From: Xestospongia bergquistia | Lineage: Eukaryota > Porifera > Demospongiae > Haplosclerida > Petrosiidae | DNA length: 64,000 nucleotides | Reading direction: 5' to 3' | Assembly (NCBI GenBank): GCA_963965975.1 | Contig: OZ014412.1 | Location: 14,026,849-14,090,848, forward strand | In this document: positions 1 to 64,000 of the stretch, piece by piece | Layout: each line of letters starts with the position of its first letter | Numbering within the stretch: the first letter of the stretch is position 1 | Position numbers and translations under genes: made by a program | Notes under the pieces: generated by a model | Database searches by the model: none | The model's input: only the letters and a program-made list of their open reading frames with translations | What the model was told of the DNA's origin: nothing

Positions 1-182
1 ACCCTATCGGGTATTTTCTCAGCAACTTCCTTGAGATGTCCATCGCTCATAGAAAGAAACGTTTCTCCGTCAATGGAATGGCTTTGAAAGTTGTCCAAAA
101 CTTTCTGAGGGATTCAATTGGATGACAGGAACAGAGACAGTTCATCAGCAGACAAATCTTCCAATACAACGCAACTCGCCAT
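1..182 (-). pseudogene. SAM-domain (SAMD3-like) ORF, N-terminal part, cut by window edge
   Basis: Read on the minus strand from an ATG at 182-180, the frame runs to the window edge and resembles a sterile-alpha-motif domain. It has an early LEDLSADELSLFL helix and later IDGETFLSMSDGHLKEV, which matches the SAM 'GxxLLxLTxxDLKEL' helix pattern. One in-frame TGA at 116-114 interrupts it just before an IPQKVLDNF segment, and the same frame continues past it, so it is either a relic or a single-base mutant. Animal SAMD3-like proteins commonly occur next to transposase-like genes. Here the ORF is head-to-head with the C2H2 transposase at 322, and the same pairing recurs at 36.4 kb. Function is unknown; an accessory protein of the element is inference. 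Confidence 0.5.
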
Positions 183-321
183 TGAAAAGTAGAGAGACTG
201 AGTGCAGCTGTTAAGGAAGGTGCTAAAGCTGCTTGAAGTTTTGCGCATGCGCAACACCATGCTGTTTAGAAAAATAGAAGGCAGGTGGCAGTTATCATAA
301 ACCGTTCTCAATAAATAACTC
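183..321. promoter_or_regulatory. Divergent promoter spacer with NRF1-type palindrome
   Basis: This 139-bp gap separates the start codons of the minus-strand SAM ORF and the plus-strand C2H2 ORF. It contains TTGCGCATGCGCAA at 241-254, a perfect palindrome matching the metazoan NRF1 consensus (YGCGCAYGCGCR), in otherwise AT-rich DNA. NRF1 sites are typical of TATA-less, bidirectional animal promoters. That it drives both ORFs is inference. Confidence 0.45.
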
Positions 322-2519
322 ATGGATCCCGGAAATATCAAAGTTTGCCCACTATGTTCATTTATGGTACCAAGCCTCATGTACTTGCTTAAACATGTTC
401 GAGAAGTCCATGCACACAGACCTGGATTTTGTATCACCTGTTGTCTCGGTGGTTGTCGAAAACAATTTAGAAAATTCGAAGTTTACAGAAATCATGTGTA
501 TGATTTTCATACGGATTCTGAGCCTGTTATTCAATGTTCTACCTTTCAAGATCAGGATGACCCTGATCATTGGTTGAATTGTGAAACTGACTCATTCCAT
601 GACCCAGAGATGATCTCATCCATTCTGTATTCAAAGAAAAGGGCTGCTGCTACATGGATTTTAAAAGTCCAAGAGATGTACAAACTACCTCAGTCCACAA
701 TGAAACAAATTCTTAAGGATGTAACTGTTTTTTTTCAAAATATACTCATGGACCTGCATGATGAATTGAAATCGATCTTGTCAAATTCTGGTATTGACCA
801 CACATGGTTTCAGGGATTTGACCAGTTATTTAGTGCTAACTCCTTCTATACTAATCCATTTTTGGGATTAGAAACTCAGCATGCACAGCTGAAATATTAC
901 AAAGAGTCGTTGAATTTTGTGGTAAGAAGTATTATAATAAGATATTTGTATTGGTCAGTACTAACTTTATGTTCATGTTATTTACAAGGAGCCAGAGCCA
1001 ATTCTTCTTGGCACCGAGAGACAGTGGACAGGGAGTGGGAAAAAGAGAAGACATGCTGAAGTGCAAGAAGAAATGATGTATATTCCTTTATTGAAAACCA
1101 TTCAGTCCCTCTTTTGTAATCTTGATGTTGTGAGAATGGTATGTTCATAAGTAAATATGTACACTTTTAGAAAACACATTATTAAATATTTTATCTTTAG
1201 GTTGAGATGGGCCATAATTCAGATGATGGAATTATTAGAGACTATTGTGATGCCACTATGTTTTCAAAACATCCCCTCCTAGCATTAGACTCAAACTTTC
1301 TTCAGATATTTTTATATTATGATGATTTAGAGGTATGTAACCCACTAGGTTCAAAACGTATTATCCACAAGCTGGGTAAGTTATTCATTCATCCTTGTGA
1401 TTTAATTTACAGTCTATCTCCACCTCTATGCAATATAGCTGTATTTTATTTTGTCCTTGCAAACCTTCCTCCTTTATTCCGCTCAAAGGTGAGCCGGATT
1501 CAACTAGAAGCTATTGTAAAGAGTGAGCTTTTGAAGAAGTATGGTGCTAACAAAATTTTGAAGCCTATTATAGAAGACATAAAGAAATTGGTGAGCAATC
1601 ACATCTACTGTATCTTGTTAACTTCTTGTTGACTCTTTTATAGGAAACAGGATATATGTTTCAGATCAGAGGACAGCCTCAAATGAAATGGGAAACTCTA
1701 TGTTTGGTTCCTGCTGACAACTTGGCAAGCAATATATTAGGCGGCTTTAAAGAAGGTTCCACTGCCCATAGAGGTTGTCGTCACTGCCTTGCTCTACCAT
1801 CTGACATTCAGTCAATATTCACTGAATCCAAACTTATATTACATAACCCTGATGAACACAAAGCTAAATGTGATGAACTTGACAAAGCAACTAGTCAACA
1901 AGACCGAGACAAACTATCTATGGAATTTGGGATCAACCAGAGGTCAATTTTGGATGAGTTACTGTACTTCAAAGTTTGTTCAGGAGCCCTTGTACAGGAT
2001 GTCATGCATGATGTCCTTGAAGGTACAAAAGCATACTTGCTTATTCATTTAATTAAAATCTTCTATATGTATTCTTGAGTATGAAACAAAAGAACTCCTT
2101 CAGCAACACATAGACAAAGATGGTTACTACTCTTTAGAGTATCTAAACCAACAAATAACTGGCTTTGAACTAGGATTGATGGAGATGAAGAATCGACCAT
2201 AAACTATTGCTTTATCTACTCTACGAAGTAATGATCACAAACTGAAGCAAGAAGGTAACAAAGGTTTCAACATCATGTTTATTTTTTTTTACTTTACTAC
2301 TTCGTAGCTGCACAAATGTGGTTGCTAGGAAGGGTTCTACCATTGATGGTTGGGGACAAGGTTCCTAGTGGTGATGAATTTTGGATCAATTATTTGGACT
2401 TATTGGAGATTGTTGATATCCTAATGGCCCCAGAGCTCACTGAAGATGATGTAGCTAATCTAGCAACATTAATTTCTGACCACTGTCAACAGTTCAAGCT
2501 ACTGTATCCTAATGCCTAA
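322..2519 (+). pseudogene. C2H2 zinc-finger / TNP2-like (CACTA-type) transposase gene, degraded
   Basis: Two C2H2 fingers lie at the N-terminus (CPLCSFMV...HVREVH, then CRKQF...HVYDFH), followed by a helical region and the family blocks YYDDLEVCNPLGS, FYFVLANLPPLFRS, VPADNLASNILGGF, GCRHCLAL, DVMHDVLEG and LLPLMVGD-like LPLMVGDKVPSGDEFW. These blocks fit TNP2/CACTA-like transposases of animals. Inferred exons are 322-920, 990-1138, 1201-1375, 1439-1590, 1644-2022, about 2080-2255 and about 2309-2519, with short GT/AG introns. Phases agree up to exon 5. The exon 5-6 junction does not keep frame, and TAA follows the MEMKNRP segment, so the gene looks inactive. It starts 139 bp from a divergent SAM ORF. 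The exact superfamily is uncertain. Confidence 0.6.
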
Positions 2520-2529
2520 AGTCACGTGA

Positions 2530-2563
2530 CCTTCTCTGAAAGAAGGGACATTCTCAGAGAAGG
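2530..2563. repeat. Short inverted repeat just after the transposase relic
   Basis: CCTTCTCTGA (2530-2539) and TCAGAGAAGG (2554-2563) form a perfect 10-bp stem with a 14-nt loop, starting 11 bp after the stop codon. It could fold in a 3' UTR or be chance. No T-run follows it. Confidence 0.4.
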
Positions 2564-3189
2564 CCTTTTGTTAATCTGTTTCCATCAGGTTTTTGTCTTA
2601 TGTATTGTTATCATGGTTCCAAACAAGTCTTATTTGACCTTCTACGGAAAAGTGAGTCATATTTGACAATTTGACAATGTTAAAACATGTAGTATGCTCA
2701 CACTAGTACTGTATATACCTGTCTATCTGGTAAACAAGTCTTGGTTATGCTAACATGTATTTCTCACATGCAGATTTCATTCTTAGAGTATCTGTGTACT
2801 AGTATACAACTGACCTGTTTAGTAACGTTTTAATAAAGCTATTATTATGAACATTTAAAATGTAGCAGTGTCATTATATTAGTGAAATTTATTGCTTACT
2901 ATCTATTTTACTTTTATAAGTGCGACAATTGTGTCCTAGTTGTCCACATTTTACACATAGTTATGGCTGTTTTTTGTGAATTAGAGGAAACATCTTTTGT
3001 ACATTTGTCTTTCAGCGGGTGACTCAATGGATGGCTGAGGGGATGGACGTAGTGTCAAAGGTTGCAGCACTTAGGTAAAGGACATGTAATGTCTTGGAAC
3101 GGAAGCTGACAATGCTCCTTTACTTTATCATAGAGATAATACTGTCAATTAGCTGTGAGACCATGCAAATGAATAAAGGAAGATATAAT
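2564..3189. other. AT-rich spacer, no gene seen
   Basis: No ORF, splice-phased exon or known motif could be supported here. It separates the plus-strand transposase relic from the minus-strand DUF7869 relic. Confidence 0.5.
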
Positions 3190-3900
3190 ATATTTGTTTT
3201 GTTTAGATGAGGGATTTCTTAAGAGATGCAATTCTTTGACTGGACCATCAGTGGATCCCCTATAAACTGAAGCTTGTGAGGTTGGTTATTATAAAAGGTA
3301 AAGTGATGATATTTTTATATTAGGTATATTTATAATATGGAGCCAGAAAACCAGTCCAATATTAGGTAGGTTCCAATACTTGACCATCTTCAGTACCAAC
3401 TAACTGAGCAATATTGACTACTGAAAACTGCTTTGTAACATTTCCAATCTCATTTAGAGACTTAACTTAAGTACATCTAAACTTCTTTGTGATTAGGCCA
3501 AAGCATCAATCAGCTGAAAATTTCATTTGTCACACAAGTAGAAAGGAGAGAGTGATTGATATATTATGGGCTGTGAAAACCCTCCACATAAGATACTAAA
3601 AATGGAAAGGTGCATCGTTAGGTTTTACTGACAGTCTTACTTTACCTGTAAAACTGCATTATTCTTATTTTGTCCCACACAATTATCTATATGGGGATGT
3701 ATACAAGAAGCATTTAATTCATTGAAGGTAGTAGTGTAGTAAACTGTATTGGCACATTTTTCTGTATCACAGGATTCTTCAATTAAAATGTTTGCTTGTT
3801 TCGGTATTGCTTAACAACAAACCAAAGGATTCCATTTTCTTAAAAATATATAAATCCAGGTTGAAGAGGGTTATTTGGACAATGAGCTTGTTCAGTAAAT
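3190..3900 (-). pseudogene. DUF7869-type transposon-derived gene, relic
   Basis: Minus-strand translation in shifting frames gives, in order, EQAHCPNNPLQPGFIYF, AIPKQANILIEESCDTEKC, HIDNCVGQNKNNAVLQ, a GT..AG intron (about 3640-3610), YLMWRVFTAHNISITLSFLL, KFSADWCFGLI, VNIAQLVGTEDGQVLEPT and ASVYRGSTDGPVKELHLL. The 'DNC-GQNKN ... YLMWR ... ITLSF ... DWCFGL' series is the signature of the DUF7869 family, which is widespread in cnidarian, sponge and mollusc genomes and usually transposon-derived. Stops (for example after SFLLV) and frame changes show decay. The 5' part cannot be placed with confidence; an acidic coding-like stretch lies at 4390-4070. Confidence 0.6.
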
Positions 3901-4069
3901 GAACATTGTCTTTAATAGATAAATAAACTGTGAGTTAATTTCAGGAGATCATCAAATGCAATTGTGGATAATTGATGCATATATAAGGTTGTAGCCATGA
4001 CATCATTTTACAGCATTTAATCCAAGACTAAACTATAGAATTCCTAACAGAGCTTCCATTAAAGAAATT

Positions 4070-4390
4070 CCTGCTTTTTCATAAAGTTTAAAGTAAAACA
4101 TTTCATCGCCAATTTCTGCTACATCAAAGTCTTGCTCTATATCAGCATGGTATATGCTATTAGCATCACTTCAATCCATTAAGTTATTGTTTGAGTCATT
4201 GTAATAATCCAGTTCATCATTCATATCTTCTTCACTAGTAGCTACAAGATCAACATCTACATCACTTGATGCTATTTATATTTATGATTCATCTCTCAAT
4301 AGTAGACCTATTTCAGATTCAATAGAATCTTGTATGAAATGACCAGAGTCACCTGAATCCATTACAAAAGGATAGCTAGTAAGTTTCGGC
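4070..4390 (-). pseudogene. Acidic coding-like relic, family unknown
   Basis: On the minus strand a mostly open frame reads DSGDSGHFIQDSIESEIG, SEEDMNDELDYYNDSNNN and DIEQDFDVAEIGDEMFYF, broken by three stops. The acidic Asp/Glu/Asn bias differs from the surrounding noncoding DNA. It may be the N-terminal part of the DUF7869 relic just downstream on the same strand, or a separate fragment. I do not recognise it. Confidence 0.25.
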
Positions 4391-7300
4391 TTTTCTTAAG
4401 ACTAAATCTGTAATTATATGTACTCTGTATGTATTGATATTATCAAGTATTGTATTACTTCATCACCTCAATAGTGCTGTATAAAGCTTTGTATATTATC
4501 ATTAATGATATTTTTGTAGTTTAGCTGAATACGAATACTTTCACTTTGAGGACAGTACAACTGTAATTCATTACATAAGGAGCTGTTATCAATGGAAGAG
4601 GTCCCATTTAATAATTTGGAAGACATTGATGTTAGAATGAAGTGCTTACTCCTTGTTATAGTTCTAATGATACATCTGATTGGTTCTGATCTGATTAAGC
4701 AACAATTGTTGAGGAAAAAAAGTAAATGGTTAGCTGAATATATGTATATACATGTATGCATATGTCAACCCTAGTTTAAAACAAGGCTACTTCAAAGCAT
4801 TGCAATATCAGTTAATTATTTAATCTATTGTTAAGTGTTGTATAAACTTAGGTAGTGTTAATAAACCATGAACATCCTGCTTTGAAAATATTTTTTTGTA
4901 AAGGAATTATAGCCATTATGTTATATCTAGGTGTAAGTAACAAGAGAAATATGCCTTTAAAAGCATACAAGTGTTATATTAAAGACATTAAAATATACTA
5001 ATTACTACATACTGGTATTACGATTCTTGTAGGTTTGTGAAAATCATATAGCTTCTATTATCAAGGACTTGTTAAAGCAAGTTAAGAATGATAAAAAGCA
5101 GTGTTACCATGACTACCATCATCTAGAAATTATCAATCTACCAGTCTTTGCACTGATTCCTAAAGTATAGTTTCTGGTAATGAAGTAATGACTAATAGTA
5201 TTTCTATTATTATCAAAACAGTCTCAATTCCATTTACCAATCTACCTGAGAGTGGTCCTATCACCAATACTCCTCAATCCTGCAGTAGTCCTTACTTATC
5301 ACCATCTGAGCCTGAATATATTTCAATTAGTGCATCTCCAACTAGCTATGCTGAAGACGTAGTGGAATCAGTGGCCATTCTTTAGTCCTTGTACATGATC
5401 CAGATGATCAACTTTTTGTGGGAAATTAAAATGAAGCATTAGGTTATGGTGCTGTGAACAGACAATTACTATACCACTTTCTAGATTATAATCACCTACT
5501 AATTCTAATGTCTCCCTGTATCAATCATAGTAATTGTTTCCAATGGCAACCCTAGTTCAAAGGTCATTTTTTGTCACACCACAATGTTTGTATTTATTTT
5601 GAAGTTGATTTTAATCACCTGAATTAGTACATATCAAGCTTTATATATAATTATCAAATTAGGATATATCTTTTGTGTTTTGGTTAGTAGTGATATTATT
5701 TTGTTTACATAGGTGTAAGAGTTAACTGACCTGAACTATGTAAGATGTTGTTTTCTAATATGACCTTTTATTGATTGTAATTATACCTCTTTAGATTATG
5801 CAGAGTCAATACAAAATCAACCAACTTCAAAGGAGTTTGTATGTATACAGAAAACAATGATTGCTGAGATAACAACACTTCCCTGCTTGCAAGTAACAAG
5901 TCAGATATAGACTCTAAAGTAAAAATCCAAGCAACAGAATTGGTTGAAGAGGAAGACACAAGTCACACAACACGCAATCAGATAATTTCAATTGTTCATC
6001 CCTATTCATATCATTTTTCGTTAACATAATGTATTGATTAGAAATGCTTGTATCGTGAGATTCTCAAAAGCCTCTAAGTATAGGGTCTGAGTGCCATCAT
6101 TGTCACAATCCGTTCACAATTATCAATTTTTTAGGCTCTGCTTCGAGTATTGTACTGATTTTATGTTTAGTCCACTTAAGATGATATATATCAAGTGAGA
6201 CAATATTGATGATACTCTACTTCAATCTTTAGTAAAAACAAGTAAGTACAAATTAATTGATGACATTATAAAATAATTGTCATATTATCACTCCTGTGTT
6301 GTATCACATGATTTTCATAGGACTATCTCATGTTCAAAGCCTGTAGTATCTATTTCTTGTTTTTGATCTATGTATTATATATATGTCATATCTGACATAT
6401 ATTGTAATGTGACTATCACATGATAATCACTTGATATTGTGTGAACAATAATAGGACATTTATATTGGAATATTTGTTAAGAAATACCAGTATAATTGTT
6501 ATTTGTCATTGTTAATGTAAATACAGCTTTTCCACATACAATATAAAGTATAATAGAGAGTCTAGAGTATCCTAACATTGCTTTGGACCACATTGTACAT
6601 ATTATACTATAATGATATGTCCATTTCACATTCATTTAATGATAATACTTTTGAGAGTAACAGAAACCTGCAGAATTTAACATCTGCTGTACATACCAAC
6701 CCATAAATGTAATTACTCTTACTAGTATTGGGCACAATTGATTGATAGCAATAACCTCATAGCTTTTATTAACTCTTCAGACATTATTATACTGTATAGT
6801 AGGAAATTGTCACATGGTGCCAATTTTTACTTGAAACATGTAAAAAATTAAAACCTGCAAACTTTATTATTATGACAGTGCTAGTTGTAATTATCTACAA
6901 TGATGCTCTATCAATTTTTAATTGTAAACCACTTTACATATCTTGATAAAAAGTTATACCATCAAAAATTACTGCTATTGGACATTATATCAGTAAAAGA
7001 TGCTTGAATACTTGTAATTGACATTATACACCACGTTTTGATCAAATTGACAAAATATTTATAATTCAGTGTAAAAGGTCAAGATGTCATTGATATGTAT
7101 AATAATAATGGCGTTGTACAATATTGGGAGGAGGAACTAAAATATATTCATATGTTATTGTAACTCAATATATCATTATTCTATTTATATTCATAATTAT
7201 ATTGTGTAGAATTTGTGGGTGGAACTGAGATGGTATTCATATGCTATTGGAACTAACACTTACATGTGTACTCTAGTATTAGGAATTCCTTGAAATGAAT

Positions 7301-10300
7301 TTTATTTCGTGATTTGAGAAAATTTTGGAAATTTTATCACATTATATTTCAAAAGCTTTTAATAAATATTGTAAAATCATTTTGTCTTAACTACTAAGCT
7401 TTTTAGAAGCAATTAATTGACTCAATCTATTATCTAACAGAAGGTTGTACTGTCCATATGATAATGGTCAATTGTTTTTAATAAAGTATGATGGCTAGGT
7501 AATATGTGTAGTCTTATAATTTGTTTAGCATTAGCAATAACAATATGTACTTAGCTAAGTTGATGAATAACCAAATTCATTACTTTGTTAGTATATTTAT
7601 TCACTACATTGATCCTTTGTTAGCATGATAATGATCTGGTTTGGTTACTCCATTTATGACTACTATGCCTACTAAAGGTGACCTTGTGCATTTCACCTTG
7701 TATTGATTAATTAGTAGTAGTGTTGGAATTGTTAACAGTATTCATTATAATTAGCTGCTTTGTTACCTAATGAATATTGTTAAAAATTATTAACCAGTAG
7801 AGTTATCAATTTTGATTTCATATCTACATTTTCATAAATGTTATATTATTCACTTCATCATCAATCCATTATTAGTGTTTTTTTCTATATTTTAGGAAGT
7901 CACAATGTACTATTGGTACTGCTGATACTAAGAAAGTACTAGTTTTTTAAGATACATACATTTTAAAAAGGTATTATAATTGATGTATCTACTTCATCTC
8001 TCTATGTGTCTATTGTACTAATTAACATGTGTCTATTTTATTTTTCCATTTATTTGTCCATTTTATATGCTGTTAATCCATTCATCTATCTATTTATCTA
8101 TTAGGTTCATTTTAAAGTTAACTCAAGATACAAGTCATGAGATAATGAAGTATTCAATGTGACATTATATGTAATGACCTGTTCAATAATTAGTGATTAA
8201 TACATATTTAAGTTATGATAAACTGGACTTTTTAAGATCAATTTAAGTATATAAGAACTTACATATACTTATAATACAATTATATATTTACATGTTTTTG
8301 AAATCAAATAGTATTATATGTATTATATGTAACATACATTGTAATGACCACTGTTAATATTGGGATTATAAGATTGATGTTCTTACTAATTAAGAATTTG
8401 TCCATACCCTCTTCTTGTTTGCCATTTTTACTATGAAATGAAATCCAATGAACTCTGAGATATCTCTTGTCCTGATATGGAAAGCTTGCATCATATTGAG
8501 TAGATTAAGACAGTTGATAATATATAGCTGTGTTGTTATGTTTTGTAGCTATGACAACTTAAATGTCTCTGAATTGGTAAGGAGATCAATTAAAGTATCT
8601 ATTGTTATTGCACTAAGACTAGATATCATTAATCACAGTTAGCTTAATGACATTTTTAGTGTCAATTATAAGTACTTGACTAATATAGATACATATAGAA
8701 TTGTGTAATTGCATTTGTAAACAATCAGAAGACCTGTTTATATAGTACATAGTACATGTTCCTCTATACTGGCTTTATCATAGTTCAAAATAGATGAGTT
8801 AATTGTTGTAAACTTAATGATATACTTGAGTATACAAGGTTGTTATTAATATGGCATGCAGACAGTGTAAAATAGTTACAATCCTACTTGTGTTGTTAAT
8901 ACCACATAAACAAACCAGTACACTTATAGTACACTCATAATGCTTATTAATATACACTTAATTTGCTTTTCTTGAAGATATCTATAAAACCACTTCTTTT
9001 TTATCTGTTCTTACAAACTTGATACATTTATATTAGTAATGTTTTGTTTTGACAAGTCTTTGGAGATAATCTGTAACAAATAGTGAACTTTATAAAGTAT
9101 TTTTTCACTACTTATTACAAGTTATTAATTGCCTTTAAATGACACTAGTACCATTGTTAGTAATATCATGAAGAAGTCTTTCATATGTAAATAAAAATAA
9201 GTACATGTAATTATATAATAGTCATGAGTATAATATAATAATTACCCATAGACTCATTTGCACTAATATAGAGTTGTAAAATTATTACATGTTATATTAC
9301 ATAATCATTAAAAGAATGGATCTGACACTAAACAATTGACATTATTAGCAACTAGATCAATGATAAATGATTTGTTTAATTCAAATGCTTGTTCCTTTCT
9401 GTGTCATAGATTTCTTGTCAGCTCTAATTTGAACATTTGGCAGCAGTGTAGATAGTTCTTGAACTTCTTGTAATATTCCTTTTTTCATTCTTTTAGTCAA
9501 CTTATTATTTTTTCTTGAAGTTCATTTTACTTGTACTTAAAAATAGTGTAATGTTTTAATAACATAACTTGTTAAAGCAGCAAACTATAATAATAACAAA
9601 AATGTGTTTTAGTGATCTTTACATTCTATAACAAAAGAATCATTCCTGACTAAACATATAATGTCAAATTGAAATAATGCTATTCAAACTTCAAGTTATA
9701 TGAACACACTTTGTTAATGTAACATACTATTATAATAATAATTTATTATGTTGATTATATAAAACAATAATTGAAGCAGAATCAACATTTAAATGAAGAC
9801 TACAAATATAATGACAATAAATCTTGTCTTTATAAAGATAATATATATTACATGAAGTTATGACCATATTACAAAAACATAAAAATAGTTATGAATTAAT
9901 ATTACTTCAAACAACAATATACAGTTGTTCATCACCAATATAGTTATGAAACAAAATGCATATTTAGTACAAAGTGAAGATAGCATTACAAGAAAATAAG
10001 AATGGGAATAAAAAATATGATAAACAGTAAATGATTGTTACTACCTACTGTTCAATAATTTCAACTTAAAAAAGGATAACATTTTACTGCTAGAATATCC
10101 ATATTTTTTTTAAATTAAAGTAAATTATTGTCCTGCCATCCACAGTGAATAAATGCATCACAAATACCCTTATTCAACATATATACTAATTCAATTTGTC
10201 CCAAATGGTAAGAAATCGAGAATTACTTCTACATAATAAAAATTACAATAAACTGTTAATCAAAAGAAATTATAAGTGTTGACTGTAATTTCTAACACTA

Positions 10301-11919
10301 ATAGAATAAATGAAACTAGTTAAGTATCTTCACATTATTTTGCTGAATGCAGCAACAAAAGTACCTAGAGATACATAAATCAAAATCTGGTTTTCCAACA
10401 ATAAAATAACATTATGACATAGTAGATCATTATATAAATGAACTGATCATTACCTTTACCAGTATAAAACACCTAATGAATTTATATAGAAATTGCTTAG
10501 TTAAAAGGAAATTAAAGTTGGCTGGTAAGGTTTGTTCGTATATATCAAACAAATTACTACATATATATCAAAGCTTAGAGTGTACTACACATATACATGT
10601 GTAGTACATGTAGTGTACATGCAACAGAGTAAAGATAAAACTGTTGGGATGTGTACTACATAATATTTATATACTTACAGGATTCATATTCCAAGTCTTT
10701 ATTTAAATTTTCAAAAAAGCTTTCTCTGCAGGTACCCATACAAAAGCTTTTTGTGTCATTTTGCAATTGAATGTGAAACATTTATTAAACAATTGCAAAT
10801 TTGTGTAACTTTCTTTAAATATAAATTTTTTGCTTCCATTTGTATATACCAACTAGAAAGCAATGGTTGTACTAAGCACACCAAGGAAAGTAATGCTTGT
10901 AATCATTGTTAAATCCGGAAGTGCTTGTGAGATTAAGAATAGTACAATTAACTATACTGTGAATATAGGCAATATGGTCATTCACAAAACTGTTCTTGGC
11001 TTCCTTTTTGAGGTTATGGGCTCCTAATTCGGGTACATAGAGTTACTAATTGAGTAATAAACAAGGGAAGTGGATTTATTGGAATTTTGGTGCGAAATAT
11101 ACTTCTGGACAGCACATGCACTTCGAACTTAGAATAATGTTGATTAAAAAGAACTTTGAAAAAATAGCAGAGGATTGGAGACATTACTCTGGATATACAA
11201 ATTCTCAAGGTGTCCAGGGGCAGCAGGAAACAGAATCACAAGACATTATTTTCTGAAACTTTGTCACCAATTGAAAAAGAACAATTTGAAATAGCTAGGT
11301 TCCACATTTCACTCGCTAATATATAAACAAAACTAGGCACATTAATTTAAGCAATTTTATTGAGTTGTGCTTGAGTAGTTGATCCTCTCTGTGACTGAGT
11401 CATCTTTAATTTTGTCATAGGACCAATTACCAGTTGTAGTTGTATGCAGTAGAAGAACAAAGTTGAATGTCGTTAACTTTAAACTTAAAGAAATCAAAGT
11501 CAATTTATTATAAAAATATAACCTAAAACATGTATTCACTTTCAATTGAATGACTATATCAAGTCTCATGCAGTCTCTTCACTTCCTTAAAGAAAGACCC
11601 ATACCAACTTTGAAACTAACTAACTGATGTCCATACAGCATCAGTTAATAACAACATAGCCCTATCATGAACTCTTCTTACCACACCTCCAGTATAAAGT
11701 AATAGTACCAAGGAATACAATATTTTAGCACAGTTTTACTCTTGACAAAGTATTAATATGAAGGGATTAAAAACTTGTTCATAATCATATTTTTGAAGAA
11801 TAGAAAGGAAACACGCACAATCAATCGAGTACTTGTTTGAGATGAATATTCTTAATGACAAATATTATCTGAAGTGTAGTTACACATTTCATTAATACAG
11901 CTTAAACAGTTACTGAGAA
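4391..11919. other. AT-rich intergenic DNA, no supported gene
   Basis: About 7.5 kb of very AT-rich sequence with only short random ORFs. Possible exon-like pieces occur at 5035-5165 (plus, CENHIASIIKDLLKQVKNDK), 5188-5385 (plus, Ser/Pro-rich) and 5795-5920 (plus). None has a partner exon or a recognised domain. A small palindromic run of ACATGT/TACATG elements lies near 10580-10625. Nothing else is claimed. Confidence 0.4.
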
Positions 11920-13055
11920 GAAGAGTACACAATCACCTAGTTTATGAATGCTTGTATGAGAACCTATTGGATTCCATACCTTGATTTCATCAAAGTATCC
12001 TAATAGCTCAAAGGCATCTTCATGCTCCTGGTTATATTGGTTGACTTTTTTATAGATCACTATCACAGCACATCATTAATCATGCCATCAAAATGTCCGC
12101 AATTTATCACACACAACCTACATAACCCACATACATAGAACAAGTAAGGGAATTGAGAATTAAAGTTCACCTCACTCAATATTACTTGGCTTTGTAATAA
12201 AGACTGATATGTATTTGGTTTATCACTAAGCTGTCTTTCTATCCCTGTCTTAGATGAAGATAAGGGATTACCCAATACCTTTGTGTGAGGTTCTTATAGT
12301 AAGAAAAGTTATAAAGCATTTTAATTATTAAAAGTCAAACATGTATTATTGGATAACTTGCCACAAAACAAAAAAAGTTCTTGAAAAACTTGTACTGTGG
12401 ATATTAAGTACCAAGTTCAGCAAAGTGATTAGTACAGTTAAAACATTCAGCAACATCAGGTAAATTGTTTTCCCAGGATGGTTTTAAAATTTTCTTTCAA
12501 GTTTGCTTTCATGTCTTCTATCAAATAACCTACCATTTCTTTTATCTTCCCAATAGCAAGATCTAATGCTGGTTGGGTGACTGATTATCATTCCTTTAGT
12601 CTAAAAAAGTAGAGTGCAGCTGATCTTTGCAACATAAATTTTGACTCTATATCTTGAGATGTGTTGTTCTCTTGTTGAAGGAAATAATAATCATCTTCAT
12701 AATGTTCTATAGTACTCATATTCTGTACACCAATGTCTTCAGAATCAGTTCTTGCAAGGGAATAATTAAATAGATCTTACCGTGAGTGGAGTGCTTTCTA
12801 GACAGATGACTTCTGAGAAATTCTGAAAAAATTGATTGGAAGAGAAGAATGAAACTCAAATGTGTGACGTAAGAAAACCTTTTCACTTACCACAGCAAAA
12901 TGCACAGAAAAAGCTGAATTACCTACACGTAATCTACCTGACTCCGCCTCGTTGACTAAAATAATTGGCGCAAAAAAAGCGGAGATTGTTGAGCACACAG
13001 ATTCAGTGAAAACGGTACCATTGATCATGATTTGCTGGTTTAATGAAAAGGACAA
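11920..13055 (-). pseudogene. Second C2H2/TNP2-like transposase relic
   Basis: Several minus-strand blocks align in order with the other copies in the window. VSEKVFLRHTFEFHS (about 12890-12850) matches the finger region of the copy at 36.4 kb (KEWKVFLRHTFQSHS). QRSAALYFF follows near 12620. A VLGNPLSSSKTGIERQLSDK block near 12275 corresponds to the LLGTERQWTGSGKKRR region of the first copy. YFDEIKVWNPIGSHTSIHKL (about 11990-11930) is the family's NPLGS block, followed by a GT donor. Stops and frame changes separate the blocks and the C-terminal half is absent. No divergent SAM ORF was found on its 5' side, so that half seems lost or unrecognisable. Confidence 0.5.
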
Positions 13056-16000
13056 GCGAATTATTAACAGAAAGAGGTTTTATTGACGATATCAAGTGGG
13101 TTTTATTGGTGAGAATTCTTATATATGTATACATATGTAATTACGTCTTGACAAAGGTGATGTGATGAATAAGAATGTACTAGTGCAATCATGCACTACT
13201 TGCTCAGGTCCAGATTGCTTAAAGGACCTTGTCCCTACCTATGAAAAAAACGAGTAAAGGTTTCTGCGGCTATCAAAAGTCATCTTGAAGTAAACTTTTT
13301 TTGTCATGCATGGTACATTGAGAACCTATCCATTATCGGATGATGAAAAAAGAAAGAAACCAAGTCCTTGTGATGTTCCTTTAAGCTTCATTGAGTCTCC
13401 AAGATGTTTTAGCTGTTAGGAGAAATTAAGGGGTATAATCATTAACCTTTTATATACGAAATTAATTATTGTGGGACTGACGTTAATACTAAATAATTAT
13501 TAAAAAATAGCTGAGGACACTTCGTTGAAGCCTCTGTTGTGTTAGAGCGTTTTCTGTTGCCATGCTAACCTTTATACTTGTCCTATAAGATACTTTAAGC
13601 TGTTATAATGGACTGTATACTTGATGAACTGTCTATAGTTGTTTACCTTCACAAACACTTGAGGTAAGTACGTTTATCGGAATATAAACTTTATGTTTAT
13701 GTCTATTATTATGTAACAACTTCTGACCATTATAAAAGTTAAGAAAAATTACTCTTGCAGAAGTTAAAAACCTATTACGGGGTTGCTAGAACATACAAAG
13801 ATGAGAAAAATAGTTATGTAGGTTATATTATATATATATATATATATATATACATACATACAATATAATATATAATATTTATGCATATATAGCTTTTCTT
13901 TTTTGGATGAAAACCGACAGTCCTGAGTAATCATTGAGTTTTTGGTTACAATTTTTTTGTCAGTTTGGAAATCACTCATTGTGATTTCAAAAATACTCGA
14001 AGAGAAAGAAACGTTGTTTGTAAATGCTTTTATTAAGAAAAATTTATTTTATCACTGCTTTTGTAATACAATACGCATTAAGTATGTCACATGATTAAAC
14101 TACAAGATCTAGGCCTCATGAAGACTTTCCACCTACTGAGAAGTTGAGATTCTTCTCAAACTTGTTTACTAAGATTAAAAGTATTAAGTTATGCTTGATT
14201 GGTGAGTAAATTCTTTAATAGATTAAATACACTATTCTATCTTGATCAGATAGGTGCCACACGGCAATAACAAGTTTATCATCAGTTAAGTTAGCCTGAA
14301 ATGAAAGATTGTGAAGGTGTTTCAATAGTTTATTAGTCGAAGGTTAGAGGTTCTAGATAAAGTATATTTGTTTTAAGCAACAGCTCTAATAAGCATAAAA
14401 AATCAATAATGTACAGTCTCACTGCCTTATTGTTTGTTAATGTCATTGCTGACTAATGAATGATTGACATATATAGTTCACTAATTTGCTCATACCACTT
14501 TGTACAACATTGAACAACTACCATGCAAACATAGTTTATTAAATTGTGCATGATATTCAAATAGTTAATCATATAAAATGTAATAGTCCACATATAAATA
14601 GAAGAATGTTAACATTAACAAGAGGAGAATAAATGTTTAAAACAGGATCTTTGCCATTACTCCTTGGTCTCTGGTATCTTGTAAATCATTATGACAATCA
14701 AGGGGATCATACTCAAACTTTGTAAGTATGTTAGATTGTCCACCTACCTGTTAATGCATCCAATACTTCCTCTGGTGTTAGGAGTAAAGATTCAGGAACT
14801 TTTGTCATTATATTTTTGTTTTGACATAAGCTTATTGGAATGCCTTTCCTGTAAAAATTCCAATTATCATGTATACACACTGGTATATATATACACAGAG
14901 TACCACAGAATTAGATTAAATTGACAAGCTGTGTGGGTTCATCTTTTATGATGATATGCTTGATTTTGTGATATCCATCTATGATTCTTTTTGCTGACAG
15001 TATTATTTTAATATTATTTGACTCTATATTGGACCAACCTGATAATCTTATGAAATCTCATTTATGCCAGTTTAGGGCATTGTCACATTAACACTTCAAT
15101 ATCTAGAGAATTCTGAGCTCATAACTCTTGAGAATTCACTCTGAGACATTGTAGACTTGTATGGAAGCTGCAATTATTATAGAAGTATCTAACACTTCTA
15201 CTACCAAGCCTTTTTAGTTATGGTTATTGTTTTATCATTGACTTCTATATACGAAAAAGTCATGTTCAAGTACAGTCTTAAATACTGGGTTAATAGATTG
15301 TCTTCAAGATTGCCACTTTACCTAAACAAGATCCCACCAAGATTTTGAGAGGCAGCTCTATTAATTTTGTACGAGAGTAACAGAACATTGAAAATATTAT
15401 ATTTATAGCCACATTCAATGTTAATTTTTACTTACTTAAAACAAACTGTTAGCATTTTTATCTTTGAACTTTCAAAAAGATTGAAATATAATAATTATAA
15501 GTTTTATTTATTAAGTTTTCTTGAAAATGTAACTTTTAAAATATTGAAATTAAATTTTAAATAAAATTTAAGCTTTTAAAAATATTGAAATTTTGATCAC
15601 AAATTTTCAGTAATTATGTCATTATTTAAATGTTTCATATTTCATCATATCATGTTGCATTGGTCCAAACATAAATTTTTAAAAAGGTTGAAATTGAATT
15701 GGTCCACACCACAAAACTATTGATTTTGAGAAGCTTTTAACAATGAACACTGCTGATCAAGCTTTTTAATCACAGTAACTTCCACACCTAGTACTTACTT
15801 TCTTTTGTGGCCAACTATTTTACAAACTGTTCCATTTCTTATAGTCATGAAAAACATTAATGTCCATAAAAAAGTTACTGACAATTTTGTTATAATCATT
15901 CTTTTGTTTCATTATTACAGATAATGTTATCAATCATTCACTACTGTTTGATTAAACATCATATAAAGAAATTGGTTTGTGGCCATATCTAATGCATACT

Positions 16001-16589
16001 GTCTTAGGAATGCATTATGAACATACACGTCCAGTAAATGGACGTGTTAATTTAAGACTATAGGTCCGGCAACTGAATCACAGACGTCGACGTCGACTAA
16101 AAATCTAAAACAACGCCCAATTGACCCAATCAGAAGTACATTATAGTTGCTGCATCATATAACAGATTATACATATGTTGTGTAGGAGACTTTCTTTTCT
16201 ATAATAATATTCAGGCTAAAAATTCAGTTTAGCTATTTGCAGATTTTCTAAACCTCTCGATTTCGCGAGTAGAAGGTTCCAAAAGCGGGTTGAGGGGGCA
16301 ATCAAGGACTTGGACTTGTGCTCTTTTACTCTTCATTTGCTTGAGTTTTGGCGGTCAAAGACTATAAAAGTAATGGTTCTGGCGCCACAACTACTCAAAG
16401 ATGTGATTAGATCACCATCTATTTACTTTTATTCACTCAACACTTCGAAACAACACAGGAAAAATATATTGAATACATTCATTGTTTTTATGTTGTAAAT
16501 ATATGTTGTTTTGTTGTGTAATTACAATTGTAAATATACCAACAAAAATGTACTATGTATTTTTTAGGTGTCGTATATATACATGATAT
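13056..16589. other. AT-rich spacer with a TA microsatellite and a short palindrome
   Basis: No gene is supported. A (TA)n run lies at about 13828-13852. ACACGTCCA / TGGACGTGT forms a 9-bp stem with a 5-nt loop at 16025-16047, shortly before a GACGTCGACGTCGAC stretch (about 16083-16098) that is CpG-rich for this region. A short ORF at 13309-13419 (MHGTLRTYPLSDDEKRKK...) has no recognisable domain. Confidence 0.4.
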
Positions 16590-16912
16590 ATTACGTATTT
16601 TGTACAACGATTGTAACATTGTTGTAATATATACATTATTATATAATACCACTGTTGTTTATACAATGTATATATTACAATCCTTTTACAACAATTGTAA
16701 CATTGGTGTAATATAATACATTATTAATATCACTGTTGTTTATACAATGTATATATTACAATCCTTTTACAACAATTGTAACATTGTTGTAATATATACA
16801 TTGTTAATACCATTGTTGTTTATACAATGTATATATTACAATCTTTTTACAACAATTGTAACATTGTTGTAATATATACATTATTAATACCACTGTCTTT
16901 TATACAATGTAT
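16590..16912. repeat. About four tandem copies of an ~82-bp palindrome-rich unit
   Basis: The core ACAACAATTGTAACATT (first copy ACAACGATTG) begins at 16604, 16687, 16769 and 16849, giving periods of 83, 82 and 80 bp. Each unit alternates TTGTAACATTGTTGTAATATATACATT with TTTATACAATGTATATATTACAA, which are largely self-complementary. The array ends directly at the outer edge of the transposon inverted repeat at 16913. Confidence 0.75.
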
Positions 16913-17330
16913 AGAGTAAATTACACAAGAACGGACGTATCACTTTCGGCCGCATCTAGCAAGATAAACTACCAAGAGAACTGGCATTTCTAGCTTACTG
17001 TTGTAAACTACGACCTGAATAATTAATATAACAAGTGCTTTGAAAGTTTTAGGAAGCTTTTGTGAATAGCGACAAGGTTTTGAAAAAAATTTTCGGAGGC
17101 AGCAGTAAGCGGACAAGTATGATGTAAAATCGTTCAATCGCCAAAATTCCTTCAATAACCAAGCAAAGCGATAAGGCTATGGCTGTTGTTATCAAGTAAC
17201 AATGGAACTACAATAGTATAATCAAACTTTTTAAATCTGCTAACACATCGTTATTTTTCAGAGGAAATTTGCTAAGTAGGTGGGGCTATGATTATTCGAC
17301 CACACTTGCACGTGTCAATAGAAGTCAGAT
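16913..17330. repeat. Left terminal inverted repeat
   Basis: This pairs with 25155-25563. The outermost 80 bp differ at only a few positions. Inner matches include CGGACAAGTATGATGTAAA / CGGACAAGTATCATGTAAA, TTATCAAGTAAC / CTATCAAGTACT and TAAGTAGGTGGGGCT / TGAGTAGGTGTGGCT. Confidence 0.7.
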
Positions 17331-17569
17331 AAGACTACTAAGCGTCATCACAGATATTCTGAAAGGTACGATAAGATTAGATACTCAATAGATTTATTTG
17401 TAGCATGTCACATAGTCTATAATGCTAATACTACTGTATTATAGTGACTTGAGTAATTGGTTCAAGTATAATTGTACTCACCTTGACGTCTCAAATTGTT
17501 GCCTTTGCTTGAGTGACAATTAAAATTAACATTATTTGCCAAAACACCTATTTGGATGTTCATTGTCTC

Positions 17570-18157
17570 TAGTGTTGTTTTAGTTAACTATAACTAATAC
17601 TAAAATATTTTTAGTAGAGAGTAAAAATTTTAGTTAACTATAACTAAAACTATAACTAATATTTTTTTCCAATGTTACTATAACTAAACTAAAATTAAAA
17701 CTTTCTTTTGAACTATAACTAATGCTATATTAAATAACCTCAATTATATTAGTTACTAACCACATAGAATGTGTAAAGCATTTAACATAATTATCATGTT
17801 AGTTAGTGCATACCTGAGTTGTTTGTGGATTTAACCTTCCATGCATGAGTGATTTTCTAGTTATTATAGTTAAGCTTAACTAGAAAGCATGCTTACAGCT
17901 AGTATAGCAGCTGGTCCTGGCAGGCCAAGAAAAAGTGGAGTATGTATCTTCCTGAAGAAAACAAAAGTGTTTGCTTATTAAATATGACTATAACTAATGC
18001 TATAACTAAATTAAATTTCACATTAATACTATAACTAATACTACTAAATTAAAATTAGTATTAATACTATAACTAATACTATAACTAAAAATAAATTTTA
18101 CCTTTTGCTATAGCTAAACTAAAACTAAAACCCCTTATGTCTACTAAAACAACACTA
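17570..18157. mobile_element. hAT-type MITE with 8-bp target duplication
   Basis: The element begins TAGTGTTGTTTTAGT and ends with its reverse complement ACTAAAACAACACTA. It is flanked by a perfect 8-bp duplication, ATTGTCTC, at 17562-17569 and 18158-18165. The TAGTG start and 8-bp duplication are typical of the hAT superfamily. The 588-bp interior has no gene and is rich in ACTATAACTAAT-type motifs. It is nested in the 8.65-kb element. Confidence 0.85.
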
Positions 18158-18165
18158 ATTGTCTC

Positions 18166-19438
18166 CATAAGTATAAAACATCTCATAAGACACCTTGGAG
18201 ATTTTCCTATCTCTTTTACATCCATATTCAAGATATTCATGCACATACCTTCAAAAGAAACATTTTCCATAATAAAATAATTAACTATAACAATGTTCCC
18301 AATACTTTAAAGGAAAACTAGAATAGCCATCTGATAGAGTTGAGGCTAATTAACTTACATATTATTGATGTCTTCTTTCTTATTTGAGATATACCCGATT
18401 GAAGTGCTAAAGTTATTGGCAGTGTTCTCAAGTATGGCAAAACCAACTGGAGAGCTTTATCAGACTTGTAGTTGTGAAGAAACCATAATTTTTATGTTAA
18501 GGACTTTTCACTTTTTGTTGCCATTAGAACCAAAAGTGCAATAGCAAGTTACAGCTTTCATATTAATAGCCTAGGACTTTCCCCATATGACTTTTTAGTA
18601 ATATTTTAACCTTTGTTGTGATGGTGACCAGCACTGACAAGATTACAGCAGGATAACACCATACTCTGCCAAATTTTCAAGGAAGAATATTTGACAAATA
18701 GCTTCTTTGGGAGCATTTGCAAGTGGAAATTTTCAAGAATTTCCTATCGCTCTCATCATAAAATTGTACAATTTATAAGTTTGCAAAATTCCCAAATATT
18801 CTTCAAAAATTTTGCAGTGAATGATGGTTTAGCTTATAATAGTTCTATATCTAAATCTAAGGCCAAATTATAAAAGCATAGGGACTAGCATATATTATGT
18901 CATTGTCATTTGTGGTGTCATTCTATTTGTAAATCCTTGGCAAACCCAATGAGATCTACAAGTGTACATTACTATTTTAAGAACAAAGTGGATGTACCTA
19001 GTCCTTAATGCACTAATGTTGTAATAGCCTCTTGTTAAATAATTTTTGTTCAACTGAAACTTTGTCTACTGCTGCTACACTTAGATTATTACAATCATTT
19101 ATGTTTAGATCAGTCTTCAAATGTTTGATCTGGGCAACCAAGTACATATAGAAGTAAATTTTATAGTGTTACTTATCCTGCATCAACCGACATTATCGCT
19201 ATAATAACTCAAACACATTCTCTATCTGAAAAGGTATTAAGTCTCCAATAGGTCAGTTTCCTTTTGTATTTTCCTTTGATGTTCTTATGCACCTAGTGTC
19301 TCACTTTAACTCAAGTACTCTCTTTCAAACACATTCTCAATATCTCAAGACAGCTAGTAACAAATCTCTGATAGGAAGGTTGTGTATGTTGTTCATCTAT
19401 AATTGACATACTTATCTGTAGTCTTTGTGTTCTATCAA
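18166..19438. other. 5' noncoding part of the pogo element
   Basis: No coding region is supported. The pogo promoter should lie here, but no clear promoter motif was seen. Confidence 0.4.
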
Positions 19439-22400
19439 ATGGCAAGTAAATCACTTCCTCTTAGTGGGCGTGTACTCTATTCATCCAAGTTCACACATGA
19501 TATTCCACAATCTTGCTCTGCTCGACCTCTAAAATATAAAACTTGGACTTCTGAAAAATTAGAACAGGCATGTCAAGCAGTTGAGAGTGGATTGTCTTTG
19601 AGACAGGCAGCAGAAGAGTATCAAATCCCTAAATCTACTATTCAAGATCATGTTTCGGGAAAAGTTTCAAGTGGTAGCAAGAGTGGTCAAAAGTATCTAA
19701 CAGATGAAGAAGAAGAAGAGCTGGTAACATTTTTATTGGAAACTGCAAAAATAGGATTTCCACGTACAAGGAAGGAAGTTATATCAATAGTACAAGCTAC
19801 AGTTGATAGAAAAGGAAGGAATGTGACAGTTTCTAGCGGTTTGTGGGAGGGATTCAGGAAACGACATTCAGAACTTTCTCTCCGAATTACTGAGCAAATT
19901 GCTAACAATCGTGCTTCAGCCTGCTCCCCAGACGTCTTGAGTAATTATTTCGATATTTTAGAGCAAACGATTCAGGAAAACGACCTTGTTTCAAAGCCCA
20001 CCCAATTGTTCAACTGTGATGAAACTGGAATGCCACTAGATCCAAAACCTCCAAAGGATGTGACTGCTAAAGGTGTCAAACATCCAAGAGCAATAACAAC
20101 TGGAAATAAAACACAGATTACAGTTCTTGCATCATGTAATGCTGCTGGATATTGCATACCACCCTTTGTGATATTTGACCGAAAGTTTCTGAAACAAGCA
20201 ATGGTTGATGGAGAAGTCCCCGGGACTATGTATGATCTCTCAGAATCCGGGTGGATCAATAGTGAACTGTTTGATTTATGGTTTGTCCATCATTTTTTGC
20301 CTCATGCCCCAACTGTACGACCAATTCTACTCCTACTCGATGGTCATTCTTCACACTATAATCCTTCAGTAATTAATAAGGCAGCAGAAGAGAAAGTGAT
20401 CATTTTTTGTCTACCCCCACATTCATCACATGAAACCCAGCCTCTGGATAAAGGTCCATTTGGACCATTAAAGTCTTCATGGAGGCAGGTATGCCGAAAG
20501 TTTTTAGTGGATAATCCAGGCAAGGTAGTCACAAGATTCACCTTTTCAAAACTATTTAGTGAGGCATGGGCATGTGCAATGACGATGAAAAATATTCAAG
20601 CTGGATTCAAATATACAGGAATCTACCCCTTGAACAGGGATGCTATTGTTCCATCAAGAAAAGATGCCACAAGCACACTTGCACAGTGCACAAGACTGAA
20701 ATTTATACCACTATATAGCCCTGCACGACGATACAGGCCTCCCATTACTCAAGAAGCTGTATTCACAGAAGAGGAAGAATCAAGATTTCAAAAAAGGTTT
20801 CAAGAAGGTTATGATATTACTTCTGATGATCGTTATAACCAATGGAAAAAAAAGCATCAATCAAGTAATGATGGTAGTGGATTCGTTGATCAAGAGCTTG
20901 ATTTGAGTTCCCAATTCTCCCACAATGACACAGTTGCTAATGATGCCAACACTCGTATGTTTTATCAATACCCACATTACCCACCAGATTCTAGATACCC
21001 ATATTTCCCACAAGACACTCTTCCATACTTTCCATTTTTTGTGCCAGCATTTGATCCTCGTTTTCAAAGTTGTCCTTTCACTGCGAGTGCTGAAAGTAAT
21101 ACATATCCTTTTGTCTGTCATCCTCCTGAACAACCTTTGCAATCTGCAGTTCTTCAAAAATCATCCATTTTTTCAAAGATTTTAGAAGAAGAAAGATCAT
21201 TACCCTTTTGTAAGCTTCCAGTTATACCACAAAAGAAGTCTGGAAAAGTCTTAACAAGTGCAGAGAATCGTATGGCAATTGAAGAAAAAGAGAAAAGGAA
21301 ATTAGAAGAAATGAGAAGGAAGGAAGAAAAAAAAGAAAAAAGAAGTAAGTATATACATAGATACTGCAACTTACACATTCTTACTTTGATTAGATCAAGC
21401 TAGGATAGCTCAGTTAAAAAAAAGTGAGAATGACATACCCAAATTTTGATTCCTCAATATTGTTATAGAAAGTTCTTGCTCTAAAAAGTCCTGTACTGGT
21501 TCAGCCCCTATTAGCAGTTCTCAATCTACATCAAACGATCCCACTGAAGGTAGGTATTTGCATAATTTCATCTTAAGTCTAGCACCTTTTCAACCAGTAT
21601 CAATGATGGTACTGTTATATTATACTGTGGTTATAGGTTGCTCATTGTTTACAATGTCTGAAGAACTATAGAACAGTTTAAATGAAGGTATAGTGTTAAT
21701 TTATTGAATTAGTTTATATACCACATCAGGTGCTGCAGGTATCTCCAAGTCTCCAATAGGTTAGTTTGTCTGTTATCCTCTATATTATCCATTGGTATAA
21801 TAATCTAGCCTCTAGTATTCAATCTCGGACACATTCTCGGTCTCAAACGTCAACCACTGTCAAGTCTCCAATAGGTCAGTTTGTCTGTTATCTTTATAAT
21901 TATTCATTGTTATAATAATCTAGCCTCTAGTACTCAATCTCAGACACGTTCTCGGTCTCAAAAGACAACCACTGTCAAGTCTCCTATAGGTCGGTTTGTC
22001 TATTATCTTTTCTATTATTCATTGTTATAATAATCTAGCCTCTAGTACTAGGTTAGGGACATATTCTCAGTCTCAAAAGGTAACCAATGTCAAGTCTCCA
22101 ATAGGTCAGTTTGTCTGTTATCTTTTCTATTATTCATTGTTATAATAATCTAGCCTCTAGTACTCAATCTCAGACACGTTCTTGGTCTCAAAAGGCAACC
22201 TCTATCAAGTCTCCAATAGGTCAGTTTTTCTGTTATCTTTTTTGTTATTCATTGTTATAATAATGTAGCCTCTAGTACTCAATCTCAGACACGTTCTCGG
22301 TCTCAAAAGACAACCACTGTCAAGTCTCCTATAGGTCAGTTTGTCTGTTATCTTTTCTATTATTCATTGTTATAATAATCTAGCCTCTAGTACTAGGTTA

Positions 22401-23839
22401 GGGACATGTTCTCAGTCTCAAAAGACAACCACTGTCAAGTCTCCTATAGGTCAGTTTGTCCGTTATCTTTTCTATTATTCATTGTTATAATAATCTAGCC
22501 TCTAGTACTCAATCTCAGACACGTTCTTGGTCTCAAAAGGCAACCTCTATCAAGTCTCCAATAGGTCAGTTTTTTCTGTTATCTTTTTTGTTATTCATTG
22601 TTATAATAATGTAGCCTCTAGTACTCAATCTCAGACACGTTCTCGGTCTCAAAAGACAACCACTGTCAAGTCTCCTATAGGTCAGTTTGTCTGTTATCTT
22701 TTCTATTATTCATTGTTATAATAATCTAGCCTCTAGTACTAGGTTAGGGACATGTTCTCAGTCTCAAAAGACAACCACTGTCAAGTCTCCTATAGGTCAG
22801 TTTGTCCGTTATCTTTTCTATTATTCATTGTTATAATAATCTAGCCTCTAGTACTAGGTTAGGGACATGTACTCAGTCTCAAAAGACAACCACTGTCAAG
22901 TCTCCTATAGGTCAGTTTGTCTGTTATCTTTTCTATTATTCATTGTTATAATAATCTAGCCTCTAGTACTAGGTTAGGGACATGTACTCAGTCTCAAAAG
23001 ACAACCACTGTCAAGTCTCCTATAGGTCAGTTTGTCTGTTATCTTTTCTATTATTCATTGTTATAATAATCTAGCCTCTAGTACTAGGTTAGGGACATGT
23101 TCTCAGTCTCAAAAGACAACCACTGTCAAGTCTCCTATAGGTCAGTTTGTCCGTTATCTTTTCTATTATTCATTGTTATAATAATCTAGCCTCTAGTACT
23201 AGGTTAGGGACATGTTCTCAGTCTCAAAAGACAACCACTGTCAAGTCTCCTATAGGTCAGTTTGTCTGTTATCTTTTCTATTATTCATTGTTATAATAAT
23301 CTAGCCTCTAGTACTCAATCTCAGACACATTCTCAGTCTCAAAAGACAACCACTGTCAAATCTTCTATAGGTCAGTTTGTCTATTTCTTTTATATTATTC
23401 ATTGTTATAATAATATAGCCTCTGGCACTCAATCTCGGAAACTTTCTCAGTCTCAAAAGGCAACCTCTGTCAAGTCTTCAATAGGTCAGTTTATCTGTTA
23501 TCTTTTATATTATTTATAGTTATGATAATCTAGCCCCGAGTACTCAGTCTCTGACACATTCTCAGTTTCAGACAAGTTCTGAATTTCAAAAGACAACCAT
23601 TGTTGAGTCTCCAATAGGTATTTATAACACATATATTGCTCACTTGCAATAATATTTAATGTAGAAAAGTACTGCATTTGCAGCAGGAGGAGTTTGGCAG
23701 AATGATTTATTGTGACAATGCAAATTGCTCAATTGGCTGGTGGCATTTTGAATGTGCTAATCTTAAGAGAAAACCAAGAGGGACTTGGTATTGTTCTCTA
23801 TGTGATAATGTATCGAAACTAGATGAACCAAACTCGTGA
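19439..23839 (+). CDS. Pogo/Tigger transposase with micro-exon repeat region and C-terminal PHD finger
   Basis: The large first exon (19439-21344, about 635 aa) has a psq/CENP-B-type helix-turn-helix (LEQACQAVESGLSLRQAAEEYQ, then GLWEGFRKRHSELSLR) and a DDE domain. Its catalytic aspartates are in NCDETG, LLLDGHSSH and QPLDKGPFG. A proline/tyrosine-rich stretch and a charged EEKEKRKLEEMRRKE tail follow. Spliced exons are inferred at 21469-21549 (81 nt), 21730-21759 (30 nt), fifteen 66-nt exons, one 84-nt exon (23534-23617) and a last exon at 23665-23839. All junctions are phase 1. The last exon encodes a PHD finger (YCIC, then CDNANC, HFEC, WYCSLC), but one base is missing between YCICSR and EFGRMIYC. 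I chose the ATG at 19439; an upstream in-frame ATG at 19403 adds 12 hydrophobic residues. It acts in the nucleus on its own ends; it is probably inactive here if the frameshift is real. Confidence 0.75.
21809..23617 (+). repeat. 115-bp tandem array, each unit one micro-exon plus one intron
   Basis: Sixteen units start at 21809, 21924, 22039, 22154, 22269, 22384, 22499, 22615, 22730, 22845, 22960, 23075, 23190, 23305, 23419 and 23534. Each has a 66-nt open segment (last unit 84 nt) ending ATAG, followed by a GTCAGT-like donor, a 48-50 bp intron with stops, and a TCTAG-type acceptor. The exons are phase 1-1 and encode about 22 residues in two versions: SSTQSQTRSRSQKTTTVKSP (A) and SSTRLGTCSQSQKTTTVKSP (B). 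The order is AAB AAB AAB BBBB AAA, so a 345-bp higher-order unit is visible. Confidence 0.85.
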
Positions 23840-24219
23840 TTGTCATTTAATAAACTTTCAATTGACCACCTGAAAAACTGAGTATATACATGTTACCATA
23901 TATCCTTGCATAATGTAACACCTTGTCAGTGGTCATTGAACCTTTTAACAGCCTTTACTTTATTATAATATACATTACCTACCTATATGTGTTAGTGAAT
24001 AATCATGGCCACACCTATTCAGCTGATTTCCTGAACAACAACTTGTTTTCAGATAATAAAGTTTTAATTGTATGACTTTTATAGTTCACATATTACTTGA
24101 TAAAAATAGCCATAGCTTATGACTGTAGGCAATATATTTAGATTATGAGACTATTATAAATAGATCAATCAATAATAATAATGGATAAGACAAAAATTAC
24201 CTATACGAGGAACTTATTA

Positions 24220-24999
24220 TACCATGTCCGAGTTGAGAAGAGCCCTTCATTAAAAAAAAGGTGTTTTATGCATGGAATGTAAGGTGAGGAATTTCCTTCC
24301 CTATTAAACACAATTAGCGCTGAAGCACATTTTAATTATATTCATTATTTGTTCACGTGAATGTCATGCGAACAGACCACGTTTTCTCTCGTGTTTGTGA
24401 ACATGCCAACTGGAAAGAGATTGAGAGCGCAAACAAAGGAGGTTGTTGTGAATGTCTATGGATATTTTGAGGAACTTGGCAGGCGTAAACGGACTGAAGG
24501 AGGACTGGAGGTGAATCGGATGAGTCTGATGATTCCAATCAGTCTGATAGTTCCGATGACGATTAGTTGTAGGCATTCTCAGTCTTCTTTCTTCGTCGAA
24601 AGGTTTTTTCAAAACCATGGTGGCTTTATAGCTGTCTCAAATCATAAAAGATGATACCTGGTTATTATTTTAATAATAATTGTTATAATATACCATTTGT
24701 TTATATAATTAGAATTGTAATTTTGAATTGCCACGTGATAGATGGCTGACTTCTCAAAGCGAAAATTGTTTTTTATTAAACCCTCGAAGGTGTGCAATTC
24801 GAAGTATGTGAAAGGTATGCCATTGAAAATGTATGGAGTTTTCTAGTTTGGTACTTTCTCGTAGTGCTAGAGAGCCAAATTTTATATATAAAATGCGCAT
24901 TTGCAAGATAAATCGATTGTGCAAGTTTCATGTCAATAGCACGTAAAACGGCGAAGTTATTCACATGTCTGGGTGGGCCCTCTCAACTCGGACATGGTA
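24220..24999. mobile_element. Tc1/mariner-type nonautonomous element with transposase N-terminal remnant
   Basis: The ends are TACCATGTCCGAGTTGAGA at 24220 and its reverse complement ending at 24999, each flanked by TA. The interior holds a plus-strand remnant from 24403 (MPTGKRLRAQTKEVVVNVYG). It resembles the N-terminal helix-turn-helix start of IS630/Tc1-like transposases, which suggests a deletion derivative of an autonomous element. It lies between the pogo stop codon and the right TIR. Confidence 0.7.
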
Positions 25000-25154
25000 T
25001 AGTAATCAGCCATTATCAGGTATTATTCAGAATTTGAAAAATTAGTAAATATAATTTCGTTATGAATAGATTGCAGTTACAGATAGTGAAACACAATAAG
25101 TTCTGAACCAATAATTCAGTAATCATTTAAAAGCAATCACATCTAAATGCGTGC

Positions 25155-25563
25155 CCAGAAAAGCACCTTCAAGCGTGGACGTTTTTATCAGCCACACCTA
25201 CTCAACTAATTTTTGTCGAGAAACTCTCATCAGTCAACAGAAAGTAGAACTTTGAGTATACTGTTGTAGCTCAGTCAGTACTTGATAGCAACGACCATAG
25301 TTCTCTTGCTCAGCTTTGTTCTTCAAGGAGTTTGAGGAACTGGATGAATTTACATGATACTTGTCCGCCCACCCATGCTTCCGAATTTTTTTTTGAAAAG
25401 ACTGTCGCTGCTCAGAGGAGCTTTCTGAATCTTTTATAATTCCTTAAATGTGTTTGATAACAGCGAAATTCATTTCAGTATTTTAGAAATGCCAATTCTC
25501 TTGGTAGTTTATCCTGCTAGATACGGCCGAAAGTGATATGTCCGTTCTTGTGTAATTTACTCT
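25155..25563. repeat. Right terminal inverted repeat
   Basis: Reverse complement of the left TIR at 16913-17330. It ends in ...GTGTAATTTACTCT at 25563. Confidence 0.7.
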
Positions 25564-26220
25564 CTATATATAATAATTGTAAAACGTTAATATCATGGTA
25601 TCATTGAGTCATTTAATATCTTCAATTTTAATTTTTTAAAATAAGTCAAATAGCAAAAATAAGAATAGTTTGAAAATTCACTAAAATCAAAATACAAAGA
25701 AAAATAATGCCTTCACAAAAATACATTTGTAGCAAAGAATGAGTAATAATCATTAATAATGTTACTATTGCTAAGAAAAATAGAATTATCTATTATCTAA
25801 AAAAAGAGAGAAACATCTTATAATATTTAGTTGATTATAAACAAAATGTGTGTAAACAAAATATCAGATGCATTGTATAGATTTTAAGTTGTTTCTGCAT
25901 ATGTATAATAATACAGTATGTTATTTGAAAACATTATCTATTGTTTTCAATCAAATTAATTAATTTTGTAAATTAATAAGCTTGTGATTACTACTGAGCC
26001 ATATCCAATTAACTTAGTGAAATTAGGCGCAAAATGCTGAACCATGAATGTTAATTATGATATGAGTGTACAAATTAGTTCATATTACAGCTTATGCTCT
26101 TTACATACAAATATAAATTGGACTTCATTCATGTGACTAGTTACTAGTATGACTACATGTAAGATACAAGTCATTGAAGAGAATATTTCACTTTTAATTC
26201 TAATTATAGTCTTTATCTCA
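25564..26220. other. AT-rich spacer, no gene seen
   Basis: No ORF or repeat that could be supported. Confidence 0.5.
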
Positions 26221-27435
26221 GGTTAAAGTTATTGCTTCTCTAAGATGTATGAGGTGTAGTCCCTTCACCTGCAAAAACAAAGAGAGATTTTGTTAATATA
26301 TATATATACAAGTTTTGAACACTTCTTCATTACAATTAATTTATGATAACTATTATATTTATTATGCAAACAATAGCAGTGACCAATTTTGTTGAATGTA
26401 TGGTTTACAATAGCTACTGTCAACTAAACTACTTACATATTTTAATTTTTTGACTAATTTCAAGAACAAGAGCTTTCTTCTTAAATGGTCCCTCTATGAT
26501 ATCAAGAATATTTTCCCATGTAGCAGGAGTTGGTTCGTTATCCAACTAGCTTTGTAACATTTTTGACATCTTAACTTGATTTGAAATTGGGGAAGTGTAC
26601 AAAATGTCAATGGTGTCCACATCCACTCCTAGTAGATCACCAATCTCTTGCCATTTCACAGTATTGGATAAAGAAATTTCAATAATTCAATAAAATGTAA
26701 ATAGAGAAAATAAAAGTCATAGTGTGTAAGGCTAAACACCGAACAATGTGATTGATTGGAATATAAATGTACTTCCTTTTTCTGACAATCCAACCAAAAA
26801 TATCAGTCTAGTCACAGTTGGTGTACAATAATTGTTATTGGAGATGAGAAAGACATATTTATAACACACACACACACACACACAGACATACATATTTACA
26901 TAACTATTACACTACCATAAGAAACATAATTGTGCTAACCATTTTCCTTCTTCATTGTAGTAGTGTCTTTTTAGATCCACGCATTCCTTTACTTTATATA
27001 TCAAGAAACGTTCCAAGAACAAGAAGGGAGGGCTTGGGATATGAACACTTAGTGTAAATTTGGCGCAAATCAGGCTGATCTGTGGACGTTAACGAGCGAA
27101 AAGAAGACTCAAGTAGTTGTAAATTGGTAATTTGTCGCCCTGCAGGGGCTCCAATCTCTCGACCTTTAAAAATAAAATAAATTTTTGGCCTGTCGTCAAG
27201 CTTCTCATTTAACTTTTGCGTGAGAATATTAATTGGACTGTAGTGTATTATTGCCGGGGCAATATCTAGAAAGGCTGCTTGTGCTGTGATGATGTGTAGG
27301 TGGTGGGAGATTTAATAACAATTTTAGAATAGATGACTTTCCTGTCCCAGGTACTCCAGACAGTGATAACTTTGAGTATTTACATCGAATTCGACCTTAT
27401 TTCAGTGCCTTATGAAGTAAACCAGTATAATCTAT
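26221..27435 (-). pseudogene. Truncated copy of the ROC-COR-Death gene
   Basis: The minus strand carries two blocks homologous to the gene at 40.9-47.1 kb. The first (27435-27000) has the P-loop SLSGVPGTGKSSILKLL, then jumps after LPPPTHHHS directly to a region equivalent to QAAFLDIAPAI and LTQKLNEKLDDRPK, skipping about 190 residues. The second (about 26680-26445) is a Death domain (KWQEIGDLLGVD, NEPTPATWENILDIIEGP) with an in-frame TAG just before LDNEPTP. The COR region is missing. Stops and the deletion rule out function. Nucleotide identity in the ROC part is high, so the duplication is fairly recent. Confidence 0.75.
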
Positions 27436-28481
27436 AAAACAAAAGAGAAAAGAATTATGTAACTAACTAGTACTGTGATACTGTATAACATTCTATGTTA
27501 GCCTTCAAACTGGTACAGTAATACATAATAAACGATATCATAACATTATACTCTATGAGTTCATGTGGTTAATGTATTAAAACAATGGAATGTCAATTAT
27601 CTTCAAAGACTATTTATGATAGTAATCTTTTATGTGCAACAGTTAAAACAATGATTTCTTAACTTTCAATAATTTTACAAAAGTATCAGTAGTTAATAAT
27701 TTGTATGATCTGTATTAATACAGTATATTTTCATATAACTACTTTCAATATAATCTTTACATACCCGTGCAGGAAAAGCATCCGTCGAAGCGCGCTTATA
27801 CGCGTCTAAAGGCGAAGGAATCAGTCGCCTAAAATCGCGTTCCAGCATAAAAAACTTAAATACCCGCGCAAAAAAAATCGCATTTTATCGCCTACCATCA
27901 CTAATCATCGATATCTCAAAAAACGCACAAAAACGCACGTTTACTGGAGATATTCTAACTAGATCATAGATGATGGTGGTTGTCTTAAAATATAAGACCT
28001 GCATCAGTGAAGAGAGAAAATTGTTTTGGTTAATGTATTTGGTTCTTTATACTGGATTAAAAATGATTGAATAAAGACAAAGTCGCTAATCTGACTTGGA
28101 TACTAAAAGCTGATGTATCATTCACTATGAATTATATGTAACAAACATTTTTGTTAAGTAATAAACAAACCATAAAACAAACAATTATCATTATTGATTC
28201 TAAAACTCTTAACAAAACAATCATCAGTTTTTAATTGCAAATTTTCTTTTTCATAGCTCTAATGTTTCGGCATTTAGAGTTCATGTTTTTGTTCAACATT
28301 GTTCCCCACCTCTTTAGCTCTAATTCTCTTGTCATCATGGGGTACTTGTAATCAATATGCACTGTAGAAAAATTACTAATGGTTACAGTCAGTTTTATTT
28401 GGTGTATTACCTCACCCATATTTTGTACACTACTGTTACCTATTGGATGCTTTACGTATCTTACACTCAAGCAAGATCACA
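27436..28481. other. Spacer with a CpG-rich patch
   Basis: Most is AT-rich. The stretch at about 27765-27960 is unusually rich in CpG (GAAGCGCGCTTATACGCG, GGCGAAGGAATCAGTCGCC, TACCCGCGC), unlike its surroundings. It could be a promoter remnant of the Roco copy just downstream on the minus strand or part of an unknown element. No gene is supported. Confidence 0.35.
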
Positions 28482-29537
28482 ATGGACAGTATTGACAATG
28501 CAGAACGATATCTACATCTATTTTATACTCAATGTCATGACCTATATGGCACATTGATTCTTTAAAGAGGTTTTCTATTTTATGGCATAAAATTATTCAG
28601 GAGACAATTTTTCTACCATGAATGTGCATCTATTGAAACTGGGGCTCTTTATGGGCCTACTCAGGTTTTTTTTCGAAGGAATGAATGGCTACATTAAAGG
28701 CTTTTTTCATGGAACTAGAGAAATGAATAAACAGACATTAACATTCAAGCAACTTGTTCACACATTCAAACATACAAAAGTATTATGTATATATACATAA
28801 TATTATTGTGTGTTTGAATATGTAGTTATGATTTTTGTCCTTAGCTAGTATTTGCAAATACAATGACACAATTGCTACCAAACTCTACTGAGTGCCAAAG
28901 TTCTTAAGCTAAGCATATGCTTGATTCTTTACTAATGAAGAAGAGGCGACTAAATATTTTTTCTGTACACTTCATTATAATTTTTAGGTTTAAGAAAACA
29001 GCTGTGAACAAAGAGGGAAAAATATTCATTGTTGAGCAGGTGTGTCTGTTCTATGATGTAAATGTTGATAACCTAATAAAGGCAGCTTTGCAGTCAGATG
29101 CATATCCATATCTCCATGAAGAAAATTTTGAAATGTATAACTTCTTTCGATGCATGGTGAACAATACACTGTTTTATGCAGCTGAGTACCAACGTGTAAC
29201 CAAGCAATGTAGTTTAGTTATAGCTTATCAAGCTGGTCACAGATTACTGTTTGGAAACATTTGTTACTTTGTTCGAGTTTATAATAATGTCTATGCTATT
29301 GTTAAAGTTTTGAAAGTCCTTGATACATGTCACTCTTTTTTTAACTTACCCCACTATGCTTTAGATTATAATATCAGTAGAATACTGCCTGTCTTGGCAA
29401 CAGAAGAATTACATGTTACTAATGTTGCTACTATTGTTCAAAAATGTTTATATGTTTGTGTGCTACCACATGCATATATATGTATTCCACCAAATGTTCT
29501 TCTCCATCTTCCTCCATGTAGAAATATAGAATGCTGA
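28482..29537 (+). pseudogene. TNP2/DUF4218-like transposase C-terminal relic
   Basis: Plus-strand blocks read MDSIDNAERYLHLFYTQCHD-LYG, then NVHLLKLG near 28621, FFFEGMNGYIKGFFHGTREM (28670-28732) and a long ORF to 29537 with GNICYFVRVYNNVYAIVKVL. The series 'LYG ... NVHLL ... FEGMNGYIK ... HGTR' is the pattern of the DUF4218-like C-terminal domain of TNP2/CACTA transposases. Stops and frame changes interrupt it between 28550 and 28620 and after 28800. No N-terminal half was found upstream. Confidence 0.5.
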
Positions 29538-32500
29538 TATTTCAGAGTCAAAGAGAAACAATGGTTAACCCTTACATCACTGAAGTTGGTCAAAGCTGCT
29601 ACTTGACCAATTACAACAAAATCCATTTTTTTATCATCTCCAATATATTTATACTGTAACTCTTGTATTAGTCAGAAGTGATGGTTGTACAACAAGGTTG
29701 TTGTTTGTGTCCTAGTCAACAATACGATGATTTGTAGCAAATTATTGTATTTTTAGTTACTCATTTACATCAATGTTATGAGCATCAGAGCAAAAGTGGG
29801 TGGTACAATAACTGTACAATTAAATATCTGAGAAGAGTTGTGAGTAAAAAATTGCTTTCATTTTCATCATGGATTGTACTTCCACCAATCACCACTTCAC
29901 CACCAACTGAATGTTATTGTGTTACATTTTTAAAGCTTGTAGTCAATAATATATGTTCTAATATGAGAGATTTTTTTACAAATTTTCTAGGGACATAATA
30001 TCAACAGGATAAGTTCATAGTCAGATTTATCATAGAATATTAATTGATCTTTGTAAAATATAAGCTGTAACACAATACTACTTTTTGTGTTGTCACTTAT
30101 GACAATGGTAGATCTAAAGATGTACTTCATAATAATACATTTAAGTGTTAAACATTTCTGCTTAACAATTAGATTTTTAAAGGTAAATTTGCAAAATGTG
30201 TTTGTCAAGTATGTAACAGTGACGTATTCAATTCACATGTAGTAATAATATAGACACAGTTTGTATTGTCTCTGTTAAAATTTTTAGGTTTATTTGTTTA
30301 TTTTTTGATAAATTTTAAATGCAATACTTTTTTTTACTAAGGAGATCCTTCTATGATATATGTATAATTACGTTTCTATACATTTCTATGTGGAAGTATC
30401 TACAGCTACCAAAACCCACAATCCGATTCATATGCTTAATTATCATACATGATATCAGACAATGATATGCTTTTGAAATGCATATATTAGATAATTTAGA
30501 CAACACAAATATATTAAAATAGATCTACAGCAGTGGATCACTCGTTTGGATTTTGGATATTAAGTAATAAGGTTATACAACCAAATGATGTTTGGTTCAC
30601 AGCAGTACTACTTAGGCACAATAAACTGACTAACACTGAAAGTCCTTACAGTTGATGATAATACACAAAAATATACTAATTATTATGGAAGCAATCAACA
30701 TAAATGCAACTATAATAATATTCAATGCTTCTATAATTAACTGTATAAGTTTGAGTATTATCTTGAATTTCACAAGCTTATAGTAATCATGTAATTATAA
30801 TGAACTAGCAGATGTAGTATACTGGAGGTCTTGGAAGTTCAAGATAATACTTATAATGTTGTGAATATTATCATCAATGAATAGTTGATGTTGTATCAAT
30901 GGTAGATATAATAATTATTTGAATAAATAGTCAAATCTGATCAAGCCAGACATTCCAGCTACTCCCTTCTAATTAACTATGTAAATAGTACATAAAACAT
31001 GATCTGGTTATTTCCAAACAAGTTTTCAATTGTTAGGAGACATTATTCTTAATAATTATTGGTAGGTGTGTTCTAAATAATAATTATTAATGTTTTCTGT
31101 TACTTCATATTAGTTACAACTTGCCAATAAAATTATTTCATTTAAGTTACAAATATATAAAAAATAAATCTCCAAAATTACAGGTTGAAATTAATGATAC
31201 ACTGGATGAAGATACATACATTATTATGACACCACAAAATTAGTACCAGCATATCTAAAATGAAATCATTGAAGCAAACAAAAAACCTATCAAAGGTATT
31301 CATTCTTAGAGGCTCATCTCCATGTTATTGAAAATATGTGTAGTAAAGAAATAATTATTGTTGAAGTGTTTTTATAAAATATGTAATTTATTTACTATTA
31401 CATTATACATACTAATGAAGATACAAAATTATGATAAAGCATAAAAATTAAAATTCAACAAATTATAAGTTAATTACAAATTATTACTATGTATATCAGA
31501 GAAAATAAGTACTTTTCTTCACAATACAAGGATTTTACTATTACTTCATATAAGATCTCTCACTATGCACATATGCATGGCATATATTTTGTTGAATACA
31601 TTTTTTAATCCTTAATGAAAATCAAAAGTCAAAAGTAATATAAGTATTGTACAAATCATCCAATTACATACATTAACTATCACCTGCTTATGTTAGTAAA
31701 TGAATTTCATATCATATGTTTCAAGCCAGGACTATCCTTTGTCATTGTTATTGTACATTTACACATTTTTTTCATAACAATTTTGGGCTGTAAATTGAAG
31801 TTAATTATAGCTTGTATAAATCTAGTGCATGGATTGGCAACATAAACAACTGCATTTACTCAGTATTCTCTATTAACCATCACTTGTAAGCTAAATAATA
31901 AATGTATTGTTATAATTTTATGTGACTGCCTCCAGGTGTATTGTTTAATTTCAAACAACCAGTAGGGCTTTCTCTCAAAGATATCAACTCCCGCAGCTCT
32001 CATATCTATTCTACAATTGCAACAGCAATCTGATCTAGAAATCCTTATTTACTTGTGTACTCTTTGATCAAATGAAAACTATAACAGTATACCACATCAA
32101 ATTTTATTACTAAACTTAAGAATATGGGGCTTGATTTGTAAATATCTCGTCATATACAAATTTTGTCACTAATGGTGTCCCTTAATTATTCTTTTTATTT
32201 ACATAGATGATGTTACTAATCTTCCATTCTCTTTTGAAAGCAAAATATACATCTATATGTTGATGACATAAATTTATAGAAAGAAATAGAGTCACAGAAC
32301 TTTAAAATTAACTTCATATGATATTAATTTTATTAATAATAATTATTATTGCATGCTAAAAAATTCCCATAGTATGAATTATCCTTAAATATTTCACTCA
32401 GTCTCTACTTAAATAAGACTGTCCTAGAAGAAGTCAGTAACATTAAATGTCTTGTATACTTTTTATGTATCTTATATATTTCTAACTTGAGACCAAATTT

Positions 32501-33408
32501 ACCTTATACTGTTCATATTACAACTCCTATTTAAAATAGAACATTGAGCTACATAATAAATTTGTATGTAAACATTGTTCTCTAAATTGACATACAAGTC
32601 ATACATATCATGATATATTATGTTTTTTAAATCTTCAACCTATTAAAAGTAAGGAGATTGTTTATCTAAATCATTACTATTTTCAAAATTGTCAATACAA
32701 TCTTGTTCACTACAATCTCTGCTATGTATTGTCCCTTGAATCACATTATAGTATTTGTAAATAGTTTTAATTCCATTTGTTAACTCTAACCTTCCTACTA
32801 CTCTTTAAATCCCTATAGCAGCATCATACAAAGCAAATAACACATTAGATCTAACATGTCATAGTATTAATAATAGTTATGTGTAGCATACAAACAATAG
32901 CAATTCAGGTATACAAACATTTAGTAAATTGAATTATTAATGCTAAGAAAATACAAATTGGGACTTTCATCGTAACAACTGTTTTATGGTGGCCAATAAT
33001 ATATGTTCTAATACAACAGGAGAGTTCTTTATAATTTTGTAGGATTATATTATCAATAGCAAAGATAAGCTTGTGCTCAGATTCTTTATATAATATCAAT
33101 TGATCTTTGTAAAATGTAAGCTGCAACACAAAGCTACTTTTCTGTAAGAGGAGTTGTCGCTTACAACAATGACAGATCTAAAGAATACTTCATGACAAAG
33201 CATTTAAGTATCAAACATTTCTGCTTGGCATTTATATTTAAAAAAGTGAATTTCCAGAGTGTGTTTGTCAAGCATCTAGCAGTGACTGATTTTCAATTCA
33301 TAGTAATACTATAGACACAGTTTATATTATCTCTGTTAAATTGCTTAAATAACTGGTTTATTTTTTTGACAAATTATAAATGCAATATTTTTTTCTGAGA
33401 TCTTCTAT

Positions 33409-33450
<42 letters not shown>

Positions 33451-34964
33451 TATTTATATATTAACACTTTATGTGGAATAGTACAGCTATCACAATCTGA
33501 CTTATATAGCTAATTATCTGTATTAGAAGATACATTAATACTAATGTATCCTATACGAAATAGATTTAATTGATAGACAAACGAAGTAGCAGATTTATTA
33601 ATATGTTGTACATATTTACTGAATTGACTATAGGTATTTTGTGTTAATAGTTGAAAAAATTGAGTCCTAGAACATGTGATTAAATGAGCACTGACAACAA
33701 TATATTATAACTAAAGCCAATGATTATTTTAATCTTTAACTATCTATACTTAGTGGAGTAATGCTCTGATAATTGGGTGACTGCCATGTTAAAATCAAAG
33801 AAAAAAAGCACAAACTTTATTTAATCTCCACATTAAAGACATCTACAACTATTCATCTTTGCAAATGTAGAAAGCAATCGATGCAGTTAACCTTTCATAA
33901 ATCCACATGGAGTTTTTGAGTAGGAATATTTAGTATATATAATATATGCACTGACACATGAAGACTTTACTAAGTATATAGGTCAATAATCAGTTGGTGA
34001 ATTACTCATTAAGACACTTTGCAATATATATGAAACAATGACCATTTTCCATATTGTTCTCTTCAGAGACTTGTTTTAAAGTCTAGCAGAGACTATTGGA
34101 TTTGCTGGAGTGACTATACTAGACAATGTGACAATATATATAATAGAGTGTATAGAGACAAGCAGACACTTCAGAAAACTGACAAAGACATTGGAGACTG
34201 CAAAAGAATTTTGAAGAACAGCTTAGATAAACTACAAATGCTAGTGGACACAGGGACAAACTGGAACAACAAAAGACTAGAACAGACTAGCAGAGACCAA
34301 TTAATAGAGTCTATATATGAACCTATGGAATTAGAGTATAATGTACAAGAAGAGAAATAGTAGAATGGAAGGCAATTAATTATCTAATTAATTATTATTA
34401 TTTTAGCTATTTTAACTTAAAGTTGTCCTCGACTTAAACTCATAGCTAAACCAAAACTACTTGATCATCATAATTATATGTCTTAATATAATACTCGAAA
34501 AAAAAAATTAATTGATTTAAAGAAAACATTAATTGATTTAAAGAAAACATTCATTTTTATACATAACATAAAATATTTCTTTATCTCTCAATACCTCAAC
34601 ATAGTAAAGCAGAGATGTAAAATACTTCAATATGACCAAGTAAACGTTGGTTCTTTAATCTCTATTAAATAATGTTCATGAAAATTAAAATTTGGTAAAG
34701 GTGAAAGAAGACCATCCTACACAAAATAGTAGTTAAGTAAAACTGTATGTGAAATAACTGAGTTGTGCATTAAATAGAACAATGATAGTGTAACCTTACA
34801 CAAAATAAATAGAACCATACAATATAATTTTTAAATGTACATGTACACTGTACAATTTAACATTAGGGTTGGGGTTTTCTTATTAAATTGGCACAAAGGT
34901 GGCACATGACACACATATGCATGCGTAAAGCCCATTTCTTATCATACATCATTTACCTCACATA
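29538..34964. other. AT-rich DNA with a diverged direct repeat pair and a TA microsatellite
   Basis: Segments at about 29935-30480 and 32990-33530 are diverged direct copies (shared AATTGATCTTTGTAAAAT, AAACATTTCTGCTT, GTGTTTGTCAAG, TAGACACAGTTT). A (TA)n run lies at about 33411-33446. A short ORF at 34148-34360 is Lys/Glu-rich with no recognised domain. No gene is supported. Confidence 0.5.
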
Positions 34965-36408
34965 ATGTATTAACATCTTCAATAAAAGGTCCAAGTATTG
35001 CAGAAAATCCATATCTTGTCAAGGTCTGAGATGTAACACAGGCAATTAACTGAATGGCTCTTTGTGAAGATCGTAGTTCTGGTTTAAGATTACCCAGGGT
35101 AAAGTAAAACATACCTAAATGAAATATATAATAAAAATATGGGGAATAGTACTAAAATATTAAGCATATGTACCTAACTTGTAAACACCAGCATGACTGC
35201 CAATAGGGTTACAAACTTCTACTTCATCAAAATATGCAATATTATTTGCAGTGCAGTGGTATCTTCTCTATACAAAGGGTGAGATTTATAACACGATCCA
35301 TCACAATAATCAGCTAAGAATCCTGGCTGGTGGCTGAGAATGAGATTTCATGACTTGTGAAATGACACTTTTATACAACAGATAAAGAATTGTACAAGTA
35401 GAAATTAGTATAAATATATTTTTACATTAACTGAGGGACATGTACATCAATAATCACCTCATCAAATATTTCATGATTACAGAGAAATGATTTAAGGCCA
35501 TCCAGTAAAGGAACGTATTGAAAAGTATCTTCCTTTTCTTTTAAAGTTCCACTCCTACAAGTGACCAATCTAGTACCTAAGACAATTGTTCTTGGCTCCT
35601 GCATATAATAACAAGCAATAATCACTTAATACAGTACTGAACACATAACTACATGAAATAATTATATTGTATTATTGCCTGGTACACAAACAGTGCCAAG
35701 AGAATGTACTGACAGGTGAGTACATGTACATGTATATTTATTATATGAACTTACAACTAGTCCAAAATGGTCTTTATAAAATTTAGTTTGAAGATATTCT
35801 GAATGCAGTGATTTGAAAGGATCTATATGTTCGAAGTAATCTGATAAAACAGGCTAGGTGATTTTTTCAGCAATAAGACCCATCAACTCAGCCTCTACAG
35901 AAATTTTAATATTTAACAAAGAATAATGTATCATATTTTGAACTTGTCTGATCGAAAAATTGATAGTAGTCTGAGTTAGCTTATAACATTCCTTTAAAGT
36001 CAACAAAAAAAGTGCAGCTGACTTCTGTAGATAGTCTTCAGTTGATATACCACCTGAAACATCAACATTATCTTCACTAACACTTGCAATGTCATCATCT
36101 TCATGATCAGGAAACGAATCAGTCATGCCATCGTGTATATAAATACTAACATTGTCCTCCATGTTATTGATTTCATTGGGAAGATAGGTAGATGTTCCTG
36201 CAATAATTTCTGATTGTGCTTCCTCCAAATTTGCATGCCTATGTTTTCTGTTCAAATGTGAGCAAATAGAAGCATATGTTCGAAAGGTTTGCTTGCAGCC
36301 TTCAACACCACATGTAAACAAAAAGTTCGGCTCATTAGAGTGAGATTGAAATGTGTGTCTTAAGAAAACTTTCCACTCTTTACAACAGAAACAGCAAAAT
36401 CTGCACAA
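34965..36408 (-). pseudogene. Third C2H2/TNP2-like transposase relic
   Basis: From an ATG at 36408 the minus strand encodes a zinc-finger region (CRFCCFCC, CGVEGCKQTF...HLNRKH), an acidic linker and SAALFLLTLKECYKLTQTTI. A TAG follows EKIT (stop at 35856-35854), with the same frame continuing to a donor at 35754. Further exons are EPRTIVLGTRLVTC...KEKEDTFQYVPLL (about 35602-35458), HPLYREDTTALQII / VEVCNPIGSHAGVYKL (about 35330-35175, with a one-base frameshift between them) and FYFTLGNLKPELRS...GFSAILGPFIEDVNTL (about 35112-34970). Everything past the fourth family block is missing. Splice sites are mostly intact, so decay was by point changes plus 3' truncation. It is divergent from the SAMD3-like ORF at 36.5 kb. 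Confidence 0.65.
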
Positions 36409-36499
36409 AAAAAGCCAAAAAGCTTAGTTTAGTAAAGTTCCTGATCCATTTCCAATACCTGCATTTCGTGAGTGAACAGAAGCCATCTTTAGACTTAAA

Positions 36500-37683
36500 A
36501 AGTTGACTAATGATGATAAAAAGTATGTAGTTCGTACTTTAGCTACAATGCTGCTAGTATACATACAACGACCTTCAAAGAAGGATTGTGAATCTGTAGC
36601 TAGGTCATTGTTAAGAAAGCATTTGTTTATAAAATAATATGTGAGTTCTTACAATTTATTCTACTGACTTCGTGTTATTTATATATTAGAACTTTTGGGC
36701 CGACTTTATTTATACAAGATGCCAAAATTGCAACAGAAATCCAACTTCTGATAAAAGAGATGAAGAAAAATCTCCACATTCAAAAAAGAAAGATTGACCA
36801 AGAAAAGCATGTTTATCCTTCCCTTGAAGTTTTAGAGTTTGAGGAAGACGAAGTGAGCCACAAAAGGAACTTGGGTCTTTTACAAAAAGAGATGGAAAAG
36901 GCAAGGTCAAATGTTGGCAAAATTGTCTCTCTGATGGCCAGGACATTTAAAAGACGACGAGAGTGGATCCTGTGTACGCAGTTTATGTAAGTTTTATACT
37001 GAATTGCAATGACTTTGCTAACCATTTCACAGGCTGCAGAAGAATTTAGCCTGATAATGCAGGTTGACAATTTATATGGCAGTTTATTTGAAGACAACTG
37101 GAAAAAATATTACCATGCAGTTATAGGTTATGCTCAAGCTAGTCTATCTTCATCTAAAGATCTAAAACATGCCCTCCGTTCTTTACACAATGATGAAAGA
37201 GTTGATGATGAAGGTAGAAACTCTTTTGTATATGTCTTATTCTTAGATTTCTTCAGATGCCCTAAGTATTTCTGCTCTAAGATGTTTGGGATATTTTCTA
37301 TCAACTAAACCAAAGAAAAAAGAATCCTTTAGCTCAAAAGTTGACATTCCATTTCTTCTTGTGGAAGTTACTGTGAGTATAACACATACTTATTGCACTT
37401 TATTATATATATATTATAGCGTGGAACTCCTGTAACTGAGGCTATAGATGAAGAAAATAATCATCCTCACATAATTCGATTCGTGGACACTGATTTGGAG
37501 TTATTACCACAAATTTTTATTGCAATAGAACAAGAGATTGTACTTGAATGTAAAGATATGAGTGGGCTATTTTTGCTCTCTTGACTTGTCACTATATCTT
37601 CAATATTGTGTATTTTCCAAGAGTAATGGATGTTTTGTACTTCATTCAAGATAAGATTTTGGGATTTGGTGACTCTTCAAAGC
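36500..37683 (+). pseudogene. SAMD3-like ORF of the divergent transposon pair, relic
   Basis: Plus-strand blocks in order are VVRTLATMLLVYIQRPSKKD, CESVARSLLRKHLF (36.53-36.63 kb), FWADFIYTRCQNCNRNP (from 36690), a coiled-coil-like LLQKEMEKARSNVGKIVSLM, ARTFKRRREWIL, AAEEFSLIMQVDNLYGSLF (after an intron ending at 37033), DALSISALRCLGYFL and RGTPVTEAIDEEN (after an intron at about 37371-37420). It ends in a frameshifted VYFPRVMDVLYFIQDKIL block. This order (RPSKxD ... RRxxIL ... acidic C-terminal domain) is that of sterile alpha motif domain-containing 3-like proteins in fish and cnidarians. The SAM domain itself is not visible here. At least two frame breaks show decay. Confidence 0.5.
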
Positions 37684-38743
37684 AATCATCAATATATACC
37701 AACACAACTACTGCTCTGGACTGTTATATTTAACAGGTAGTCAGGTACTATATGAATACTTTGTTGATTTGAGTTTATATTTGAGTTTGCATTGGATATC
37801 TTTAATTCAATTTTTTTAACAATTATAATAATTGGAATTTTAATCAAATATTGAAATCTAAATAATATATAAACATCCACATAACAAGTTGGTGACCTTG
37901 AGTACTGTTATTTTAACATGTATGGAAAATTGTTATAACAACAACAATTATTTCAACATGTTTATAATTGTATCAGTAACAAATGATTATGTGTTAGCAT
38001 AACAAAGTGTGCTGTTGGATTAACAACAAATGTCATGTGTATGTAACACATGACATCTGTTGTTACAACACATGCTCTTATGTTGCCACAGATGCATCAA
38101 TATAACATTTTTTGTCATTTTAACATTAACAATTTGTAGTGTTTGTTTGAATGTATGGGTGATACTGACAGCTTCTTTTACATTTTTGTTAACAGTATGG
38201 CTCAAGCTCTAATGAAGGAAATACACTTCAGTGAGTACACTAATGTATTACATATTATTAAGTAATTGTTGATGTGGGTTTCAATACTTAAGAAATATAG
38301 GTATACTGCTTATCGTCATCTAGCACAATTGTTGGTTTTGGGGATTGCATGGATGAACAGTGAGAGTAACTCTTCCAAGCATGTGCTGTTTCAAAGATAA
38401 GGAGTGTCTTTCCATCAGAACACTACACGAAATCTCAGTTACCAGACTTGTAAATTATGTAGTATTTGTAATTTGTGTACATAAATTAAAATTAGGCTAA
38501 TAACTATTACAGCTTAAATCTACTAGTATGCTGTCTGATTGCTTCTGTTTTCTCAGGCCTTTCAAATACTTTAGAGAGTGGAGGCAGTGGAAGTGGAACT
38601 AAACTCCTCTCTTCACTCTTACATAGTTGTAATGTCAACTCAATCAATTCAGATACATAATCTGTTAATAAAAATGGGATAAAAGGGCCAGTCCTATAGG
38701 TACTTTATAATAGCTTACAGAAAGTTTTTCTTCTAAAACCTTG
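37684..38743. other. AT-rich spacer, no gene seen
   Basis: Only short ORFs. A TGTTGTTA/TAACAACA-rich stretch lies at about 37915-38075. No domain is recognised. Confidence 0.4.
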
Positions 38744-38747
38744 TTAA

Positions 38748-39402
38748 CCCTTTACTTCCCGTTGACGAGTATACTCGTCATTAAGAAAGTGGGCGTAATT
38801 CCCAATGACGAGTATACTCGTCGTCTGCTTTATACCGAGTTTGGCGCTCTGGTTTGCTTTGTGGAAGCATCTTTTTTAGCTAGTCGTGCTTCAGGTAGCT
38901 GGGTTGCAAGGTAGAAATACTAAAGTAGCTGCTGTGTCTCTTCGCTCTTGCTTTCAGACCATCTATGCTTGAAAACTCATCTTTGTATCATTTTGATTGT
39001 CAAGCGCGTCACTCGATCAAAGGTAAGTGTGAAGCTACAAAGTAAACATGCAACTATTCATTATTATCATTTAACAACAATCATTAAAATATAGAGCAAT
39101 AGTATATAGTACACTGTTTATAATACGTGGAGCTGAAAGAGTTCATCGTTGTCACTATTGTAGCCGATACTATATTTAACAATAATCATTTATAAAAGGT
39201 AAAACATTAAAAGTACAGTTTAAGAACAACTTACCATCTTTATCATTCACTTTATGAAAGAAACTCGACTTCTAAACACTTCCAACATCAAGATAGTAGG
39301 AATAAAACGCAAAACGAAGTAAAAAAACGTGCTTATTACCTCAGGGCAAAATAATTTGGTAATTACGGTATACGCCCACGCAGAAACTTGGCATGTAAAG
39401 GG
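38748..39402. mobile_element. piggyBac-type nonautonomous element (TTAA flanks)
   Basis: The 655-bp segment is bounded by TTAA at 38744-38747 and 39403-39406. Its ends are CCCTTTACTTCCC and, reverse-complemented, CCCTTTACATGCC, and both carry a subterminal GTGGGCGTA. TTAA duplication with CCY ends is diagnostic of piggyBac. Near the left end are two palindromes, TGACGAGTATACTCGTCA (38763-38780) and GACGAGTATACTCGTC (38807-38822). It carries no transposase. Confidence 0.75.
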
Positions 39403-39483
39403 TTAACAATATGTCTGCCTTTTCTGTAATGTCATCTTGGAACACCATCAGGTGTTGTAACTTGCTCACGTTTACAGTTGTCA

Positions 39484-39795
39484 TTATAATGTAGAGCTAC
39501 CAATACATGTACTAGTTCCAAAAAAAATATTGGAATGACACCAGGCTTCATCAACAAATTTCGCTTCAATCCAAGTCTGGTAGCTGTCAAGGAGCTGGAT
39601 TAAAACAATTCTCTGTGAAATGATCGCTGTATAAGCACGAATTTTCTCTCGGTCCTTACTAGCTGTTGTTCTTTGAACTTGTTTTGTCCATAGCTGTCTG
39701 ATTTCTTTATCAGTTGGGAAAAGGAATAAGCTAACGCCATCAGAGTGCTTGTTGCTGCATCTGGCTACTTCCCCATATTTCAACACATTCAACAC
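39484..39795 (-). pseudogene. THAP-domain relic
   Basis: The minus-strand ORF contains KHSDGVSLFLFPTDKEIRQL-W, matching the first half of a THAP zinc finger (C2CH, 'S..LFxFP.D...RxxW'). A shifted frame carries AGVIPIF where THAP domains have AVPTIF. The second Cys-His half is scrambled (TASKDREKIRAYTAIISQ). It lies directly beside the piggyBac MITE. It is probably a transposon or host THAP pseudogene and is not functional. Confidence 0.5.
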
Positions 39796-40837
39796 GTTTG
39801 TTGGCGCCTTTGTACGTCATCCTTAACCCCGCCCTTTACAGGAAGTAAATTTTCATATTAAAAGGAAACTGTCTTTAATAATTAATTTCTTACTAAAATA
39901 CTTATGATTGTTTTGGAAAATGTGATTTGGAACTATCATCTCAATGAAATGAACAAGCAGAAAAAATTGCTTTTTATGTTCACTGTAGTCTCTCTCTAAA
40001 TTCCAAATGACTGTATTATAAAATCATAGCAGATGTCATATGTTGAGTTAATGAATAATTCAGTTACTAATTTTAAGCAAGAGCTAAACAGGCATGTGGA
40101 TATAGCAAAAAGTGAAGTGGATAGATCATGTTCATCATTTACAAGTAAATGCAATGTAATAAAGACAGTTTCATATAGTTGCATGTATTTGCTTCTTATT
40201 TACTAGCACTTGATACAAATGTCCTCAAATTTCTTATTTACATAGTAACTCATAGTGTTAATTTTACTAAGTAGTCATAACTCATTACTTCATTACCTAG
40301 TCTAATATTAATGTTAAAATGTTATAATTTCTTAAAATGATTATAGATATTTATCATGAACTTCTGTTTCATCATTCGTAAACATCTTCAGTCTAATTGG
40401 TAGATCCTATTATTGTAAATATGTGATAAGAGTACATGAACTTTGAAAAATACACTGTAAGTCCTTCTTCAATCCAATACATCTACATTGGTCTGGTGTA
40501 TGATTTCAATATTTTGTTGTACTAATTGTAAACAATAAATGTATTTATGTACTTGATCTTTTACCTTATAATTTGTTATTACTTATCTACTTTAATATCT
40601 TACATAGGAATGTTCATTATTGTTAGGTTAGGTTATTAATAAGTGCTTTTACCCTAGATGATAAGCCAAAGGTTGTATCTCAGCATGAAGAACTAGGATA
40701 TATGTTTTATGTATTGTACCATTTCTAGTTATATCAATGAGTTATAAGTTAATTTTTTTTAATTTCAATCACCAAATAATAACACTACTACAAAATAATT
40801 ATAAAATTTCTAAAACATTGAGGAAAACAATTTTCTC
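39796..40837. other. AT-rich spacer, no gene seen
   Basis: No supported feature apart from the probable 3' end of the minus-strand Roco gene at its right edge (AATAAA on minus at 40845-40840). Confidence 0.4.
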
Positions 40838-40887
40838 AATTTATTGTCAGTTACTATAGCTAAACAATGTAAAGGAGGAAGTACAGT

Positions 40888-43800
40888 CTAATTTGTATCT
40901 ACAAAAGAAAAAAAAGGAAAAAAACATTTATTAGTGGTCTAAATGGCATTTTCTGTCCTAAAGCAATGTGAAAAATTGTTTCACATTAAATTAATTTCGT
41001 TTAGTTTAGTCAAAATGATGGACTGATGCACAAAGTACTGTATTGACCATTACAATATTATGATTGTTTATAGTAATAAAGTTGAACTCTTCTTGATGCA
41101 TAATACACTTGATTGTATATTAACATTCCAAGTTTATAAACATACCTTTTCATATTGCCTACATGGTTGTAGCAGCTATTACAAAGTACTGTTAGGAGGT
41201 TTCTCTGTAATGATATGAGACATCATGGAAAATATATATAATGCATAAAAGTGAAGTGCAAATATATACTAAAAATATATTTTTTTATCTTCAAACAGAC
41301 TACCTTAACTTAAAATCACATGTACTAGATAGTTGTAGTAATACATACTTGACTCTTTGCCAAGGAATTGACAAATTTCAGTGGCAAGTGATTTATTTTG
41401 TAAAGGACCATCTATCACATCAATGATGTTATCCCAAGTCGCTGGAGTAGGCTCATTGTCCAACCAGCTTTGCAACATCTTTGACATCTTCACTTGGTCA
41501 GAGTAATTAGAACAGCACAACCCGTCAATAGTGTTAGAGTCGACTCCAAGTAGATCTCCTATCTCTTGCCACTTTGCATTTACGGAAGAAAGAAGCCTGA
41601 GGAGTTTATGCTTCTCTGGTTTGTTGTCTGTGAATTTAATATTGATTGAAAATGAGTATATATTATTAATTAATTAAATAAAGTAAAATGCATTATTAGT
41701 AATCTCTTAGTAAAAGAGATAATGGTTAATAAAGCGCTCTGTAGCTACATGAAGGCATGGCTGTACATTGATATTCTGTTACATTGTTAATATTTTCCTT
41801 CAAAGAGCTCTTTAAAATATAAACATCTTGGTTTTATTTAAATATTAAAAAAATATTGTTATCCAAACGAAACTAGTTTTGTCATGAGTTATCACTTGTT
41901 TAAATTAAATTAATAAAAAAATAGAATTAAATCACAAACTCTCTTGTTATATTGGCTACATTGACATACTTACATTCTCTACAATTTCATAATTGCAAGA
42001 TGGCAGGTGTTATAATGATTTCATATATAAATGCAGTTTTAGGTATTCATGTCAGTTAATGTTAATATTCTTAAGCTTCAGCAGAATGTTGTACACAAAA
42101 GTTCAACTAAGTAAATACTAACCTTGTGATTGTAGTTTCTCTACTACCACTCCCTTTGCAATCCATGGTAATTGTCGTAAATGATCAATACCTGCTGTCA
42201 ATTGAGGATTTCTACAGCAAGTAAGTATCTTTTTATTGTCATCTGGACGACAAAGATGATTAGAAGAAGAACATATTGAGCAATAGAAATATTCTTGAGG
42301 TGATGAAAGAATTGGCTTATACTGAAACTTTTTAACAATAACTTCAATGCCTTCAAAAAGAGCATTTCGAATGGCTGAGCAATTTTCAGAAAGGCCAGTG
42401 TAGTAGACATCTAGAGAGTATAGAGTATCAACAAGCAAAATTGCTCCTCCTAAATCAAGACACAATAACTGGATAGCATTACGATATTGTAGTAGATCTT
42501 CTGAAGGCTCATCAGATGTTGGAGGTCGAAAAAGATCAAATTTTGGTGACTTTTGATGTTTAACAAGATTAACAACCAGAGCAGGAAAGATTCCTTGAGG
42601 TACAGGCTTCATATCCCAAGTTAGAACAAGAGCATCTGTGACTTTTGTAAAGTTGCTTCTTATATTCTCCAACTTAGAAGTAGTAGGCAAAACACATGGT
42701 AAAAAGAATTTTCCTTTCTCTGGTAAAGAAGCAATAATTAAGATATCCTCCATTAACTTTAAGAAGTCGTCTGCTGTAAAATCAAGTGAGAAACCTTCAG
42801 GAAGACAATCGAGCAAATCACGTGTGAAAATACCTTCAGCTTTGAGTTGATGATGAGTATTAGCTGGAACAACTATTTTCATTTCTTCTAAGTAGGTAAC
42901 AGCATCAGCAAAAGAAATGCTGATTACTTCTGAAAGCTTATTAAAAAGGGGTTGAGGATGGAGGAAAACCACATTGGGCAATATAGCTGGAAAATACAAG
43001 AAAATGGTTAAATCGTGATAGTACAGTAACGAAGCTTCGACGTCTTTTTGATCCATCTCAAGAGTCAAGCCAATTGTCAGACATTCCCTTTTACTGACGA
43101 CCATTGACTTGTTAATTTTTTGAAGATCCTCTAATTCAAGCTTAAACAAGAACCATCGTGCTGGAATTTCCGCTTCGAAGTAAGATCGACATACAATTGT
43201 ACGAATTCTTTCCGCAATATTCATTTCAGGCTCACCTCGTGAGGTTGTGTTGACAGGAAATATTATTTCCTTTTTCGCTTCAGAGTAATTCATATGCACA
43301 CCTCGGAATTGACATAAGGATGACCACAAACGAGCATTCTTCTCCTTTAAAGACTCGCCCTTGCATTCTGCTATTTTATCAAAAAATGTACCAAGTACAA
43401 GAACAGAAGGCTCTGGATGCGAAAACTTAATGTGAATTTTGCGCAAATTAGGCTGATCTATGGATGTTAGTGAACGAAAAGAGGACTCAATTAATTTTAA
43501 ATTGGTAATTTGTCTTTCTACAGGGGCTCCAATCTGTCGACCATTAAAACTAAAGAAAAATTTTGGCTTGCCCTCAAGCTTCTCGTTTAACTTTTGCGTG
43601 AGAATATTAACTGGACTGTAGCGTAATATTGCGGGGGCAATATCTAGAAAGGCTGCTTGTCCACCTGAATCTACACAGTAAATCCAATGAGAGTTGAATA
43701 GCTCAGAAGATTCTTTTACAGTAGGCATAATCTCAGCAATCTCATTTGCTGTTTGTGAAACAGGTGGAGATGTTGGCTTTGAAGGAGAAACTGAGGTAAC

Positions 43801-46800
43801 TTCATCGAAGTCTGGTGGGGTTTCCTCTTGTGAACCATCATCATCAGATGAATTGTTGCTATCCACATTTTGTGTAGTGGAATTAACAGGAGAAGATGGG
43901 ACTCCAATTTTAATGGCTTTGGCAATCATACGTTTTACATTTGGAGTATTAATTTCTTCCCAAAATTGACTGGTAAAAGAAGAATCGGTTGACTCACTTC
44001 CTACATGGAGACTTGTGGTCTCTACTCTTCTTACTTCAGGAGCAGTGGCTACAGAGGTGCTGTGATGATATGTAGGTGGTGGGAGATTTAATAACAATTT
44101 CAGGATAGATGACTTTCCTGTCCCAGGTGCTCCAGACAGTGATAACTTTGAGTATTTACATCGAATTCGACCTTCTTTCAGTGCCTTATGAAGTAAACCA
44201 GTATAATCTATAGAACAAAGGATAGAAAATAGTTATGTAATTAACTAGTACTGTGAGAATGTTCTATGTTAGGCTTCAAATTGGTATAGTAATACATAAT
44301 GAATGATATCATAACATATGCAGTGCCGTACCAGGAATGAAACTTTTCTTCTTATATTACCGGTAACGGTGAACAAAGGGTTAAATTTGACCATTGCCTA
44401 GCAACATTAGTGAAGATGATTGAGAATGGCTCTATCTTTCAATGTTGGTGATCTGTTCTACAGTTTTGCTGAACTGGAGACCAAACTGAACGATTATAAA
44501 TCGGTAAACTTTGTGGAATTTTGGAAACAAGACGCCAGAGCAATTTTGAATGCAAAGAAAAGGTTGAAAAAAGAACTTAAGCCTGAACTAAGATATTATG
44601 AGATAAAGTACTGCTGTATATATACACCGAGGGCAGTCCTTCTAGGCTATAGGAAAGGGGATTATATCAACTTAGTAAGGGTAATTGTCACATCTGATGA
44701 TGATAATGATTTTTATACACAGTATATTTAAGCATGACTGACCAGCACACATTAGCCTTTGTGTTAAAGTAAGTGGTACTGCCTTAGAAGTGAAGAGTGT
44801 TTCAATTGAGCATAACCACGAAATATCACAGGTAAGCATAGGAATGGTGTCAGTTTTAACATAACATGTGACAATGTTATATAGGCACTATTTAAGCACA
44901 TTCCTCACCATAGATGCCTTGATAAAGAAGAAAAAGAAAACCAGCAAAACTGTTACATATTAGAATCAACAAGATGCTCCAACAACAATTATGTCAAGAG
45001 ACAGGAAAGATTGTGCTTCTACAGGATCTGTCAAATATATCGTTTGATTCAAAGAAAGGGCAGTCAAGGAATGTTTTGGATATAACTATCAAAGTGCTAA
45101 TAGAGATGTATGGTATGTATAATTACTATATTAATCAAGGCCTTGATAGCTGGTAAATGTACAATATAGTATGTCCTATTCATTAACTCGTCAGTTGAAC
45201 TGTCTTTTCATATATAGTTCAATCAAGTTCAAAAGGCAAACATAACCTTAGTCAACATGAAAAGTACTGTAAAGCTCCTTTGCTGACATCAGAGCTGGCT
45301 TCTGTTGCTAGTTGAGCATCACATGTCCATTTTGATTGTCTATTACAAGTACTGAAAGACCTGATAGTTCATTGGAAAAGCAATCAAGAGGTCACTCTTG
45401 TTGACGTTGACATAAACATTATTCCTCTCATGGCCAAGTTTGCCATCAGTTTAAGGTTTAGTTAAAAGGTTTAAAAGTGTAGGGGTAGGGTCTAGTTATA
45501 GTATAGCCAATTTATATACACTATAATACATATCTCATAATATATTCATCCTTTCTTTTGTTAACAGGTTCAGATGATGATGACACTTCTGGTAGTGAAG
45601 ATGAATGTGATCAAGGTAATACCACAACTGTAATGAACTCATCTGGGGGAGGACTTACAGATATACATGAACAATGTAAGTTAGTTTACATCAATTACAG
45701 AAAAGTTTCAAACATATTTTACAATGTAGGTACAAGTACATGTACTAGCAGTCGTTTAAGGCCACCACAGCCTTCTACAAAGACTACTGAATGTGTTGGT
45801 CAGATGAGGCATCTCTCTGATTCTACTAACACAGTTGTTGAAAGCCCTTCTAAGATTCTCAAACAACAGAATTTTATAGGTGAGTTATAACACTATGACC
45901 ATACTTTATTATAGTATTTCTAAAGGATTAAAATTTCCACCTGTTTTAAATAAAAGAGGTAGACCTAATTGCCATGACTGCATGACCCTTAGACTACTAG
46001 CTAAACGATTGGAAAGTTCCAAGAAACCTAAAAGTTTCAGTTGTAAACAGTGCTTAGAAAAAGAAAGAGGTACATCTAATACAGAACAGTCCTGTTATGA
46101 CTACCTACACTTACATATATAGTTATAATTATTGTCTTAGTATGTTGATTCATCGGAAATTGAAAGTGCTCTAAAAACTGGTGGCCTTATAGAAGAACAT
46201 GAAATAGAGTGCCATTCTGAGAAAGTATCAAATGCAGTACTGAATGAGAATGTAGATGTTCATCTGGTCTGCCAATATTTAACTGATAATGCTTGGAAAC
46301 TTATTGAAGATGTTGTTGAAAGGAAGGAAGACTGTGATGTTTGGCTATGAAAGATATGCCATCATGACGTTCATGGCAGTAAATAAAAGCAGTCAATTAT
46401 TTGTGGTTCGTGCCTTGTATGGTATCATTTTAGCTGTGCTGGAGTAATTACACCTCCAAAAATGACTTACTGGTTATGTAGAAATTTGTTTTGCTGCTGC
46501 TAAAAATGTTGGCTAGATATGTATGAAGACTATCAGTTCATTTAATTTTTCAAGTAAGTTAAGGTGAACAAAGAGTTAATCATTAGTACCTAGGGAGGTA
46601 GATCACGTGCACCAATGTTACTAGGCAACGGTCAATTAACCCTTTATTCACTGTTACCGGTAATATAATAAGAATAGTCAGTACAGGAAAAAAGGTTAGC
46701 CACAGCGAGCATATACTCTTAGAGTATTTGAAATTGGTGCTGATTGTTGCTTGTATTCCTTGATTATGAGTTTGTACAGATTATATAGTCATGACACTGT

Positions 46801-47110
46801 TATTACTAGCAGTATACATCATGTTACTAGGTTACATTATATCATTGTGTTGATATTTATTGTATGTACATTCTAATGTAAAGAATATAATAATGAAGTA
46901 CATTACAATAGAAATATACACTGACCATATGGTGACTTGTCAATTAACTGTAGTATTTTGTCTTTATTGACACCATGAGATTCTACCATGTCAGCAGGTG
47001 TTTGGCCCTTGTTATTCTTTATGTTGGCATCTGCACCACATAACAATAATACTTCAACACAATCTACTTTTCCTCTACGACAGGCATCATGTAAGGGGCT
47101 AAGTCCATCC
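40888..47110 (-). CDS. Ankyrin-ROC-COR-Death protein (Roco family), 5' end not found
   Basis: Exons on the minus strand are 47110-46926 (ankyrin), 44207-42123 (ROC-COR, about 695 aa), 41627-41349 (Death) and 40898-40888 (three codons and stop). All junctions examined are phase 1. The ankyrin exon reads DGLSPLHDACRRGKVDCVEV then LLLCGADANIKNNKGQTPAD. ROC has the P-loop GAPGTGKSS, a Ser/Thr/acidic insert of about 150 residues, the switch-II motif DSGGQAAFLD and a G4-like GTFFDK. COR follows (RWFLFKLELEDLQ, FPAILPNVVFLHPQPLF). The Death domain has KWQEIGDLLGVD and NEPTPATWDNIID. The architecture resembles DAPK1 without a kinase, although an upstream kinase exon is not excluded. Likely role: a cytoplasmic GTP-binding scaffold signalling through Death-domain contacts. 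AATAAA follows about 45 nt after the stop. A Mutator-like element fills the first visible intron. Confidence 0.8.
44344..46676. mobile_element. Mutator-like (MULE) element in a Roco intron
   Basis: Terminal inverted repeats of about 65 bp: the left end has TTATATTACCGGTAACGGTG then AACAAAGGGTTAA and CCATTGCCTAGCAACATTAG. The right end, reverse-complemented, has TTATATTACCGGTAACAGTG then AATAAAGGGTTAA and CCGTTGCCTAGTAACATTGG. The gene inside runs opposite to the host gene. The 9-bp duplication expected for MULEs could not be resolved because similarity runs into the flanks. Confidence 0.65.
44420..46510 (+). pseudogene. FAR1/ZSWIM-type MULE transposase remnant with PHD-like C-terminus
   Basis: The first part (44420-44940) has VGDLFYSFAELETKLNDY, FVEFWKQDARAILNAKKRLK, LRYYEIKYCCIY and, after an intron, VSGTALEVKSVSIEHNHEIS. 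This is the FAR1-like WRKY-GCM1 zinc-binding N-terminus of MULE/ZSWIM proteins. The catalytic middle is absent. Later segments carry an acidic Ser-rich linker (GSDDDDTSGSEDECDQ), FPPVLNKRGRPNCHDC and, past 46340, a cysteine/histidine-rich ICGSCLVWYHFSCAGVI then MTYWLCRN block typical of the C-terminal PHD-like finger in these elements. Stops at several places show it is a deleted, inactive copy. Confidence 0.55.
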
Positions 47111-50100
47111 TATGTGATAAAAGAAATTATAGTAAGAGGAACATGATAGAAACTTTGCATTATAGAGCTATAAGCTAATCATTATTATAATAATGTAATA
47201 AAGATAATGAAATATACTAAATTGATATAATGCTAATATTTATGTTCTTCCAGTCATATTATTACAATTATCCAACATATGATGATCTATACTATGTGTT
47301 ATGATTGTAATAACTACTGTATATGAATTTAACATTGATGATATCTGTTATATTTGTTATTAATATTATCTATAATAAACATATCTTATGATAGTGATTG
47401 ATTAGTGGGAAGGGTATTCCAAAATATATTGACAACAAGTAATACATGCTACTATTACAATGTTACAAGGAATATGACATAAAATAAATTAAATTATCAT
47501 ACTAAATATCTGGTTGTAACAATATTGAGTTAACTAATTTGTAATTGATATTTTCACTGACAACCAGCAGGAGAAATTAGTTATCATCACAACAGATGTC
47601 AGTATAGTTATATAAAATGTTATGATTAATACAAGAAGTAATTTGTAAAGATTCACTTATGCGTCACAAATAATCAGAAAGAATCTATTATACAAGTCTA
47701 ATTATTCTCTCAATATAAATACTACAGCATATTTCTGCAAGTAATTAACAGTATCCTGGTATATTCACTATGTTAATACTTAGTATGTCAAACCATTAAA
47801 CTTATCATTATCATAGAATAAACATAGTGATGACGTTGACTATAATTACACTTAGTACTAGGATTATAGTAAATACAGACATGTTGTTTATATTGTGTGA
47901 TATGTTAGCTTTAGAAAGGTGGAGATTCTAGCTTATATCAGGTATTACTAGCACCTCATATATTGTAGTAGTAGGTAGTAGTTGTATGTACATAAACAAA
48001 TAGACAGAGATCAAGTGATATGCTGTCATTGTTCTTCTTGTTACTTAATTTTCCATATCTGTTTCTTAATGATTGCTCTTACATCTTAATTAGAACACAA
48101 AGCCATTTACTGTCTTTGGAATTATAAGAAATTTAAGTCAAAAACTACAAAATTCATAATGCTAACATGTAAACTTATTCAAGTCACTAACAATAAGAAA
48201 TTCTAGTATACAAATCTTTCAAATAAAATAACAGAGCATAATTAGTATTCCAAGTAAACAATATCCTGGTATATTAGCTTTGTTGCCTCTGAGAGTGTAA
48301 AACAATTCATCTTATATAATAGACTAAAAGTAATTAAGACACTGTCTAGTTAGTGTTAGGACTATAGTAAATGTAGGCATGTTGTATATATTGTGATGAT
48401 ATGTAGGGTTTAATAAATTAGAGATAATTTCATTCTAACTAATTGTAGTCACTAGGTCAGTGGAGTTAACCCTCAAATACACAATTATAAACATATTAGC
48501 ACTTACTACACACTACAACAATGCTTTCTTTATGATCTCTTACATCAACCAACAATTAATATATATATTAGCACTGTATATTACAGACACTATGTTATTA
48601 TAATATAACAACATAGTGTCTGTAATATACAGTGCTAATATAGGTGACCTAATTTGGGAAAAGCGACCACTTCTGTCAAATAAAAAAAATCTCAGTATGG
48701 ACAGAAAAGTGATGATTTCAATATTTTGGAGAATTTAAGTTAAACCAAAAAACAAAGAAAATAGTACCTGACAGTCATTTTAAAGCGTCTATAAAGACAA
48801 AGTTCTCTCAAGATTAGTGCGTAGAAGCATTCGCGTTCTCATATATTAGACGGTATGCGGGGGTGGAAAAATTAAATTCCACTTTTCTCAAAATTAATGT
48901 TTGGTAGTAGCCACTGTATTTCCGTTTATATCTTGTTCTTTATCAACACATGCATTTATCCAAGGTATCAAACAATTCAGCATTATCTATATTTGAAAAT
49001 GGTATGAAAATGTGAAAATGACAGAAATGACTTTTTGCATATCCAGGCACATATATTAATTAAGATATTATCTTAATTATAGCTACTAAAATAACAAGTT
49101 TTGTCTTTGAAATTACTTTAGGAGTGCATATACATATAAAGTTATATGAGACACAATTATATGCACACAATTATAAAGACATTACTACTATACTACATAC
49201 TGAAGGAATGACTTCTTCATATTATCTGACACTAGCAAAAACATTTTAATTATATCCCATTATGGCCAGATGTGATGAATACACGACAACAATAATCATT
49301 TGGAAAACCTAATGTTACAAATATACAACACAGTCCATAATGTAAGCTTCTCTAGCTGTAACTATTAAAGAGTACATGCGTTATGCTTCAATTATTTATA
49401 ATAAATTAAGGTACTACTTGTCTATTTAGAGCAACCAAATTAATTTGTTTCTATGAATAGCAAATCTGTTAAAGTCCTCCCAATATTGAGCTGACTCGAT
49501 GATCTTCACTAAATTTGAGACATAGAGATGCACTGTGATGTTTCTTGGAGATAAATGTCACCTATAATAACTATAGCTACATGAGAAGTTTTAAGCTTGT
49601 AACATTAAGATTTCTGTCAAAACAAAGGTTTTTTGTCATCTGAGGTTTCTTAGCCATGCTGAATTTCTGAAGTCACATTGAGCTTTTGTCACACAATATT
49701 TTAACCTATGCTATTTTTTGTCCAAGGCCAAACAACTGCTAGAAACGTTTTCATCCCACCATTCAATTTTGTTTTTGTCAAGATTGAGCTGAAAAGAAAG
49801 TATGGATGAGAGAGGTGATGTAATTAATGAAGCATTTCTTTATGTGTATGAGAAGAAATATCCAGATGGAGCCAGAATAACTAGTAAAAAGTAGTTATCA
49901 TATTATCTCAGCCCTCAATTAATATAATTATTATTATTACAGGATGTTGTATTGATATTCTAACTACTCAAAGAAAAGCCTTGCTTAAGAATGCAAAAAT
50001 AATAATAGAATTATTATGGCATAAACAATAAGATTCAATTCTTCAAAATTTTGAAGTTGGAGTCGAAGTTATGAAAAAGTATTTTTGACAATTTTTATCT

Positions 50101-52400
50101 TAGGATGACATATTGCAAGCAGATTTTTATCCTAACATAAAATATTGCAAAGCATTATGAATTCTAGGACAAAATATGGCACCATAAATATTTTGTCCTA
50201 GGATAAATTTTGTGCTGTTATTTTGTTATTTTGTGCTTTTAGGTTACTTTGTTCAGTTGTTTGTTTTATAGTCTTTGAGAAGAAAGAAAAAGTTTGTACA
50301 AGGGTTAAAGCCTCTGTGATCACTAAATTGGGTTGTGAACTAAAGGCAGAGTTAATCAAATGTGACTTTGTTGTTTGTTAATTGTAAATTTACTAACAGA
50401 CCAATTGAAACAATCAACAGTCAATTGTCAGTAATTTTACAATATTACTGATAATTGTCATTGACACAGTTATAACTAAGGAAGATACAAAAGACACACA
50501 AAGATCTGTTACTTGAATTTTGAATTTGTTATAAACATCATTTATGGTTTGTGACTTCATGTGTTCCTACATGTGTTAATTCATCATATAATATAATGTT
50601 CTTAACATAAAATATATACTTAATATTAAATATGTTCATAATATGAAATATGTTGTAATGTATCTTTAATAATAATCACACTGTAAGCAAATAATGATGC
50701 CAATGACAACAGAGATGCCAGTATAAAGTTAATGTTAGGATTAATAAAAGAAGTATTTTGTAAACATTCATATATATGTCATGTTGTAAGAAGTTACTAA
50801 CAATCAGAAAAATTTATTATACAAGTCTAATTACGCTCTTAATGTAAATATCAAAGCATATTTCTACAAATAATAACAGTATCCTGGTATATTATTATGT
50901 TAATACTTCAAATGTCAAAACATTTATATTATATCAGGGAATAAACATAGTGGTGACAATGACTATAATTATAGCTAGTATTATATATGATTATAGTAGT
51001 ACAAACAATATTATGTAATAAAAATATAATTAGAGTCATTGTTAACTGATAAATTTTTTCATCAAAAATGTTAAGTCATCACTTTTATTTTAACTATTTT
51101 CATTTTAAGAATTACGCTGATATAATATGTTCAAATAAAAACATTACATGATAATAACTGAGGACATGTGCACAAAAGTCATAATATCTATGACTAGATA
51201 TTATATATAATAAAAATATATTTTACTTTTACACTAAATCCTCAGTTATATATACAAATTTCAACTATTGGAAAGTGACTTTGCAAAGCCACACATATAA
51301 TAATAAACTATATATAGTAACTGCTTCTAATCTGCTGTCCATGTTGACTATAACTGTGTGTGAAAATGACATTGCTTGAACCACAATAAAAATAGTTGTT
51401 TTAATGATTCATTTCACTTATCTGAACAAATCCACTATCTGTACACTTATAAAGAATATCATAAACAAAAATTTTGGATAACTCAAGATGTACTGTACAT
51501 AAATGGAGTGTCTAAAGTAATAACACTGACAAATAATAAGACCATATGTGACCAAAATACAAAGATGGTATGTAACACAAATAAACTTCAAGTGAGTGCT
51601 TGCACATAAATGGTTGCATTGTGGCCCACTTGAATACAAATCACTAAATTTAATATATGAGATGTTTAATATTTGGTCTTATGGTTACCAAATTCCATGA
51701 CATCTTGTTCAAGATGAACATGTAGCAGTTGTTTTAATGCAAGCACTTGTTTGAAATTAGTTTGCACATAGGTACCATTTTCCTATTTTTAGTCACAAGT
51801 CTCAGTTGTATGTTTAATAATAATTTATGAAATGTTCATTCATTTTATACATGAAGTTTGGCATATGTAATGATAGTACCATACAATATATCTGGTTGTG
51901 CAATGCTATGTTAATGATTTTGGAAATGATATATTCTATAACTTATTGTAGTTAATTGCTATTAATACATTACCATAATGAATGATATGAACTGGAGTTT
52001 GAAGAAAACTTCTTACGTAAACTTATTCAAGTCACTAACAATAAAAATTCTATTACCAAAATTTTTCAAAGTAAAATAACAGCATAATTAGTATTTCAAG
52101 TAATAAACCATATCCTCGTATATTAATTTTGTTTAGTGCACCCACGAATGTACTTCCAAAATTGTCATGGTGACGTAACTTTCGTTTCTACAGCATATCC
52201 TTAAGATTTTTGCACTAAATGATAGCACGTGATGAGCTCTGTAAATATAATATTTAAATATTGCCTGATGATGTTTTGTATTTGCCAACCTAATTTTGTG
52301 CATATTGTAAAATTTTACACGATTATGACGTCATAAATTAATTTCCTTCACCTCTTCCTGGAGTTCACATGATCAACTTCTTTGAGTCTATCTTTCTATC
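47111..52400. other. AT-rich DNA with a low-copy interspersed repeat
   Basis: No gene is supported, although missing 5' exons of the Roco gene should lie on the minus strand here or beyond. Diverged copies of one repeat occur at about 47575-47900, 48150-48420, 50690-51010 and 51990-52150, sharing ATCCTGGTATATT, TATTATACAAGTCTAATTA and TTATTCAAGTCACTAACAAT. The last bases of the window (63970-64000, ATCACAACAGAGATGCCAG) start another copy. Confidence 0.5.
48564..48642. repeat. 33-bp perfect inverted repeat (foldback)
   Basis: The left arm 48564-48596 and right arm 48610-48642 are exact reverse complements (for example GCACTGTATATTACAGACAC against GTGTCTGTAATATACAGTGC), separated by a 13-nt AT loop. 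No coding region overlaps it. Confidence 0.9.
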
Positions 52401-52410
52401 TCTTTATCGA

Positions 52411-52830
52411 TGTCATCAAAGTCGAAGACACAAAGGCAACGCGAGGAATCATTAGTACTAGCAAGAGAAAGTAAAATGAATGTTGTTCTAGTCAGGAGGA
52501 GTCAATAATGGAGGGTCAGTTTAGTGGAACGACCGACGAGGTAAGAACTGAACCTGAAGGACTTGCTGAATTGTTGGTGATGTCTGGTGATGCCTTAGAC
52601 ATGGAGGATGAAGACGTCGACCCATCATTTGATTTAGGCTCAAGTTTGAAGTCTGATAAGAGATCATATGATCGACAACTTTTGTGACAAATGGGTCACT
52701 CATCTTAACCATGAAGATAGAGTTTCTCTTGGCCTCCTTCTTTGCTTTCAACTTAGACCTGTACTTAGAAAGGGTGTAACAGAATCAGCAGAGTTTTCTT
52801 CATAAAAACCAGCATTAGATTCAATATCCC
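52411..52830 (+). CDS. Fragment of an unrecognised gene, possibly transposon-derived
   Basis: A start at 52411 gives a short basic peptide (MSSKSKTQRQREESLVLARE) ending at a possible GTAAAA donor. Downstream, MEGQFSGTTDEVRTEPEGLA from 52508 continues into an acidic MEDEDVDPSFD stretch. A shifted frame then reads NFCDKWVTHLNHEDRVSLGL followed by LCFQLRPVLRKGVTESAEF. The last block resembles the N-terminal part of uncharacterised transposon-associated proteins in marine invertebrates, but I cannot name the family. The frame change and the gypsy fragment beginning at about 52921 suggest a truncated gene. Confidence 0.3.
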
Positions 52831-52920
52831 TCCAAAGAGTCCAGAAATATTTTGAAAGGTACACCATTACATGCTTACTTATCTTGAAGATATACCAAAA
52901 GGCTGAGACTTAGAGATGTT

Positions 52921-54034
52921 AGGAAGAAAGTTCAAAATATATTCAGACCACCAGCCACTCAAATATTTATTCAGTGAAACCTGTCCGATACCAGTGATGG
53001 CTGTATCGAGGATTCAACGTTGGTCACTACTCCTCAGTTCTTATGAATATGAGATTGAATATTGACCAGGATCCAAAGTAGCAAATGCTGATGCTCTCAG
53101 TAGACTCCCTTTACCAGAGACCCCACCCGAGTCAAGTAAAGATGGATCGGTAGAACTACTCATTCATCAACTCTCAGAAAGTAATTGTCACTGCTAATCA
53201 AATAAAGAATTGGACAGAAAAGGATCCAATCTTATCTCGAGTTCATCATTTTGTATTACACAGATGGCCAAACATTGTTGACAATGAAGATCTCAAGCCA
53301 TACTTTAACTGTCGAGATGAACTCAGCATCGTCAAAGGGTGTGTCTTGTGGGGATCACGAGTAATCATACCTACACCTGCTCAGTCACTAGTGTTGAATC
53401 AACTACATGACACTCATCCTGGAGTCAGTCAAATGAAGAGTCTTAGTCGTTCATACGTCTGGTGACCAGATATAGACAGTGATATTGTGAAGAGAGTGAG
53501 AGGATGTAATATGTGTCAAATGAATAGACCTTCTCCTAGTAAAGCTCATCTCCACCCATGGGAGTATCCCTCTAGACCTTGGGTGTGGATACACATTGAC
53601 CATGCTGGTCCCTTCATGGGAAAAATGTTTTTAGTGGTCATAGATTTTCAGAAGAGTCACAAACTACATTATTAACTCAAGAGGATTGGTCAATAATAGA
53701 TACCACACGTCAAGGAAGACCTCAACCTAATCAGGTAGAAGTTTCAGAAGCTCAAGAAAATCGTGTGGAACCAACAGAGCCTACCCAATCAACACCTGCG
53801 TTCACCAGTTACAAGATCAAGTCGAAAACAAAAACCGCCTGAAACATTTGCTCCACCCATTCGAACTTAAAAACTTAAAAAGAGGGAAAATGTGGTAACG
53901 TAAATAAACCTATGATGTAATGTTTATATATTGTCATGTAAATTCAGTTTTGTTCAGTCTACAGTTGTTGAGTTATTGTTCTTTTAAATATATATGTTGT
54001 ATTGGCAAGCTTGGTCACTAGTAGAATTACAACA
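52921..54034 (+). mobile_element. Ty3/gypsy fragment: RNase H end, integrase part and 3' LTR
   Basis: The fragment is nearly identical to the 3' half of the larger element downstream. It starts within RNase H, has the ANADALSRLP linker, the integrase zinc-binding part (MKRVRGCNMCQMNRP) and HIDHAGPFMG. It then jumps from the first catalytic-aspartate region straight to the 3' noncoding part (deletion equivalent to about 62750-63355). The LTR is 53891-54034. A TGA at 53063-53065 is shared with the other copies. It is inactive. Confidence 0.8.
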
Positions 54035-54164
54035 TAGTTACCTTGTATGATTGGTATTATAATATCAAAAAAGGCTCTATTTTGCATTTTCCTTTTGAAA
54101 TTATTTCCCAAAATGTAACATCCCAAAAATCTGGAAGAAATGATTTCAAGAAAACACTTTTCGG
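54035..54164 (-). pseudogene. Duplicated piggyBac fragment with the same gypsy insertion junction
   Basis: Starting with TAGTT right after the LTR, this 130-bp segment is almost identical to 63794-63923. On the minus strand it encodes the same piggyBac piece (RAFFDIIIPIIQGNY). Similarity stops at ...CTTTTCGG in both places. Confidence 0.75.
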
Positions 54165-54505
54165 ACCACGCCTATTTAATTAACATAAAACCACAGGAAT
54201 TATGTGAGAGCAAGTAAAAAATGGTTGTTTATTGAGGAAGAAGACAAGTATATATACGCTTGAATTTCACTCTTCTCAAGTAGATGAGTTGCTTTAGGCT
54301 GTCTACCAGAACGATGTGTTTGTTGTTCTGACCTATTAGACCATTACTTTGGATACTTGAAAGCGCCTGCTGTCCATAGCAACGTGTAAAGGTTAGTAGT
54401 TTTGTACGTTCTTTTACTTATATAATGAAATGAATATGTGATAAATGAAGAACTATGATTGATGAGTATCTGTTAGGTGTGATATTTTCTAAAACACTCC
54501 TGTGG
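54165..54505. other. Probable 3' end region of the piggyBac element, noncoding
   Basis: No ORF. A TTAATTAA stretch at about 54176 could mark the outer end of the piggyBac copy whose coding part lies upstream on the minus strand, but no matching terminal repeat was identified. Confidence 0.3.
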
Positions 54506-55543
54506 TCACAACGCTGGATTCTCTGGACAAGTCTGACAGACAAACAATGTTAGGTCGTGTTCTTCACTTTTATCACTACAGACAACACAATCTCTCCTCT
54601 TTGTTCTCTTTTCCAAGTAATGAACACCCTTTGGATTCTTGGTAGCAGTAGCAGAGACTGATGGTGTGACAGAAAGTGATACTTCTCTCTCTTCAAGTAA
54701 TGGTTCAACAAGACATTGAATAAAGATAAGACATTCTGTGTGTGTTACCTTTGTTAGTGTCTTGATATAATTATAATATATACATTCACAACAACCACTT
54801 CTAGCATTTAAAAGAATACTTTTTTCCACTATCTTATGGGCTTGTATAAAAAGAGTAATATGCCATTAACTGGTCAAGCTTGTCTCCAAGTATATAATAA
54901 TTGTACTCATGTATGTCCAGTAGTTTCTCTTTTGTAGAATCTGTTGACCTTATATTGATATAGAATATTAAACCATTATTGTACATATTATCATTATAAT
55001 AATTACATAGAGTTACCATTGTCATTTTACCTGGGTTGTATTTCTATCATCTTGTTATTGTATTTTGTTGAACACATTAGAATTGTTCTCTTATCTTGCC
55101 ATGCTAAAGCCATCATATTACCACATATGTAGCTTTCAGTTGTACTCTTTGGTATTTTTTATTTTCTTTTGATTTCTACAGGCAATCCTCGTTTGTTTGA
55201 TAAAACAGTACCTAATTCCCATTTGTTCCGATGTGTCAGGTAGAAGAGGACTAGTGTAAAATTGATCAGTGTAAAGATCATAGCCTTTGTCCCTGAGATG
55301 ATCTGTCAAGGTTGTAACAAATTTGACTGTATATGATGCTTCAGGATTGTCAATTAGGTTAGTATCCATTCTGTAGTATAAATGTAAGTTGTGCATGTAA
55401 CCTGTTTTACTATTGGACAGAACATAATATCCTTTTAGTCCCGATGGGTTCAGTTTTCCTTTCAAATACTGACGAAATGTTACTATTCCCTTGAATGAAA
55501 TGACAGATTCATCTACAGCAATTTGTCTGTCTGGATTATAGTT
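54506..55543 (-). pseudogene. piggyBac transposase, C-terminal two thirds, relic
   Basis: The minus strand reads NPDRQIAVDESVISFKG at the insertion edge, then YYVLSNSKTGYMHNLHLYYR, TVKFVTTLTDHLRDKGYDLY then TDQFYTSPLL, MALAWQDKRTILMCSTKYNN, ILGDKLDQLMAYYSF and a C-terminal cysteine cluster (RRDCVVCSD...LFVCQTCPENPAL). These carry the three expected aspartates (VDES, YTDQF, KLDQL). GT/AG-like introns or frame breaks separate them. The 5' part lies at 63794-63963, on the other side of the gypsy composite, which inserted inside the coding sequence at GNY/NPD. Confidence 0.75.
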
Positions 55544-55700
55544 TGCGGTAACTTAAATAACCCTACGATGTAATGTTTATATAAATGTTCTGGAACTGCA
55601 CTATATATTGTCATGTAAATTCAGTTTTGTTCAGTTGTTGAGTTATTGTTCTTTTATATATGTTGTATTGGTAAGCTGGGTCACTAGTAGAATTACAACA
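55544..55700 (+). repeat. LTR 1 of composite
   Basis: Starts TGCGGTAAC (TGTGGTAAC in the others) and ends TTACAACA. It is about 11 bp shorter than the other two because of small deletions. Confidence 0.9.
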
Positions 55701-55701
55701 T

Positions 55702-55717
55702 ATTTGGCAACGAGAGG
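55702..55717 (+). other. Probable tRNA primer binding site
   Basis: ATTTGGCAACGAGAGG lies one base after the LTR. The second internal copy has TTTGGCGACGAGAGG at the same place. The TGGCGACGAG form is usual next to LTRs in this gypsy group. Confidence 0.6.
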
Positions 55718-55725
55718 TAAAAGAG

Positions 55726-56530
55726 ATGGCAGCGCTTATCAGTGGACTATTGGAACCATTCGACCTGTCAAAGTACAATGTTACAAGATATATACAACAT
55801 TTCAAACTATTCATGAAGGCCAATGACATCCCAGAGGAAAGGAAGAAGTCAGTCTTTCTCACAGCCATTGGCTACGACTCATACGAAATTCTGGCAAACA
55901 TTTTCGAGAAACTGGAGCAAGAGACTCTCGAGACACTCGAAGCTGAACTAGAGAAGCATTTCAACTCCAAGTCTTCAGTTATAGCAGAGCGGTACAAATT
56001 TGGTCGACACCAGAAAGAGTCAGAAAGTATACCAGATTTCGTTCCAGGCTTACGTAAGTTGGCAGCACACTGCAACGATGCCATCTAACGATGCCACTGA
56101 AGGCATCGTTAGATGAAACTCTTCGTGACAAATTCGTGTGTGGTCTACAGCACGAATATATCAGAAGTCGTCTACTTACAGAGGAAGATAATCTTATCTT
56201 TGATCGATCAGTTGAGATAGCTACAGGATTAGAAGGTGCCAAGAAGCAATGCAGCAAGAAACTAAGAAAGAAGAAGACCATCGCACTACAAGACGACATA
56301 ATACATTCAACCCAAGGTCATCCACCATTGTATGTTTTTGTTGTGCAGGTCCGCACGTGGCGTGGGCATCCGGTTCATCAAAGAAAAATGCCCAATTGCG
56401 GCAACACTTTTCACATCTCTAAGGTGTGTCGGAGCCTTACCACAAAGTCTCAGAAGTCTAAAGGAAGACCAGCAAAGGGCCTGGAATCTGTAAACAAGGA
56501 GGAATCATCACCTCTGGAAGAACTCACTCC
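55726..56530 (+). pseudogene. Gag of internal copy 1, frameshifted
   Basis: Starts MAALISGLLEPFDLSKYN and continues through a capsid-like helical region (VFLTAIGYDSYEILANIF, ERYKFGRHQKESESIPDF). At 56082-56115 a 14-bp perfect hairpin has been created, and it moves the frame and adds a stop. The capsid C-terminal part follows in another frame, and a CCHC zinc knuckle survives as CPNCGNTFHISKVC (about 56390-56435). The knuckle should bind element RNA. The copy cannot make intact Gag. Confidence 0.75.
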
Positions 56531-56559
56531 AGAAGAATCTAATAATTTATTTATGATTT

Positions 56560-59293
56560 ATTCTTTTTCCTCTAGGTCTGATCCAATCAAGCTAGCCATG
56601 GAAGTAAACGGTCACAAGTTAGACATTGAGTTGGACACAGGTGCTTCAGTCTCCGTCATTAGTGAAGACACGTTCAATTCAGGGCTGTCCTCCTCAGTTC
56701 AGCTCCGCCCTAGTAATCCATCTCTCACTTCGTATTCAGGGCCCTTGTAAGAAGTGCTAGGAAATGCAAACGTCAAGGTTAAATACCAGACACAAACAGT
56801 CACACTTCCAATTTTTGTAATCAAGGGCAAAGGCGTGAGTTTGTTCGGTTGTAACTAGCTGAAGAGGATCAAACTGGACTGGCAGATTGTCAAAAGCTTT
56901 CGTATCAACTCACCATTGGATGAAGTCATTGAGAAATATTCTCGTCTTTTCAGATCCGAGCAAGGGAAGTTGAAGGGTATGGAAGCCAAAATCTGTGTCC
57001 CCAGCAATGCTCAACCTCGTTATTTTAAACCTCACCCAGTCCCCTACTCGTTACGTGACAAGGTAGATCGAGAACTAGAAAGTCTACTTAAAGCTGGAGT
57101 TATCTCACCAGTTCAATTTTCTGATTGGGCTACCTCAATTGTACCAGTTGTCAAGTCAGATGGGAGTATACGTATTTGTGGAGATTATAAGGTGACAGTC
57201 TATGCAGTCTCCAAACTAGAAGAGTATCCTCTTCCCTGTGTGGAAGATCTATTTGCAGCCCTTTCTGGAGGAAAGGTATTCTCTAAACTAGACCTTTCTC
57301 ATGCTTATCAACAAATTGTACTAGAAGAGGATTCCAAAAAGTTTACTATCATTAACACTCAGAAGGGTTTATTTCAGTTCGAACGACTTCCTTTTGGTAT
57401 CTCTTCCGCCCCTGCCATTTTTCAACGAACAATAGAGAGTTTGTTGCAAGGGTTACCAGGGGTGGTTGCATATATTGATGACATTTTAGTAACCGGAAAA
57501 AGCCAACAGGAGCACCTTGAGAACCTGACAAGTGTACTGAATTGTTTAGAAGAGGCTGGAGTAACATTGAAGAGACACAAATGTACATTCGCTGCACCGT
57601 CAGTTGAATACATAGGTCACGTTATCGATCAAGAGGGTTTGCATCCATCAGAGGAGAAAGTCAGAGCAACTAAACAAGCCCCACGTCCTCCAAATGTGAC
57701 AGAATTAAAGTCATTTTTAGGTTTGCTCAATTATTACTCTAAATTCTTGCCTCACTTATCTACTCTTTTGCTCCACTGTATCATTTACTTAGGAAAGATG
57801 GAAACTGGTCCAGTAAGAAGTTGCAAGAAGATGCATTTAATAAAGCCAAGCAGTTGCTTCAATCATCCACACTCCTCATGCATTATGATTGTCAGAAGGA
57901 GATCATACTTTTGTGTGATGCTTCACAGAATGGCTTAGGAGCAGTTTTAGCTCATAAGATGGATGACGGATCAGAGAAACCAATTGCATTCATTTCTAGA
58001 ACTCTCTTACCAGCTGAGAAGAAGAACTCGCAACTAGAAAAAGAAGGCCTAGCAATTTTTTTTCGCTGTGAAGAAACTACACCAATACTTATCAGGAAGA
58101 AAGTTCAAAATATATTCAGACCACCAACCAATCAAATATTTATTCAGTGAAACCTGTCCGATACCAGTGATGGCTGTATCGAGGATTCAACGTTGGTCAC
58201 TACTTCTCAGTTCTTATGAATATGAGATTGAATATTGACCAGGATCCAAAGTAGCAAATGCTGATGCTCTCAGTAGACTCCCTTTACCAGAGACCACACC
58301 CGAGTCAAGTAAAGATGGATCGGTAGAACTACTCATTCATCAACTCTCAGAAGTAATTGTCACTTCTAATCAAATAAAGAATTGGACAGAAAAGGATCCA
58401 ATCTTATCTCTATTTTTTTTGTTTTGTATTATACAGATGGCCAAACATTGTTGACAATGAAGATCTCAAGCCATATCTTAACCGTCGAGATGAACTCAGC
58501 ATCGTCAAACGGTGTGTCTTGTGGGGATCATGAATAATCATACCTCCACCTGGTAAGTCACTGGTGTTGAATCAACTACATGATACTCATCTTGGAGTCA
58601 GTCAAACGAAGAGCCTTAGTCGTTCATATGTCTGGTGGCTAGATATAGACAGTGATATTATGAAGAGAGTGAGAGGATGTAATATGTGTCAAATGAATAA
58701 ACCTTCTCCTAGTAAAGTTTCTCTCCACCCATGGGAGTATCCCTCTAGACCTTGGGCGCGGATACACATTGACCATGCTGGTCCCTTCATGGGCAAATTG
58801 TTTTTTAGTGGTCAGAGACGCTCATTCCAAATGGATTGATGTTGAAATAGTGAACTCTACTTCTGCCGTGAGCACCATTATTAAACTTTGTTAATTATTT
58901 GCTACACACGGCATACCAGAACAGTTGATGTCAGATAACGGATCAGGTTTTCGAAGCGAGGACTTCAAGCAATTCACAACTCAGAATGGTATTAAACACA
59001 TATTCACATCACCCTACCATCCCTCCTCCAATGGACTTGCTGAAAGGGCAGTTCAAACTTTCAAGAGTACAGTTGTTAAAATGGATGGTCCAATTGATGT
59101 ACGTTTATCTAGATTTTTACTTCAGTATAGGGTAACATCCCAGACTACTACTGGACTTTCCCCGTCTCAACTCCTAATGGGGAGGAAGATAAGAACATCT
59201 TTAGATGCACTACATCCTATTATGTCAGAAGATGTCGAGAAGAAACAGGAGAAACTCATCTCTGGCAAGGAACCTCGAAAGTTTAAACTTTAA
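56560..59293 (+). pseudogene. Pol of internal copy 1: protease, RT, RNase H, integrase
   Basis: The aspartic protease has DTGASVSVIS (about 56635). RT (ORF 56916-57938) has the conserved blocks CGDYKVTVYAVSKLEEYPLP, FSKLDLSHAYQQI, LPFGISSAPAIFQR and an intact YIDD. RNase H has [12 protein letters not shown]. Integrase has the zinc-binding H/H and CNMC, HIDHAGPF, and DNGSGF...SSNGLAERAVQ. Defects seen are TAG where NWLK should be (about 56855), a frameshift after the RT near 57770, TGA at 58236-58238, a TGA at 58530, a frameshift in the integrase core, and a deletion joining the integrase end to the 3' tail near 59290. Confidence 0.8.
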
Positions 59294-59478
59294 GTTTAAA
59301 GGAAGACCTCAACCTAATCAGGTAGAAGTTTCAGAAGCTCAAGAAGATCGTATGGAACCAACAGAGCCTACTCAATTAACACATGAAAATCGAACACCGT
59401 AGTGCGTTCACCAGTTACAAGATCACGTCGAAAACAAAAACCACCTGAAACATTTGCTCCACTCATTCGAACTTAAAA

Positions 59479-59497
59479 AACTTAAAAAGGGGGAAAA
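59479..59497 (+). other. Polypurine tract before the middle LTR
   Basis: AAACTTAAAAAGGGGGAAAA directly precedes TGTGGTAAC. The equivalent lies at about 63605-63625 before the last LTR. Confidence 0.65.
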
Positions 59498-59665
59498 TGT
59501 GGTAACTTAAATAAACCTATGATGTAATGTTTATATAAATGTTCTGGAACTGCACTATATATTGTCATGTAAATTCAGTTTTGTTCAGTCTACAGTTGTT
59601 GAGTTATTGTTCTTTTAAATATATATGTTGTATTGGTAAGCTCGGTCACTAGTAGAATTACAACA
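59498..59665 (+). repeat. LTR 2 of composite (shared)
   Basis: 168 bp, TG...CA. It serves as 3' LTR of internal copy 1 and 5' LTR of internal copy 2. No target duplication surrounds it. Confidence 0.9.
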
Positions 59666-59690
59666 TATTTGGCGACGAGAGGTAAAAGAG

Positions 59691-60425
59691 ATGGCAGCGC
59701 TTATCAGTGGACTATTGGAACTGTTCGACCCGTCAAAATATATACAACATTTCGAACAATTCGTGAAGGCCAATGACATCCCAGAGGAGAGGAAGAAGTC
59801 AGTCTTTCTCACAGCCATTGGCTACGACTCATACGAAGTTCTGGCAAACTTTTTCAAAAAACCGGAGCAAGAGACTCTCAAGACACTCAAAGCTGAACTA
59901 GAGAAGCATTTCAACTCCAAGTCTTCGGTTATAGCAGAGCGGTACAAATTTGGTTGTCGACACCAGAAAGAGTCGGAAAGTATAGCAGATTTTGCTGCAG
60001 GCTTATGTAAGTTTGCAGCACGCTGCAACTTAAAGAAGGCATTGTTAGATGAAGCTCTTCGTAACAAATTCATGTGTGGTCTACAGCATGAATGTAGCAA
60101 AAGTCGTCTACTTACAGAGGAAGATAATCTTACCTTCAATCGATCAGTCGAGATAGCTACAGGATTAGAAGGTGCCAAGAAGCATGCTCACTTAATGCAG
60201 CAAGAAATTAAGAAAGAAGAAGACAATACGATACATTCAACCCAAGGTCATCCACTATTGTATGTTTTCATTGTTGAGGTCTGCACGCGGAGCAGGCGTG
60301 CTGGTTCATCAAAGAATAATGCCACAACTGCGGCAAGACTGGCGACATGTTTAAGGTGTGTGAGAGCCCTACCACAAAGTCTCAGAAGTCTAAAGGAAGA
60401 GCAGCAAAGGGCCTGGACTCTGTAA
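59691..60425 (+). pseudogene. Gag of internal copy 2
   Basis: Starts MAALISGLLELFDPSKYIQH and stays open through the whole capsid-like region (244 codons), including ALLDEALRNKFMCGLQHE. A frameshift before the zinc knuckle puts it into the next frame, as CHNCGKTGDMFKVC, where the usual histidine is Asp. This is the better preserved gag, but its knuckle is probably non-functional. Confidence 0.75.
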
Positions 60426-60429
60426 ACAA

Positions 60430-63270
60430 AGAGAAGTCATCACCTCTGGAAGAACTCACTCCAGAAGAATCTAATAATTTATTTATGATTTATTCTTTTT
60501 CCTCTAGGTCTGATCCAATCAAGCTAGCCGTGGAAGTAAACGGTCACAAGTTAGACATGGAGTTTGACACAGGTGCTTCAGTCTCCGTCATTAGTGAATA
60601 CATGTTCAATTCAGGGCTGTCCTCCTTAGTTCAGCTCCGCCCTAGTAATGCATCTCTCACTTCGTATTCAGGGCACTCGTTAGAAGTGCTTGGAAGTGCA
60701 AACAACAAGGTTAAATACCAGACACAAACAGTCACACTTTCAATTTTTGTAATCAAGGGCAAAGGCGTGAGTTTTTTCGGTCGTAACTGGCTGAAGAGGA
60801 TCAAACTGGACTGGCAGATTATCAAAAGCTTTCATATCAACTCACCATTGGACGAAGTCATTGAGAAACATTCTTGTCTTTTCAGATCCGAGCTAGGGAA
60901 GTTGAAGGGTATGTAAGCCAAAATCTGTGTCCCCAGCAATGCTCAACCTCGTTATTTTAAACCTCACCCAGTCCCCTACTCGTTACGTGACAAGGTAGAT
61001 CGAGAACTAGAATGTCTACTCAAAGATGGAGTTATCTCACCAGTTTAAGTTTCTGATTGGGCTACCCCAATCGTACCAGTTGTCAAGTCAGATGGGAGTA
61101 TACGTATTTGTGGATATTATAAGGTGACATTCAATACAATCTCCAAACTAGAAGAGTATCCTCTTCCCCGAGTGGAAAATTTATTCGCAGCCCTTTCTGG
61201 AGGAAAGGTATTCTCTAAACTAGACCTTTCTCATCCTTATCAACAAATTGTACTAGAAGAGGATTCCAAAAAGTTTACTATCATTAACACTCAGAAGGGT
61301 TTATTTCAGTTCAAACGACTTCCTTTTGGTATCTCTTCCGCCCCTACCATTTTTCAATGAACAATTGAGAGTTTGTTGCAAGGGTTACCAGGAGTGGTTG
61401 CATATATTGATAACATTTTTGTAACCGGAAAAAGCCAACAGGAGCACCTTGAGAACCTGACAAGTGTACTGAATTGTTTAGAAGAGGCTGGAGTAACATT
61501 GAAGAGACACAAATGTACATTTGCTGCACCGTCAGTTGAATACCTAGGTCACGTTATCGATCAAGAGGGTTTGCATCCATCAGAGGAGAAAGTCAGAGCA
61601 ATTAAACAAGCCCCACGTCCTCCAAATGTGACAGAATTAAAGTGATTTTTAGGTTTGCTCAATTATGAATTATTACTCTAAATTCTTGCCTCACTCATCT
61701 ACTCTTTTGTCTTCACTGTATCATTTACTTAGGAAATATGGAAACTGGTCCTGTAAGAAGTTGCAAGAAGATGCATTTAATAACGCCAAGCAGTTGCTTC
61801 AATCATCCACACTCCTCATGCATTATGATTGTCAGGAAGGAGATCATACTTTCGTGTGATGCTTCACAGTATGGTTTAGGAGCAGTTTTAGCTCATAAGA
61901 TGGATAATAGATCAGAGAAACCAATTGCATTTTACTCTCTCACCAGCTGAGATGAAGTACACACAATTAAAAAAAGAAGACCTAGCAATTATTTTCGCTG
62001 TGAAGAAACTACACCAATACTTATCAGGAAGAAAGTTCAAAATATATTCAGACCACCAACCACTCAAAAATGTATTCAGTAAAACCCGTCTGATACCAGT
62101 GATGGCTGCAACAAGGATTCAACGTTGGTCACTACTCCTCTGTTCTTATGAATATGAGATTAAATATTGACCAGGATCCAAAGTAGCAAATGCTGATGCT
62201 CTCAGTAGACTCCCTTTACCAGAGACCACACCTGAGTCAAGTAAAGATGGATCGGTAGAACTACTCATTCATCAACTCTCAGAAGTAATTGTCACTGCTA
62301 ATCAAATAAAGAATTGGACAAAAAAGGATCCAATCTTATCTCGAGTTCATTGTTTTGTGTTACACGAATGGCCAAACATTGTTGACAATGAAGATCTCAA
62401 GCCATACTTTAACTGTTGAGATGAACTCGGCATCATCAAAGGGTGTGTCTTGTGGGGATCACGAGTAATCATACCTCCACCTGGTCAGTCACTGGTGTTG
62501 AATCAACTACATGATACTCATCTTGGAGTCAGTCAAATGAAAAGCCTTAGTCGTTCATATGTCTGGTGGCCAGGTATTGACAGTGATATTGTGAAGAGAG
62601 TGAGATGATGTAATATGTTTCAAATGAATAGACCTTCTCCTAGTAAAGCTTCTCTCCTCCCATGGGAGTATCCCTCTAGACCTTGGGCGCGGATACACAT
62701 TGACCATGCTGGTCCCGTAATGGGCAAAATGTTTTTAGTGGTCATAGACGCTTATTCCAAATGGATTGATGTTGAAATACTGAACTCTACTTCTGCCGTG
62801 AGCACCATTATTAAACTTCGTTCATTATTTGCTACACACGGCATACCAGAATAGTTGGTGTCAGATAATGGTCAGGTTTTCGAAGCGAGGAATTCAAGCA
62901 ATTCACAACTCAGAATGGTATTAAACACATATTCACATCACCTTACCATCCCTCCTCCAATGGACTTGCTGAAAGGGCAGTTCAAACTTTCAAGAGTACA
63001 GTTGTTAAAATGGATGGTCCAATTAATGTACGTTTATCTAGATTTTTACTTCAGTATAGGGTAACACCCCAGACTACTACTGGACTTTCCCCGTCTCAAC
63101 TCCTATTAGGGAGGAAGATAAGAACATGTTTAGATGCACTACATCCTGATATGTCAGAAGATGTCGAGAAGAAACAGGAGAAACTCATCTCTGGCAAGGA
63201 ACCTCGAAAGTTTAAACTGGATGATCTGTTGTTTGCAAAAAAAAACATAGATTTATGTGGATACTGGTGA
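60430..63270 (+). pseudogene. Pol of internal copy 2: protease, RT, RNase H, integrase
   Basis: The protease has DTGASVSVIS, and GRNWLKRIKLDW is intact here. RT begins after a TAA following LKGM (60914-60916). Further defects are a TAA near 61047, a TGA near 61359, YIDN instead of YIDD in the active site (about 61407) and a TGA near 61643. RNase H has [12 protein letters not shown] and IYSDHQPLKNVF. TGA at 62168-62170 is shared with the other copies. Integrase has another TGA inside the zinc-binding region (near 62606) and TAG near 62852, then DNGQVF in a shifted frame and a C-terminal part to 63270. Confidence 0.8.
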
Positions 63271-63625
63271 AGGTAACTAAAATAATGGACCTTTATCGTA
63301 TGAAGTTACAACTGAAAGTGGCATGACTTTATGACGTCATGTTGACCATCTTCAAAGATTTTCAGAAAAGTCACAAACTACATTATCAACTCAAGAGGAT
63401 TGGTCAATAATAGATACCACACCTCAAGGAAGACCTCAACTTAATCAGGTAGAAGTTTCAGAAGCTGAAGAAGATCGTGTGGAACCAACAGAGCATACTC
63501 AATCAACACCTGAAAATCCAACACCAGTAGTGCATTCACAAGTTAGAAGATGAAGTCTAAAACGAAAACCGCCTGAAACATTTGCTCCACTCATTCGAAC
63601 TTAAAAAAATTAAAAAGGGGGAAAA

Positions 63626-63793
63626 TGTGGTAACTTAAATAAACCTATGATTTAATGTTTATATAAATGTTCTGGAACTGCACTATATATAGTCATGTAA
63701 ATTCAGTTTTGTTCAGTCTACAGTTGTTGAGTTATTGTTCTTTTAAATATATATGTTGTATTGGTAAGCTTGGTCACTAGTAGCATTACAACA
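63626..63793 (+). repeat. LTR 3 of composite
   Basis: 168 bp, TGTGGTAAC...TTACAACA, followed by the TAGTT target duplication. Confidence 0.9.
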
Positions 63794-63963
63794 TAGTTAC
63801 CTTGTATGATTGGTATTATAATATCAAAAAAGGCTCTATTTTGCATTTTCCTTTTGAAATTATTTCCCAAAATGTAACATCCCAAAAATCTGGAAGAAAA
63901 GATTTCAAGAAAACACTTTTCGGAAAAATGGAATGTTACAAACATTATGCTGACCACTAGCAT
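63794..63963 (-). pseudogene. piggyBac transposase, upstream part, relic
   Basis: The minus strand reads an ORF with CFLEIFSSRFLGCYIL and RAFFDIIIPIIQGNY. Across the gypsy insertion it continues in frame at 55543 with NPDRQIAVDES, the first catalytic aspartate region. The rest of the 5' end is beyond or lost at about 63923, where similarity to 54164 ends. Confidence 0.65.
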
Positions 63964-64000
63964 GAGGAATGAGTTATTATCACAACAGAGATGCCAGTAT

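Follow-up and report, generated by a model that had tools for sequence, protein, structure and literature searches.

The window, the whole stretch of 64,000 nucleotides from the sponge Xestospongia bergquistia that was analyzed here, contains a minisatellite at positions 21809..23617 (plus strand) whose repeat unit looks like an exon together with its intron, and it lies within a transposase gene. This raises the question of whether such a repeat is a genuine part of the gene, and if so, how a coding sequence can change its length by whole exons and what the encoded protein might gain from it. The initial annotation had described 16 head-to-tail units, and their coordinates, lengths, phase, and openness were all reproduced by tandem-repeat calling (TRF: 15.9 copies, period 115, score 2717) and by reading the splice borders. 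Taken as acceptor-to-donor segments, 15 of the exons measure 66 nt and the last 84 nt, all of them open and in phase 1-1, and they alternate with 15 GT-AG introns of 48–50 nt (13 of 49 nt, one of 48, and one of 50). The donors have the proposed GTCAGT/GTATTT forms save for one, GTCGGT after the exon at 21924-21989, while the AABAABAAB order suggested for the two exon versions extends over units 1–9 only and gives way to BBBB and then AAA. A KSPI ending, previously attributed to both exons upstream of the array, is found in exon 3 but not in exon 2, which ends in DPTE; within the array, two units end in KSSI and the last one in ESPI.

Starting from an ATG at 19439, the gene was modeled with 20 exons, and all 19 introns had GT-AG splice sites at the modeled borders and were in phase 1. 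The main exon (19439..21344, plus strand) encodes the transposase followed by a charged tail, leaves the frame in phase 1 at its 3′ border, and includes both a psq-type helix-turn-helix and a catalytic domain (HTH_psq, 1.9e-09, and DDE_1, 8.7e-22, in the domain search). The motifs CDETG, LLDGHSSH, and QPLDKG, which we take to mark the three catalytic aspartates, could be located, the last two aspartates being separated by 35 residues (counted by hand); in pogo-like transposons this spacing is about 30–35. Two further plus-strand exons in phase 1-1, exon 2 of 81 nt (21469..21549) and exon 3 of 30 nt (21730..21759), where the match to the unit model starts, lead into the array, and a PHD-finger exon (23665..23842, plus strand), ING-like in the copies that read through it, follows. 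The frame stays open over 1043 codons and breaks in this last exon, 13 codons from its start, so that the fit of the next exon claimed earlier is right for its acceptor phase but is not sustained in the window copy. Since the aligned PHD stretch has 225 bp here, whereas the eight closest of 37 PHD-exon matches have 226 bp, and since 13 of 30 scored PHD loci (L009-L038) read through to a full ending, this frame loss looks like a defect of the window copy, which is probably dead. The full endings comprise twelve of 58 aa, three of them from the near-identical copies L011-L013, and one of 63 aa; three loci end early (the window after 13 codons, L018 after 47, and L028 after 26), and 14 have no acceptor recognized by the pattern used.

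By its sequence, the element hosting the array is a pogo-like (Tc1/mariner) cut-and-paste DNA transposon of ~8.6 kb (16914..25562, plus strand; hereafter subfamily A), delimited by terminal inverted repeats (TIRs), by the shared ends of genome matches, and by TA flanks. The left TIR lies at 16914..17000 (plus strand) and the right one at 25476..25562 (minus strand), the arms 16900-17000 and 25476-25576 being 88% complementary; 12 genome matches start at 16902-16912, 20 matches starting near 25000 stop at 25550-25578, and TA flanks were read at both ends in copies of subfamilies A and B. Searching the organism's own assembly (146 Mb, 21 contigs) yielded 74 transposase matches, some copies being split into several, and the elements are dispersed and have recently moved, with ten copies of subfamily B differing by a median of 0.54%. 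An insertion of ~780 bp with inverted ends (24219-25000) is absent from 22 of 29 subfamily A loci, namely those in which the two flanking sequences aligned directly next to each other; visual inspection showed similar sequence in L073 and L075, two of the more distant elements described below. A group of three near-identical copies (L011-L013) spaced ~40 kb apart on contig C2 (15.99-16.08 Mb) points to a segmental triplication.

Comparing unit number across related pogo copies, as the initial annotation had proposed, revealed extensive variation. Array exons in subfamily A number 2 (L028), 6, 8, 10, 16, and up to ~49, and at one PHD locus (L036) no unit was seen. Beside the array, the window copy is 98.8% identical to a segmental duplicate of it (L010/L041), yet the two have 16 and 8 exons, which agrees with the frame-safe change in unit number by unequal exchange that had been suggested; one exon of the duplicate contains a stop. 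Among ten B copies no more than 0.82% apart in the DDE exon, the 54- and 60-nt exons of the first eight units occur in four different orders, the commonest shared by seven copies. The largest array (~49 exons in 5.5 kb; contig C1, 17598204-17603758; L003-L006) lies inside a broken copy, which indicates that array growth is a DNA-level process. In one stretch of it, a frameshift affects 10 of 41 full units, and because the frameshifted units have themselves been amplified, expansion evidently continues without coding. On contig C9 (5417459-5422876; L076), a diverged unit forms an array of 5 kb that is degenerate in the 1 kb that was read: 5 of 10 exon parts have a length not divisible by three (one of these five is truncated where the locus ends), and several contain stops. 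Among the matches listed, none to a transposase or a PHD finger lay beside this array.

An exon-plus-intron array occupies the same slot in five further subfamilies with ~50–70% identical transposases, where the unit sequences are different and a PHD-like exon again follows. Across the six subfamilies with an array (A, B, C1, C2, C3, and C4), units measure 102–248 bp and introns 43–55 nt, and this recurrence argues that the layout is more than chance. Subfamily B (~67–70% identical transposase) includes ten full-length uninterrupted frames, and its array alternates exons of 54 or 60 nt with introns of 49 nt. Two B copies were modeled whole, each with 17 exons, 10 of them unit exons, and 16 of 16 introns GT-AG and in phase 1, and their spliced frames are open for 955 and 957 codons into the PHD-like end. 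Distant matches at 47–55% identity comprise 34 genes, and the downstream sequence was examined for five of them (L071-L075), all five of which contain arrays. These include 20 exons of 57 or 81 nt with introns of 43 or 45 nt in C1 (L071); a 248-bp unit of two exons (87–99 and 51 nt) with introns of 52 and 55 nt in C2 (L072); two units, one degenerate, in a relative of C2 (L075); 12 exons of 57, 60, or 48 nt with introns of 46–49 nt in C3 (L073), where one acceptor is CA instead of AG; and nine exons of 60, 66, or 69 nt with introns of 50 nt in C4 (L074). In L071 and L072, the array ends in an exon that is linked in phase 1 to a PHD-like exon with an open frame; in the PHD-like exons of L073 and L074, a frameshift and a nonsense codon were seen by eye. 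A 24-nt in-frame repeat inside the exon distinguishes the 57- and 81-nt versions of L071, a second, nested route to a longer linker.

The unit peptides of the six subfamilies do not align with one another. Of 45 pairs of unit peptides, shuffling gave p < 0.02 in four: two of these set a 5′ exon against its own family's unit, and the others were B–C4 (0.018) and C4–Amphimedon (0.003). Unit-like exons upstream of the transposase exon (19208-19374 in the window; 1392-1445 in oriented L046) resemble their own family's unit in both A and B, as if units had been exchanged across the main exon. In the window, such an exon of 78 nt (19297..19374, plus strand; borders by eye) encodes a peptide resembling the array unit (shuffle p 0.001), and its donor is GA vs. 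GT in nine other aligned copies.

We then evaluated the constraint acting on the units. In a comparison of one example copy per subfamily and twelve loci for B, exon lengths differed from the commonest by 18, 6, 24, 3, 9, 3, 9, 6, and 9 nt, i.e., by multiples of three in 9 of 9 cases, vs. 1 of 6 for the introns (1, 1, 2, 3, 2, and 1 nt; both counted by hand). Unit exons extracted by border patterns from example copies of the six subfamilies, a procedure which overlooks units with altered borders (L049, L057), included no in-frame stop, while base-shuffled unit exons stay open with a probability of 0.10–0.38 each. Related elements, which were to be inspected for stops in the exon part, are thus open in these examples, but decayed copies are broken. 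Of 231 subfamily A units, 25 had a stop in the coding frame vs. 114–228 in the other five frames, although these counts are non-independent because the units share common descent; 28 of 32 exon indels in the same units were not multiples of three, largely from decayed copies, and units broken by a frameshift or stop amounted to 0 of 15 full units in the window vs. 25 of 211 over all A copies. Summed by hand, the changes among units comprised 119 nonsynonymous and 30 synonymous types, where 107.8 and 38.3 were expected; nonsynonymous changes were absent from C2b alone, which has two variants, and third codon positions were the most variable in one of six arrays. The transposase exon itself displayed a dN/dS of 0.125 between A and B, with dS at 1.5 and hence near saturation. 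Since amino acid changes among units are no rarer than expected, selection shows only on the frame, and because the frame is kept while the unit sequence is free, the linker encoded by the array probably acts as a spacer. The exon/intron diversity ratio was above 1 in A (1.27–3.12), in both B arrays (1.85–4.04 and 1.69–3.57), and in C4 (1.10–5.66), and not above 1 in C1 (0.71–1.10) and C3 (0.19–1.37). Splicing of the array introns is predicted from their borders; no spliced retrocopies of A or B were found by exon–exon junction patterns, which is weak evidence either way.

Given this anatomy, its recurrence in six subfamilies, the continuity of the frame, and the fast turnover of units, we consider it very probable that the array is a series of tandem coding micro-exons in the transposase gene of a pogo-like transposon, which changes by unequal exchange or slippage of whole periods and encodes a length-tolerant spacer. 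Each 115-bp period would pair a symmetrical (phase 1-1) exon with an intron of minimal size; for every whole period exchanged or slipped, 22 codons and the full intron accompanying them would be gained or lost, which leaves the gene in frame and spliceable after a change in unit number. The resulting peptide would form a low-complexity, S/T-rich, neutral-to-basic, and presumably disordered linker from the catalytic domain to the C-terminal PHD finger, and tolerance of its length may let the transposase contact DNA and the PHD finger bind a histone tail at the same time. A non-coding array of subterminal or regulatory repeats, e.g., transposase-binding sites with open frames arising by chance, would fit the degenerate array L076; however, exon lengths in multiples of three, phase 1 with both neighbors, frames open into the PHD exon in separate subfamilies, and a homologous named protein in Amphimedon (P0036) make it highly improbable. 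We rejected this reading on the frame evidence (the open frame into the PHD exon, the lengths, and the whole-gene models), and the same frame continuity over whole genes, together with the multiple-of-three exon lengths in six subfamilies, upholds the coding exon-plus-intron unit originally suggested.

The array may also be a pure by-product, i.e., a minisatellite in a length-tolerant stretch, where copies with a broken frame die out and unit number has no effect. The biggest array belongs to a copy that is itself broken and has multiplied its frameshifted units, and the unit amino acids give no sign of constraint; both observations fit this possibility, which we consider a serious one while rating it short of an even chance: six subfamilies with an array in the same slot and non-aligning unit peptides are much for an accident, although a single ancestral array with turnover would also lead to such recurrence. 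The lower diversity of introns relative to exons in A, B, and C4 does not follow from the linker reading alone. These ratios above 1, along with the drift of unit amino acids, could instead reflect selection for the introns, whose load may raise expression or make the element resemble a host gene to a surveillance directed at intronless transcripts, of which the mammalian HUSH system is an example, the exons needing only to stay open. In the available part of the source, HUSH is described as repressing long intronless transgenes, with introns counteracting this repression (PMC8770142). Selection for introns nonetheless appears quite unlikely, as the ratio is not above 1 in C1 and C3, short introns packed with splice signals, or homogenization, would produce the same conservation, and tandem exon genes outside transposons also show conserved introns in the excerpt at hand (PMC2576457). 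A search for DUF3715, a HUSH subunit domain, returned no match, its controls being equally silent. Beyond the coding micro-exon spacer that we favor, it is conceivable, if rather doubtful, that this lineage repeatedly evolved a frame-safe, self-lengthening gene kept for linker reach, isoform number, or intron load (silencing escape), with the PHD exon also differing between subfamilies.

The C-terminal fingers have different closest relatives, the peptide of A (from L010) being closest to ING proteins (9.7e-17), that of B to BPTF and KDM5B (7.6e-5), and that of C1 to ALFIN-like proteins (1.3e-5) and MLL5 (1.3e-4). Several of these proteins are H3K4me3 readers. With the Pfam PHD model, peptides of B and C2 scored above the cut-off and those of A and C1 below it. 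Unit peptides consist of 40–64% S/T/G/N/Q and have a net charge of 0 to +4. Among the best protein relatives, those bearing an organism name were from the sponges Amphimedon queenslandica and Dysidea avara, plus one filed under an Iophon symbiont; this last entry (P0111) is a sponge-type transposase in a bacterial symbiont genome of the sponge Iophon, probably through host contamination. The Amphimedon protein P0036 combines psq-DDE, a linker with about four repeats (by eye), and a PHD whose score of 17.9 is below the Pfam cut-off of 24. Used as queries, the tail of P0036 found itself alone, and the whole protein retrieved no further named Amphimedon protein among the 120 matches listed.

Elements of the Pogo/Tigger family carry HTH_psq and DDE_1 domains, TIRs, and TA flanks. 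The sponge element resembles these DDE_1 transposons in all of these features and in its aspartate spacing of 35, and differs from the known ones in its PHD-finger end and micro-exon array; neither feature was found for a Pogo/Tigger element among the literature matches listed (titles and starts of abstracts), nor was an exon-plus-intron array in any transposase gene. The closest parallels are host genes, here compared on the basis of article excerpts. In the polymorphic mucins of Schistosoma mansoni (SmPoMuc), a 27-bp exon and its flanking introns are tandemly repeated in at most ~20 units per gene, with a variable repeat number and >94% identity in the intronic part (PMC2576457). The sponge arrays likewise repeat an exon with its intron in variable number, at borders predicted here from sequence; but SmPoMuc units are ~1 kb long and belong to host genes for secreted mucins, whereas the sponge units measure 102–248 bp and sit in a transposase gene in several subfamilies. 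The same excerpt describes exon-plus-intron arrays in spider silk genes, again with introns more homogenized than exons (PMC2576457). In piccolo b of teleosts, a zinc-finger exon was amplified 8–16 times, likely by unequal crossover and more than once independently (PMC3484663), yet there each exon encodes a folded domain of a host protein, unlike the low-complexity linker of a mobile element. Schistosome micro-exon genes, also host genes, share the runs of very short exons, but their introns range from 100 to almost 5000 bp (PMC10526429) vs. 43–55 nt here. Introners are introns of nearly the same sequence that have entered many unrelated genes; they and intron gain by tandem duplication, as far as the excerpts go, likewise multiply introns by duplication, while in the sponge, each copying event at the single array site takes along an exon as well as its intron. 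Tandem exon arrays were thus already known in a few host genes; the case described here adds a coding, frame-safe exon-plus-intron minisatellite in a transposon, recurrent in one genome.

With dozens of copies in six subfamilies and units of minisatellite size, these elements form a large set of naturally replicated exon duplications in sequences that have hardly diverged, from which the pace at which exons are gained and lost, selection on the frame, intron conservation, and splicing of the arrays become directly measurable. They also suggest a transposase tethered to chromatin-reader fingers via a linker of freely changing length, an arrangement loosely analogous to the PHD finger of RAG2. 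The plasmid collection yielded no match. Around the transposon, an 80/161-bp tandem repeat (16569-16913) adjoins its left end, and further along the window, translations identified by eye point to Ty3/gypsy-like retroelement copies with interrupted frames (53000-63300) and to a minus-strand fragment resembling piggyBac near 55136-55552.
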